Source: Gracilaria domingensis (Eukaryota; Rhodophyta; Florideophyceae; Gracilariales; Gracilariaceae). From it: a DNA stretch of 64,000 bases. The stretch is taken from assembly GCA_022539475.1 (NCBI GenBank), contig VCMS01000038.1, positions 124,001 to 188,000 of the forward strand, in the 5' to 3' direction. Position 1 is the stretch's first letter; every line of letters starts with the position of its first letter. The notes under the pieces are model-generated. The model had not been told where the DNA came from and searched no databases. It saw only the letters and a program-made list of their open reading frames with translations. The position numbers and the translations under genes were made by a program. This document shows, piece by piece, positions 1 through 64,000 of the stretch.

Positions 1-10
1 CGCCCACAAG

Positions 11-2239
11 ATGCACCACCCGCTTACGCACTTTAGAACCGACAACGCTAAAGAATACACCTCGCAGCGTATGAAAACAGTGTACGACCAATACCATCTC
101 AAACATCATCTCAGGACCCCACACCAGCCACAAGAAAACTCTATCGCCGAGCGATTTAACCGCACGGTCATGGAATCCGTACGAGCATTACTTCAAGCAG
201 CCCAACTCCCGGACAGCTACTGGGAAGATGCCGCCAGAGACACCATTTTCAAGTACAATCTCTTGCATCATCAAAGCATCAACACCTCGCCATACCACAA
301 ATGGTACGGGGTTAAACCCGAACTAACCTACCTTTTCACTTTCGGCGAACTCGGGACAATCCCCAACTATGCTCCCAAAACAAAAATGGACACCAGGTCG
401 CAAGCCGTAAGATATATGTATGCAACCTCACTCACCCACATCACCGTGCAAAACGTGGAAACAAAACAATACCATCACGTAAGAGTCCAAGACTTCCACC
501 CCTATCACAAGACCACAGACCCAACCATCAGCTTGCATCATGCCTTCAAAGCAAGAGCCGGTACACACCAACATATCCCAGAGGATGTCAACCTTAACAC
601 GCCGCCCCCCGTCTCTCTGAAGCAAGCCCGACTTTATCCAGACGCAGACCAATGGCGACAAGCCCACGACGCAGAACTAGCGAATCTCGATCAACACCAA
701 AGCATCAAATGGCTTCCCCCCAGCTTCCAACCCCCAGCAGACAGTGTCATCCCATTGATGATGCTGTACAGATACAAACGTTCAGCCGAGGGACACATAA
801 CGCAACGCAAGGCACGCTGCAACCTCAGGGGCGACCTGATGAAACCAGGTCTGCACTACGACCCTCAACACACCACCACATATACTGCGGACCGCACTAC
901 GCAAAGACTTCTTCTTGCATTACATGCAGCAAGAAATTACCCCTTAGAACACTTCGATATCAAATCGGCGTACTTGCACGAAACATACCAGTACAGCAAA
1001 CCAGTCTATGTACGACAGATGCCCAAATTCGACGGCAAGTACAGACACACAGGCAAGTACGGCCAGCTGCAAGGAAATCTCTATGGCTCACCACCAGCAG
1101 CCTACTACTACAACCACGGACTCAAACAGTACCTCACCAAACTAGACTTCCATCCATCGGAACACGACCCATGCCTCTACACAAAGACCACGGAAGAAGG
1201 CTTTACTCTTATCAGCACAACCATCGATGACTTCTTCGTACTGGCAACAAACAGTAACCTCATAGATCAACTACACACACAATTGCTGCGCAAATACAAA
1301 GTCAAACGACTCGGACCACCTACCCGATTTCTCAACTGGACCATTCGGAGATCCAACGATGGAATTCATATATCTCAGCCGGACACCATAGATGCACTAC
1401 TAGTGCAGACGCACATGGACCAGTGCAATCCAGCGTTAACTCCATATAACAACGTACAACCCCTCGATCAGCAACAGGACAGTGCACCATTAACACCAAC
1501 CCAAGCACATCACTATCGCACCATCTTAGGAGAAGTGCGATATATAACGGATAGCACACGACCTGACATTCTATACGCAACAAACAGGTTAGCACAATAT
1601 ATGAACAAGCCGCAACAGCATCATTGGAAGGCGCTTAAAACCTTACTGCGATACCTCAAAGGGACAAGAAAGCACGGCCTCCTGTACAGACACAATAACA
1701 AAGACCAAACCTCGCAACTCGAAGCGTACAGCGATGCCGATTATGCCAATGCCAAGAACCGAAAATCAATCACAGGAAACATCCACATACTCCACGCCAC
1801 ACCAGTATCATGGGCTTCACAAAAGCAAAATGTGGTAGCTCTTTCCACAACAGAAGCGGAGTATATTGCGGCAACAAACGCAACTAGGCATACCAACTGG
1901 CTCAGAAACCTTCTTCGATCTTGTCAAACAAAACAACACCAACCCACTCCGCACTACATTGACAACCAATCCGCAGTCCTCATAGCTACCAACCAAGCAC
2001 CGACGAAACGCAAGAAATACATAGACATCAGGCACCACTACCTGGCACACCACGTCGCGAACCAACACATCCAAATCAAACGCATCCCCACGGATGTCAT
2101 GTTAGCAGACATACTTACGAAACCTCTGTCACGGGAAAGGTTCATCGAACTCCGAGCCAAACTCAACATAGTTCCCTGCCCACCTTCAAAACGTACATCA
2201 CCAACCGGGGACTGTCAATCAGCCACCAACACATGCTGA
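11..2239 (+). CDS. Ty1/copia pol, 3' part (integrase end, RT, RNase H), cut by window edge
   Basis: A long open frame of 742 codons. It begins inside the integrase core, with the FRTDNAKEY and SIAERFNRTVMES motifs. It continues through copia reverse transcriptase (FDIKSAYL, then TTIDDFFVL in place of the usual YVDD stretch, LRYLKGT) and ends in copia RNase H (AYSDADYANAKNRKSITG, TTEAEY, DIRHHYLAHHV, DILTKPL). This is the Ty1/copia domain order. The coding strand is rich in A and C and the protein is rich in His, Gln, Thr and Pro, unlike the other copias here. The 5' part lies outside the window and no flanking LTR could be delimited, so age is unknown. The visible part is open throughout. Confidence 0.93.
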   Translation: MHHPLTHFRTDNAKEYTSQRMKTVYDQYHLKHHLRTPHQPQENSIAERFNRTVMESVRALLQAAQLPDSYWEDAARDTIFKYNLLHHQSINTSPYHKWYGVKPELTYLFTFGELGTIPNYAPKTKMDTRSQAVRYMYATSLTHITVQNVETKQYHHVRVQDFHPYHKTTDPTISLHHAFKARAGTHQHIPEDVNLNTPPPVSLKQARLYPDADQWRQAHDAELANLDQHQSIKWLPPSFQPPADSVIPLMMLYRYKRSAEGHITQRKARCNLRGDLMKPGLHYDPQHTTTYTADRTTQRLLLALHAARNYPLEHFDIKSAYLHETYQYSKPVYVRQMPKFDGKYRHTGKYGQLQGNLYGSPPAAYYYNHGLKQYLTKLDFHPSEHDPCLYTKTTEEGFTLISTTIDDFFVLATNSNLIDQLHTQLLRKYKVKRLGPPTRFLNWTIRRSNDGIHISQPDTIDALLVQTHMDQCNPALTPYNNVQPLDQQQDSAPLTPTQAHHYRTILGEVRYITDSTRPDILYATNRLAQYMNKPQQHHWKALKTLLRYLKGTRKHGLLYRHNNKDQTSQLEAYSDADYANAKNRKSITGNIHILHATPVSWASQKQNVVALSTTEAEYIAATNATRHTNWLRNLLRSCQTKQHQPTPHYIDNQSAVLIATNQAPTKRKKYIDIRHHYLAHHVANQHIQIKRIPTDVMLADILTKPLSRERFIELRAKLNIVPCPPSKRTSPTGDCQSATNTC

Positions 2240-2551
2240 CATACATTTTTCAGGCGCCAATCAGCCTTACAGTAGATGCCACACTAGATAAGACAGCGAG
2301 ATGAGCGAGCTCGCGACAGTAAAGTGGAGGCAGAGCTCTCCCTTCTCACAGAGACTATGGGAGTCGAGTTGAACACATGACTTACTGTACACTATTTTGC
2401 TGAAATTTATAACTGTAGCTGCGTAAACGTCTGCACATTTTGGGCAAGATTTCGAACATCTCTAACTGTAGATACCATGTTTGCATTTGCTAAGTGCGAT
2501 GGCATATACGTCACCAGTATACCAGTCAATTAACTTCTTAAGAACTAAAAG

Positions 2552-2581
2552 TTCTTATGTCTAGTAAGCTAGACATAAGAA
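2552..2581. repeat. Perfect 13 bp hairpin
   Basis: Two 13-base arms, TTCTTATGTCTAG and its exact complement, separated by the 4-base loop TAAG. One more pair can form outside a single-base bulge. It is not followed by a T run and no gene ends here, so a terminator role is not supported. It could be the tip of a small foldback element. Confidence 0.8.
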
Positions 2582-2863
2582 ACAGCCAATAAGAAAAAAA
2601 ATGACTTGTTCATGCAACTTAAAAAAAGCGGTGTAACAAACCACGTTCATTGAAATACACGTAATACTCAAGTTCAAATAATATTGGTTTAATTTCAACC
2701 AGATTGAATTTGGAGCCAATTCAAAATATCTTTCGCTTATTTTTAGTGAGCAAGACGTAACCCAGGCAAACTAGTGGCAGGCTGACAACGATTTATTGTA
2801 GCGGGTACCGAACCATGTTTCTTGCTTACGTTAAGCTCACTAGAAATAAGTGAACCGCCTCAA

Positions 2864-3210
2864 AATGTTGAAAATCAGAACTGCACTGTACGCCATTTTG
2901 TTGACTTTGTTTAGTGTATCGTTGTATACGTAAAGAAAATGTGAGTATTGTTGAACATATGACTCACTGTGATCTCTTTGGTTGCAAAGGTTAAAAGGTC
3001 CCTAGCTGTACACCACTTAGTTGAATTCACTTAGAGTAAAAGAGTACAGGTAAGCACATTGTGGGGGACGTTGAAAAAGTGACTTACTGTAAACAATTTC
3101 ATTGAAAATGCTTAGTGTAACGCAGTATACGTAGGCACAACGTGAGCCATGTTGCACAAGTAACTCACTGTAGACTATTTTGATGAATTTGCTTACGGTG
3201 ACGTTTGAAG
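2864..3210 (+). repeat. Degenerate tandem repeat, unit about 80-120 bp
   Basis: Four diverged units start near 2864, 2949, 3069 and 3150. Each reads roughly GTTGAA..GTGACTCACTGTA, then a TTTTGTTGAA block, then GCTTAGTGTA and a TACGTAAGCA-like block. The second unit is longer. A fifth related copy (GTTGAACACATGACTTACTG) lies at about 2354, directly after the copia pol, so the repeat may be part of that element's 3' non-coding region. Confidence 0.55.
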
Positions 3211-3467
3211 CTACAATATAGAATGAGTACATTTTGACTTCAAAGTTATTCTGTATATGACGAACCTTTCTGAAGCCTTTCTGAACACACTGAGAAGATT
3301 TGATTTCTTAAATTCTGGACAAACTTGCTTCCAGTGGAGATACTTCGAATTCCGGAGCCTATTGAAATCCTATCATATGATGTAGTATGTCGCGATAGCA
3401 TTTTACGCTTTGGTAACTAGCCGCATCAACCATCTCGTGCCCTATTAAAAGGGCGCAGAGACCAAAA

Positions 3468-3746
3468 ATGACTGAATCCATGCCCAAGCCCCATCAACTC
3501 GCTTGTTTACCAACTGAGCACTCTCTACGTCCGCCCCATCTCGTCGCCGTCCTGGCAAATCTCTGCTCCTTTTCTTTCTACAGACCCTTTACTTTCCCTT
3601 TACCTTTTCTTTCCCTTCCCCTTCCTTCAGCCCCACACCGTTCCTCGTTGCACCTTCCTGAACATCTTTTTTTTCGCCTTCTCTCAGTGCTGTCTCCTAC
3701 CATACGCTTCTTAATCGTTCGGGATAGAGAACAACAACAATTTTGA
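3468..3746 (+). CDS. Small hypothetical ORF, doubtful
   Basis: A 92-codon frame rich in Pro, Leu, Phe and Ser, encoded largely by a pyrimidine tract (about 3560-3680). A TATTAAAA box lies at 3443-3450, about 20 bases before the ATG, so the stretch may instead be a 5' leader with a promoter. No domain is recognised. The product is probably not real; the useful observation is the TATA-like box followed by a pyrimidine-rich leader and then the open region at 3819. Confidence 0.2.
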   Translation: MTESMPKPHQLACLPTEHSLRPPHLVAVLANLCSFSFYRPFTFPLPFLSLPLPSAPHRSSLHLPEHLFFRLLSVLSPTIRFLIVRDREQQQF

Positions 3747-3818
3747 TGGTCTCGCAATACGTTCGCACTCGATAGAACGTACCAGTTCTACGGTCCTATT
3801 GAACTGGAGGGCCAGAGA

Positions 3819-4239
3819 ATGTTGGTGTGGTTTGACAGCATAATCGACGATCTCTACGAAAAGTACCGTCTCGCCTCGGCGTCTTTCAACATCTGTTTCG
3901 GCTTCATGCAGCTCCGCGGGCCGCTCCTAACCGAAGAGCTTGCGCTTGTCCTCCGAAAGCTGTTCATTGCCTTCGATAACGGCGTGATAGCAGACCTACA
4001 CGACGAGTTTCAACTGTATTTTTCATGGTTGGATCATGGCACAGTTTGGTCATCTGCGTCCGGAACGTGAAGAAACGTTCATGGATGAAATCAAAGCCGC
4101 TCTTGTGCACATCGAAGAGTTTCTGGAGGACAGCGACTTCTGTGTGGTGTTTGAGTCTCGCTCCGATATGAGTCTCTTCCCGAATCATCCTGGAGTGTTT
4201 GAGAATCATCCCGTGGCCAATGGAGTGAATGAACATTAA
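3819..4239 (+). pseudogene. Unknown gene remnant in two overlapping frames
   Basis: Two plus-strand frames overlap, 3819-4070 and 4036-4239. Both have protein-like composition. The first has FDSIIDDLYEKYRLASASF and LTEELALVLRKLF. The second has REETFMDEIKAALVHIEEFL and ends NGVNEH. The first frame is open upstream of its ATG to about 3747. Taken together they look like one small helical, acidic protein of about 150-160 residues broken by a frame change, or two exons. I do not recognise the family. The reverse strand (3964-4236) is also open but its composition looks like a shadow. Confidence 0.4.
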
Positions 4240-5215
4240 ATGTTTGGCATTATTTCTATTATTGTTGATCTAGTATGGTTAGTGGGTTTAGAAGATATTA
4301 TTTCTTGTATTGTGTGGTTAGTAATCTGATCCCAAAGTGGGATCTTTTGATTTATGATGGTTTCTTAGATGCTTTTATAAACCAATTGTTTTGTTATTTT
4401 CTTTGCGCTTTCGTTTGATCCAAATGGATAGAAAAGAAAACCGTGTAGTCACTTTATTGTTTTGATGCATTGCAAAAGCCCATGGCCTATTGCGAGCTAG
4501 GATTTAGCATAAGTTTATCTTTCAAATGCAGTACATATGAATCTCGAATGCTGTACACTAGAATCTGAATACTGCGGAGGTGACTCCCTGTCATGAAGCA
4601 TATGCAAATCCTCCCTCTTTCGCACTCTCGATAGTGCGACATGAAGCCGTCCTACTCAGAAGAAGTATGAAGACAGTTTTTGTATCGACAAAGACGGTTA
4701 GCATGTAGTAACTGAACTTCTTTTACTCAACAAACCTTTCTACTTCTAGTTGTATCGTCTACCATCTAAAAAATCTACAGTCGTAGGTAAAACTAAGTTT
4801 CTCATTTGTTCTGACAGTTCATGAATTTTTGGTGTGCAAATAGATGTATTGTCTTCATTGTGGAGAAGAAGCACGTGTGTCTTTGTTCGAACTGTTGAAA
4901 GTTGCACATATACCTGTCTCGGAGCATTAGGAGAATGACTATTACGAGCGAGCACTCGGAGACCCCGGAGTTTTGGGTGTTTCTATGGAGCTTAATTGCT
5001 TTCTCTTGTAGATTTTGCATTCATAGACAGCTATTCATGATTGTCGTGAAAAAGAAATGTTGTTCCATATAGCGAAGAGTTTCCTTTATCGTAGGTAATT
5101 GGGCATAAATGCGGATGTGAATTACGTTCTAATTGAATTGGACAAAGAACAGAATTCTGGTTCCGTATATTTATTTGGCACTCGAAAGTTGCGGCCGATT
5201 TTATGAAAAACTAAT
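4240..5215. other. AT-rich non-coding stretch
   Basis: Nothing recognisable: no open frame with protein-like composition, and no repeat ends found. Confidence 0.5.
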
Positions 5216-5350
5216 TTATTTAGATGGTGCCGTAAAAATTTGGTTGTTGCCGCTTTTGAAAATCAGTTTATTTACGTACGACATGACTGCACCAGGTGCA
5301 GTTGTACTACAACTGGATATCGTTTTGCACAAGAGGCCTGTGCGCACATA

Positions 5351-5406
5351 TTTGGGAGGTCCAAAACGTTTGATTTTGATTTGCCAAACGTTTTGGACGT
5401 CCCAAA
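5351..5406. repeat. 22 bp near-perfect hairpin
   Basis: Arms 5351-5372 and 5385-5406 are complementary with a single mismatch (core CCAAAACGTTTG against CAAACGTTTTGG). The loop is 12 bases, ATTTTGATTTGC. It lies at the 3' edge of the old minus-strand copia. The size suits a small foldback element or a hairpin RNA precursor, but nothing else supports expression. Confidence 0.8.
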
Positions 5407-5479
5407 TCCTCGATGGCACTAAAACGTTCTTATTTTTCTTTTCACACGTGAACACGCCAAAACAGAGCCACCTATGATT

Positions 5480-8400
5480 TGCCTTTATTTTTCGAGGGGG
5501 TTCCGCTAGTATCCATCCAATCCTTACTGCTCGTAGATCATCATGATTGACGTTAGAAAAAACATGCTGTACTGAAACGAGGTTTTCACGAACAGTATCT
5601 AACCGATGGTAATAACGCAAATCAATGTGTTTCACACGGCGTAGTCCAAGAACATCTTTCGACCACGAAATAGAACCCAAGTTATCTTTTCTAATAGCGC
5701 TTAGGTCCTGGACTTCTGTTCCAAGTTCGAAAAAGAAATTTCCTATCCACGTAAGCTGTTTGATATATGCTGACTAAGCATAGAACTGGGCTTCAGCGGT
5801 AGAAAGTGCGGTAGATGCAACGGTGCACTGTGACTATCTGAGAGAGGGCGCATATGACCGAGACAGTCATCGCGCAAATGGTGGCTGACATGGAAGAGAG
5901 GTACGCTATGTCGCAAAGGTGCGTGAGAAATGTGTGACTCTAGTGTACTTGACCTCGATGGAGCCTCCGTAGCTCAGTAATGAAGGGCATAGACCCAGTT
6001 CCTGATTACCTGTTGAAGTAGATCGCTGAAGTTTTGAACTCCATACAATAGGCACCGACCCAACAGTCATGTAGAATCCTCCACGAGATCGGCGTTTGTC
6101 TAAGTCGCGTCCCCACTCGGCATCGCACCTCGCTTCAATCTCAAGATTACAGGTTGACCTTTCAATGACCGACCCATGATTAATTGTGCCCTTCAAGTAT
6201 CGGACAGCATGTTTCATGTTACGCCAATGGCACGGAAGAGGAGATGCATAGAACCTTCCAAGCATTGATACTGCTGTAGAGATGTCTGGTCCAGTTCGAG
6301 TACCTAAGAAAATCAGAGTCTCCAAGACTTCAGGATATGGTACAGAGCGCCTATTGAGATCATTCGGATGCGTCAGGCGTCATACACAGTGTGTTCACTT
6401 GGAAGAGGTGTCGAGCCAGTAGTGGCATCTTCAAATCTGGTTTGTCGAATAAGGCCTTCAATGAGAGGACGGTGGTGAAGAACAATACGATCTCTACCAT
6501 CTTCAATAGAAACTCCAAGGTACATATCTGTACGCCCAAGATCTGAAATCTCAAATTGTTCGCAGATTTTCTCATTAGTGTAGTGCAAACCCGGGAACGG
6601 GAGAGAGACTCAAGGCGTTCGAGTCCTTGCTCCCTAGCGGAGGTAGACTCAGGGAAAGAGCCCTCCGTGCACGGAAAATGGCCGGTGTAAGACCGCCCAT
6701 GCCTCGGGATATACCTCGGACGTTGACGTGGAACAGGCTAGGTAAAGATCCGGGAACGGAGACCAAAGTGATGGGCCGCACCAGCGGGCAGTGGAAACCC
6801 TAAACAAAAAAAGGAAAAAGAAGGGAAAACTAGAGGAAACCGCCGGCGGGGCGTGCGGAAAGCGACAACAGACCCGGCGGCGGGTGACGGAGACGTTATG
6901 CATCCCACGCGGCAAGGATCTCTATACAGAGTTGGTAGTTCTACTACTTGTGGGTAAGCAGGTATCTGCACAATGTAAGGTGTCCGAAGACGGAATTAGC
7001 CCGAGGGAAATGGCCACAAATGATCAGAATTGCGTGAAAGATCCCGAGGGATGGAGCTAGAACGTACCGTACGCGGTGACTCTCCGGGAGGAGTGGTTCA
7101 CTTCGCGCAAGGGAAACTAGTCCAGAGACAAACCCGGTTACCCCTTTACTGAAGGTGGAGGTGGCCGCGAGGTCACCTCTTATACCGTAACCGGTAAATT
7201 AGTTAAACTAAATTAAATAATCTGTTGCACACTTGTGCAAAGCCACGACACACGTGGTGTACGTGCACAGCCCGCGTCAGCGGCCAGTAAATAATTCGAC
7301 TATCGAAACAATTCCTCTGTGAATAGACCCAAACCCGACCACGTGTACCCACGACCACTCAATACCACGTGCCACACCCTGGCCAGTCCAGCGGACATTC
7401 CGACATCAACCACCCCAAAATATCCCAGTTTTGGGCCAAGTTTCATACTTTCCTTCCCTAGGATTAAACCTCGGTGCGCGAGTTATGAGTATCAACTTCA
7501 CCGATACCGCGTTTCCGCGTTTGCTCTACAATGAGCCCATTTGATGAGGTGAGGTGGTCCGAAGAAAATGAGATCATGAACATAAGCCAGAAAAAAAAAC
7601 CATATCGTTCGAAATACGACACACATAGATGCATGGTGTGGATTCAAACTTCTGAAATTCCGGCGAATTTAAAAACTTCAACAAGCATTCGTACCAAAGT
7701 TGGGGAGCTTCTCTAGTACCATACAAAGATTTGAACAGTCTGACAATCCTTCCTTCAGCAGCCGCAATTCTAGATATGTTTGGAGGTTTAATCTACACGG
7801 GATTGTCATCGGGTATGTACGCATGGAGAAATGCACCTTTGACGTCAATGTGCTGCCTCTCCCAACCTCGAGATGCAGCAACCGCCAGCATCAAACGAAA
7901 GACTTTAAAGTTGAACTGGAGCGTAAAGATTATCTGCTTCTGCACTGTTCTGAAAATTGCCTCTGGCAACCAGACGGGCTTTGAAAGGTGCAGGGGCACG
8001 GTTATGGTCGCGCGTCAATAGCAAGATTACACCAGATGGAATCGGGCGTCCGTGTTGTCCATCAACTTCTTCATAATTGCCTAGCTTGCTGATTGTTTTG
8101 AACTCAGTTTCAATTGCAGCCTTCCAAAATTCAGCCTCCGGTGAACGAAGAGCTTCTATCAGTGAACGGGCATCTGAGATGCTAATCGCCTGCGGCAGAG
8201 CAGCATTATTTCGTTCGACTGGCACAATTGAGATTTCATCGTCAACTGCATCCTCAATATCATTATGTGAATCATATTCTCCAGTGTCTGTGTTGTATGT
8301 AGAATGTCTGAGAGGAAAATGAGTGTACATTCCGGCATAAGAAGAGTTAAATGAGTGAATATCATTCGAAGCTGCAGAACTTGTATCATTAATCTCTGAT

Positions 8401-8655
8401 ACCTCAGAGTCTGAATCAAAAACAAGATCTGGAATATCACTTGATGAAACGGACTCCACGTCTTCGGCAAAATCTTGTACAGAGCACGAAGATGCTGAAG
8501 GAAGGGGGGGTGGAATGGGATCATTTGCACTAAGGTTAGAAAAGCCTGTAAATTCCTTCTCAATGAATCTCACGTGCTTCGTAACCGTTACTCCAGCATT
8601 TGTGAGTACCTTATATAGGTAGAAGAGCCTCCATTGACACCGGGTACCTGTTTGT
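5480..8655 (-). mobile_element. Old Ty1/copia fragment (RT-RNase H), interrupted by a solo LTR
   Basis: Reading down the minus strand from about 8655: the integrase-RT linker (NAGVTVTKHVRFIEKEF), RT with VAASRGWERQHIDVKGAFL and RIVRLFKSLYGTREAPQLW, a block EISDLGRTDMYLGVSIEDG, RNase H with VRYLKGTINHG, and the end KHIDLRYYH near 5.6 kb. It is the same family as the minus-strand copia at 50.8-55.6 kb (compare STAVSMLGRF with ATAVSMLGKF). Gag, protease, most of integrase and both LTRs are missing. It is broken in many places and clearly old. A solo LTR is inserted in RT at 6579-7530, and a gypsy piece abuts its upstream end. Confidence 0.85.
6579..7530. mobile_element. Solo LTR, family A (952 bp)
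   Basis: The ends are TGTAGTGCAAAC at 6579 and GCTCTACA at 7530, giving a near-perfect 12 bp terminal inverted repeat with TG...CA. The flanks ATTAG (6574-6578) and ATGAG (7531-7535) match at four of five bases, consistent with an aged 5 bp target duplication. The copia RT sequence resumes on either side. A homologous copy is at 35,067-36,048, sharing blocks such as GGTGGAGGTGGCCGCGAGGT and TTAGTTAAACTAAATTAAAT. There is no internal region, so it is the product of LTR-LTR recombination. The superfamily is unproven; gypsy is possible. Confidence 0.8.
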
Positions 8656-8659
8656 AAGA

Positions 8660-10580
8660 CCAGTGGTGTATTGAGATAAACTTACAGAGGTGAATGCAGA
8701 GAGTCCAATAACAGGAAGATCACCAGCCTAGAACCGTGTAGAAGCGAGAAATATCCGAAAAGAGACGAGCCAGACACTCCGGGAGGAGGCGTAGCCCAAG
8801 AAACAAGGGAAGAAGAGATACTCCAAAGAGGAGAGGCGGGCCGTGCACACGCAGGCAACAGGCCCGACGTCGGGGAAAAGAACAAGAAAGAACAAGGAAA
8901 GAACCCAGTACTGGGGCGGAGATCTGTCCTGCAATCAGGAATTAATAGGATAGTAGATGTCATTACCTCACGGTTTACGCAGACTCCTTAGGCGTCCCAA
9001 GGGAAGTACGCGTACTTATACCTCTTGAGGTGACCCTTCGGGCAGAGTTGTACACCGGCAAGGGCAGTAACTCCTAGAGCCCACACTCAAGATGAGTCTC
9101 AAGTGCTCTCTGATCCGAGTGGCAGTTCTCGAAGGAGAGCCTTAGTTGCTTTACCGTCAGGTAGCGTTCAGCCGCCACTGCACCCCTAAGTACCCCAGGT
9201 GCAGCGCCGGTTGACTGATTACAGTAGTGCACACCCGTACGGGTTGTACACGTACGCAACCCCACTGTCAGGGTGCTAAAACAAAGACAAACTAAAAAAT
9301 TCCCCAAATTACCCCACTTGTGCACTATCCATCTACCTCCACGTGTCCACGCCCAGCGAGTGGGCTTGGTCCATGCACTCCCCACCATGGGTGCTAATTA
9401 AGATGAAATTAACTAACGGTTGAAGACTCCCATAGGGGATGCACCTCATAACGTCAAGTGCCACGTGCACCAGCACATCGCTCGTATATGAAGAGCTTCT
9501 TCCTCAAAACAGCCTCAGAATCGGGGTTGCTCCACACTTGGGGGCCGGGTCGAGGCCGTCGACGAACATCGTACAACGTTCCCCTGCGGGGTAGACATTT
9601 CCACAACGGTGGAAAGCCTTATTCAGGCGTACGGAGTAATCGGTTTCCGTCTCTCCAGACTTTTGCCGGGTGTCTCGGAGTGCTAGGATGGTAGCGCCGA
9701 TTGCCTGGTTAGTGGCGTACTAGCGCAGTAAGTACTGGAATGCTTCCGGCCAGCACGTAACACCTTCTTTGGAGGCACGAGATGAGCCTCTTACAGAGTT
9801 GGACTGGTCTTCGGCCACTTCCCGTAGGAAGTACGGTAACGAAATGTAGGCCTGGCCTTCGTTCATCCCGAGAACATCGGCCTCCGCCACAAAACCGGCG
9901 AAAAAATCAAGCACCAGGACTGGGTCGCTTCCAGAAAAGGTTTGGTTACGCAGTGAGAGCTGGATACGGCGGATGCAGTCTTTCACCCTACCCTTCGCGC
10001 GGGGTGTGCTATCCAATGAGGAATCCTCCAAAAGGTAATACCGTTATAAAAGTAACTTCCGATACATCGAGTTGGTTGGCTTCAGCTCCTTCAACCCGCA
10101 GTGCTTCCTTCCCTTCGACCGGGTACGAACAACACCTTCGCTGGCCGATGACCGCTTCGAGCGTGATGAATGACCAGCACGACCATCGTCGATGGAGAGC
10201 TCTGCCGAGTAAGACCTTTCCGAATCATTAGGGGCGTCGGCTGACGTATTCGAATCCGAGTCAGAGGACTGATTGTCCTCCTTTACCTTCCGCCTGCGGC
10301 CTGGTTTCTCCTGACCGGTGTTCTTGTCGCGACGATACACGTCAACTGGGTCTGCCGCAGTGGCGAGTTCCGCGATAGCGGCCTTCTTCGACGTCTCCAG
10401 ACGGGTGCGAATCCGATCGAATCGGGTCTCAATTCCTTCCACGAAGGCAGCCGGTCCTTCGATGCATTCAAGCACGGAGTTGACATCGGACAGTAGGATA
10501 CGGAGGTTCTCTGCGACATTCTTTACAGGGAATGCGGGAACTTCCTCCCGAAGAGTCCGGAATTCTCCCGCGAGGTAATT
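8660..10580 (-). mobile_element. Ty3/gypsy gag fragment with LTR-like sequence
   Basis: On the minus strand, about 10.57 to 9.48 kb encodes a gypsy-type Gag. A charged linker rich in Ser, Arg and Lys comes first, then FSGSDPVLVLDFFAGF, then SGETETDYSVRLNKAFHRCG. It aligns with the Gag of the gypsy at 59.9 kb (FTGEDPMAVIEFLQKF, SGQTEMEFSVALWNLATRCG). Below 9.45 kb down to about 8.66 kb is GC-rich non-coding sequence resembling an LTR, but I could not fix its ends. Pol is absent. It is broken, with several interruptions, and old. Confidence 0.65.
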
Positions 10581-10837
10581 TGATATGGCTGTATGGACGA
10601 GTGGTCCAGACGGGAAGAAGTTCTCTGCATTCCATCACTTTTGGCTACATTACTCATGAGAGAGAAAATTACGTGCTTGTCGATAGAATCTTGTGAAAAC
10701 TGCGTGTGTCTGTTTGAATCTACTCTGAAACAGAAAGCAGAGGTCGGAGCTCCCGACGAGATTCTACTGAGTATATAAGCCAGAATTTATCCCATCATTG
10801 AGGAAAATAAACAAACCAAGCCCTGAACCTGCAATAG

Positions 10838-10850
10838 GTTATGGGCCCAG
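10838..10850 (+). other. Copia primer-binding site, internal initiator-tRNA type
   Basis: GTTATGGGCCCAG is complementary to the anticodon arm of eukaryotic initiator tRNA-Met (CUGGGCCCAUAAC). It sits five bases after the proposed LTR end. Drosophila copia is known to use such a half-tRNA primer. The same 13-mer occurs at 55,942-55,954. Confidence 0.8.
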
Positions 10851-11179
10851 GTTCAAAACATCTTTCAACTTCTATCACTGTTCTGTCGAAGCTATTGCCT
10901 CTCATTTTCAAGCGCAACCATGTCGGATGAAGGAGATTATCGCATGTCGGTCGTCGATGTGAACAAGATTCGTCTACCGTTATTGACATCTACGAATTAC
11001 GTCCTGTGTTCTCGAAAAGTCGAGCTCGTGTTACGAAGTAAAAAATTGTGGAGTATTGTTGAGGGTACGGAAGAGCTCCAGAGTGATTGAAGTGAAGAGG
11101 CCGAGAAGTATGTACGTCGCAAGGAAGTTGCCTTGTCAACCATACTTCTGCTAGTAAATGATTCTTGTGTGACCCCTGT

Positions 11180-11600
11180 ACCCAGAGAGGTATACAGATG
11201 CTGGAATGATACCCTGTGGATTTGCAATCCGGATTTTTTCGCATATCATCTGGATATCTTACGTACATCTATGATATTCCTGTGACATCCAATAGATATG
11301 ACAGATGATGTACGAAATGATACTCGTTTGATGCGCTTGAGACATTCATCAACTGCTTCGAAAGATATAACACTAGATATGACGAATGATTTCGAAAACC
11401 AAAGTTGCTTCTCTTCGAATTGCTCGAACACTATTCGAACATCCAGAAATCGGACGAATATCATTCGTATGGATATTGTGAGCATTTTCGTGCACCCATT
11501 GTACATCGGCCGTACATCCAACTTCGAAAATCTGATGGATATCCGAGAAATCACTCGGATATCCAAAGCATATCTAAAGAATATCAAGAGGATATCAAAG
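11180..11600. repeat. Hairpin-rich insertion-like stretch inside copia gag
   Basis: An AT-rich block between two recognisable Gag parts. It contains many short perfect inverted repeats: 11,537-11,564 is GGATATCCGAG and its complement around a 6-base loop, and CGAATATCATTCG is another. Motifs GATATC and TCGAA recur. Both strands stay open for over 100 codons, which I attribute to composition. No clear ends or target duplication were found. Confidence 0.5.
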
Positions 11601-12399
11601 TGGTTTTCTGGGAAAATGAATGAATTTCAGAAACCCTTCGGAAGTTTGGAAGATGCTCAAGGAACAGCATCAAGCCGTGTCTCAAGAAAGTAGGGACGGT
11701 TTGCTGGATCTTTATCAACCCATAAGGATGAAACCCAAGAAAACTGTGCCTGAATTCAGAGCCCGCTCGAAGTTGGAATCTGAACTGGGTGGCATTGGTT
11801 ACAATACTTCGGAACAGAAACAACTGCGTGCTCTCTTGCGTGGTCTTCTGGAAAAGTTTGAGCTAACTGCTGAAGTCATTCGAGAAAAGGACAAAAGTCT
11901 GTCAGAGGTTCTTGCCCTGTTGATATTGAAGGAAGCCATACTTTTGGCTAATGCAGATGATACTGAAACTACTGTCAGAGCTCTCAGTACCAGTCATACA
12001 GTGAGACGAAAGATGAAAATTAAATGCTATCACCGTGACAAACTTGGGCACAAGAAGATCAATGTTTTTGACAACCCTGAAAGTAAGAAGTATCTCCCTT
12101 CAAAACATGAAGAGAAAAACAGATCCTCAGATATTGAGACACTCTTCAATGCCGCTCTGGCGTTACTTATATAACCACCAGAGAAAGAGATATAGAGTCA
12201 AAAGTGGTTCATAGACTCAGGAGCGACGTGCCATATGAGTTGTGACAGATCATTGTTTCTTACCTTGAATACTTTCCCGAGGCCTTACAAGAAAATTTAA
12301 CAATTACGGAACGCGAATGGAGTACAATGTCAGGCAAAGAACTGTTCGAAAATAATTTGTGAGAGGGGTATTATATTTCAAAAAGTGGAGCGCAATCCG

Positions 12400-12697
12400 A
12401 TAGAAATCTGACACGGGGGCACTCCATCTGCCCTCCTATCACAATCACAGTAGCTTCCAAACGGACACCTCTCATTTACTAGAAATAAAGGTTAGAAGGC
12501 TAGCTACTATCAAGACCTCCTGCCTCCCTCCAAATGCGATCACATTACTGCCACTACATGCGTGTCATGGCAAGCAATATCACTGCAGCAACGCCACTCG
12601 CTCCTCTGCACTGCCTTCTCGCAATTCTGCACCAAGCGCCTACGTACCCGCTCCTCCCCGCTGCGCACCCCCGTGCTCGAGGCGCCCTCGCATCCCA
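12400..12697. other. Junction region without a gene
   Basis: This joins the end of the copia fragment to the 3' end of the GCN1 remnant. It is C-rich on the plus strand. No feature is recognised. Confidence 0.4.
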
Positions 12698-14719
12698 TCA
12701 TGCTCGGGCTCTACAGCTCCACCACCATGCGCCCCATCCAGATGGTCTCCATTTTCGCTTGGAGTGCTGCCGTTCGATCTCATTAAGCTGCCCCATGCTT
12801 ATGCGCTGCGCGCCCGCATCCTCGCCTAACGAATTCGCCCTCTCGTGCATCAGAACTACCACGGCGCCCATCGCCCAGCATCCGCCGGCGCGCAGTTGCC
12901 ATATAGCGCTGCTGAATATGCTGTACATATGCTCCACAAACCGCTCCAAGTGCTCCCACTTCACTTCCTCCACCTGCTTGTTGTACTTGAACACAAAGCC
13001 CATCACCTCTGTGAAGCTCCCTCGATTCGCATACTGACATTCTTCACTCATAAACTTGTCCACGATAGCGTCCAGAATTTTGCAGTGCCCGCTGCTGCTG
13101 CTGATTCGTCCAGTTGACACCCCCAGATCTCGCCCTGCCGCGTCTCGTACTTCGCCGTTGTCCTTGCCGAGTGCCTCTCCGATGTTCGTTGCCGTGCCAG
13201 CAAACACACTGTCCGGCACGTTCTGTGCTAGCTTGAAAACCTGAGCCACAGAGTGTAGCGCCGCAGTTTGCGCCGCACTATTCACTCCGTCTAGAATCAG
13301 GTTGACAAGCTCATTGAGCCAGCGCCAGTCGAGTCTGGATGCTTACCAGCACCCTAAGTGCTGCGCACGCCCTGCCTCGCACCAGCCGGCTTTTGTCCGA
13401 TAGACTCTTCACAAACGTGCTCTGCAGGTGCGATGCTCATGATCGCGGCATCATTCCGCCCTTCTTCATCAGCACTAATAACGCTCTCAGAATGGCTGCC
13501 TTCACCGGCCACGGAAAGCGCCCTGAGATCACTCGAATGAGCGTACCAGCCAATCTGATAACGAACGCACCCAAGTTCTTGGTGCTGCTCAGCTCTACCG
13601 GCTCTTCAATACCCAGTGCTGATTGCTCTCGTAGCTACGGACTCTTCTCAGCAGCCCGGTCGTGAATATCGGAACAAATGGTGCAACTGCTTTTGGAATC
13701 TGCAGCGCACTAACAGCTGTTGATGAATTGGCTCCAGAAAGGCCGGACGCTGCCGCCCGCAGTGACTATATGATCACCAGAATGTGCTGGCTTAGAGTCT
13801 CGTTAGGGACATACCGAGCGCTCGGTACAACTTCCGACAGCGTGCTCAAGGCTTCCCACGAGCTCTTTGCAGCCATCTCATGAGTATCAGCCAACTGCCG
13901 TACTAATACCTCCAACAGTGAGACTGCTGCAGTGCTCAAAACAGCTGGCGATGACCTCCGACAGAACACTTGTACGGCAGGCGGGCAACAACCCTGCGCT
14001 CAGCGTATCCTCGTTGTACTTACCGAACAAAGCGTCCAGCATCAGTTTTCTCCTTTCCACTCCAGCATTTGTTCTTGCTTCCAGCACGTTCTCGACGGCC
14101 TCCGTTTTGTAGCTCGCATCTACCTCTTCAAGGGTGTCGATGACTGCGTCAACTACATCAGTTACGTCAGTTACGTAATGCTCGAAACCATTCTGCGTCA
14201 CAGTGGCTGCCGTAGATAAAGCTTTTCATGCTGCTTTTTGTAGCTGCTTTGTCGCTATCAATCGAGGCACAACAATCGAGGTAAGGCGCGGACTGCTGGA
14301 TATCAATATGAGCTTCATATCTTTCAGCAAGGTTTCGGCCTCAGTGGAGTCAGAAGAAAGCTTTCAAAGCTTCTGTGACTCTGGGGGCGACAACTTCCAG
14401 CACAGTGGTACATAAGGATTTGAGTAAAAGCAGAATATACCTCTGCCACAACGGAGCGCACGACAGGAAGGCTGTCAAACAAAGCTTGATAGACGTGTGT
14501 CGATGACATCAACGGCATATTCTTCCAATTGATCTTTTGGACTTGCACGGACTAGTTCTACCAATCCTTCGCATGCTCTACGTCGAGTTCTTTCTGGTGT
14601 CTCTTTGTTGCAAATGCTACTGTGAAGAGCAGGCAGCACTTCTGGCACATCTTTACCACCCAGCTTCTGTGACAGATTGCTCAAAGTCCGTCGCGATGCA
14701 GCTCTGTTGTAGTGCTTTC

Positions 14720-15188
14720 AGCTGCTGATTACAGTCACAGGGGGTCACGATAACACCTCCGCAGTGCCAGCTTGTGGAACACATGTACTGGAGTGGCCAT
14801 AGCCCAGCCAAAACTCGTTAAGGGAAAACTAAAAGCGTTTCCAGTAGACTTGCATGCAGGATGACTGGTGTAGTAAGGTAATATGACTAACGTCATTGAA
14901 AAATAAGTAAGTTTTTGTTTTACTGACAATGCCCTTAGTGTGATATTTTGAAAAAATTAAATTCCTCGTAAGTGCCCTTACATTGTATTGAAAAGCATCA
15001 ACTTAATTTACCGCCGCATGAAAATTCAATGACCATGTGTTTTGCTAGGGTAGCTCAGTCGGTAACCACCTTCGTGTGCTTTTTGTGTGATCTGGGGGTC
15101 CTGAGTTCGAGCCCCAGCTCTGCTTTGCTCCCCTCACGGTTCACCATATCTGTGTTCTTCGTCTTCATTTTCAATCCCGTCAACGATT
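14720..15188 (+). mobile_element. Insertion in GCN1, possibly a tRNA-derived SINE
   Basis: GCN1 homology stops at about 15,188 (...REIMPRAV) and resumes at about 14,715 (...RRTLSNLSQKLG). The family has no such insert here. The inserted DNA is AT-rich and contains a tRNA-like unit at 15,044-15,124 with both internal promoter boxes. I found no clear poly-A tail or target duplication, so SINE is an inference. Confidence 0.45.
15044..15124 (+). pseudogene. tRNA-like sequence (pseudo-tRNA or SINE head)
   Basis: TAGCTCAGTCGG (15,051-15,062) fits the A box exactly. GTTCGAGCC (15,105-15,113) fits the core of the B box. The T arm forms four of five pairs and the acceptor arm six of seven when G-U is allowed. 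The D arm does not close and the anticodon arm (around CTTTTTG) has no stem. A working tRNA is therefore unlikely; a polymerase III promoter may still function. Confidence 0.6.
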
Positions 15189-16979
15189 TACCGTACCGCA
15201 CGTGGCATGATTTCGCGGAGAATTCGCTGAGTCTTGGCCGCTACGAACTTCCAAACTTGCATCCCCGTCTGACGCACTCGTACGCTAACACCGCATCCAA
15301 TGATATATAAAGCTGCGAGCACTTCATTCCGTCCATCAGTTCCAAGTACTTCTTCAATCGCCTTCATTGTGGCTTCTGTGGTCATCGCAACTGCTGCTTG
15401 TCCTGATGACTCAAGCGTTTCATGTTCATCATCATTCTCCTCTTCGTCTCCTTCCTCTGAACCGTTCTCCTCACCAGCGCCTTCCACATCATTCTCTGAG
15501 GCAGACTTTGCCACAAAGACGTCCCGGTTCTCTTGTTTTGTGCCTGCGATGAGAAAGCGCATATCATCCAAGAGTTTTGTTGCCGCCTGGCGTATACGCC
15601 AGAGCTTTTTACGCATAGCGGATAGTTACTCGCGCAGTAAATTGTCTAATGAAGCCCTGTCCTAAGCAGAGAAAAGATTGCGCCCTGATTCCAAGCCTAC
15701 TTCTCGCTTGCTATCAGCATCATCTGAGACGCCTTTGAGAATGGCAGCCAAGGAGGTTTCAACTCGTTCCTCAAGTCGATCCCCCAAAGCACGCGGCATA
15801 TATGCAATGAGCGTCAGTCCACCTCTCTGAGCTTCCGCGGACGAATTGCCGGTATTGAGAATACTGGCAAGCACCTCCTTTAGTCTCCTATCGTTCTTAG
15901 ATGCCGATATCTTGGCTACACTCATGCAGCGCCCAATCATTCAGCCCTCGAAGAAACTATCGCACCGCCTGCCTTGGGAAGATCACTTGAACTATCTGCG
16001 TTATTCCGCGATCGTTCAGGAGGAGCGTTGACGAGCCACGAGAAAATGGTCACCAAGGCCTTGCTTTCCGAGAGATATTGCCAGAGCACCGAGCGCCCTC
16101 GCAGACGTTCGCCGATCGTCTGGAATGGCATCAAGAAAAGTCGTACGTAGATCTCGAAGTAAAAGATAGAGGTAAGGTACAACATGTTCATGATTTGCTA
16201 CATTGTTGCACATGGAATCTACAATAGCGGCCGAACGCTTCTTCTCCTCAGAATTTCTGTCGCGGGGCCCTCGATTCAATGATGGAATCAGAAGGGCAAC
16301 GAAGCTGCATCTATATCATGCATGAATTCCGATCGTATCATGGCATCAATTGCTACTCGCGTTATACCAGGAGGATCCTTCAAAGCAGGGAGAAGAAAGA
16401 GTGAGCATTTTTGCACTTCAGGAATGCAGACAACAGCAGCTATTCTGTTCACTGCTTACTCTGCAGCATTCACGATCTTTAGATGAGCATCGGCCAATGC
16501 CTCTGCCAGCTTTGAGTCTACTCGAAGGAGACATTGTGCGAGCTGTCTCGGCCACAAAAAGCCATTGGGCAAAAGACTTCCTCATGCCCGGACTTTGTTT
16601 GCCATTGCCGTTCTTGTAAACCAGTTAGCAATGATGACAGGATCATATTCACTCCTTGGGAAGAAGTATCGACCGTGGATGCTTGCGCCGCTGCCCAACA
16701 CGCGTTTCGAACTTCCACAACAGTGTCTGCCATACAGAAAAGCAAGAATGGTACAATCACAACCGTGTACGGTTCAAACAGTCTTCCGAACATTATCGAA
16801 TGGGTTTCTATTAACATTAATGCGCCGTCGCCTTCTATGAACTTATGTTGCACAGCTACTTCAATTTCTTCGATGAATTTCAAGCGTTTCATAAATTTCA
16901 ATCTGAGACTAATGCTGAGACGAGCCAAAGAGTACGCAGCTCCTCGTCTTTCAACATATGACGACATTGAAGCGGTTCG

Positions 16980-17204
16980 ATGATGGCGACGGCGACGCGC
17001 GGAGACGGCTTGGCAGAGCGGCTGGACGACCACGACGGCCTTGTAGAGTGGCTAGACGAAGGCGATGCGCTCGTCGCCCTACTGGACGAGAACGAATTTG
17101 AATGCCTCTGCGCAAAACTGGCCGACGGCCTCGCAGTGTGCGAAGACGAAGGCGACTTGGCGAAATACGACTGGCCGCCTGCGTCGGACGATAATTATAA
17201 CTGA
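16980..17204 (+). CDS. Small acidic ORF with three 10-residue repeats
   Basis: A 74-codon frame on the plus strand. Residues about 10-39 are three units of the same 10-residue pattern: GLAERLDDHD, GLVEWLDEGD, ALVALLDENE. They are encoded by three 30 bp repeats (about 17,007-17,096) that keep the frame. A Cys-containing part (FECLCAKLADGL) and an acidic tail follow. No family is recognised. The ORF starts just upstream of the surviving GCN1 region on the opposite strand, so it could also be repeat-expanded remains of that gene. Confidence 0.35.
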   Translation: MMATATRGDGLAERLDDHDGLVEWLDEGDALVALLDENEFECLCAKLADGLAVCEDEGDLAKYDWPPASDDNYN

Positions 17205-19200
17205 CTCTGGGCGACGGTGTCGACGACGTCGACGGCTGCAGACACTTGACGGAAAGCGGCCTCTTGCACGCATCACGGTAGCACACAAGCCCCTTTCCAC
17301 ACTTTGGTGAGGGCAGCTTGCTCTTCTTCTAGGCCTTGTTCTTGTTACACAACTTGTTCTTCTTACCACTGTTACTTTCAGATTTCTTCTTCTTGCCGTA
17401 TTTTGCATGTCGCACAAGCAGCAGCAACGCATCATCGTCGCCATTCGATGCGCCTTGAACAGCTGAAGTCAACCTCGTTGTCGGCTTCGACAACGCGGAA
17501 CGCTTCCTCAAGCGCGCACGCATGTAGAATTTGCTCGATGCAGAGCACTAGAGTGGCCAGCAGCAATACGTGCCGCAACGAGCGCATTGTTGAGTGCACA
17601 ACACGCCAGCAAACTCGCCTGCAAACGGAAGCGAATAACCGACCATCCCCTCAAGACGCGCTCACATACCAATCCAACGGGCGCCCCGCCCCATCCTCAT
17701 CATCTGTGCGCACGTTCACAGCCGCGCGTGCACGAAAGCACGTAGTCCATGCGTTGAGAGGCACCAAAGCGCTTCCATCTGGCGCGAGGAACCGTGCGCA
17801 TGCTCTCGCGCATTGCAACTTTTGTGCGGCGCGAGGGTGGAGAGATGCGTCCCAGGCAGCAACGAAGCGCAGCTGCCAGCACTGGCATGTCTTCAGACAA
17901 GCTTTTTCAATTGTCGCCAACGGCGCCTGTTATGATGCAGGGCGCTGCCGTCGACCATTGCTTTTCACCAGCCATGATTCCATTCTCAGGCATAACGCTG
18001 TTCTCGCGCCTGTTGTTGTCGTTCAGTTCGCACTTGCTCGTGGTACTTTGCGAGGTGCGCTGAGCGCACGGGGGGACGTGCCGTTGGTGGCGCAGAGTGG
18101 CGCCGAATTGCAAGCGATACCGCTGCCTTCGCACCCTGTGATGTTCGTGCCGGCCGAGGCGCACACGCATCGCTTAGGCGCGCTGCGAATGCCGGTGGCC
18201 GCGTTGCTGCGTGACGTGCCTGCGCCGGAGCGCCGGCTGATGTCGGTTATGAGCGATGGCAGTGCTTAGCAGCCCACTTGCAATCAGAGCGACGCCAGCC
18301 TGTGTGTGTGGCAGCAGAGGTTCTCCGACTACTTTGACGCCAGAGGGTGGGGCGCCCTCGAAATAGTTTGCGTCACCGATGCGCTTTCGTCCATCACGCA
18401 TGCGCCGCGCGCCAGCGGTGTGGAGCAGAAGGGAGGAGGGAGACGCAGTGAGCTTCAACCAGACGCCTGCCGGTCGTTCAGGGCGCGTTGGGTCCATTCG
18501 GACCCCTTTATACCGCACGGCAAACACCGAAGCGCGGTGATACTTGCGTCATCGGACGTACTTGTCTAACGTATGCTAACGTGAGCTAATGCGGCCATAG
18601 ACGTGTCCACACTAGACATGCAAATGCGCACTGTCAATATAGCTCACGCAAGGCACAACACGACAAGCGGGCTGTTTCACAGTGTGGCGCGCTTCCCATG
18701 ACGTTTTCTGTCGAGACGGTGTCGCTTGTGCGCTCCAGTGTGCGCGTAATTTAGCCCGAGATAGCCCAACTGTGTAACAATGCCATGCGTTTTAGCATGT
18801 CACAGCACGTGCAAAGCAACTAGAGCTGCGTGCGAGATTTTGAGCTCTTTCTCAAGCGCGGCTCCAAGTGGTATCTTTCCGCAAGCATCACCAATTTACA
18901 CCGCGTTCCTACCATTCCACATAGAAAGCGAGCATGGAAGCTCTCTGGACGAGCGGATTAACGTGTTGCCCATGATGTTACCAACTGTGCACAGCGACTT
19001 GCAGAAAAACTGGACCCCTGACATTTCCCAAAGCACGCCCGCGTTTTTCACTCTTACAGGAGGCGCTGCGAGAGGCGCTGAGTTGTTACCACTTCGGCGA
19101 GGGAGAATTCCGCCCTGCAGGTTGTGCTTCCGCCGGTTGCTCGCATCGAGGATGGCCAACGACGCGCTTACTGCCAGTAGTTCATCCCGATAAGACTGGT
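17205..19200. other. GC-rich region without a supported gene
   Basis: Long frames occur on both strands (for example plus 17,304-18,269), as expected of GC-rich DNA. Their products are rich in Ser, Arg and Ala with no recognisable domain. A TATAAAGG box is present on the minus strand near 18,508, so a promoter there is possible. Plus 18,780-19,193 is open but unrecognised. This may be host intergenic or untranslated DNA. Confidence 0.4.
17432..17587 (-). CDS. Short ORF with signal-peptide-like N-terminus
   Basis: 51 codons from an ATG at 17,587. A basic start MRSLRH is followed by a hydrophobic run VLLLATLVLCIEQIL, then HACALEEAF, which together look like a secretion signal. Codons favour G or C at the third position. 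In another frame, 17,329-17,523 ends in a Lys-rich tail (KYGKKKKSESNSGKKNK), and a single frame change could link the two. No homologue is recognised. It may be a broken host gene or chance. Confidence 0.25.
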   Translation of the reverse strand: MRSLRHVLLLATLVLCIEQILHACALEEAFRVVEADNEVDFSCSRRIEWRR

Positions 19201-19479
19201 GAATGCCGCATTATCAGGTGCTATGCGGGATATGGTGCCAGAGCGGTGATGCAGAACGCAAGAAACAAAGGTTTATTGCACAGTTTGGGTAGGTATGCCG
19301 CTCTAGGCGTCTTTTTATTAGGTCAAGAAAGACTCTAGGGCGGCAAGGAGTAAAGAGGTATAGGATCTCAGCTGGCCGAGAGCGTTTAGGACGACTCTCA
19401 GTTAGCAACCAGCAGCCCCAACCCAACAGATCTCGGAAGGAGATCAGTTCTTTGCCTTGTGCTGTGCTTTGTCACATCT

Positions 19480-20586
19480 TCAATTCCAAGCATTGCTTCG
19501 TGAGGGTTGCATAATTTTCTCTCCTGAACGAGCGTATCGGTGCAGTCTTGCGTGTTGCTTTCCTGTAAACTGCAGCTTTTGTAAAAGTGCTCTGCCATTT
19601 GAAAGATAGTAGCGTAGTGATGATGAGGATTGCCGGCGGCCATGGAGCGCAATCGTTTCGGCGGATTCACCATTGCAGAAGGAATAAAGTGCGCCTCCTA
19701 AACGGGCAGAGTGCGGAGTTAGCTGTCCGGATATTCCGGAAAAGAGGGCTGCAGCTTTCACATCTCGTAGATAGCCATTGTAAGTGATATTGAACAGCGT
19801 TTTGGAAGTACGGTTTGACATATGAGAGCAAACGTAGCTTATGACAGCCGTTTCGTGGATGAAGGTAAATTGGGTGGTTCTCGTCTTGGCATGTCTCACC
19901 AGGACGCCTACCAATTGAGAGGAACCGAGACTTGAAATACGAGAGTCACCAGGGAGAGCGATATCTTCTTTGCGCAGAGAAATAGTTTCCGAAGCACGCA
20001 GAAATGCGCCCCAAGCAATTGAAATCGCAACAGCGGAGTCATGGCGTCTCGTTTCTTCCAGTCTGCCGACGATGGCCCGAATTAGTAGAAGTGTTAGCGG
20101 TAGCGATGATTGGTGGGGTACACAGCGTTTCCATGCTCCGACGGCTTTTCGTGCAAGACCGAGATGGCATCGAAGGTCAGGGACAACAAAAATGATGTGA
20201 GCAATTAGGTTGGTCATTTCTTGACGCTTTCCAGGAGACGGATTTGAATCGTAGACCTGTTGAATGTACTTCAAGAGTAGCTGATCAAGCGCCATGACAG
20301 AGGTTGGAAGGGAGGATACTGTAGCAATAAATTTAGAATATGCAGAAAGGTAACGTTTCCGGGTTTCCTGCTGGAGACGTGCGGCGAGCAGCGGAAAGGA
20401 GACAAAGAGAGTGAGACCGTGTTGCGGAAGAGCAGTAAGCTCTGGACAGGGCATGGCGATATGTGATGATATCTGTTGATCGTTAGCTCGAATTCGTGCT
20501 GGTTTAAGTACAACATGGGTATGCTTTCTTTTCGTCAGGGAACGTCGGTCTCGGAAGGCCTTGCAGAGAGACCTAGATATAGGCAT
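19480..20586 (-). CDS. Tyrosine recombinase of the DIRS-like element
   Basis: 368 codons. The N-terminal half carries a SAM-like core-binding domain (RKRYLSAYSKFIATV). The C-terminal half is a tyrosine recombinase, with GAFLRASE, RHAKTRTTQ, PHSARLGG, ALHGRRQSS and SLRYYL supplying the Arg, Lys, His-x-x-Arg, His and Tyr positions in the usual order and spacing. In DIRS elements this enzyme joins the circular DNA copy to the genome. It is the last gene of the element. Confidence 0.85.
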   Translation of the reverse strand: MPISRSLCKAFRDRRSLTKRKHTHVVLKPARIRANDQQISSHIAMPCPELTALPQHGLTLFVSFPLLAARLQQETRKRYLSAYSKFIATVSSLPTSVMALDQLLLKYIQQVYDSNPSPGKRQEMTNLIAHIIFVVPDLRCHLGLARKAVGAWKRCVPHQSSLPLTLLLIRAIVGRLEETRRHDSAVAISIAWGAFLRASETISLRKEDIALPGDSRISSLGSSQLVGVLVRHAKTRTTQFTFIHETAVISYVCSHMSNRTSKTLFNITYNGYLRDVKAAALFSGISGQLTPHSARLGGALYSFCNGESAETIALHGRRQSSSSLRYYLSNGRALLQKLQFTGKQHARLHRYARSGEKIMQPSRSNAWN

Positions 20587-20900
20587 GATAGTTAATTTGG
20601 ACGCGATGGAGAATCGGCTGGGTTAAGGCGAGACGGGATGTACAGAAGTCGGGGACACAAATCGTGCGCCAATACAATGGTGGCGAAGCGGCGGGCTGGT
20701 AGGGCTAAATTTGCTGAGGAAGAACGGCCTTTAGAGAAAGCTCCAATTGTAGCTGTTGAGTCCGAGAGGAGTACAAGACGTTTTCCGCTTATACCGAGTG
20801 TGGCAGCCCATTCGAGTGCAAGTACACCAGCGTACCCTTCAAGCGCGTCAATGTGTTGCGATCTTCTCCATTTGTGGGAGAAAGCAGGAACCCACTTCGA

Positions 20901-22751
20901 TCATTTCACGATAGTGTGATATTTGTGCATTTCAAGGGGAGATATTGCGTGTCCTTTGGCTGCAAGGTCATACATAAACTTGGCTGCATTAAGAGTGATA
21001 AGATCGAAGGATACGCCAGCGGCAGCTTGGCTTGCATCGAAGGCTACTAGGGTTGTCCAAAGCTTTCGGTCGGGGTTGATATGAGCAAGAGGAAGAACTG
21101 CTGACAGTGCTGATACTTCCCGACGAGCAGCTAATCGTAGAGCTGAGGTAGATGTACGTGTGTGATGAGTCACAAGGAAGGTTGTTTTGAGGAAAGATAA
21201 CGCTGGGCGGATGGCCAAGGCGATCCAGATAAGGCGCCCTACCAGTGATCGGAGACGAACGGGTGTTTTCTGAGAGTAAATGGAGGGGAACATGGCCTGT
21301 GAGAGATAGTTCAGTAGTTTCGTAGGGTCGGGTCGGATAATATTTTCGTGGAGATGCCACTGCCACCCTATAAAGGGCAGACAATCTGTGACAACTGCGT
21401 CGAGTGGGCTAGGTTTGGATGGCTTTCGGCGGAGTCCATGTTGGGCAAAGGTACGGTCGCATTCCCGATAAAAGAGAATCAGATGTGAGGATCGCCACCC
21501 TGCCGCGATGGCATTGATGTCGTCGATGATATGAAGAATTAGCAGGTCTCCTTCGAGAATATGTACTGTTCCTGCGGTTTGAGATAGACACTTGAATTGC
21601 TGGGGAGGGCGGCGGTGCTCTGGGATCTTCATGCGTGCACACGAGTAGGCAATTCTAAGACAGGCATTGGCGAGACGGTGTGCAATAGCAACGCTCCACG
21701 TGAACCCCATGGGCATGGTTGCCTGGAGGGGGCGCACGAAGTCTGTAGGAAGGAAGATGCGTCCAGTGTCCTGCATCACGGCAAGCTGAGTTTCGTGATC
21801 TAATTGGAGAAACTGTATAGTTTTCATTGGAAAAAGCATGGCGAAGTGGCGTGGTAAGCGGATGCAATGGAACATGTTGCTTTTGTCGAAGAATATGCCA
21901 AATGATTCAATATGGGACTTCAACTTGATATTGGCGAAAAGATCGGGTATCGGAAGATCTGTTATAGGAGGCCGTGGCATGAATGCATTTTGTACCCTGG
22001 GCCAACCGATAAGGCGATCGTTGTTGGCATCTTTGACAACGGCAAAAAGTGACATGGTGAGCTTGTTTGCAAGTTTTGAATATGAGGCGTGTTCATTAGA
22101 CGTCTTGGACCAATGGAGCATACCGGCTTTCTGAAGCTTCCCAAGAAGAGGGGCGTAGTGTCCATTCCTTGCGTGCACACGTGGTTTTGGAAGGGATCTG
22201 GTGTTGCTTAGATTCTCCAGAAGTGGTGATTTGAAGAAGCGCAGATTCGGGTCTGAGAAGGCTTCTGCAAGATCGGGAGGCATGTACTGGATCCATGAGG
22301 GTTCCAGAATACCTGTAGGGGAAGGGACGTCGATGCGATTTGCATCTATGATTCTGAATTCTCCTCGAGGAGGGGAACCGGTGTCGATATCAGCTGTAAT
22401 GTGATTTACGAGCTCGCATGCTTCCCAATCTTGAAGCTCCTCTATATCACGAGTAGATGGGGGCTTCAGGTCTTGAAGTGACTGAAAAACAGCTGCAGGG
22501 GTTGTTTGACGGAGGACGTCGATTCGCTTAGCTAATGATTCGATCGGGGCGCAAGCAGTGGAACCTGTTGCGTAAAGAGGACGTGAGGAAGAGGGACCAA
22601 GATAGAGAAGGTTAAGCGCTGTTATAGCACAACTGGTGAAGCGACAAGTGTCATTGAGTGAGGCTGGAGTAAGCGGGAAAGTTCGAAGGCGAGTCGTTAC
22701 TCTTTCTTCTGGTCCGAATTGCCTTGGTTTTCTCGTTTGTTGTCTCGTCAA
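20901..22751 (-). CDS. Reverse transcriptase region of the DIRS-like element
   Basis: 616 codons. Recognisable blocks include FFDKSNMFHCIRL, RPLQATMPMGFTWSVAIAHRL, LHIIDDINAIAAGW (the YxDD position), PFIGWQWHL and LRSLVGRLIWIALAIRP. WTTLVAFDASQAAAGV follows, as expected for the start of a DIRS-type RNase H. Further RNase H homology (SDSTAT, NPADSPSR) lies downstream on the same strand, before the recombinase. It belongs to the element at 19.3-24.4 kb. Confidence 0.85.
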   Translation of the reverse strand: MTRQQTRKPRQFGPEERVTTRLRTFPLTPASLNDTCRFTSCAITALNLLYLGPSSSRPLYATGSTACAPIESLAKRIDVLRQTTPAAVFQSLQDLKPPSTRDIEELQDWEACELVNHITADIDTGSPPRGEFRIIDANRIDVPSPTGILEPSWIQYMPPDLAEAFSDPNLRFFKSPLLENLSNTRSLPKPRVHARNGHYAPLLGKLQKAGMLHWSKTSNEHASYSKLANKLTMSLFAVVKDANNDRLIGWPRVQNAFMPRPPITDLPIPDLFANIKLKSHIESFGIFFDKSNMFHCIRLPRHFAMLFPMKTIQFLQLDHETQLAVMQDTGRIFLPTDFVRPLQATMPMGFTWSVAIAHRLANACLRIAYSCARMKIPEHRRPPQQFKCLSQTAGTVHILEGDLLILHIIDDINAIAAGWRSSHLILFYRECDRTFAQHGLRRKPSKPSPLDAVVTDCLPFIGWQWHLHENIIRPDPTKLLNYLSQAMFPSIYSQKTPVRLRSLVGRLIWIALAIRPALSFLKTTFLVTHHTRTSTSALRLAARREVSALSAVLPLAHINPDRKLWTTLVAFDASQAAAGVSFDLITLNAAKFMYDLAAKGHAISPLEMHKYHTIVK

Positions 22752-22993
22752 TAGTTCTGCTTTCGAGATCTGGTCTTGGCATTCGTCTGCATGGCCTCAG
22801 CAGCCTTCGTGGATTGGATGGCATACCTGTTCGGGTATTGCGACAGATATAGACTGGATAGGCGACCGGAGCCCGATACCTCCAGAAGATGTTCGTAGTT
22901 TACCCAGTGGGCTGAACGACTTAGAGCGGGATTCAACTGGTAGTCCTGTTCGACATTGATTATGCAGAAGAGGCGCCTGATCGCAATTTCCAT

Positions 22994-23752
22994 TCACAGG
23001 TTGTCGGAGAGTGCTTGATCGACATTTCCTTGATACTGCAGGATGATATTGTGAAGGTACGAGGCAATGTGGCGGGCTTCTTGCTCTGCTTGGGGCGATT
23101 TCCTCGAATTCTTCCACACATCGAGGTTGTCGAGGTAGCGTTCCACTGTTTGCCCTCGTGGGAGAAATTCGATGATCAGGGTTGGCCCTAGTATGTGAGG
23201 AGGGCAGCCAAGCGTGGGGTTTGCGATGTCCCTCTGATTGTAGGGTGGGACCAAGGAAGGATGCCCAGGGCGCAGCCTCCCTGCGTCGTTTAAAGACTGA
23301 TAGGATTCTTCAGTTGCCGGTTTTGGTAACGGGACTCCGCCAATTTGGATTACAACTCCTTTCTCTCGAGTGGCGGCAGGTACAAAATCGGTTCCATGTT
23401 TGGGTTGATCACATGCACGATCATGCGATTCGTGTACGGTCGATTTGAGTTGATCATGTTGTTCCTGCAGATCCTCATAAAAGGATTCGTAGCATTGCGC
23501 ACGCCATTTTAGTACCGCTGCTAAGACTTGATAATCGTCTGAATCGTCAATTTCGATGGGCAGCAGATCTTTGTTGGCCTTAGAAGCCTGCTTCACAATT
23601 TCTAACAGACGAGATTTGTTCGTGTTTGCCATTTCGATAAGTTGTTCAAGAGGGGTGTTCATGATCTTGGTCAAGGCGGAGAGTGGGGTAAGTTGGGGGG
23701 TTTGAGAATAAGAGAGGTCTTGATTGGCAACTGTATCGCGAAGGCCGAGCAC
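22994..23752 (-). CDS. Gag-like region of the DIRS-like element
   Basis: 252 codons, open further upstream to about 24.13 kb without an ATG/GTG/TTG codon. The upstream part is basic and Pro-rich (ARTTRRSKRNRLPICAPAIK). The middle has coiled-coil-like text (LEQLIEMANTNKSRLLEIVK). The C-terminal part ends EQEARHIASYLHNIILQYQG. No zinc knuckle was seen. The assignment as Gag rests on its place before the RT. Confidence 0.55.
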   Translation of the reverse strand: MLGLRDTVANQDLSYSQTPQLTPLSALTKIMNTPLEQLIEMANTNKSRLLEIVKQASKANKDLLPIEIDDSDDYQVLAAVLKWRAQCYESFYEDLQEQHDQLKSTVHESHDRACDQPKHGTDFVPAATREKGVVIQIGGVPLPKPATEESYQSLNDAGRLRPGHPSLVPPYNQRDIANPTLGCPPHILGPTLIIEFLPRGQTVERYLDNLDVWKNSRKSPQAEQEARHIASYLHNIILQYQGNVDQALSDNL

Positions 23753-24191
23753 GCTAGACAGCGGATCGGCTTTGTCGTATACGAGGTTTTCGGTTAAAGA
23801 AGTTGGAGCAGCTTCAAAAATGGTTCGCAGTTCGTCCTTAGAGAGCCTGATAATGTCTCTACTTGGGTTATTGGGTAGGTCTTGGGGCAGAATAGTGGGG
23901 CTGTCACTGGATTCACCGTTAATTTTGGTACTCCTTTGGCGGAGCGCACTAGCATGTTTCTCTTTCTGGCGCGATGAGGGCTTCTTAATAGCAGGGGCAC
24001 AAATTGGAAGGCGATTTCTCTTGGATCTTCTCGTTGTACGCGCAGACAGCTTTCGAGAATTGCCACCAGATTCAGCTAGAGGAGGTCGATCTTCGTCTAC
24101 TGGAGGAGGTGGTTCGTCTGGTAATTGAACAGGAGTGATTTATTTCTCATCGGTATCTGAATGAAGAACAGGATTGGTCTCCATGCCGAGA

Positions 24192-24358
24192 CGGCAATGA
24201 GAAAGGTTGGTCTCTCTTAGTCTGAAAAGAGAACGAGGAGGGTTGGTCTCTCTTAGTTGCTAAAAAGAGAACGAGGAAGGTTGGTTTCGCTTAGTCGCTT
24301 GAGTGACGACGAACGAGGAAGTTTGGTCTCTCTTAGTCGCTTGAGTGACGACGATTGA
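24192..24358 (-). repeat. Tandem repeat, four units of about 42 bp
   Basis: Four units share GGTTGGTCTCTCTTAGT followed by a variable block and GAACGAGGA. The last two share TCGCTTGAGTGACGACGA. On the minus strand they encode a repeated SLKRLRETKLPRS. The array sits where the 5' end or promoter of the DIRS-like element would be. Confidence 0.75.
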
Positions 24359-24359
24359 T

Positions 24360-25083
24360 TCCAAGACGGCAAGATGCATTCTCTTGTGTGCAAACAGAAG
24401 TACAAACTGTTGGAGTTGCGTCTGTGCACAACAAATTGCAAGGAAGGGCCAACATCTTTCAATTCCAATTGAGAGTAGTTTGATCCAGTCGAAACGCGTT
24501 TGCGCTGTCCTCGCTGTACAGAGAAGGTGCCAAGATCACCTTGGCAGTCAAAAGATGTCATGTACGTGTCCAAGTGACCCAGGCGTCAGTACGCTCACTC
24601 GATGTAGTCGCCATTTCAGTACAGGCGTACACGTCACCATGCGCGGCGCTCGATAAAACAGCTTCCTCGTTCCTTGAAACACTAGTCGTGCACACTTTGA
24701 TCTCGTTCTGGCAACATTCAACTTTCTCTTGGATACAGTGTGCAAAAAAGAGAGTCAAAATTGGTTCGTTTTTCCGGTAATTACCGAAGAGATCCAAGTG
24801 TCAGAGATGGACGAGGATGACGAAGGACTCCATTCTTCTTGTACAGAGGGTCGATTGTTTCGAATTGAACGGCAACGCGTGATTACAGCTCTTGCCTTCG
24901 GCGAGGTTGATGTGGCTGTTTCTTGTGATGGTTGTTCGCTTGCAATCAAGTTGTCTCCAGATGGTTGATGATGGGCTGTATTTTGTAAGAACTAGTATTG
25001 AACACACCAGTTCACGCGCTGCCGAGTCCGTTAAATTTAGAAACCATGTATCACTTCTTTTCAATGCCTCCACACTGACGCAA
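24360..25083. other. Flanking DNA, one unknown small ORF
   Basis: Plus 24,729-24,968 (79 codons) contains RIERQRVITALAFGEVDV and an acidic stretch EMDEDDEG. It is not recognised and could be a gene fragment. Otherwise nothing. This is the left flank of the 12.6 kb LTR element. Confidence 0.3.
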
Positions 25084-25088
25084 GAAAG

Positions 25089-25673
25089 TGTTGTGATTCT
25101 CGAAGCAATGCTCCCGTTCGGACCGTATTATGAGGGCAGTCTTGGCTTGCTACCGTGTGCGTTAGGTCCTGAATCTTCGTAATTTGTAGTACGCTGTAAG
25201 ACGAGGACGATGACGGGATTACCTGTACAAACCCAATATCTGGATTGGGCTCACCCCGGACAGAACTACACACACTACTGGTGAGCACAGTTAACTGTGA
25301 CGTGGACGGAACTAATACCCAGTACCGGTGAAAATGATTTGCGGACTGTTGCATCCCTCCGTAAAATTCGTACCTTCAATAGAGCCGATCATATGAGCCG
25401 CAGTAGGCAAATATGCGCCGACGAGGATGCCATTGCTGTACCTGATTACAGAGGTAGTTCGAGCTATTCTCTGGGCACTACTTAATAAACGCTTCTGGCG
25501 CAAAAGCCAGAAGCGGCCGAGGAGCAGAAGGCAGTGATGCAGAAGACGCAAGCCAGTTACCGCTCTCTCGGTGTGTCCATTATGTCTTTCTCCCTTGCTC
25601 CCTATTCTACTGCGACTTTTCCCCTTTTGTTAGTAGTATGCCTTACTCCGCCGATCCCTGAGACGCGCCAACA
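25089..25673. repeat. Left LTR of the 12.6 kb element
   Basis: 585 bp, TGTTG...CAACA. It contains AATAAA at 25,484-25,489 directly followed by a perfect 10 bp hairpin (CGCTTCTGGC, 6-base loop, complement; 25,490-25,515). This arrangement suggests the RNA 3' end of a plus-strand transcript. Confidence 0.9.
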
Positions 25674-28669
25674 AAGCGCTTTGAGCTTCGAAGAGCATTT
25701 GTCTGATAGATTGGCGAAGAAGGGCATGGTACAGGTTTCCGCCCAGGAAATATTTCATGAGAAGTATCGGCCATTTTTGAAAAGCGTAATCGATTTTTTG
25801 TGTGTTCTAATCGGCCGCAGATCGTACGATTGTGGTCACTGCGACGTATCTGCTAAATCATGTCTCGCAGTGAAACTTGAAGCCTTTCAAACTGCAAATG
25901 TTGAGTTCAACGGAAGGATTAGCACTCATGTATCGCGATGGCAATTCAACGGATGCCATTGGACGCTTAGGGGACATGGGCTTTTCTTCACTGCACGACC
26001 ATCGTTACCCTGAGAACCGGATATATGTCTGGAGCCATTTATGGCACGAACCTTGTGAGCAATTGTGCTCGAAACTCTACACTATTTCTGGACCTGGCTA
26101 TCAACGTTCCTGTACAGAAAGTATCTTGTGCAAAAGGAATTAACTATTTGTAAGGCAACAGATTTGGACTGTTCAAAGCTTCGGCGTCTGGTGACCGGTT
26201 CTATTTTCATGATGGGTTCTCATGTGGCACTGTTCGGACATAAGATTTGTGAATCAAAAATATTTCTCTCAAGGTTTCCTTTTAGATATCACCATTCGGA
26301 AATAGAATCCCGGGCATAACGCACGCGACACCACTGCGATGCGTTAAGATGTTTTCGTCCGTGCAAGAGATTTGTATTGCACCTAAAGCACTGAAATCGT
26401 GAGTTCGCTATCGCTTGCATTGAACACAACTATCGGCTGGTACATCCAAACAGATGAACCACTCACGACCGCACGGCTGTGAATGTACCATGGTGTTCAT
26501 TTGTACAGTGGTGCTCTACAAGTGTTACTATTTTCGCAGCCAGACACCCCTCTTTCTTTCGGAGGAGTATCAAACATCCCTTTCGCTGTTGTTAAGGACT
26601 AAACAACGCAGGCACGAACCACAAGAAGATTTTCCATCATCCACGTAAATCATGTCAGTGGAACCGGAAGCTTCATTTTCACAGATTTTGTCCGATCCGT
26701 GTGAAACAGTCACGCTCTTTCAATTTCTTTGGAACAACGAAGCCCTTATCACGGTCTCCGTTTTTCGACTGGTCACCACAATGTTATTGATCTCGTGCGT
26801 TTGGATATTCGCTCTCATTTGAACGTTGCTATGGAATGAATGGTATTCTAGGAAGACCCAAAGAGTTGAAATCTATGTCATTCTGGATCCCATCATTCAT
26901 TCCCAGAACACGTGACGGAGCAATGTATTTCTTCACGGCATAGGTGAACGCTTAGCCCGATGGAAGGTAATTTAATCAGCCTTATACAGCTCACGCTGTC
27001 CTCGAAGAACTTCACAGTCCCAGTGAAAACGGCTTCGGCGTTCGGGAACCCTCTGAAATAATTCTGAAACTTCTTGTGTAGTGCCCGTTTTGGAATTGCG
27101 CTTGGCATTTTCTTTATGAAGGCGAGGGCAAAGACTGTCAACCATGGTGTCAAATGGTTCCCAAACTCTGTATTCATTTACAGATGAACAAGTACTATGA
27201 TCAGACTCATGTGGCAGAGACACCTACGTTATTATCTCATCCTCGAAGCCTTCCTTTCCCATCTGTCCACGGCAGGGCTGTGAGCTGATCAACCATCACT
27301 GGTGTAGTCAACGGTATCAATAACTGGAAGGCTGGAATATACTACGTTCGACACATTTCACCTTGTAATCTAGGATGGCGATCCAATATTTTTCCCTCTC
27401 CGGAAATGTGGAACAGACATATTCGTACATAGGCGCTTTCCCGGAGAGGACTTGCAGTGTGCAATATCATTCTTTACCGGCGTGCCCTATTGAGGACAAG
27501 CGGTACCTTTTGTTTTGGACGGATTCCTGTTGGGGTTCTGCGAAGCGTTTCACGTGGATCTGCGTCGTGATATACACAGACGTGAACCTAGTACCGAACT
27601 AATCAACCCATACTACCATGATTTCAACCGAGGTCACTTTTGCGATTGACAGGAACCAATACCGGTTTTTGGATTCGTTTCGTCTATCGCACCTAAGCCG
27701 ATTTGACCTGCGCGGACTTATTGTTTTATCCTCGAGATGTCCAGGATTGCCCACGTTTCTTGGATCTGAACTTTGGTTCCCACAACCATTTTCGCACGAA
27801 ACTCTTACAGTCAGTTCGTATCAACTGTTTGGGAAACAGTCATTCATGATGTGAGATGTTCGAATTTCAGAAGTCATATAACTGGAACACAGTGTGTGGT
27901 GATTTTCTTTCCTAAAGCTTTGCCACACTACTCCCAAACGCCTTTCCCGTCTCTCAGATAACTAATCTTGAACTCAAGCAGCATATGAAGTGAACTTTCG
28001 AAGGAAGGAGAGACCATATGTCTGAAAACGTGAACTACGAAGCCTCGCAGTCCCGTGGTTTTTCTCAAACATCATTGGCACCTTCGGTCAAAAACCTCTT
28101 CATCGACAACTCTTGGGGCGCCAATTATGATTGTTCTTTCGAACCCATCAATCATATTACATGAAACCGTTGTCTATTTCGAGTTTTGAAGCCTTTGAAG
28201 TCATAGGATGCTGGAGTTTCAACGGATGTAACATTCCTAGGTCAGCACGACTGGAAGGGAGTCGCTGACCAAATTTTGCATACATTTCTCAGAACAATCA
28301 GACGGTTAACCTGATTCCCGGAGGGGCTACCATTGTAGTACATCCTCACGTTTGGGATGCAATATGGAAGTGCAGTAGAGCTGCTCTCGTCCGGCGAGAA
28401 AGTATGCAAGATGGCATCAGCGTGATCCGCCCTCGCCGACTTCCACCAGCCTGATGCAGCTGAAGAACGTCGATTACACAGTAGCAGATCAAATGATCGT
28501 TGCAGTCAAGTGCGAGCAGTCCTAGACAGCGTCAGGGAATGAAGCTTGCAATTAGCGGGAACTTGGAAAGACATTCCGGTCATGACATGCTCTAGGAGAA
28601 GATGTTACCGAACAACATTGTTGGTAAGCACGCACCAAAAGACTTCGGAAGCCTATGGAGGCTGGTTTG

Positions 28670-29258
28670 TGTAGATTTTTCTATGATTACATGGGAGGAT
28701 TTGTATGGACATGCAATACTTATATATGCATAAGCAGCAATGCATATCAGATATTGATTTTGTAATGTTGGAGAGATGTCGATTGCATGGCGGATTGGAA
28801 AGTGAACAAGAAATAAGTTAGGCAGTAATCGGTATACAAATCAGAAGAGTACATGAAAGAGATAATATATAGAACAGTAGAGTTGTCTTAGAAAGTAGTA
28901 TAAATAGGGTGGGTGCGGATACTACATGATTGACCTCCTCGGACAATCATCAAGTAAAAGCAAATAACATCCAACTATCAGGAACCATCTCCGATGCGGG
29001 AGACCGCGCAACTGAGTTGCAACTACTTGTAGTAAGTTAACGAACCACGAAGCGTTATACACTAACCTTGCGTTTGTATCGACCTCTACTGCGTGTGGAA
29101 TCGACAGGTCCGTTCTACCGCAGCACCATTGGGTGCCGCATACCGTTCGCATCTGTGAGAATAAAGGACGTACGAAAACAGCCTCACTGGGGGCCGTGGA
29201 TACTGATCTTTATTGAATTGTCACCGGCTTCGAGCCGATTGAAGCCCAGGTTTCGACA
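28670..29258 (+). repeat. 5' LTR of the young copia
   Basis: 589 bp with TATA box and poly-A signal as given for the element. The sequence after it begins GTTATAACTGTGCAG and does not match the initiator-tRNA site seen in the other copias. Confidence 0.95.
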
Positions 29259-29278
29259 GTTATAACTGTGCAGCTGTT

Positions 29279-32200
29279 ATGGTTAACCGCAATTGTAACA
29301 TTTACCTGGACTACGTAATGACAGACGAGGTATCCGGAATAGCGCACGGTGAACTTAGCGAGGCTCACCAAGTCCAAGCGCTAAACGCAGATGCGTTGAG
29401 AGATTTTAGCAATGCACTGTACAACGCAATCGGGGATCCAGATCTCCCGCCACCGGATGCATCAGAAGAAGAAATGAGAAAGTATAGAGATGAAGTAGAA
29501 GCATACGGAAAAGAAATGTTGGCAACATTCGAAAGTACCAAGCTCCAGAATGAAGCATTGTGGTTTGAGTTTACCTCTGTCTTCAGGCCAGCAAGTATTC
29601 CCAATATGTCTCGATTTTTGGTAATCAAATGGATCGATTTCCTTACGAACCGAGGAGTATGGGTGAAACGAAAGCAAGGGTACCCGCGAAAGCGCGCACT
29701 CGGCGAATGCCTTATGCAGAATAGATTTGTACCTACAGGTACTGGAGAACCAGCATCTCATGGAAACATTGTTGCTAATCAAACCGGCCATCAGTATGGA
29801 CAAGACAGAAACGATAATGCTGAAGCCGTAGTTCTACATCCGCAGAACCCACGAAGCACTTGTAATGAACAACATGAGGAAGTTTTTGTAGAACCTGCGA
29901 ACCGAAGTGTAAGAGACGAAGTGCCACAAATCATTCGTCAAGAACCCACGGAACTCAGCCGTGAGGCTCAGAGAAGCAGATTGCAAGATGTTCTCCCCAA
30001 CATCTGCTCAAACCTGCCGGACAGGATTACTCAATCGAAGGGTTACAATTCAGGTCAACCTCCTGATGAGAACGAGAAGAACTCTGGAAAGGGAACGCAT
30101 AGTCTTTTGAAGCTCTGTCAAGGCCGCCCCCGATTCTCTGGACGTCTTCAAGACGATTTACAAGGTACGCTCGAATTCTACGATGCAATGGCAAAGAGAT
30201 GCCGTCTTACAGACATTGAGAAGGCTGAATATCTCCCAACCATGCTTGATGGTGCCGCATTGAAATTCTACCTCAGGAACTACAGAGATGGAGATCCATA
30301 CGAAGGAATACTTCAAAAATTTATCGACAACTACATGAATCCCGAAGAGAAGAACAGGGCATTACTTGTCTGGCAATCGATGCGTCTTTCTCAAGCGATG
30401 CGCGAGAGTCCGGAGAAGAGCGAACTAGCAGTTTTCATGTCCTTCTATGAGAAGCTTGTCAATCTCCAACAGCAATTGGACCCAGCATACCGCAACGACA
30501 ATTTTCTTCGCGACCAACTCATCGTTTCTATCGATATGGAAAAAATTACTCAAGCGTTGCGAGAGAGAATCCCCTCTACTTCTCAAGAAGCCCGAAGTCG
30601 GATCGCCACCTTCCTATCAAGTGACCCAAGATCGGCTGACAGCTTTGTTGTTTCCTCAGATAGGAGAAAGACCCGTGACCACTTTGCAAATTACAGTTTA
30701 GGACACAAATATGGAGGCGATGCTAGGAAACATTTGAAAGGCCACCACAGGAAAAGAATGGACTCAAATTCCAGGAAACTGTCGTCCAGATGGATTTCAG
30801 GGAAACGAGGTTGCTACGTTTGTGGCGAAAATCATCTTGCACGCACAAGACACAGCCCACAGGAGGTCAAGGCTGCCATAGACAGGCTGAAAAGCAAGAG
30901 ACCATCGGCTTACATCACTATCGAGGACCTAGCATATATCGTTGATGAAGTCACCGGAGATGAGGACAGTAATGTTGATGAACACGACGCCAACGTCGTT
31001 TACTCAAGCGATAGCGATTCAGACAGCGAATGGTCAGAAGAAGACGCAGCCTATATCATCGAAGACGACATGAACCTGCATGAAACGGACGAAGTACTTC
31101 TGGCAAATGCGTCTCTGGTCCATGGTATCGGATTTCACAGAGATATGAACCAAGCCCTAGCCACAATGGAAGCAGAACTCCGAGAAGGTGAGCGAGATGA
31201 ATTCAAAGGACTCTACATCGACACCTGTGCAAACCGTTCCAGCGTTATGTCATATGCTCAATACAAGGCGTACTGTGAACAATTCGACGTACCCTGCCAG
31301 ATTGACCGAAATAACGTCAAGCGCTTACGAGGAATTGGCGGTAGTAGCCAACCACTTGGTACTGCGACAATACCTGTACCGTTTAAGGATCTAAACCTGG
31401 TGATAGATATTACCTTTCAGATAGTTCAGGACAAGGTACCATCTCTTCTGAGCATGAAGGATATGATTGAAAATGGTTTGGAGATCAGTTTGCAGCGAAG
31501 GGAGGTAATGTACAAGCATTTGCGTCAAGACCTTACGTTTCGGAACTATTTTCTCATACACAATTGGAAACGAGAGGACCTGACGTACTCACTGTACACG
31601 GAAACAGAACTGCGCAAACTTCACAGAGTGTTTGGTCATCCCAGCGTGAACGCATTTACAAACCTTCTGAAGAGAGCGCGACCAGATGAGATGGATGCCA
31701 AAGTCCGAGAAGCTATAGAAGATCTGACAAAATCCTGTGCTACTTGTGCTGTGAACGCCCCAAGGCCAAGAAGATTCAAGCTCACAGTTGGTACCGACGA
31801 TCTGAGATTCAACCACATCGTAGCAGTGGATATCATGTATGTCAACAACAAACCAGTATTCCATGCCGTCGACGAAGCTACTCATTTCAATTCCGCCCTA
31901 TTTCTGAAGCGAGTGACATCTTCTGAAGTCTGGAAGGCTTTTCTACGTTGCTGGTCCCGTCTATACCTTGGTCCACCTGATTTTTTACGCATTGATCAAG
32001 GCAGCAACTTTATTTCCAAAGAGTTTCATGAGCTATCGGAAGCAGAAGGCATAACAGTTCTTGAGGCCCCAATTGAGTCACCTTCAACAATGACACATGT
32101 CGAGCGCTACCACGGGCCACTACGTGTAGCATATACTAAGATACGTGAATCACTCCCTCGCGCAGAAACAGACGCCGACTGTCTACAAATGGCGGTTAAA

Positions 32201-34282
32201 TCTATCAACGATACTCTCGGACCAGAAGGATTATGCCCAACTCTACTGGTATTCGGCTCAATTCCACGACCTGCACGCAGCACGCCCGCCACAGTACAGT
32301 TGGAAAGATCCAAGGCAGTTGAAACTGCTACAAAGGCCGTTCAGAAGGAACACGCAAAACGGAAAGTAGCATTCGGGCTCAAATCGTACAATGGACCAAA
32401 GGGAAAGGAATATAGCGAGAAGCTGCAAAGACTGCCTGCAGGTGCTCAGGTCTATGTTTACCGAGAGAAATCGAAGAAGTGGGAAGGACCTCACACGTTC
32501 ATCAACATCGATGGTGAGACGGTTGTTGTACAGCTTCCTCATGGTCGCCGAATTTTTCGCTCTTGTGTAGTGAAACCCGTCATTGAATCTACTCTGGAAC
32601 AACCCCGAGTAGAGACAGAACAGATCGAAGATACTGTACAGAACAATCTACCCGAACCCAACCTTCATGAATCAGAAAACGTGCAAGGGAATAATGATGT
32701 TTTGTTATCAGACGCGATTCTTTCTGAGATGTTTGGTGAGGACACAGCTATGAGCACTTTATCCACAGCGAGTGAAGAACACGATTTCATTCAGTCAAGG
32801 AAAGACGAGCTAGAGGGGCTGAAGAGACGAGGCACTTTCGAAGTAGTTGACATTGAGACCGTACCAGAAGGGACAAGAATTTATGGATCGAGGTGGGTGG
32901 ATATATTGAAGACCGCTAATGGCCGTACGATTGAAAAGTCTCGACTAGTTGCTCAGAATTACAAGGACCGCGGCGCATTGAATATAGAGACAAGGTCACC
33001 AACTGTCAGCAGATTAGGACAAAGATTGGCCATCGCCCTAGCAGCCATGTTTGAGACACACGATACATATGTACGAGATATCTCCCAGGCTTACATACAA
33101 TCGCAGTCGAAAATCGAACGAGACATATTTCTTCGTCCGCAACCCGAGATGAAACTAGGAAGGAACAAGGTATTGAAGGTTCTAAAACCACTCTATGGTA
33201 TCCCGGAGAGCGGACTACACTGGTTTCTTACCTACCAAGAGCACCACAAGAAACGCCTTAATATGAGACCAACCAATGTAGATCCATGTGTGTTGTATCG
33301 ACGTAGCGGTTCTAAAGTGGACGGGATGACAATATTACAGGTAGATGACTCTTTTGGGCATGGGAACGATAACTTTCTAGAAGACGAGGAAAACGAATCC
33401 GTTATTTTTCAGTCTAAACCACGAAAAAAACTTACAGCAGGAGAATCTACGACCTTCAATGGCATGAACATAAGGAAAGAAGTGGGTAACATTATGACTG
33501 TCACACAGACGGAGAAACTGAAGTCGCTGAAATATCCTGAGAACGCAGCAGACTTTGCCAGTGTAAGAGCTCAAGTTCAGTATATTGGTTGCTGCACCAG
33601 ACCAGATATGTGTGCACCTTCTCAAATCTTGGCAAGCGCTGTCAGCAAACCTCAAGCTGCCGATCTGAAGCAAATGAAGAAGATCGTTGACCGATGCCGC
33701 AGCACAGCAGAAGTAGGGTTAAAGTTTGTTCCATTGGATTTGAATTCGACTCGTATCATGCTATTTACGGATTCCTCTTTCGCAAATGTATCTGATCTGA
33801 AGTCTCAACTTGGTTTTGTTATTTTACTGGTGGATAAGGATAACAGAGCAAACATAATACACTACGGCAGCATGAGATGCAAGCGAGTGGCTCGTTCAGT
33901 TCTTGCGGCAGAGATCCAAGGATTGGTTTATGGATTTGACAATTGTTACGTTGCTCAGAGTATGATACAAGAAGTAACAGGACGGAAGATACCAATCGAT
34001 GCCTATGTTGATTCTCGTACGCTCTTTAATGTTATAGCCAAGAGTGGCTCTACTCTGGAAAAGAGACTTCAAATTGATGTCGCGGCATTGAAGGAAAGCC
34101 ATTCAAAAGGAGAGCTTCGTTACTTAGCCTGGATACCAGGACTCGAAAACGTATCAGACGGTCTGACCAAGGGACTGATTGGGAATACTCATCCGCTATG
34201 GAACGTAATGTTGACGAACTCAATCACACTGACACCGACCGGATGGATTGAGCGTAAGAAATTATCAAGAATGGATAACTAA
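29279..34282 (+). CDS. Gag-Pol polyprotein of the young copia
   Basis: 1667 codons in one frame. Gag comprises about residues 1-520, with a zinc-knuckle variant CYVCGENHLARTRH. The protease region contains LYIDTCANRSSVMS, near residue 640-650. The integrase has an HHCC zinc finger (LHRVFGHPSV...CATC), then the DDE core (VDIMYVNNKPVF, LRIDQGSNFISKEF, HVERYHGPL). The RT has GTRIYGSRWVD, DISQAYIQSQS, KPLYGIPESGLHW, LQVDDSFGHG and TRPDMCAPSQIL. RNase H has LFTDSSFANVSDLKSQLGF. Order Gag-PR-IN-RT-RH is that of Ty1/copia. The RT and RNase H resemble the branch common in fungi (SQLGF, CKRVARSVLAAE) more than plant copias. Confidence 0.95.
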   Translation: MVNRNCNIYLDYVMTDEVSGIAHGELSEAHQVQALNADALRDFSNALYNAIGDPDLPPPDASEEEMRKYRDEVEAYGKEMLATFESTKLQNEALWFEFTSVFRPASIPNMSRFLVIKWIDFLTNRGVWVKRKQGYPRKRALGECLMQNRFVPTGTGEPASHGNIVANQTGHQYGQDRNDNAEAVVLHPQNPRSTCNEQHEEVFVEPANRSVRDEVPQIIRQEPTELSREAQRSRLQDVLPNICSNLPDRITQSKGYNSGQPPDENEKNSGKGTHSLLKLCQGRPRFSGRLQDDLQGTLEFYDAMAKRCRLTDIEKAEYLPTMLDGAALKFYLRNYRDGDPYEGILQKFIDNYMNPEEKNRALLVWQSMRLSQAMRESPEKSELAVFMSFYEKLVNLQQQLDPAYRNDNFLRDQLIVSIDMEKITQALRERIPSTSQEARSRIATFLSSDPRSADSFVVSSDRRKTRDHFANYSLGHKYGGDARKHLKGHHRKRMDSNSRKLSSRWISGKRGCYVCGENHLARTRHSPQEVKAAIDRLKSKRPSAYITIEDLAYIVDEVTGDEDSNVDEHDANVVYSSDSDSDSEWSEEDAAYIIEDDMNLHETDEVLLANASLVHGIGFHRDMNQALATMEAELREGERDEFKGLYIDTCANRSSVMSYAQYKAYCEQFDVPCQIDRNNVKRLRGIGGSSQPLGTATIPVPFKDLNLVIDITFQIVQDKVPSLLSMKDMIENGLEISLQRREVMYKHLRQDLTFRNYFLIHNWKREDLTYSLYTETELRKLHRVFGHPSVNAFTNLLKRARPDEMDAKVREAIEDLTKSCATCAVNAPRPRRFKLTVGTDDLRFNHIVAVDIMYVNNKPVFHAVDEATHFNSALFLKRVTSSEVWKAFLRCWSRLYLGPPDFLRIDQGSNFISKEFHELSEAEGITVLEAPIESPSTMTHVERYHGPLRVAYTKIRESLPRAETDADCLQMAVKSINDTLGPEGLCPTLLVFGSIPRPARSTPATVQLERSKAVETATKAVQKEHAKRKVAFGLKSYNGPKGKEYSEKLQRLPAGAQVYVYREKSKKWEGPHTFINIDGETVVVQLPHGRRIFRSCVVKPVIESTLEQPRVETEQIEDTVQNNLPEPNLHESENVQGNNDVLLSDAILSEMFGEDTAMSTLSTASEEHDFIQSRKDELEGLKRRGTFEVVDIETVPEGTRIYGSRWVDILKTANGRTIEKSRLVAQNYKDRGALNIETRSPTVSRLGQRLAIALAAMFETHDTYVRDISQAYIQSQSKIERDIFLRPQPEMKLGRNKVLKVLKPLYGIPESGLHWFLTYQEHHKKRLNMRPTNVDPCVLYRRSGSKVDGMTILQVDDSFGHGNDNFLEDEENESVIFQSKPRKKLTAGESTTFNGMNIRKEVGNIMTVTQTEKLKSLKYPENAADFASVRAQVQYIGCCTRPDMCAPSQILASAVSKPQAADLKQMKKIVDRCRSTAEVGLKFVPLDLNSTRIMLFTDSSFANVSDLKSQLGFVILLVDKDNRANIIHYGSMRCKRVARSVLAAEIQGLVYGFDNCYVAQSMIQEVTGRKIPIDAYVDSRTLFNVIAKSGSTLEKRLQIDVAALKESHSKGELRYLAWIPGLENVSDGLTKGLIGNTHPLWNVMLTNSITLTPTGWIERKKLSRMDN

Positions 34283-34324
34283 GACTATGTTTGACAAATT
34301 TTGTCAAAAGAAAAGTTTTTGGAG

Positions 34325-34913
34325 TGTAGATTTTTCTATGATTACATGGGAGGATTTGTATGGACATGCAATACTTATATATGCATAAGCAGCAATGCAT
34401 ATCAGATATTGATTTTGTAATGTTGGAGAGATGTCGATTGCATGGCGGATTGGAAAGTGAACAAGAAATAAGTTAGGCAGTAATCGGTATACAAATCAGA
34501 AGAGTACATGAAAGAGATAATATATAGAACAGTAGAGTTGTCTTAGAAAGTAGTATAAATAGGGTGGGTGCGGATACTACATGATTGACCTCCTCGGACA
34601 ATCATCAAGTAAAAGCAAATAACATCCAACTATCAGGAACCATCTCCGATGCGGGAGACCGCGCAACTGAGTTGCAACTACTTGTAGTAAGTTAACGAAC
34701 CACGAAGCGTTATACACTAACCTTGCGTTTGTATCGACCTCTACTGCGTGTGGAATCGACAGGTCCGTTCTACCGCAGCACCATTGGGTGCCGCATACCG
34801 TTCGCATCTGTGAGAATAAAGGACGTACGAAAACAGCCTCACTGGGGGCCGTGGATACTGATCTTTATTGAATTGTCACCGGCTTCGAGCCGATTGAAGC
34901 CCAGGTTTCGACA
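34325..34913 (+). repeat. 3' LTR of the young copia
   Basis: 589 bp, identical to the 5' LTR as read. It is followed by the second copy of GTTTG. Confidence 0.95.
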
Positions 34914-35066
34914 GTTTGAAACTACGGATATGTTTTCGTGAACCTATTTTCATGCAGCTTGGAAACGTGTTCTGGTACAGGAGATAATATATCACATCCC
35001 ACAGGAGAGAATGTATCTTCTAGGAACACGAAGCTGTGCGGTCTCCCTGGACTCATTACTGTTTTC

Positions 35067-36048
35067 TGTAGAGCAAAACCCCAGCGATGGGATCGTCTCT
35101 CAAAGCGTTCGAGTCCTTGCTCTCTGGACGAGGTGAACTCAGTGGTGAGCCCTCCGAACACGGAGAGTGCGTGTGTAAGACCGCCCGTGGTACGGGATAT
35201 ACCTACGGAGGTTGATGGGTGAACGGGCCTGATCCAAAAATCCGGCGAAAAGGAACGGAATGGTCGAGCTGGAAGGTACAGAAGAGCGGTGTAAGCCCTA
35301 GGCAAATGGGAAAAGAAAGGGAAGCCAAACGAGAAAAGAGAGGAATCTCAAGGCGGGACGTGCGGCAAGCGGCAACAGACTCGCCGCCGGGAGACGACAA
35401 TGTGTATTCAGCCCACGCGGCACAACTCTATACAGAGACGGAAACGCTACCAATTGTAGTAAAAGCAGAACAATTGCACAAAATAAGAAACAAGAACAGT
35501 CCGAAAACACGTAAGAAAACAGCTCGAAGGCAAGGCCACAATGGTCAGTATTGACTGAATGATTCCGAGGGATGAAGCTGAGTCGTACCGTACGTGGTGT
35601 TCCTCCGGAAGGAGTTGTACACTTCGCGATGGCGAAACAGTTCAGAGCCAAACTCGGTTACCCTTTACTGAGGGGTGGAGGTGGCCGCGAGGTCACCTCT
35701 TTATATCGTAACCGATTACTTAGTTAAACTAAATTAAATAAATAAAGTGCACGCTTGTGCAGGTCCACACACGTGGAAGGTGTGCAACCCGCGGCAGCGG
35801 CCAGTAAACTATTCGACTATCGAACCAAATTCACCTGTGAAAGGGTCAAAATAACCACGCGCGTACACGCGACCATTCAGTGATAACCTGCTATTGCTGG
35901 CGCCAACCTCAGGGGGTACCAAATAAAATTAGCCAGAAATCCCCAAAATTGGGCCATTCTTCATACAACTTTTCATGACGGATACGTCTCGCATGGCGAG
36001 TTATGGAGCACTATCGTCAACAATTCCGCGCAATCGCGTTGTCCTACA
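35067..36048. mobile_element. Solo LTR, family A (982 bp)
   Basis: The ends are TGTAGAGCAAAA at 35,067 and GTCCTACA at 36,048. The flanks are TTTTC (35,062-35,066) and TTTTT (36,049-36,053), four of five matching. It is homologous along its length to 6579-7530, with many substitutions and small gaps. It is inserted in the interior of the 12.6 kb element, a little right of the young copia. Confidence 0.8.
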
Positions 36049-37086
36049 TTTTTGGAGGGTCAACCTTCTAGAAACCTGCTGCTACTTATATAACACCTAA
36101 CAGTCATGTTGAGTCTGTGATTATGAACACGTGCATGAGTTGGTTACACTGGCAGAGTTCCAGTACGCCGGTAATCAGTCAAGAAGTTGCTGAGGTGTAG
36201 GAATCTGGAAAGCCACTGCTAACGCCAGCGCACGTCTATGATAGTCGACATAACCATTTGGAAAAGTTGCAGTGTCCTCATCGATACGATATTCTACGTC
36301 GTCAGAAAGTATTCCGGTACATTGATGACCAGCCGAATGGCCACAATGAGAAAATCCGGATAGTCCGGACAGAAGGCTGTCGGAGACACGGCACGCGAAG
36401 CTTCTGGTAACGCGTCCTTTGTTCATCACGCCGTTTTGAGTCCGAATAAGGCAACGAAAACTATTCTGTTGCGCATCGAGAAGCATGAGAGAGCCGCTGA
36501 AAATTCGTGGAATGGATAGGACCCATCGCAGCGGATCCAGTTGGTGTTCAATCGGCGTAATGCTCACAACACCTGGTACAGCCTCACTAAGATGAAGTAC
36601 TGCGAAGGAGTCCGCGGTACAAACTTGACAAATGCGGTATTCATTGTCAATGTCAACTCTCTTACCCGCCTTTGTAATGGTGACGGGGACAACCAGACGT
36701 TTATTATCGGGTAGTTCTCATTGCTCGGTTTTTGGTTGGATACGTTTGAGGGAGGAAGGATAGCAAGTGCTATAATGCTTGATCTCGATTTAACTCTGAA
36801 ACTGTCAAGGCAATTTGAATCACTTTCATTGAGAAGTCTTATTGAACGAGAAGTGCACTATAGAGGCACCTACCAACTGGACTTGATCACTCCAGTGAAC
36901 GTAGGTAACTTGGAAGCGTCTTACTCTGATTCAACATACCTTGCTTTTCATCGAATACCGAACCCGACTTATGGAAATAAGCTTTTCAAACGGCACGTTT
37001 AGTACAATTGGACTTGAAACGCATTCCTTCTCAAATCGTGTTGGTAACAAACCATTTCTGTTTACATCTCATGGATTGTGGGGCCC

Positions 37087-37671
37087 TGTTGTGATTCTCG
37101 AAGCAATGCTCCCGTTCGGACCGTATTATGAGGGCAGTCATGGCTTGCTACCGTGTGCGTCAGGTCCTGAATCTTCGTAATTTGTAGTACGTTGTAAGAC
37201 GAGGACGACGACCGAATTACCTGTACAAACCCAATATCTGGATTGGGCTCACCCCGGACAGAACTACACACACTACTGGCGAGCACAGTTAACTGTGACG
37301 TGGACGGAACTAATACCCAGTACCGGTGAAAATGATTTGCGGACTGTTGTATACCTCCGTACACTTCGTACCTTCAATAGAGCCGATCATATGAGCCGCA
37401 GTAGGCAAATATGCGCCGACGAGGATGTCATTGCTGTACCTGATTACAGAGGTAGTTCGAGCTATTCTCTGGGCACTACTTAATAAACGCTTCTGGCGCA
37501 AAAGCCAGAAGCGGCCGAGGAGCAGAAGGCAGTGATGCAGAAGACGCAAGCCAGTTACCGCTCTCTCGGTGTGTCCATTATGTCTTTCTCCCTTGCTCCG
37601 TATCCTACTGCGACTTTTCCCCTTTTCTTAGTAGTATTCCTTACTCCGCCGATCCCTGAGACGCGCCAACA
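37087..37671. repeat. Right LTR of the 12.6 kb element
   Basis: 585 bp, same ends as the left copy, with about 16 substitutions and no length change. The AATAAA-hairpin pair is conserved (hairpin 37,488-37,513). A G-rich stretch (TTGTGGGGCCC) precedes it and could be a polypurine-like tract for a plus-strand element. Confidence 0.9.
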
Positions 37672-37676
37672 GAAAG

Positions 37677-38633
37677 GCACGAACGAAGCCTTGGCGATCA
37701 GAACCTCCTACAGAGGCCTACTTAACTCGAGAACGATGAAAATGCTTATTAAGCGGGAGTGAGCAAGCCATGTGCGTTGCTGACATAGCTGCGATTTGTG
37801 CCTACCTGTCCTTGGCACCACAAGTAGGTGAGCGCCATTTGTGACTGGGCAGCGGATACGTCGCCCCGACTCACTGACAAAGAATTTGGCTGGTAAGTAC
37901 TACATAGCCAAGTACGTGTGCGTGACGGAGTTCGATTTATACCAGCTCCGATCTGGTTCAAATGCGGCTTGACATGTTCTGACCGATTTCATCGGGTGTA
38001 CACTAGAATGGGCAAAATAGAGATGTCATGGGCAGTTCGGAATAAAGCCATGCAACTTGCTGAACATGTTGCGGGATGAAGGTGCGTCTGACCGTCATCA
38101 ATGGTTGAGAGTTGTGATGAAGCTCGGTTTGGTCGCTCATGTGTGATGTGGTATGGGTAATGCAACGGGCATCGCTCAGCTGAAAACTTCGTAAGAGCAG
38201 TGAAAGTCCTGCACGGTGTGACGCCCTTCGAAGACCAATCTGAGCTACTGCTTAGACCTGAAGTAGATAAAAAGCGATAGCAGGTGGGTGCCCCGCGCGT
38301 CCGTTCAATGCTTCGAGGAAATACGCATGGCACTGCCGCGCGACGCGACTCCAACAATGGAACCCAAGCAGTGAAGTGACGTGGCAAGCGGCTCGGAGAA
38401 GCTCATTCTGGCGCAGAATGGTAGTGTTAGTCGGTTGACGAGCCGCGTCGTCGTGGGAAGCAGTGCGCGGAACGCAGGCCTTTTTGCGAAGGTAAAATGC
38501 GTCATTTGCATCCATTAACCCTCGCAGTGCGCCCGCAGAGCAGACCCAGCTTAGCGCTTAGTAGTAAACCGCACTCCAATTACACTCCAAGTACCTTAAT
38601 TGCCTCCAATGAACCTCAGAACAGCGTCCAAAA
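37677..38633. other. Flank between the 12.6 kb element and the next copia
   Basis: No supported gene. A plus-strand stretch near 38.18-38.27 kb reads LAENFVRAVKVLHGVTPFED, which resembles protein but has no recognised family. The GC-rich part near 38.28-38.5 kb is open on the minus strand in two frames, taken as shadow. Confidence 0.3.
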
Positions 38634-39965
38634 ATGGAAAATATTTCTTCTAGGGGGGACACTGTGGAAGTTGGAGATGGCAAACGTATTCCAGTTTATG
38701 GTAAAGAAGATATACCAGTTACTACCGTTGTGCATGAGGAAAGAAAATCCTTGATTCTTTCTAATGTACAGTTTGTTCCTGACCTCAAGTTCAATCTGCT
38801 TTCTGTCTCGTCAATCAGAAGGAAAAGTTTCTTTGTTGTATTCAAAAGTGATGATCTTTATTTACGTAATACTTGCTTGGTGACAGATCCCCGTACAGCA
38901 GAGATACATCTCTTAGGCCTCGAATGTGTACATTTCGGATTGTACGAAGCTGTATTGAAAACGAAAGGAAGTATTGGAAGAGTCCTTATATCACGAAGTA
39001 ATGTTCAAAACTGCCTGTTGTGGCACAGACGTTTAAAGCACGGATGTGAAGACCATCTTCGCAAGAATGCTAGTTTGGTGGATGGTATGAATGCTGAACA
39101 TGTTTTGGATGGAGAAAATTGTGACAATTGTAATATATCGAAGTCTACTCGTGATAGTAGGCCTGCAAGCTTGGACAATCGTGCAGCACGTGAGCTTGGA
39201 GACTTAGCCCATTCAGACGTTGTTGGACTAATCCGTGCTCAATCGGTTGGTGGGGCACGTTACTATGTGACTCTATATCAAGACAAAAGTTGTTACTCAA
39301 TGGTCAAGTTCCTACGCCGACGTTCAGAAGTTCCAAATGCCGTGAGAAAGATGATATCAGAACTTGAAACGCTCCTCGAGAAACGTCTGAAGGGTATCCG
39401 ATTTGATAATGCAAATGAATATCTCTCGGGTGACTTGCAGAATTGGTTACGTGAACGCGACACTACAACTGAGCCCGTGGCCCCGTATAGCCCAGAGTCA
39501 AATAAAAGGGCGGAAAGGCTAAACTGTACTCTCAATGATGCAGCAAGGACGATGCTGTTATCTATCTCTCACTTCCCAGAGAGGAGCAGTCTTTGGGCTG
39601 AAGCAGTCATTACTGCAAACTATCTCATAAACATTATGTATACCTCGGCCTCCACCGAAGATTGCACACCGTATGAGGCAGTGTTTGGTACCCGTCCCAA
39701 TGTCTCCCACGTGAGAATATTTGGAGCACTTGCGTATGATCACATTCCAATGAATAAACAGAAGGGCAAATTTGAACCAAAAGCACAGAAAGGTATTTTA
39801 GTAGGGTTTGAGAAAGGTAACTCATACAGGATCTTCTATCCAGACAGTTTGACGTTCTCGGTATCGAGGGATGTTCAATTCGACGAAATTACTCTCGGAT
39901 GGCAACCAAATCCTACTGCAGAAGAAAGTATTGATCTTTCAGAACTTTGGCGAAAGCAAGGATGA
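38634..39965 (+). CDS. Copia protease end and integrase
   Basis: 443 codons. The start is the stretch after the protease active site (VEVGDGKRIPVYG, LKFNLLSVS). A GAG-pre-integrase zinc finger follows (LWHRRLKHG ... CDNCNISKS). The DDE core has DLAHSDVVGLIRAQSVGGAR, IRFDNANEYLSGDL and SNKRAERLNCTL. The C-terminal part has the usual IFGALAYDHIP and KGILVGFEKGNSYRI. It belongs to the split copia. Confidence 0.85.
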   Translation: MENISSRGDTVEVGDGKRIPVYGKEDIPVTTVVHEERKSLILSNVQFVPDLKFNLLSVSSIRRKSFFVVFKSDDLYLRNTCLVTDPRTAEIHLLGLECVHFGLYEAVLKTKGSIGRVLISRSNVQNCLLWHRRLKHGCEDHLRKNASLVDGMNAEHVLDGENCDNCNISKSTRDSRPASLDNRAARELGDLAHSDVVGLIRAQSVGGARYYVTLYQDKSCYSMVKFLRRRSEVPNAVRKMISELETLLEKRLKGIRFDNANEYLSGDLQNWLRERDTTTEPVAPYSPESNKRAERLNCTLNDAARTMLLSISHFPERSSLWAEAVITANYLINIMYTSASTEDCTPYEAVFGTRPNVSHVRIFGALAYDHIPMNKQKGKFEPKAQKGILVGFEKGNSYRIFYPDSLTFSVSRDVQFDEITLGWQPNPTAEESIDLSELWRKQG

Positions 39966-40114
39966 CAATCGTAATGGAAATTCCAACATGGAGGAAGGAG
40001 GAGATTTTGTCACTGCAAGTGATGGAAACCATGCTGATGCTGATGTTGAGCAAATGAAGCTACAGTTCTTAGATGATCAAGGCAATATCGATCGAGAACT
40101 GATTAAGTACTACC

Positions 40115-40617
40115 TGTTGGTGTGTCTCAGAGGTAGGCAGAATTTTGGTACAAAATCGTTCCAGAAATCGGAAGGAAAACAAGACCGATCAAAAAGAAGT
40201 GATAGTGAAAGAGGGAAAAAGAAAGGAGGACGAAGAGAGAAGGAGCGTGTGAAAACGGTGGGCAAGGTGGGCACACCGAGGGAGCAAGAAAAGGGTTTGC
40301 GTACCCGAGGTCTCTGCCTCTTCTCCCTCGGTTGCTTCCGACGAAGGAGCCGGAGGCTTTTATTTCGAAGTGCCCATGCATCAGTTGCAAGATTTTCGCT
40401 GTGTACATTTACAGCAAGGACGTTCCTATGGGCGCAAATGTTCGCATTGTGCCTCATACACAAAGTGGGAATGAAGGTACGGATGCATTGGCATGTCTGC
40501 AAGTGCCACGAACTTATTATTGCCAACTCGGGTTGTGTTCATCGCCCACGTGATGACCATATGCGCTGACCGTAGATCTGTAGAAAACTTTGCAGTCCGA
40601 ATCACAGCAATCCAACA
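40115..40617. mobile_element. Probable solo LTR in the integrase-RT linker of the split copia
   Basis: The block starts TGTTGGTGTG and ends AATCCAACA (TGTTGG...CCAACA). It interrupts the acidic linker between integrase and RT: copia-like text stops at RELIKYY and resumes with VAIPADRINNPNGS. A strong purine tract is present (about 40,150-40,300). Flanks CTACC and CCAAC are a poor match, so the target duplication is unconvincing. Confidence 0.4.
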
Positions 40618-41482
40618 CCAACGAAGTAGCAATCCCTGCTGACAGGATCAACAATCCGAACGGGAGCACTGCTGGAGGAATTACAACACTAGCCTGCAGA
40701 ACCTCGAAGTTCAGGCAGAGTCCGAAGTGCTCCTCAAAGATTTAGTCCCGATGCCATGGTGGCAATTCAGCTGATTTATTTAATGGGAGCTAATGATACT
40801 GACATACCATCCACATCTGAAGAGGCAATGTCTCGAAATGAACGAGAACAATGGCACCAAGCAATGAAGAGTGAGATGTATAATCTTCGTCAGAGGAGAG
40901 TAATTGAATTGACAGAACCACCTGCTTATGCTCGCCCTATTCCATGTAGGTGGGTGTTTGATTACAAACGAAACAAGAATGGTTATTTCACCAGGTATAG
41001 AGCTCGAGTTGTTGCTAAAGGTTTTATGCAGCAGCATGGCATTGACTACTCTGATGTGTTTGCTCCGGTTGCGAAGTGCACTGCAGTTCGTGCAGTTCTT
41101 CCGTTCATTGTTGACAAGTAGATGTACTTCATGAGGGTTAAAATTAATGGTGCATTTCTGTATGGAAATCTCGGGGAAGAAGTCTATATGAAGCAACCGC
41201 AAGGGTTTGAAGTTCAAGGTAGCGAACACTGTGTTTATCGCCTCTGAAAAGCAATATGTGGACTAAAGCAAGCTTACAAGTCTTTCAGAAAGTTCTTACA
41301 TCCTAAACTCGTCAATCTTGGTGCTACAGTATCCTCTGCGGATCCATAGTTGTATGTCGTAAAGCGAAACCGGAGAGTCATGATGGTGCTTGTAGTATAT
41401 GTGGACGATGTGCTTATAGCTGGGGGGAGTGTGTAGAGAAATGCATTATGAAATGTTACAGATATGTATCTGGATCTCGATG

Positions 41483-43697
41483 GTTTTGAGACCCAGGAAA
41501 AGTACTGTAGGAGTCGCATTTGTGTCGTGGTGGAACTACGTTTACTGATACAGAAGATATATCTCTCTCGAGATATATATCGTGGATATCCTGTATTTGA
41601 TTTATTAGAGGCGCATATGCGCCTGTCTAGAGCTCCTGCAACTAATCTGGCTCAACGGGGAGATACGCGGTTTAGCAGGTTTACGCTATCTCGAACAGTA
41701 CTTAAGTAGAGAGCTAGTTGTCGGTGAACGACTTCACTGTCTTTAATCATCAATAATCTATCTTCTACAATAAAGTATATTCAACTCTACGTCGTCTTGC
41801 GACTTCTACGCGACACAGCCCCTTCGGGGCCGCTCGTCCGTCTGCGCATGCAGCCCACTCCGCGGCCGCCACTGTGCAACCCCGACGCCGTCGGTTCACA
41901 CAGCCTCACAGGGGCCGCAGGTCCGGACTACGTTGGTTCGTGCTCTAGCTCTGAGAAGAGCCAGAAGGCATGCGCTTCGGAAAGATCTCGACAGAGTGTC
42001 AATGACATACAGAAGTTTATTGATGAGTTATCCGAACATGTGGAACTTGATGAGATTACAGACTTTATTGAATTGTCAGATCTAACGTTAGAGATATTAT
42101 GTAGGATATCGCTACTTTGAATTGTATGGTTCTGAGGCTCCCTGTACTCAGCTTCTTCACACCTGTGCTGTTTTTAGCAGGGTTTTACAGTACTACAACT
42201 AGCATATAAGGACTACCATTTACGGGTAGATGAGTAAACGTGCCAACTATCCGCCCAGCTTCTCTCCACTACAGCCAGCAGTGGTAGCATCGCCTCGGGA
42301 ACGACTCCTGAGGCCCTGCACTTCGACCATGAACGACGAGGATAGTTCAAAGCGTATCCCTCGCTTCAATGCCCGTCGTGGGGAGGACTTCGTTCTTTGG
42401 CAGATGCGATTCGAGGCTCTCCTCCACTCAAAGAAATTACTCTCATCGGTGACAGCGGATCTAATTGGAGAGCGAAGTGAAGAGGAACTCGAGAACGCCG
42501 TCAAGCAGAAGGTTGCAAAGGCACGAATGATTTTAGTGCAAGCCCTGGGAGATAACCCACTCCGTACCATCTCTTCAGACCGCCGAAACCCTTTCCGAAT
42601 GTATGAGAAGCTCAAGGAAAGGTACGCGACAGTGAATGCAGCAACCAGAGTACAACTGCAAACGGAACTTCACCAGAAGACTTACTCGGAAGCGGTGAGT
42701 ATGTCCGAGTACATCGATGATATCGAATCAATATTCAGCAGGCTAGAAGCAATAGGCAGCCGTGTCCAGGATTCGATGCAAGTGGCAATTCTTTTGGCCA
42801 GTTTGGAAACGCAAGTGACACGCCGTATGGCCCCGTTATCAGTGCATTACAGACTCTGAAGGAAGACGAGCTGAACTTGGACTTCGTAACTGCTCGCTTG
42901 CTCCAGGAATACAAAACGCGGGAGCTTGGAAAACAGGGTAGAGGTTCCGATGTGACACCAACTGAGGAAAAGGCCCTGAGAAGTAAGGCTGCAGTACAGT
43001 GTTACTACTGTGACAAAGCCGGTCACTATAAACGTGAATGCCCGAAACGGAAGAGTGACATGAAGTCTAAGGGCATCAGGATGGATCCCCAGTACGCGCT
43101 GATGGTGCGGGAAGGGCAGTCGAGAATCTCATTTGTTGTTGACTCTGGTGCCACGAAGCATATGATGGGTGATTCCGTGTTCAGTGAAGAGTTTCATTTG
43201 CCCGTGCCTGTACTCATTTCCCTTGGAGATGGACGGCAGTTAGTGTCAACAAGAGTTGGAAACTTTGAACTGATCATCAAGTCACCATCAGGCAACCAGC
43301 TGTTATGCATACCTCTACGAGGGATGTTACTAGTGCCAGAATTGGACGGAAACCTGATATCGTGACGGGCACTAGCACGTTCAGGCTTCAACACAGTCAT
43401 CGACCAAAATGGCTGCACACTTTCAGACGGTCATACTCAGGTAAAAATGAAAGGACTTCAGCATGGACTGTATGAGATTCGTGGCCTTCTTAGACCTTCT
43501 GAGGCCCAGTCTGCCCGCACGGCGGCTGTAGGAAGCTCAACTGCAGGATTAGAACTCTGGCACTACCGCTTCGGACACATTGACAGGAACCGTATCCGCC
43601 AGATGAGTACAGAAAGCACTGTCGATGGTCTAGACCTCAACACATCTCCAGATGAGGGCTCACGGTGTGTCCCGTGCACTGAAGGGAAGATGTCAAG
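41483..43697 (+). repeat. Tandem unit 1 of 2 (2215 bp): LTR-like leader, copia LTR, gag, protease, integrase start
   Basis: This is repeated immediately at 43,698-45,912 with only one mismatch noticed. Contents: a 565 bp segment (41,483-42,047) that looks like another LTR (TGTAGGAGTCGC near 41,506 and GCGACTTCTACG near 41,810) plus a GC-rich leader; the 230 bp LTR 42,048-42,277; Gag; a zinc knuckle CYYCDKAGHYKREC; protease VVDSGATKHMMG; and the integrase zinc finger. Unit 1 ends inside integrase, where unit 2 begins. The junction shares only one or two bases. Confidence 0.9.
42048..42277 (+). repeat. Copia LTR, copy 1
   Basis: 230 bp. Followed by GCAG and TGGTAGCA, which complements the 3' end (UGCUACCA) known for initiator tRNA-Met. 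Confidence 0.8.
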
Positions 43698-45912
43698 GTT
43701 TTGAGACCCAGGAAAAGTACTGTAGGAGTCGCATTTGTGTCGTGGTGGAACTACGTTTACTGATACAGAAGATATATCTCTCTCGAGATATATATCGTGG
43801 ATATCCTGTATTTGATTTATTAGAGGCGCATATGCGCCTGTCTAGAGCTCCTGCAACTAATCTGGCTCAACGGGGAGATACGCGGTTTAGCAGGTTTACG
43901 CTATCTCGAACAGTACTTAAGTAGAGAGCTAGTTGTCGGTGAACGACTTCACTGTCTTTAATCATCAATAATCTATCTTCTACAATAAAGTATATTCAAC
44001 TCTACGTCGTCTTGCGACTTCTACGCGACACAGCCCCTTCGGGGCCGCTCGTCCGTCTGCGCATGCAGCCCACTCCGCGGCCGCCACTGTGCAACCCCGA
44101 CGCCGTCGGTTCACACAGCCTCACAGGGGCCGCAGGTCCGGACTACGTTGGTTCGTGCTCTAGCTCTGAGAAGAGCCAGAAGGCATGCGCTTCGGAAAGA
44201 TCTCGACAGAGTGTCAATGACATACAGAAGTTTATTGATGAGTTATCCGAACATGTGGAACTTGATGAGATTACAGACTTTATTGAATTGTCAGATCTAA
44301 CGTTAGAGATATTATGTAGGATATCGCTACTTTGAATTGTATGGTTCTGAGGCTCCCTGTACTCAGCTTCTTCACACCTGTGCTGTTTTTAGCAGGGTTT
44401 TACAGTACTACAACTAGCATATAAGGACTACCATTTACGGGTAGATGAGTAAACGTGCCAACTATCCGCCCAGCTTCTCTCCACTACAGCCAGCAGTGGT
44501 AGCATCGCCTCGGGAACGACTCCTGAGGCCCTGCACTTCGACCATGAACGACGAGGATAGTTCAAAGCGTATCCCTCGCTTCAATGCCCGTCGTGGGGAG
44601 GACTTCGTTCTTTGGCAGATGCGATTCGAGGCTCTCCTCCACTCAAAGGAATTACTCTCATCGGTGACAGCGGATCTAATTGGAGAGCGAAGTGAAGAGG
44701 AACTCGAGAACGCCGTCAAGCAGAAGGTTGCAAAGGCACGAATGATTTTAGTGCAAGCCCTGGGAGATAACCCACTCCGTACCATCTCTTCAGACCGCCG
44801 AAACCCTTTCCGAATGTATGAGAAGCTCAAGGAAAGGTACGCGACAGTGAATGCAGCAACCAGAGTACAACTGCAAACGGAACTTCACCAGAAGACTTAC
44901 TCGGAAGCGGTGAGTATGTCCGAGTACATCGATGATATCGAATCAATATTCAGCAGGCTAGAAGCAATAGGCAGCCGTGTCCAGGATTCGATGCAAGTGG
45001 CAATTCTTTTGGCCAGTTTGGAAACGCAAGTGACACGCCGTATGGCCCCGTTATCAGTGCATTACAGACTCTGAAGGAAGACGAGCTGAACTTGGACTTC
45101 GTAACTGCTCGCTTGCTCCAGGAATACAAAACGCGGGAGCTTGGAAAACAGGGTAGAGGTTCCGATGTGACACCAACTGAGGAAAAGGCCCTGAGAAGTA
45201 AGGCTGCAGTACAGTGTTACTACTGTGACAAAGCCGGTCACTATAAACGTGAATGCCCGAAACGGAAGAGTGACATGAAGTCTAAGGGCATCAGGATGGA
45301 TCCCCAGTACGCGCTGATGGTGCGGGAAGGGCAGTCGAGAATCTCATTTGTTGTTGACTCTGGTGCCACGAAGCATATGATGGGTGATTCCGTGTTCAGT
45401 GAAGAGTTTCATTTGCCCGTGCCTGTACTCATTTCCCTTGGAGATGGACGGCAGTTAGTGTCAACAAGAGTTGGAAACTTTGAACTGATCATCAAGTCAC
45501 CATCAGGCAACCAGCTGTTATGCATACCTCTACGAGGGATGTTACTAGTGCCAGAATTGGACGGAAACCTGATATCGTGACGGGCACTAGCACGTTCAGG
45601 CTTCAACACAGTCATCGACCAAAATGGCTGCACACTTTCAGACGGTCATACTCAGGTAAAAATGAAAGGACTTCAGCATGGACTGTATGAGATTCGTGGC
45701 CTTCTTAGACCTTCTGAGGCCCAGTCTGCCCGCACGGCGGCTGTAGGAAGCTCAACTGCAGGATTAGAACTCTGGCACTACCGCTTCGGACACATTGACA
45801 GGAACCGTATCCGCCAGATGAGTACAGAAAGCACTGTCGATGGTCTAGACCTCAACACATCTCCAGATGAGGGCTCACGGTGTGTCCCGTGCACTGAAGG
45901 GAAGATGTCAAG
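43698..45912 (+). repeat. Tandem unit 2 of 2 (2215 bp)
   Basis: Same content and order as unit 1, with the LTR at 44,263-44,492. Unlike unit 1, its integrase continues into the rest of pol. Both units show the same reading pattern, so whatever damage the element has predates the duplication. Confidence 0.9.
44263..44492 (+). repeat. Copia LTR, copy 2
   Basis: 230 bp, identical as read to copy 1, lying 2215 bp further on as part of the tandem unit. Confidence 0.85.
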
Positions 45913-47431
45913 ATTACACCTCCAAGCCCGTATGTCAGAGTTCCTTGAAGTGGGTGAGATAATATTCTCTGACATCTGTGGTCCGCTAAAGACTGCCAGT
46001 ATGGGAGGGAAGAAGTTCTTCATCACGTTTACCGATGGCCGATCCGGGTACCGCGCAGTGTCGTTGCTACGAAAGAGCAGTGAAGCGCTACAAGCCTTTC
46101 GCGACTTCCACATGTTTTTTGAGCGCAGATTCAGGTGTGTTGTGCAGATACTACATTCGGACAATGGATCAGAGTATATCGGAATGCAGAACTACCTGAA
46201 AGAATCTGGCATAGAATGGGAGTCTTCGGCTCCATATACACCCCAGCAGAACGGGGTAGCTGAGAGACTGAACAGGACCCTCATGGACATGGTCCGTTCT
46301 ATGCTCAGCCACGCCGGATTACCTCCAAAGTTTTGGGGAGAAGCCCTCATGACTGCAGTGGCTCTACGTAACCTCACTGGATCTGCAAAGAACAGAGGAC
46401 GGACACCTATTGAGGAACTCACTGGAAGGAAGCCATATGTAGGACACATCAAGATTTTTGGGTGTGAGGTGTGGCTTCACTCGGCTAAGAGATCGAAACT
46501 CGAGCCCAAAGCGAAGAGAGGCATCCTCATGAGATGTCTACCACACCGGAACTACAGGGTTTACCTCATTGACTCCGGGAGAATCACGAAAGTACGCCAT
46601 GCAATTGTGAACGAAACCAAATTCCCGGGAAGGGAGCTCTTCCGAACACAGACAGTGAGTGCTATGACTGTACCAGAGGCCGTAGCGGATGTACTTGAAG
46701 GACCACATACCAACCACACGGGAGAGCCAGGCAATGATTCTCCAGATCTAGGTCCAGTGCAACATGCTACTTCCCAATCTACCCCCACTAACGAGCAAGC
46801 CAGTACCAGTGACTCTGGGGAGATAGATGCAAGCGATGAAGGTGACACTGGCCCGAGAGAGCTTACTGAGTCTGAACTAGAGTTTGTGACACACTATCCC
46901 ATTCGCAGGTACCCAGCGAGAGAGAGAATACCACCGCAAAGATACGAAGCCTCTCGAAAGGCTTCCGTAGGAGACCGAACCAATGATACAGCAATACCGA
47001 GAACAGTTGTAGAAGCATTGAGCTGTGAAGAATCTGAACATTGGAAAGCTGCGATTGACTCAGAGCTTCACACTTTGCGCCAAATCGGTACATGGAAGAA
47101 AGTAAAACTCCGGCCTGGTGCGAAGGTGATACAGTCTAAACTGGTTTTCGCAAAGAAGAAGCTTGCTGATGGGTCTCTGGACAAGTGCAAGGCAAGACTC
47201 GTTGCCAAGGGGTGCCAACAGGGACATGTCGAAAACCTGTTTGCTCCTGTGGTCGACTTTCATAGCGTAAGAGTCGTCATCACTCTCGCAGTGAAGCATG
47301 GGTACACTGTCCATCAGATGGATGTTAAATCGGCTTTCTCAACGGGCGGATGGATGCCGAAGCACATGTGTGTATGCTGCCGCCTGAAGGAATTGACCTC
47401 GGTCTGCAAGAAGGGGAGGCACTCCTTCTGA
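45662..47431 (+). CDS. Copia integrase and start of RT (second element)
   Basis: 589 codons. The integrase zinc finger is LWHYRFGHIDRNRI ... CVPCTEGKMSR. The DDE core has FSDICGPLKTASMGGKKFF, ILHSDNGSEYIG and PQQNGVAERLNRTLMDMV. The C-terminal part includes IKIFGCEVWLH and KAKRGILMRCLPHRNYRV. A Ser/Thr-rich acidic linker follows, then the RT entry (LSCEESEHWKAAIDSELHTL, VIQSKLVFAKKK, VHQMDVKSAF). Pol continues beyond this frame toward the DNA transposon. Confidence 0.88.
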   Translation: MKGLQHGLYEIRGLLRPSEAQSARTAAVGSSTAGLELWHYRFGHIDRNRIRQMSTESTVDGLDLNTSPDEGSRCVPCTEGKMSRLHLQARMSEFLEVGEIIFSDICGPLKTASMGGKKFFITFTDGRSGYRAVSLLRKSSEALQAFRDFHMFFERRFRCVVQILHSDNGSEYIGMQNYLKESGIEWESSAPYTPQQNGVAERLNRTLMDMVRSMLSHAGLPPKFWGEALMTAVALRNLTGSAKNRGRTPIEELTGRKPYVGHIKIFGCEVWLHSAKRSKLEPKAKRGILMRCLPHRNYRVYLIDSGRITKVRHAIVNETKFPGRELFRTQTVSAMTVPEAVADVLEGPHTNHTGEPGNDSPDLGPVQHATSQSTPTNEQASTSDSGEIDASDEGDTGPRELTESELEFVTHYPIRRYPARERIPPQRYEASRKASVGDRTNDTAIPRTVVEALSCEESEHWKAAIDSELHTLRQIGTWKKVKLRPGAKVIQSKLVFAKKKLADGSLDKCKARLVAKGCQQGHVENLFAPVVDFHSVRVVITLAVKHGYTVHQMDVKSAFSTGGWMPKHMCVCCRLKELTSVCKKGRHSF

Positions 47432-47580
47432 GACGCACATTGTACGGACTGAAGAACTCGAATCGAATCTGGGCACAGACATGGAAGTCCTGTTTGCAGA
47501 GCCTTGGGTACAATGCCGCCCGGTCCGAAGAATGTCTTTTCGTGAAGACCGGGGTATGGGGTGTGACTTGGGTCTTGGTG

Positions 47581-48803
47581 CAGGGAATGGTTACAGTTGC
47601 CCGGGCCACTATAAAAAATTATATTACCCCTTTGTCAAGCGCGGCTTACAGGGCGACCATAACGCTTATAGTCGCCCAAGTTCAAAAACTTTTTGCATTC
47701 AATTATTTACAAAAGCATTTGTTCCTCGCCGAAACAGTAGTTCACAGCCGTGCTGTGCACTCCAGACACATGAAAAGCGCGCACGTCTACCTCAGACAAG
47801 ATGAAGGCGGCAAAACTCCTCTTGGGTGACTTCCTTTTCCATACTGCTGTTGCGCGTCCATCGACGGGCAAGTTTGCACCAAAGCGTGTACCATCTTTAC
47901 AAAACAGGTCGATCAAATATTTTTTGAACATTGACCATTAAAAAGAATCTTTGCTTGATTGGAGTATTTAAATGCATTTTAAGACTTACGGTAGTGAGTT
48001 TAGATGGCAAGGGCTCTCGGCTGGGCATTTGCAGCAAACTTCACGTACATGTCTTGAACGCACATCTGAAAGTGTCAAGATGACATTGCAGAATTTACCA
48101 AGAAAAAAAAACTGTTCAAATCCGAGGCCTTCCGTTTGTGAAGCAAACAATAAGAGTACATATGTGGCACTTATTTGTTCTTCATAAAAATATCGAAAGG
48201 CTCGAGAGATAATAATAATGTGCATGCCGCACTTACTGCAAATTGGATGCAAGCTTCGAAGTTCTCGTAGACCATGCTCCGCACTGCTTTTGCGGCGTAT
48301 GACTTAAGCCTGGCAACTTCAATCATGGCCATCAAGCCCGGGAAGGAAGGCTTTTTCCGTAAACTCTCTAAATCACAAACGTATGTCAAAGGTCTCTGAT
48401 TTCACAGTGCTTGCTCTAACCAACCTAAACGCGATCGAGGAACAGGCCACGAGGCGAAGCTCGTTCACATTACATGTTGTAATACATATGTTTGCGTTCA
48501 TGGACGTCGTGAGACGAGGGCCTGGTTCGAAGGGACTGTGGCCCGGTCGCAGCATTCATTCTATAACATTGTAGTTGTTGTGCCCCAATCAGGTTTTAAG
48601 TAATGCGCATAGATTTCAAACTAGCCGTTGCAGTTTGAACGTGGCAAAAGTGCCATTTGGCTGTATCCTACGGCGACATGGTTTAATTCTGTAAAACTCC
48701 TGCTTTTCAGGGCGCATATATCGGTTATATGCGCCCGAAATCTCAGTGCTACCTTGGGGGTGATATAACTGTTATGAGCACCCGGGCGAACATAACCGTA
48801 CCC
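47581..48803. mobile_element. DNA transposon with inverted ends and subterminal hairpins (1223 bp)
   Basis: It splits the copia RT between ...TGGGTCTTGGTG and TATGTAGATGAC. The 7 bp CTTGGTG is duplicated at 47,574-47,580 and 48,804-48,810, and removing one copy restores W-V-L-V-Y-V-D-D. The left end is CAGGGAATGGTTACAG..GCCCGGG; the right end read in reverse is GGGTACGGTTATGTTCGCCCGGG. They match at about 16 of 23 positions. Hairpins beginning GGGC or GGGT and ending GCCC or CACCC lie at 47,651-47,677, 48,710-48,736 and 48,758-48,783. The CAGGG end recalls hAT elements, but these have 8 bp duplications, so the superfamily is open. No transposase is recognised. Confidence 0.8.
47707..48389 (-). 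CDS. Possible intron-containing gene or captured exons inside the DNA transposon
   Basis: The minus strand has protein-like pieces. The first is SLRKKPSFPGLMAMIEVARL to EACIQFA (about 48,365-48,237), ending at GTAAGT (48,236-48,231). Next, after TTGACACTTTCAG, comes VRSRHVREVCCKCPAESPCHL, ending at a second GTAAGT (47,989-47,984). Last is KYLIDLFCKDGTRFGANLPV to about 47,707. Two strong donor sites at ends of plausible exons suggest short introns. The Cys-rich middle piece might bind metal. No family is recognised. It may be a fragment of a host gene carried by the element, its own gene, or chance. Confidence 0.35.
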
Positions 48804-48804
48804 C

Positions 48805-49755
48805 TTGGTGTATGTAGATGACATCTTGATTATTGGTAAGACTGCTGAAAGCCTGAACCAGGTCAAGCCGGAACTGCAGTCTAGTTTTCAGATGACAGAT
48901 TTGGGTGAAGTTAAGTCTTTCTTGGGCGTCGAGTTCAAGCCAATGGCTAGTGAATTTTGTATGAGGCAATCAGGTTTCATCGAGAAGCTGCTGCAAGACA
49001 CTGGCATGGCCCACTCGAAGCCTGTTTCAACACCCATGCTCCCGTACGCTGAAACAGACACACATTCCCCAATTCTGGAAGCAGATACTCATTCATTCTT
49101 TCGTGAAGCACTAGGGTCTCTACTTTACCTTTCATCACGATCGAGGCCAGACATTTCATTTGCGGTTAATACGCTCAGTCGGAGGCAGTTGAACCCAACT
49201 GCTATGGACCTGGTTGCATTGAAGCGAGTTCTGAGGTACCTCCGTGGATCGGTCTTGCTTGGCCTCCCATACGTTGCAATGGAAAAGTCCCTCACACTTA
49301 CTGAATATTGCGACAGTAACTGGGCTAGAGACAGGGTGGACCGGAAGTCTATCACTGGGTTTGCGATATACTTGGACGACTGCTTGGTCTGCTGGAAGAT
49401 GACTAAGCAGAGAAGCATTGCAATGTCGACTTCGGAGGCGGAGTTTATTGCGTTGTCGGACTGTGTTCGTGAAGTTATTTGGTTTCGAAGCCTTCTGCGT
49501 GACCTAGTTGTGCCACAGATGGACCCTACCGTTATCTACGAGGACAATACAGGCGCAATCTGCTGGTCGAATTCGCAGAAACGCGCGAAGCATGTGGATA
49601 TTCGTTTCCATTTTGTCAGAGATGCCGTGGATAAGAAAGAAGTTGCCGTTCTTCACTGCCCAACTGAAAAGATGAAGGCAGACATTTTTACAAAGCCATT
49701 GCTGCCAAAGAGATTCTTGGACTTACGCGCTGCAATTGGACTACAGGAGATCTGA
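48805..49755 (+). CDS. Copia RT end and RNase H (second element)
   Basis: 316 codons beginning within the transposon's right target duplication, at the RT YVDD block (VYVDDILIIGKTAESL). It continues with MTDLGEVKSFLGVEF, SRSRPDISFAVNTLSR and LRYLRGSVLLGL, then RNase H with YCDSNWARDRVDRKSITGF, MSTSEAEFIALSDCVRE, YEDNTGAICW, AKHVDIRFHFVRD and KADIFTKPLLPKRF. It ends just before the polypurine tract and 3' LTR. Confidence 0.9.
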   Translation: MVYVDDILIIGKTAESLNQVKPELQSSFQMTDLGEVKSFLGVEFKPMASEFCMRQSGFIEKLLQDTGMAHSKPVSTPMLPYAETDTHSPILEADTHSFFREALGSLLYLSSRSRPDISFAVNTLSRRQLNPTAMDLVALKRVLRYLRGSVLLGLPYVAMEKSLTLTEYCDSNWARDRVDRKSITGFAIYLDDCLVCWKMTKQRSIAMSTSEAEFIALSDCVREVIWFRSLLRDLVVPQMDPTVIYEDNTGAICWSNSQKRAKHVDIRFHFVRDAVDKKEVAVLHCPTEKMKADIFTKPLLPKRFLDLRAAIGLQEI

Positions 49756-49768
49756 AAATGGGGGGGAA

Positions 49769-49998
49769 TGATGAGATTACAGACTTTATTGAATTGTCAG
49801 ATCTAACGTTAGAGATATTATGTAGGATATCGCTACTTTGAATTGTATGGTTCTGAGGCTCCCTGTACTTAGCTTCTTCATACCTGTGCTGTTTTTCGCA
49901 GGGTTTTACAGTACTACAACTAGCATATAAGGATTACCATTTACGGGTAGATGAGTAAACGGGCCAACTATCCGCCCAGCTTCTCTCCACTACAGCCA
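49769..49998 (+). repeat. Copia 3' LTR
   Basis: 230 bp with a few substitutions relative to the 5' copies. It sits directly after AAATGGGGGGGAA and is followed by the resumed text of the split copia. Confidence 0.85.
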
Positions 49999-50123
49999 GG
50001 AGAACTGAGATTAGAACAAGATAAGAGCAAGTTCCTAGGTCTCAGTATTGAGAGGAACGAAACGCGAACGCTGACCAAAATCACAATGCACCTCTCATTG
50101 ATGACGCACTTGCAAGGTTTGGT

Positions 50124-50828
50124 ATGAAGGAATGTACGACTATTTCCACACCAATGTTACTAAACTTGCGGTTGACACGAGCGAAAGAATATGCGGCACA
50201 ACTCAAAGTCCCCTACCGAGAACTCGTTGGTTTATTACTCCACTTGGCAAACAATTGTCGCCCTGATATCGTCTTTTGTGTGGGATATCTCTCAAGGTTT
50301 CTGGAAAGGCATGGTAGCCAACACTGGAAGGCTGCAAAACGCGTTCTACGTTATCTGAAAGGCACAAAGCACATGGGTCTCGTTGTCGAAAAGACAGATA
50401 GAGTACTTCGTCGATACTCCGACGCTGATTTTGCACCTTGTGCAGTCGATCGAAAGTCTATCAGTTGCTATTTATTCATGTTTTCTGGTGCTTGTGTGTC
50501 ATGGAGGTCAAAGAAGCAGACTATAGTAACGCAGCCAACAGTGGAGGTGGAGTATGTGGCATTATCATATGCAGTTTTTGAATCGTTATGGCTTCGACAA
50601 CTGTTCAGTGAACTTGGTGTGAACGTTAATGACGGAGTCACTATCTATGGTAACAAGCAAAGGTCATTGTCTTTATCCTGCAAACAGGTATGCAATGAGC
50701 GAACGAATCACATTGATATAAGGTATCATCTTGTTAGTGATCATGTCGAGAAGGACGTAGAGTTGAAGTACTCCCCTAAGGCTTTCATGGCTGTTAGTGC
50801 ATATAAGCGCGTTGTTGTTGTTTTGTGA
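50124..50828 (+). CDS. Copia RT end and RNase H (split copia, right part)
   Basis: The frame starts after the RT catalytic region (TISTPMLLNLRLTRAKEYAA) and covers LVGLLLHLANNCRPDIVFCV, LRYLKGTKHMGLVV, YSDADFAPCAVDRKSISCYL, VEYVALSYAVFESLWLRQL and HIDIRYHLVSDHVEKD. The last dozen codons lie in the LTR of the neighbouring minus-strand copia, so the copia proper ends at 50,791. Confidence 0.8.
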   Translation: MKECTTISTPMLLNLRLTRAKEYAAQLKVPYRELVGLLLHLANNCRPDIVFCVGYLSRFLERHGSQHWKAAKRVLRYLKGTKHMGLVVEKTDRVLRRYSDADFAPCAVDRKSISCYLFMFSGACVSWRSKKQTIVTQPTVEVEYVALSYAVFESLWLRQLFSELGVNVNDGVTIYGNKQRSLSLSCKQVCNERTNHIDIRYHLVSDHVEKDVELKYSPKAFMAVSAYKRVVVVL

Positions 50829-51062
50829 GCAAAAGAGCTGGCGGACGAGTCTCTGAGAGGCTCGGCTGCAGCGCGTTTTATAATGTTAAGTTGTTTCCCT
50901 TTTGGGTAACTATATACTCTCCTATCAAATGATTTGCCTATTACGTAGCACTACTAGTGCATTACCTGTCCACTCTCTTCTGTGTCCAAGTAAGTGCATT
51001 ACACTAGTAAAATATGCTGTTAGACTCACTTATCATTCACATTATTATAAGAGTCTCTGACA
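50792..51062 (-). repeat. 3' LTR of the minus-strand copia
   Basis: 271 bp. It interrupts the RNase H end of the plus-strand split copia. Preceded on the minus strand by a G-rich tract. Confidence 0.88.
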
Positions 51063-51069
51063 CCCCCCC

Positions 51070-52662
51070 TCAATGACTGCTTGGAAGTATAAAGAGAGTT
51101 CTTCTGTGCTTTTCAAATTCTATCCCAGTCAAGGCCTTTGTGAAACAGTCAGCAACATTGTCCTTTGTACTTGTATACAAGACAGCGACTCGTTTCTCGA
51201 GGACAGCGTCTTTGACAAAGTAGAACTTTAGGGCAACATGTCGAACCTTCCGTAGACGACCTTCCTCATTGCACCACGAAATAGATCCGAGATTATCTTG
51301 AAATATAGGCGTCGGCTCTGCTGCCTCGATCCCCATCTCAAACATTATGTCCCGAATCCACAAAACATCCTTGATACATTCCGCAAGCGCGTAAAATTCA
51401 GCTTCTGGTGTTGAGAGTGCGACGGCGGTTTGAACTGTAGACCGCCACCAGAATGGAATATCACCCAAAAACAGAACGTATCCACTTCTTGATTTCCTTC
51501 CATCAATGTCACGTCCCCAATCTGAATCACAGTATGCGCTCAGAACCGGTACTGAGGGCTTGATTGCTAGGCCATAATTTAACGTACCTTTCAAATATCG
51601 CAAGACATGTTTCATAGTATTCCAATGGCTCGGACTTGGGGAGGAACTGAACTTTCCGAGCATAGAAACTGCGGTTGCCAAGTCGGATCGTGTGCGAGTG
51701 CTGAGAAATAGAAGGGAACCTAAAATAGACCTGTATGGAATTGACTGCATCTTGGTAGCATCTATTTCGTCCAGTTGCTGCTTTGGCTCATAAAGATTGT
51801 GTCCAAGTGGCAACGGGTACTTCGTAGGTTTTGCAGTTTCCATTCGGGCATCTCTAAGAATTTTCTCCACAAGAGGTCTTTGATGCAGCAGTAGGCCATC
51901 TTCAAAATGCGAGATTGAAACACCCAGGTAAAGTTCCGCGCAACCTAGATCCTGAAGTCGAAATGCGTCTTTGAAGCAAAATTTGATTTTCATTACTGCA
52001 AAGCGTGTCCCAAAGAAAACTATATCATCAACGTATACCAGTGCATAAAAAATGTCATTTCCACTTCGAGAAATAAAGATGCATTCACACGAGCGTAGTT
52101 GTGTAAATCCTTTGGACTTCAGAAATAAAGAAAGATACCGAAACCATAGTTGCGGTGCTTGCCGGATTCCGTATAGAGATTTGTTCAATTTTACAACCCG
52201 TCCATCAGCCTCCGGGACTCCTGGAACTTTTGGAAATCGTATCCATATGTCGACGCCTGGTGGTAGGAGGGCATGTAAGAAAGCAGCTCCGATGTCAATG
52301 TGATATCGTACCCAGTTTCGGTGTAAGCTAGGAATTAAGAGGAAGAGAAATAAATAGAACGGTAGAACAGGAGAAGAGTAGTTTGACGAAGCTTCGGGCT
52401 TCTGAAACTTGCCTCTAGCGACAAGACGAGCTTTGAATCGAGCCGGCTTCCCGTTTTCATCACGTTTGAGCTTCAGAATGACTCCAATATGTAACGGTTT
52501 CTCAGTTGGCGGCTGAGATATATCAGAATAAGTGTTGTTCTCTTTCAGGGTTTTAAATTCTTCCTCGATTGCGTCTCTCCAAAACGACGCTTCGATGGAC
52601 TTTAAAGCTTCTCGTAGCTTACGGTCGTCAGATGTGGTAATATCGTAGGGTAGATGCCGCAT
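51070..52662 (-). CDS. Copia RT and RNase H
   Basis: 530 codons, open throughout. RT motifs: LKLKRDENGKPARFKARLVA, YHIDIGAAFLHALLPPGVDI, KLNKSLYGIRQAPQLWFRYL, ALVYVDDIVFFGT, LQDLGCAELYLGVSI, SRTRSDLATAVSMLGKF is seen with T for S, and LRYLKGTLNYGLAI. RNase H: SAYCDSDWGRDIDGRKSRSG, LSTPEAEFYALAECIKDVLW, FQDNLGSISWCNE, RHVALKFYFVKDAV and DNVADCFTKAL. Belongs to the minus-strand copia. Confidence 0.92.
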   Translation of the reverse strand: MRHLPYDITTSDDRKLREALKSIEASFWRDAIEEEFKTLKENNTYSDISQPPTEKPLHIGVILKLKRDENGKPARFKARLVARGKFQKPEASSNYSSPVLPFYLFLFLLIPSLHRNWVRYHIDIGAAFLHALLPPGVDIWIRFPKVPGVPEADGRVVKLNKSLYGIRQAPQLWFRYLSLFLKSKGFTQLRSCECIFISRSGNDIFYALVYVDDIVFFGTRFAVMKIKFCFKDAFRLQDLGCAELYLGVSISHFEDGLLLHQRPLVEKILRDARMETAKPTKYPLPLGHNLYEPKQQLDEIDATKMQSIPYRSILGSLLFLSTRTRSDLATAVSMLGKFSSSPSPSHWNTMKHVLRYLKGTLNYGLAIKPSVPVLSAYCDSDWGRDIDGRKSRSGYVLFLGDIPFWWRSTVQTAVALSTPEAEFYALAECIKDVLWIRDIMFEMGIEAAEPTPIFQDNLGSISWCNEEGRLRKVRHVALKFYFVKDAVLEKRVAVLYTSTKDNVADCFTKALTGIEFEKHRRTLFILPSSH

Positions 52663-52804
52663 TGTCTTACTAGTTTCAGTTTCCGCGTTTTCATCTGGAT
52701 ACTTTTCTCCGTCAAATTCTGAAGGTTTCTCCGGAATGTGTTCAAGAGGGTCAAAGAATTCGTCTTCACTACCATCAGTTTCCAGTGTAGTGTAGTAAGA
52801 GGCA

Positions 52805-53110
52805 CCCCCGTGACGGGTGCATAGTATTAGTTTATTTAGTTAGTGTGCACAGGGTGCACCTCGGGGTTCCACATGTGTAGGGTTGTGACAGTTGTCATGT
52901 CGCCCTTCGGGACCCCCCTTATAGGTAGATAGTTTATTATTTTCGACACGTGGCTTGTGCCCGTGGGAGGTGCACTTAAGCATCTCCCACCGGGCAGAGC
53001 TCACCGTGATAAACCTCAAGCACCCCCTAGCCGATTCTTCCATCGCCTAGTTTCCCACAAGGGTTCTCCTACCGTCACTACCGATGCTGCGCGCCTATCT
53101 CGCGCCCCGT
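52805..53110. mobile_element. GC-rich insertion in the minus-strand copia, probably a small LTR remnant
   Basis: Copia text breaks off after EEALNGR (53,113) and resumes before TTLETDGSEDEFF. Between is about 0.3 kb of non-coding DNA with short palindromes (GGGTGCA, GTGCACAGGGTGCAC) and TTAGTTTATTTAGTTAG. This last motif recalls the AT-rich motif in the solo LTRs at 6579 and 35,067. Ends and target duplication are not resolved. Confidence 0.4.
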
Positions 53111-53464
53111 TGTTAGCGTCCGTTTAGTGCTTCTTCGTCCCCGCTTGGGTGTTGCGCAATTTGTTCCTTTATCTGGGCATAGTACGTTGTCACGTCCTGT
53201 GGCTGTACTACATCCAGTGCGTTTGCGGGCAAGCGATGTTCATCGCTACTGCTGAGATATCCATGTGTGCCAATATTCTGCTGTGCAGCAGTATTGGTGT
53301 CTTCGGTGGAGCGTGGGAGGCCAGGGAACGTTAATTCATCGAACGTTACGTGTTTTGTCTTGTAACGTCGGGTACCAATCAAGATGTTGTAGAGTCCACC
53401 CTGTGAATGCCCGAGATTGATGCCAGGTCGAAGCCGGAGTTCGAGTTTCTTAGCTGCTCTTGGA

Positions 53465-54478
53465 TCACCTATCAATATGTAGGGTTATGATTTGGTGTCC
53501 CGTTTGTTTTTCAAACTTCGGTTTGAGTGCCGAAAGTTTCTCGGAAGCCTGCGCTTTGGATTGAATAGGAAAAACGAAGATATATCGTGACATTGCTTCA
53601 ATCACGGCAAGAAAACAGTTGTATCCATTCAATGAGGTAGTTTCAACAGGAGATACATCAGCATGGAGGATTCCAGGTCTGTTTGATGCAGTAAGCGAGC
53701 CACGGAAGGACTGGCGAAACTTTCCAGAGATGCATGGTTCACATTCGTGCTGGATTAACTTCTTCACAGGGATAAGCCCTGATTTCATCATCGACTTGAT
53801 CTTCTTCTTTGGACATATGTGTCCGAGACGCAGACGCCAACTATCGATGTCATTCTTACTCGGATTACTCTTTGGTTCAATAATTTTGTCTGCATTACTG
53901 TCTTCAGATTGCGTGCAGTCCAAAGTTATAGGTTCAGCTTTACCACAGATATTAAAATCTGAATCCGGCTCGTGGTGAAGCTGTTTCACGATTGCCATCA
54001 TAGCCGTGTGTGTCTTCGGATCCTGCTGCGACCATGATTTTCTCTGCCGCGTCTGTGGTCCAATGTAATACAGTCCGTCTTTTTGCTTAGGGGAAACACC
54101 GATGATTTGGAAGTTGCTTCGGAGGTCTATGATGTACGCAAAACTTGGCATGAAAAGTACCGCTAGGCCATGAGAGGTGAGAGCTGGGATTGAAAGAAGG
54201 TTCGTCGAGAGATTAGCTGCCCCTAACGTCCTAGATAGTTTTACGGTTGTAGTTTCATCTCCATAAGTCCAATTCACAGTTCGAGAACCTTCGTTACTTG
54301 CCTTCACGATCGAGTCATCGCCCAGTGCAATGTTTACTGCACAGCCTTTTGCATCTTCCAGAGATTCTACATCGGGCGTCATGTGAGTCGTTGTCCCCGA
54401 GTCCAGCATAAATTCTTCTTCGTCCTGTGGGCGATGTATTCCTGCTCTGGCAACTGCGGTTCGAACTTTTTTGTTCAT
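53465..54478 (-). CDS. Copia protease and integrase part
   Basis: 337 codons. Protease active-site region EFMLDSGTTTHMTPD, then LGAANLSTNLLSI and the GAG-pre-integrase finger (WRLRLGHICPKKKIKSMMKS ... CEPCISGKF). The first part of the integrase core follows (HADVSPVETTSLNGYNCFL, FVFPIQSKAQASEKL). The remaining core text seen in complete copias is not visible. Confidence 0.85.
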   Translation of the reverse strand: MNKKVRTAVARAGIHRPQDEEEFMLDSGTTTHMTPDVESLEDAKGCAVNIALGDDSIVKASNEGSRTVNWTYGDETTTVKLSRTLGAANLSTNLLSIPALTSHGLAVLFMPSFAYIIDLRSNFQIIGVSPKQKDGLYYIGPQTRQRKSWSQQDPKTHTAMMAIVKQLHHEPDSDFNICGKAEPITLDCTQSEDSNADKIIEPKSNPSKNDIDSWRLRLGHICPKKKIKSMMKSGLIPVKKLIQHECEPCISGKFRQSFRGSLTASNRPGILHADVSPVETTSLNGYNCFLAVIEAMSRYIFVFPIQSKAQASEKLSALKPKFEKQTGHQIITLHIDR

Positions 54479-54753
54479 CCTTGTTGTTTCGTTTTCCCTT
54501 TCCTTTGTTTTTATTCATAGCTGTCTTTCCGTTTGGAGATAACTTGGCCTTGATATCATCTGCGTTGACTCCTAATTTGTTGTTTGGATTCGTTGGATTA
54601 AAGAAGCACTTTTCAGTTGTGTGATACTTCTTATGACAGATGCCGCATTGGAGTTCGGATGAGTGAACGGTGTTTGCGCGTTCCGGTTTCCTTAAGCGGA
54701 GAGTCTTTTGTTCGTCCAGTAGTCTAGTACTGACAGTGTCCCATTTCATATGG

Positions 54754-55272
54754 TCAATTGACAACGTTTTGATTGCAGCACAGACAGGAGACAGTTCGGG
54801 CGCTTCGATGGAGGCTACCAGTAGCCCAACTTTTGAGTTCATCCGAAAGAGACATTTGTGTGCCTTCCAGTTTAGACATCAAGCTTCGCATGCGATTGAT
54901 ACGAGAACCAAGATCGTCCTGGAGATATAAGTACTTATACGAAACTAATTCGCCCATGGTACCTATTCGTGATGCGGTTGTCGAAGAATCAAAACGAGCG
55001 TCCAATTTGGACAGCATGTCGTAGGGACGCCCAACATCCGACTGAACGATGCGCAGAGTGTCGTTCGATAACGAGGCAACTATAATTCCGCTAGCACGTT
55101 TCTGATCCTCGGCAAACTTCTGCTTCTTATCCTCATCTGCATACGGATTTCGTCGTTTGCGTAGTACATCGTCAAGGTTTTTCGCATCACATGCGGCTTC
55201 TATTCTGATTTTCCAGAGTTCGTAGTCATCTGTTCCAGATAGAGGCTTGATTCTCACACGATCAGGATCCAT
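54754..55272 (-). CDS. Copia Gag
   Basis: 172 codons. Starts MDPDRVRIKPLSGTDDYELW, the typical copia Gag opening with a W-K-I-R block, then NPYADEDKKQKFAEDQKRAS and VGRPYDMLSKLDARFDSSTT. The zinc knuckle lies downstream near 54.63 kb. First gene of the minus-strand copia. Confidence 0.85.
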   Translation of the reverse strand: MDPDRVRIKPLSGTDDYELWKIRIEAACDAKNLDDVLRKRRNPYADEDKKQKFAEDQKRASGIIVASLSNDTLRIVQSDVGRPYDMLSKLDARFDSSTTASRIGTMGELVSYKYLYLQDDLGSRINRMRSLMSKLEGTQMSLSDELKSWATGSLHRSARTVSCLCCNQNVVN

Positions 55273-55369
55273 TGCGACGTTAGATTGAGGTCCAAGAACA
55301 GTCTTGTTGCTTTCGATTCCAGGTTATGTGCTGCAGTAGTGCTACGTTTCTGAAATAGGCCAAATAACC

Positions 55370-55639
55370 TGTTAGCGCATATAAGCGCGGTGTTGTTGTT
55401 TTGTGAGCAAAAGAGCAGGCGGACGAGTCTCAGAGAGACTCGGCTGCAGCGCGTTTTATAATGTTAAGTTGTTTCCCTTTTGGGTAACTATATACTCTCC
55501 TATCAAATGATTTGCCTATTACGTAGCACTACTAGTGCATTACCTGTCCACTCTCTTCTGTGTCCAAGTAAGTGCATAACACTAGTAAAATATGCTGTTA
55601 GACTCACTTATCATTCACTTATTATAAGAGGCTGTGACA
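55370..55639 (-). repeat. 5' LTR of the minus-strand copia
   Basis: 270 bp. On the minus strand the next bases are GGTTATTTGGCC, possibly a decayed version of the half initiator-tRNA primer site (GGTTATGGGCCC). Confidence 0.88.
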
Positions 55640-55941
55640 TTTACGATACCACTCGGTTGGATATCTAAAATGTATATTACAATTCTTAAACTTTGTTCGA
55701 CAAGTTAAAAAAACCTGAACTTCTACGATGCATATTTTTTGTTCTGCGTTTTTACTAAAAATAGAACGTCTTCGGTCTTCTTGCGTAGCTTGCTACGCAA
55801 AGCTCTGATAGAACTTTGCGGTCCCCTTTTCGGAGCCATGCTTCTCTGAACCTCTGACAGCAAAGCTCCTACTACTATAAATGATGTGAAATCCGGTACA
55901 GAAGACCAGCCCGACAGCGCCGGATTTGCTCATTTTACATA

Positions 55942-55954
55942 GTTATGGGCCCAG
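55942..55954 (+). other. Copia primer-binding site, internal initiator-tRNA type
   Basis: GTTATGGGCCCAG, identical to the site at 10,838-10,850, lies two bases after the proposed LTR end. Confidence 0.8.
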
Positions 55955-56637
55955 AAAGCTCAACTATACCCTCTCGACCGAAGTATTCGTGGGATATCAG
56001 GAACGTACCATGGACCGATGGAAAAGGAAACCAGGAGCAGTAGGCGGAATCCGTATCCCTTTGGCAGGCGTTCCAGGAGACGCTCACAGACTCTAACAGT
56101 AACAAGGTACCAAAGGCAGCTCAAGGTATCATGCTACAATCACAACTGTACGGAAGAGCACGCGACCTCTGCAAGGCAATCCCCGATAATATCATCAGAT
56201 CTGAAGACGGTGCTATGGCGATTGTGGAAGCGTTGTACAAGCGAGACCCGCTCGCTGTTGTCTCAGACGTGTATCAAGATTTTTTGTCGCTGTTGAACAC
56301 TTAGTGGAACCCGAATGAGAGTTTCAAGAACTTTGAATCAAGATTCCAAGCCCAGATATTACGACTCAACGCACATGGATCGGAATCTAAACTCTCAGAA
56401 GCCCTGGTAGCATTTGCGTTACTAGCCAACGCTGACGTAGACAATAATCAACGTGTTTCTGTGTTAGCAAACGGGGCTCCTAGGGACTCCAGCCTCACGA
56501 CGACATCCTCCACGAACGACTATTTGAAAGCAGTTTCCTACGATGCTATTGCGTCTGTGCTCAGGCAGTGCGACAAGGTCAAGAACAATGGAAAAGACCA
56601 GCCCAGCAATGTATTAACAAGCCACTCCGCACACCAA

Positions 56638-56721
56638 TCTACCAGCCACTCCAGCAACCGTCGCTAGAGCCAGAGACAATCTACCAGCCACTCCAGCAAC
56701 CGTCGCTAGAGCCAGAGACAG
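56638..56721 (+). repeat. 42 bp tandem duplication in copia gag
   Basis: Two adjacent copies of a 42 bp unit beginning TCTACCAGCCACTCCAGCAA and ending GCCAGAGACA. The length is a multiple of three, so it inserts 14 codons (core YQPLQQPSLEPET) without changing the frame. Confidence 0.85.
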
Positions 56722-57400
56722 CGTCGGACCCCGGAACAGATCGCCGAACTAAAGGGCAAGACGAAGTGCAATAGGTGCGGAAAATATGGACATTGGGCAT
56801 CAGATCACAAGCGAGATGGTTCGCTAAAGGCAGGCTTCAAAGCATTGGACGCCCCCCCATGTGGCGAGAAGGACAAAGATAACGCACTGACTTTCAACAT
56901 GGGGTACTTAAGCCCTGTCGAAGAAGAACCCGCAGAATTACAGAACCTGGTAGGACCACTACTGGACAACGCGGCACCATACAGTGGAATAGGCTCAGTA
57001 GAACTGGCTAGGATTGCCAGTTTTGTGTGTCCAGATTGGAACGGCGAACTCGAACCCCTACCGGATGCGGTTAAGCACAGACCGTACTGGCAGTATGGAC
57101 AAGGACAGCACAAAAGCCCAGCGAAGAAGATCCTTGGTTCAATATTGTTCACGGCGCGAGGCGACGAATGGAGACTTGTGAAAATTACACACTTGGTAAC
57201 AGACGGATCATCGCAGTGAGTTGTTGGCCGAAACGTGACCAACTACTGCGACATATTGCGAGTAGACAAGCACGTGTTGAGGCTCCCTCCAGACAATTCA
57301 GGCCACTCTCAAGGGTACATATCGCTCCTTGACCGAGACATGCACACGCATATACCGCACACCGTATTCACGCATTGCGTAAACACCCTAACAGCAGAGA

Positions 57401-58783
57401 ATGAAAGTACTTTGTTCTGCGCGACAGCGCAACTGGACGGAAACTTCGTGGAAGGTACTCAAGAAGATCGTGGACAAGGTTCACAAGCATGAGTGTGGAC
57501 ACTCCAACTATACAGATATCAAAATTCTTCTTGAGAGGAATAGAGTATGGACACATCAAGTCGACAGGTATTTGCAGAAAACCTTGGGAGAATGCACCTC
57601 GTGCAAGACTACCGCGAAGCCCAAGCCAAATCGGCAGGTGTCACGCAGCGCTATGTCCAGATCATTCAACGAAGTTGTCTGCGTGGATCACATGTTTCTT
57701 GACCATAACTGCGTAATGCATATCAAGGACTCTGCATCACGCTACTCAGCAGGAGCCGTTGTAGGAGACACATCTATGGAGAAGGCCATACTGGTATTCG
57801 ATGCGCACTGGCTTACACTGTTTTGGGAACCTCAAGTCATTGTGTACGACAAGTGCTTCAGTAACAAAATCGTTACGAAGTATCTATCAGAACGCGGAAT
57901 AGACCCAAGGCCGTTGCCACCGAGGCGACATAGCAAGAACGTTCTGGAATCGAAGCACCGAATTATCAGAGATGTATTTTTACGTTTGATGGCAGATGGT
58001 AATACAGGAAAAGACGCTGTGTTAACAGAACTAATCATCCAGCAGGCCATCAGGATATCAAATGATTCGTATGGAAGGGATGTAGTTTCAGCTCATGAAC
58101 TCGCGAAAGGATATTCTAGACCAGTAGTCAGGGGTCAGACCCCAGCGCAGCTACCACAAGAACTTTTAGAAGCACATCAGAACCTGCTGGCCAAACGTAA
58201 GCTCACACTGATCTTAAGATCCAAGACTTTCGAAGAACCCTCGATCGCTGTTGGAGACATGGTACAGATTTTCGTCAAAAGGCAAAACGAGAAGAGAGGC
58301 ACATGGTCACAGGACTTGCCTGTGCTTGCATATGACTTAAAAAACAGATCTGTTACTGTACCGGGCCAGAAAGGCAGAAGGATAAACGCTGCCATCGAGG
58401 ATGTGAGGCCCACTATAGCAAATGATGAGCTAGCTACTGCTGTGCAGGATGCCATAGATCAAATGGATAGGAATATGGAAGAACTTATCGAAGCTTTGAA
58501 GGAAGACACTGGAAACCGCCCTGATCACGACGAAGAAGCAGAGCAGGCTACTTCTGCAGAATTTTCTCCCAACAATGAAGACGAAACAGGAAGCATAGGC
58601 CCTAATCTACCGAAGGTTGGTGACAGAATCGAAGTGTACTGGCCATTAGATAAGACGTTTTATGAAGGAACTGTGGACAAACATGACGAAAACACGGACA
58701 AATACACCATACAATACACCGACGGAGAAAAAGAACAATTGAAGCTACAGGACGAAGTATGGAATTTTGTGAAGGAGGATTGA
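57401..58783 (+). CDS. Copia integrase with C-terminal Tudor-like domain
   Basis: 460 codons. The zinc finger region is HKHECGHSNYTDIKILLERN ... CTSCKTTAKP. The DDE core has VVCVDHMFLDHNCVMHIKDS, VIVYDKCFSNKIVTKYL and NVLESKHRIIRDVFL. The linker is acidic, with a likely coiled coil (DQMDRNMEELIEALKED). The C-terminal 55 residues, RIEVYWPLDKTFYEGTVDKH to LKLQDEVW, match the small Tudor-like barrel found at this place in some aquatic copia-type integrases. It could bind methylated histone and guide insertion, but that is inference. Confidence 0.8.
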   Translation: MKVLCSARQRNWTETSWKVLKKIVDKVHKHECGHSNYTDIKILLERNRVWTHQVDRYLQKTLGECTSCKTTAKPKPNRQVSRSAMSRSFNEVVCVDHMFLDHNCVMHIKDSASRYSAGAVVGDTSMEKAILVFDAHWLTLFWEPQVIVYDKCFSNKIVTKYLSERGIDPRPLPPRRHSKNVLESKHRIIRDVFLRLMADGNTGKDAVLTELIIQQAIRISNDSYGRDVVSAHELAKGYSRPVVRGQTPAQLPQELLEAHQNLLAKRKLTLILRSKTFEEPSIAVGDMVQIFVKRQNEKRGTWSQDLPVLAYDLKNRSVTVPGQKGRRINAAIEDVRPTIANDELATAVQDAIDQMDRNMEELIEALKEDTGNRPDHDEEAEQATSAEFSPNNEDETGSIGPNLPKVGDRIEVYWPLDKTFYEGTVDKHDENTDKYTIQYTDGEKEQLKLQDEVWNFVKED

Positions 58784-58831
58784 AATGAGAACAATAACGA
58801 CCAAACAGATCAGAGAAATCCGACAGTAACA

Positions 58832-59440
58832 ATGGACGCCGCGGAAGTGGAGCTATCTCCTGCTCAAGAACTGCAGAGCAATGAGAAGAATTCAATTGAG
58901 AAGTATTTCGAGGCCTTCGGTTCGGAAGAATTCATGTTGCATCAAGCCCAAAGTCTGCCACCGTATGCTACGCAAAACGCATACGATAAGAAGGAGAAGT
59001 CGTTTAAGAAAATTGTTCGCGATGTCGCAATATCGCATATACCGCCAAACGCCAACATAGTATCCAGCCACGTATTCTACAAGGTAAAGCGGTGTGACGA
59101 CAACTCTCTCACGATGAAGGCACGAATTGCGGTCCATGGACACAAGGACCGAGACAGAAGGCTCTTAAAAACAGATTCTGCAACTTGCCCTCCCGTTGGA
59201 ATTTGCATCCTGCTATCAATTGCAACCATTAACCGGTGGACCTTGGCTAAGATTGACTTCAAGAGCGCATTTTTGCAGACCGAAGCCGAAAGAGATGTAT
59301 ATGTGATTCCTCTCAGAGAATGCAGAACACGTTACAAGCATTATTGGTTATTACTTTCTGCAGCCTACGGACTAGCGAATGTCGTACAATGGATTTTACC
59401 TAAGGGTTCTGCTACAAAGGGGATTATGAGGAGGAATTGA
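58832..59440 (+). CDS. Start of copia RT (divergent element)
   Basis: 202 codons. The N-terminal part is a linker. The RT begins near residue 85 with SSHVFYKVKRCDDNSLTMKA and includes AKIDFKSAFLQTEAERDVYV and LLLSAAYGLANVVQ. The YVDD block and RNase H are not reached because gypsy sequence follows. Confidence 0.75.
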   Translation: MDAAEVELSPAQELQSNEKNSIEKYFEAFGSEEFMLHQAQSLPPYATQNAYDKKEKSFKKIVRDVAISHIPPNANIVSSHVFYKVKRCDDNSLTMKARIAVHGHKDRDRRLLKTDSATCPPVGICILLSIATINRWTLAKIDFKSAFLQTEAERDVYVIPLRECRTRYKHYWLLLSAAYGLANVVQWILPKGSATKGIMRRN

Positions 59441-59964
59441 CCGGTTGGTAATGTGCTACAGATCTACCACGTGGGTGTTGACGGCTTTGTGGACATTCTA
59501 CTAACTAGTTATTAATTTAGATAATTTATTTAATTATGTAGATATTTTAGAGACGCACGTGATGCACCAGACAATAGGTCTGACACGTGTGCGAGATCGC
59601 GTTGACCCGGCAGCCATACGTAGGCGCTGCCGAGGTCCGCGTCTTCTACAGATTGTAAAGTAAGCACCAACTTGGTAAACTCTTGCCTTTTTGGTTAAGG
59701 ACTACCACCGCTAAGGTCTTGTGCGTACGCTTGCGCTCTCGCTTGCCGTTTCCAATACGGCCGGAGCTAGCAATCCTACCTACTGTACCAATTGGTATTC
59801 AGGTGCTCATCTACCGTCGTGGTTCGTCTCCTACTTCGTACCTTATAGGTTGAGCCCTCGCTGGCTCCCCACAACCGACGAACACCGCCCGTGGCTGTAC
59901 GACATATTTCGGTCTCCCGACCTAGGAGATTGTTGTTGGATAACACCTAATAGGTTTTTGTTGT

Positions 59965-61296
59965 GTGCACTTTGAAAACAAAGCCCTTCGTATGACGAAA
60001 GGGATTCAAACCAATTCGGTAGTTAGAATACGAAGGAAACAATTGGCTACCCCCGTCAGCCAAATAATGGTGAAACCTAAGAGGTCTATTCAAGGGTCTA
60101 GTGCCCCTTCAAGCCTTGCAGGTGGAACTTCTGTACCTCCGGTACAACCAATTTTGGATAACCCGGAGGAATTGCTACGTAACCCAAAAGGTAAAGCTGT
60201 CCGTCAGGACGACTCGGCGGTGGTAAGTGCGCCGCCGGATACCGTGAAGGTTAATCCTTATGGTGAAATGGTTGAAGAGATCTGGCCTCGTCTTGAGGAG
60301 CGAGCCAGAAATCTCGTGACCCAAGTGGTGAAGGACGCCGCAACCCATAAGGTAGACCTTGAAGGTGGAACAGCTGCACCCTCTTTGGACGTGGACACAA
60401 TTACCCGAGTGGTAGTTGACCGCGTGGTTGTGGAAGTTAGGGCAATGTTACCGAAAATGGTGCGCGAGTACCTATGGACGGACGCCAAAGGTGAGATATA
60501 CCGCGTGGTTCAAGACCTATGGATTACCGAAGGGTACGCAGAAGGAAAACCATCTAGGGTGAACATGGTAAGCACAAAACCTCATGAGTTCCCGAGAGGT
60601 TCGCTACAATATCCTCAGTCTTTTTCGGTTGACAGTGGGGACCACAAGGGTTCGTTGGGACGTGACCGCAAGGGCTCGGCAGCAGATGTTCCGATCGGTT
60701 ACTATTTGCCCAAACCAATTGGTATCGCTCATAAGGGTGCCGGAGGAGGCGGCCCTGAGGGTGATTCGTTTGACTCGGAGGATGAGCGGCGAAGAAACCA
60801 TAAAGGTAAGAAAAAGGAGAGCCGTCGAGGTAGGCAGAGCAAAGGGGATTCGAGTTCTGCTTCGTCGAGTTCAGATACCGATTCGGAGTCCTCGGAGGAC
60901 GACCGTAAAGGTAGGAGAAGGAGAAGGAACAAAACCAAGAGGTCTAGAAGAAAATCTAAGGGAACCCGCAAGGATACGAAAAGAAGGAATGATTCTGATA
61001 CCGAATCAGACACCGTTTCGGACCTGGAGGTAATTCAGCCGTTGAACGACCTGTTCACCAAAGCGGTTGATTACAGGACCTACAGGTTACGGAACAAGGA
61101 TTCTGACTACACCGATGCAGTAGCTCAGAAAATTACTAAGCATCACAAGAAACTCAGCTTTCAGATGGGTGATACTGTATTTACCGGTGAGGATCCCATG
61201 GCGGTGATTGAGTTTCTGCAGAAATTCAAGATCGCCTGTGACCAGAATGGTTTTTCCGAAGGGGCTGCCATGTGGTTGTTCCAGTTCTACCTTTAA
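59965..61296 (+). CDS. Gypsy Gag
   Basis: 443 codons. The N-terminal third is variable. Then comes a helical part (EEIWPRLEERARNLVTQVVK) and a long Ser/Asp/Arg/Lys-rich disordered linker (about residues 265-350, with RRRRNKTKRSRRKSKG). The capsid-like part starts YRTYRLRNKDSDY and includes FQMGDTVFTGEDPMAVIEFL. Capsid text continues after this frame (EFSVALWNLATRCG). It is homologous to the Gag fragment at 9.5-10.6 kb. Confidence 0.8.
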   Translation: MHFENKALRMTKGIQTNSVVRIRRKQLATPVSQIMVKPKRSIQGSSAPSSLAGGTSVPPVQPILDNPEELLRNPKGKAVRQDDSAVVSAPPDTVKVNPYGEMVEEIWPRLEERARNLVTQVVKDAATHKVDLEGGTAAPSLDVDTITRVVVDRVVVEVRAMLPKMVREYLWTDAKGEIYRVVQDLWITEGYAEGKPSRVNMVSTKPHEFPRGSLQYPQSFSVDSGDHKGSLGRDRKGSAADVPIGYYLPKPIGIAHKGAGGGGPEGDSFDSEDERRRNHKGKKKESRRGRQSKGDSSSASSSSDTDSESSEDDRKGRRRRRNKTKRSRRKSKGTRKDTKRRNDSDTESDTVSDLEVIQPLNDLFTKAVDYRTYRLRNKDSDYTDAVAQKITKHHKKLSFQMGDTVFTGEDPMAVIEFLQKFKIACDQNGFSEGAAMWLFQFYL

Positions 61297-62299
61297 GGAC
61301 AAGCCTACCACCGCCTGCAGGGGCGCCTTCGAGGAATTACCTTAGTGGTTGACGACGAAGAGACGGAGATGTTGGAGAGCTACCCTGAAGTGGTTAATTT
61401 CTTGTTGGAGACATATGCGACCGATGAGGTAATACAGGAGTCCTACTCGGAGTTGCTCGCTTACCGTCAAAGGTCAGGCCAAACCGAAATGGAATTCTCA
61501 GTTGCCTTGTGGAACCTAGCTACGCGATGTGGGAACGTGATCACTACCACGAGGTTAAAGTCAATGTTCTCTGACAATGTTGACAGAGCCATCCGCTCTC
61601 AGGTACGTAATTATTTGACGACTATCCGAAAGGTATACTACGATGCCCTTGCCAGGTACGCTCAGGGTCTGAGCGACACGCTCCGTATGGGTAAGAAACC
61701 GACTCATGGTTCTACCACAAGGGAGAAACCGAAACGGTCCGTGATAAAAATCGAAGAGAACTCTACCACAGATGGTGATTCTTTGATCAGGATACCAACT
61801 GGTACTGCAATTCACTTGGTTGCTGCACCACATGCAAATTCCCAACCCTCTACGGTAGGGAACTGGTCAACCACACCAATTGGCACTCCTCAGTTTGTCA
61901 CGACACCGACCAGGGCGCCAACACAGTCACCTGCTTCTGTCGGTACCCGTCAATGGAATGCACCGAGTGGTTCTAATTCGTCTTATGCGACGGCGAACAC
62001 TGGGGAAAGGAAGTCTACCTCGATGGTAATAAGGACCCGACCACAGGGGGTCTGCTTTGCTGGTTCTGCCTCTCGGGTGATCACGTTGCCTATAGGTGCG
62101 ATAAGCTACCGCCCGGCCTTCGAGATAATCTCGTGCAGGCCAGGCAGGAAAACCACTCTCACCTATTCGGTTCAGACCGGAACGAACCAACCGGTAACAG
62201 GACAGGACCATCTGGATCTCGTCAGGTCAACCTTGTGGAACAGGAACCGATCTTGGAAACTTCCTCTGCTCCCAAGCAGGAGGAAAACTAAAACCGGTT

Positions 62300-63556
62300 G
62301 TGGTTGAGGCCACACCCAACCGGAAATTGGAAGGCCATTCGATACCGAAAGGATTGGATGACACCGAGAAGGACGAGAACAGTACACCAATGAAGGTTAT
62401 GTTCATGAAGTACAATAACTATAAAGTTGGTGTTTCGCTTTGTTTCTCACGTTCCCATGCGGTGCCTGCAGTTTCTGTACTCGATACCGGTGCCAGTCCA
62501 TGCATATTGAACGCTCGTATGGTCCCCAAGTCGGTATTGGATACACTCAAGCAGGAAGCCACACCCGACCCTTTGGTAGATGCGAACAACCGCCCTCTGC
62601 TAATCAGAGGAACGCTGACCACGATGAAGCAAATTGGAACTTGGAAGGTACGAGTGAAGTTCTACGTGGTGGACCGATTGGCTGCGGATTGCATCCTGGG
62701 AACCAGCTTCATTGACAACCACGTCAAAGCAATCTTCCCCGGATCGCAGACAATCCTGCTCCGCTACGGTGGTAGGGTTGCCATTCAAGGTCACACAAAG
62801 ACCAAGAATGGATGGGCTCGAACACCAACACGGAAACTCCCAACCAATACGGTTTCCAACAAGGTTAGACTCACCAAGAAGGTTTCCATACCGCCTATGC
62901 ACCAGACTACCGTAACGGTTTCATGCGATACACCAGGACTGGTAACGTTGCAGAACCATCCGAGGACAGCGGAACGACATCTTACCTTAATGGCTAACGG
63001 AATTGTTGGGAACGTACCGCACAGACCATTTCAGGTATACCTCAGCAATTTCGGAAACCACACGATGAACTTGCCGAAGAATACCGTGATAGGTGTTGCT
63101 CTACCAGCCCCAAGTGGTGTATTCATCATGCCAACCGAGTCTGGCGAGGTCACCTACTCTAAGGAAGGGGGGAGGAAATCGTTTGCGAACAACCAAGTGG
63201 TATCGACGAATGCTGACGAAAAGACCGTACTGGCTGACACCAAGACCTATGCGGTAGAAGCCAGGAAGAAACTGGAGTTAGACCCAGTAAGGGATTGGAG
63301 GGAGGAAGTCCATGTAGGTGAGGACCACTGTCACAACAAGCGACGTATCCTCCGTCTCCTTGAGGAATTTGAAACCATGTGGTTGGGCGAATTAGGTGAG
63401 ATCAAGGCGGCCGAGCACCGCATCAAACTGGTGCCTGGCTCCAAACCAATATGGCAACAACCCTACCGTGCAGGTCCGAAAGCCCGCGGTGTGGAGTTGG
63501 AGGAGGTGGAACGGATGCTCCGTGAAGGTGTGATTGAACCCGCTCAATCTGAATGA
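62300..63556 (+). CDS. Gypsy protease and start of RT
   Basis: 418 codons. The retropepsin has AVPAVSVLDTGASPCILNAR and, about 95 residues on, ADCILGTSFIDN, the two usual landmarks. Then comes a linker of about 170 residues and the RT entry AEHRIKLVPGSKPIWQQPYR ... VERMLREGVIEPAQSE. RT catalytic blocks follow downstream. Confidence 0.85.
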   Translation: MVEATPNRKLEGHSIPKGLDDTEKDENSTPMKVMFMKYNNYKVGVSLCFSRSHAVPAVSVLDTGASPCILNARMVPKSVLDTLKQEATPDPLVDANNRPLLIRGTLTTMKQIGTWKVRVKFYVVDRLAADCILGTSFIDNHVKAIFPGSQTILLRYGGRVAIQGHTKTKNGWARTPTRKLPTNTVSNKVRLTKKVSIPPMHQTTVTVSCDTPGLVTLQNHPRTAERHLTLMANGIVGNVPHRPFQVYLSNFGNHTMNLPKNTVIGVALPAPSGVFIMPTESGEVTYSKEGGRKSFANNQVVSTNADEKTVLADTKTYAVEARKKLELDPVRDWREEVHVGEDHCHNKRRILRLLEEFETMWLGELGEIKAAEHRIKLVPGSKPIWQQPYRAGPKARGVELEEVERMLREGVIEPAQSE

Positions 63557-64000
63557 CCCAGCCCAGTGGTGTTGGTTCAGAGACGGGGAGATCCTAGAAT
63601 GAGGTTCTGTATCGACTATAGAAAGTTTAACAATGTCACCGTACGGGATTCGTACCCAATACCTAGGATGGACGAGTGCATTAATTCCCTTGGGGATGCA
63701 CAAATATTTACCACTTTGGACGCCAATTGCGGCTATTGGCAGATGCCTATAAGGGAAGAGGACCGAGACAAAACGGCCTTTACCTGCCATGCTGGTCTTT
63801 ACCGTTTTACTCGGATGCCTTTTGGTCTTTGTAACGCACCCGCTACCTTTCAGCGAGCGTTAGATATTATCTTTTCAAAGGTCAAGTGGAGAACCGCATT
63901 GGTATATCTAGATGATGTTATCATCTATTTCAGATCGGTGGAAGAACATTTCGTTCATGTCCGTCAGGTGTTGAGACTACTACAGACCGCAGGGGTAACG

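Follow-up and report, generated by a model that had tools for sequence, protein, structure and literature searches.

A probable non-autonomous Mutator-like element with palindrome-bearing ends in a copia-like gene of Gracilaria domingensis

A copia-like reverse transcriptase (RT) gene of the red alga Gracilaria domingensis is interrupted by an insertion with palindromes near both ends, which raises the question of what kind of element this is and how its palindromes should be read. An earlier note on the 64-kb stretch of DNA that holds the locus (the window; GC 45-51%) had proposed a DNA transposon with hairpin-decorated ends that fitted no superfamily it could name with confidence. Our analysis indicates, with a probability of about 0.88, that the element is a non-autonomous Mutator-like element (MULE), cut and pasted by the MULE transposase of an autonomous relative.

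Insertion site, boundaries and end anatomy

The insertion splits a copia-like RT frame after the codons for ...W-V-L-V and immediately before those for Tyr-Val-Asp-Asp (Y-V-D-D; junction codons TTG GTG / TAT GTA GAT GAC), and the copia-like polyprotein resumes with VYVDDIL... in the ORF at 48805-49755. Judged by the motifs in its open reading frames (ORFs), the interrupted host is a copia-like retrotransposon. Two more copia-like pol fragments, also recognised by motif reading, adjoin it at 51070-52662 (minus strand) and 50124-50828 (plus strand), the one on the opposite strand being a long open frame with its own YVDD motif. The features at the insertion site are the following.

45662..47573, plus strand: upstream portion of the interrupted copia-like polyprotein, divided between two frames that overlap (45662-47431 and 47350-47829), from the ORF list
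47574..47582, no strand: left copy of the target-site duplication (TSD), CTTGGTGCA, with a T to C change at base 8, from the empty sites in 3/3 copia relatives
47583..48803, no strand: the element, a probable 1221-bp non-autonomous Mutator-like transposon, exact span from the gap-free 99% alignment to the copy on contig C74
48804..48812, no strand: right copy of the TSD, CTTGGTGTA, from the empty sites in 3/3 copia relatives

The genome searched comprised 77.9 Mb in 680 contigs, in which the window is C38:124001-188000. Four matches were obtained with the right flank as query, the window's own included, and the other three, all uninterrupted copia relatives, read GGGTCCTGGTGTATG straight through the site, giving the empty-site reading GGGTCCTGGTGTATGTGGATGAC. 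The TSD of the window element was 9 bp, CTTGGTGCA/CTTGGTGTA, with one mismatch (8/9). Because the last two bases of the right copy are TA, matching all three relatives, the change sits in the left copy, and from the sequence it is read as later than the insertion. The CTTGGTG repeats previously seen to bound the insert at 47574-48810 do so, and its inverted ends were confirmed; the duplication, first taken as 7 bp, is longer, and since the empty sites show a 9-bp repeat, the leading "CA" of the CAGGG start then proposed is target DNA.

A near-identical copy was found at C74:55870-57090 (1210/1221 bases identical, 99%, gap-free, with 11 differences). Its first and last bases coincide with those of the window element, so that the ends were fixed independently: the element, GGGAATGG...CCGTACCC, begins with GGG at 47583 and measures 1221 bp instead of 1223 bp. 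Comparison of the flanks of the C74 copy revealed no recognisable TSD, and a search of the genome via both flanks found no empty site for it. Its left flank consists of a repeat, present elsewhere too, whose limit is about 30 bp short of the element, given which the site may have been rearranged; the right flank had one weak partial match elsewhere only.

The ends are built from short modules.

47583..47602, plus strand: left terminal module, GGGAATGGTTACAGTTGCCC
47603..47630, no strand: left P2 module, palindromic over 28 bp with 9/14 pairs, directly adjoining the terminal module
47651..47677, no strand: left palindromic module P3, GGGCGACCATAACGCTTATAGTCGCCC, 11/13 pairs
47678..48709, no strand: interior, from frame, Pfam and DNA searches
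48710..48736, no strand: right palindromic module P3, 12/13 pairs
48757..48783, no strand: right P2 module, 27 bp, weakly palindromic with 8/13 pairs in the register used
48784..48803, minus strand: right terminal module, minus-strand sequence GGGTACGGTTATGTTCGCCC

Reading inward, each end has a 20-bp terminal module and, abutting it, a P2 of 27-28 bp that is edged by GGG...CCC and has a core resembling ATAA...TTAT. A spacer of 20 bp separates P2 from the 27-bp P3, which begins at base 69 on the left and base 68 on the right, in mirrored positions. The hairpin motif had been counted twice on the left and three times on the right, but the arrangement is symmetric, with a terminal module, a weak P2 and a strong P3 at each end. 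The two terminal modules share 14 of their 20 bases. Terminal inverted repeats (TIRs) are present as inverted modules of 20-23 bp, without a long uniform TIR; a 30-bp inverted pair (73%) also appeared in the self-comparison. In the right terminal module, the inner stretch (GGTTATGTTCGCCC) resembles a palindrome arm following GGGTAC, that is, a half-module.

The strong subterminal palindromes described earlier were borne out, the two P3 modules being the sole 27-mers with at least 11/13 symmetric pairs in the 64-kb window. At least one such 27-mer occurred in 15 of 1000 dinucleotide shuffles of the element, and two in none of the 1000. The exact ends, the C74 copy, the three empty sites out of three and the P3 statistics together uphold the view of a DNA transposon with palindrome-bearing ends in a copia RT gene.

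Copies, relatives and the source of transposase

Frames lying wholly inside the element reach 88 aa at most, and a Pfam scan of six small ORFs gave no match. A DNA search of the genome with the whole element matched its interior to nothing further except the C74 copy, and neither this search nor the Pfam scan of the six ORFs revealed a host-gene fragment in the interior. By these measures (longest inner frame, 88 aa; Pfam on six ORFs) the element does not encode a recognisable transposase, and having no recognisable coding capacity it is non-autonomous.

A degenerate end pattern, composed after the first ends had been seen, matched 54 genome sites (27+27) with at most one mismatch, and the reversed control pattern matched four. 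The sequence around the ends was read for 30 of the 54 sites plus some others. Paired ends bracketed the MULE domain PF10551 at four loci, and single ends adjoined it at C21, C191, C114 and C110. The four pairs were these.

C17:223505-231909: element of 8405 bp with a 9-bp TSD, read whole, PF10551 inside
C137:71276-79762: paired ends, PF10551 inside
C172:25052-33483: paired ends, PF10551 inside
C326:37535-50703: ends 13.2 kb apart, PF10551 inside

Full-length relatives bearing PF10551 measured about 8.4-8.5 kb, the C326 pair excepted; its 13.2-kb distance suggests that an autonomous copy there probably contains a nested insertion. The C17 element holds a 502-aa frame with PF10551 (34.8 bits against a cut-off of 27.6) and, after it on the same strand, one of 936 aa that carries a SWIM finger, whose score of 20.6 exceeds its cut-off of 19.6 by only 1 bit, and an Ulp1/C48 peptidase (Peptidase_C48, 7.2e-15); in the scan of these two frames the MULE, SWIM and C48 domains were above cut-off. 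At C326 an open frame of 1483 aa is reported for the MULE match as well as for the C48 match, so the two domains are probably in one polypeptide and an undivided MULE-C48 protein probably exists there. C17-type transposases were found at ten loci (15 matches, grouped by hand), six of them 99-100% identical. A family end was present at eight of the ten, with none listed at C137:255518 and C42.

A similar order of modules recurs across divergent families of this one genome. Tandem, abutting palindromes of 26-28 bp with a pitch of about 27 bp characterise the C39, C120, C60, C272 and C293 types, and a spacer between modules, as in the window element (20 bp between P2 and P3), is found in C17, C74b and C326b. 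Some ends, for example those at C124, C134 and C114, have weak modules only. At C225:79732-79796 only 65 bp hold two family ends in facing orientation, which could be an extremely small element or the product of a rearrangement. At C272:34903-35781 a C48 match containing one stop follows a family end within about 0.4 kb and likely represents what is left of another Ulp1-bearing lineage. Matches to CGGTACGGTTGTTGTCACCC from the end search were not counted; they look like an unrelated, high-copy and very uniform repeat, the loci read having near-identical flanks on both sides without modules.

Ten elements were read at both ends, of which seven had a TSD of 9-12 bp, one had a 12-bp TSD with an indel and two had none.

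C17: TSD 9/9
C137: TSD 9/9
C172: TSD 10/10
C39: TSD 12/12
C120: TSD 12/12
C326b (C326:73744-75418): TSD 11/12
C38 (window element): TSD 8/9
C60: TSD of 12 bp with a 2-base indel
C74, C46: no TSD

The 12-bp length was seen in four of the eight duplication-bearing elements (C39, C120, C326b and, with the indel, C60). The range described for MULEs in PMC6446971 is 8-11 bp, which places the 12-bp TSDs slightly outside it. The elements at C39:81700-84400, C120:238300-240900 and C60 are relatives of 2.0-2.3 kb that combine abutting palindromes with 12-bp TSDs (C60 with its indel).

Since the same end design brackets MULE-encoding relatives with TSDs of 9-12 bp, the window element is assigned to the Mutator-like transposons as a non-autonomous member, and the superfamily that the earlier note could not name is supplied by these relatives. 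The PF10551 domain on which the class rests is carried by the relatives sharing the ends and not by the 1221-bp element itself. A hAT element, with a CAGGG start, an 8-bp duplication and subterminal repeats, was also considered, as the apparent CAGGG at 47581 resembles hAT ends. Its CA, however, is target DNA, the C74 copy begins at GGG, the empty sites show a repeat of 9 bp and not 8 bp, and the relatives combine 9-12-bp TSDs with a MULE domain, making a hAT origin very improbable.

The search of the genome for further copies and for a longer relative encoding a transposase, as the earlier note had advised, succeeded in part: it yielded the 99% copy on C74, the absence of which would have spoken against the proposal, and MULE-encoding relatives whose TSDs were 9-12 bp instead of 8 bp; it yielded neither 7-bp TSDs nor an autonomous element of the same subfamily. 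Specifically, no autonomous element with GGGAATGG/GGGTACGG-type ends of this exact subfamily was found in the genome, and none of 13 subfamily-end sites had a PF10551 match within 30 kb on the same contig. A further MULE, at C21:295976 and some 6 kb inward of an end, is absent from the C17-type transposase matches and had no end-like match within 1.5 kb on either side. Each terminal module of the window element agrees with the left one of C17 at only 15 of 20 bases.

The finding of two full copies only (window and C74), together with the missing partner transposase of the same subfamily, would suit a dead derivative whose palindromes are relics of array expansion without present function. The two copies, however, differ at only 11 of 1221 bases, all four of their P3 modules are unchanged, and transposases of a related family are 99-100% identical at six loci, so that we regard this explanation as doubtful. 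That the element moves by cut and paste, with a MULE transposase supplied in trans, is well supported by the ends, the TSD, the relatives and the absence of recognisable coding capacity.

Palindromic modules as putative binding sites

The palindromes could alternatively act during transposition as DNA hairpins or cruciforms, and not as double-stranded binding sites. Strong predicted folds point in this direction, both P3 modules forming stable single-strand hairpins (z -4.2 and -4.9), and the right 100 bp folding better than 200 of 200 shuffles (z -4.4). On the other hand, the left 100 bp taken as a unit folded no better than shuffles (z -1.2; 20/200 as good).

The pairing of module arms was compared with that in reshuffled sets, all of which retained related sequences, with reshuffles that ignore kinship. 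The first arm test gave 161/295 pairs against 106.0 expected and 149.1 when reshuffled within ends (199/20000 as good), a result biased upward because module length was chosen by pairing and only modules of at least six pairs were kept; 10 of 38 ends had been dropped by eye as near-duplicates. After collapsing, the P2 set went from 38 to 22 and the inner modules from 38 to 24. In the 24 non-redundant inner modules, some of them misregistered by the edge rule, the arms paired at 115/240 positions against 95.6 expected, with 47/20000 reshuffles as good over pairs 4-13 and 308/20000 over pairs 4-8. In the P2 modules, arm pairing was 98/220 against 90.2 expected and was not significant over pairs 4-13 (1969/20000 reshuffles as good), 4-8 (3242) or 9-12 (4404). 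The P2 arms pair no better than reshuffled ones, and their symmetry is therefore that of a shared consensus and not of independent covariation.

Among 48 inner half-sites, the outer GGG was nearly constant (44, 42 and 46 of 48) and the next base was mostly C (27/48), with T in 32, A or T in 40, T in 36 and A in 39 at positions 8 to 11. Such a pattern is consistent with a protein-binding site that is symmetric and whose half-sites have part of their sequence in common. The arm matching left over in individual modules could reflect structure, copying of a gene-conversion type, or co-evolution with different transposases.

Arm co-variation in the inner modules would be expected of functional hairpins, but it was absent from the P2 modules, and symmetric protein sites would give the same signal. 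Half-sites sharing GGG outside and T-W-T-A inside are, moreover, what a protein-binding motif should look like, so that a hairpin role is unlikely. The palindromic modules are best read as putative sites of symmetric form at which the transposase would bind, and the terminal module resembles one half of such a site.

Taken with the MULE assignment, these observations suggest a scheme in which the MULE transposase of an autonomous relative would act in trans on the element ends, binding the 27-bp palindromic modules as a symmetric, possibly dimeric, unit. The 20-bp terminal module would be half of a palindromic module placed beside the cleavage site, and staggered joining to target DNA would produce the TSD of 9-12 bp. 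We propose more tentatively that this lineage might use a MULE-SWIM-Ulp1 fusion transposase whose dimers recognise the arrayed 27-bp palindromes of the ends, with half a palindrome (GGGTA plus a half-site) at the cleaved terminus and a wide joining stagger of up to 12 bp.

Comparison with known systems

The window insertion is hereby resolved as a member of a known superfamily. MULEs commonly end in long inverted repeats, where binding sites do not stand out. The elements studied here have short ends made of modules, which recur in several divergent families, so that end recognition can be tested module by module, and a natural series with differing numbers of modules is available in one genome. 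The relatives further provide 12-bp TSDs and a MULE whose Ulp1 domain is encoded in the same direction.

MULEs in general are matched in the PF10551 and SWIM domains of a relative, the 9-bp TSD and the occurrence of non-autonomous derivatives. They differ in that four of eight TSDs here are 12 bp, outside the limits given in PMC6446971, and in that a short 20-bp terminal module with palindromic modules takes the place of a long TIR. Among the red algae, MULE-Cc of Rhodophyta (PMC6446971) are likewise SWIM-bearing, one group having a 9-bp TSD, whereas their TIRs are given as 192-640 bp; this comparison is by published description.

Muta1 of Aedes aegypti is described in PMC5225508 with a 10-bp imperfect terminal palindrome, 12-bp subterminal repeats, a TSD of 8-9 bp and more than 300 putative non-autonomous derivatives. 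Its subterminal repeats are 12-bp tandem units, in contrast to the palindromes of 26-28 bp and the longer terminal module found here. Tm1 of Meloidogyne, a Phantom-like MULE with composite foldback-type ends and mostly 9-bp TSDs (PMC3169594), resembles the window element in its MULE identity, composite ends and 9-bp TSD; its ends, however, consist of 13-15-bp tandem repeats, and the histone hairpin that it contains is found between the inverted repeats and not in end modules. ATon, also of Aedes aegypti, which is compared with Helitrons and MITEs in PMC3422177, is similar in being non-autonomous and in having, in one family, a putative stem-loop near each end, but it has TA at its target site instead of a 9-bp TSD.

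MULEs bearing ULP1 have been described in plants (PMC2528002), and the Kaonashi elements or KI-MULEs share with the present relatives an Ulp1-type peptidase domain (PMC2528002, PMC13317346), the precise function of which is given as unknown in PMC13317346. KI-MULEs are described as non-TIR elements with the ULP domain in reverse orientation (PMC2528002, PMC13317346), whereas the ends here are TIR-like and MULE and C48 share one orientation in both C17 and C326, the latter apparently with a single frame for the two. An ULP1 domain in the same direction is reported for some grapevine MULE families (PMC2528002).

Among the papers listed that join Mutator or transposon ends with palindromes or hairpins, no title or abstract opening named arrays of 27-bp palindromes in MULEs, which falls short of establishing their absence in print, and no paper was found for the combination of Gracilaria with MuDR. 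Compared with the systems described above, the palindrome arrays and the 12-bp TSDs are a modest departure from the known MULE type.
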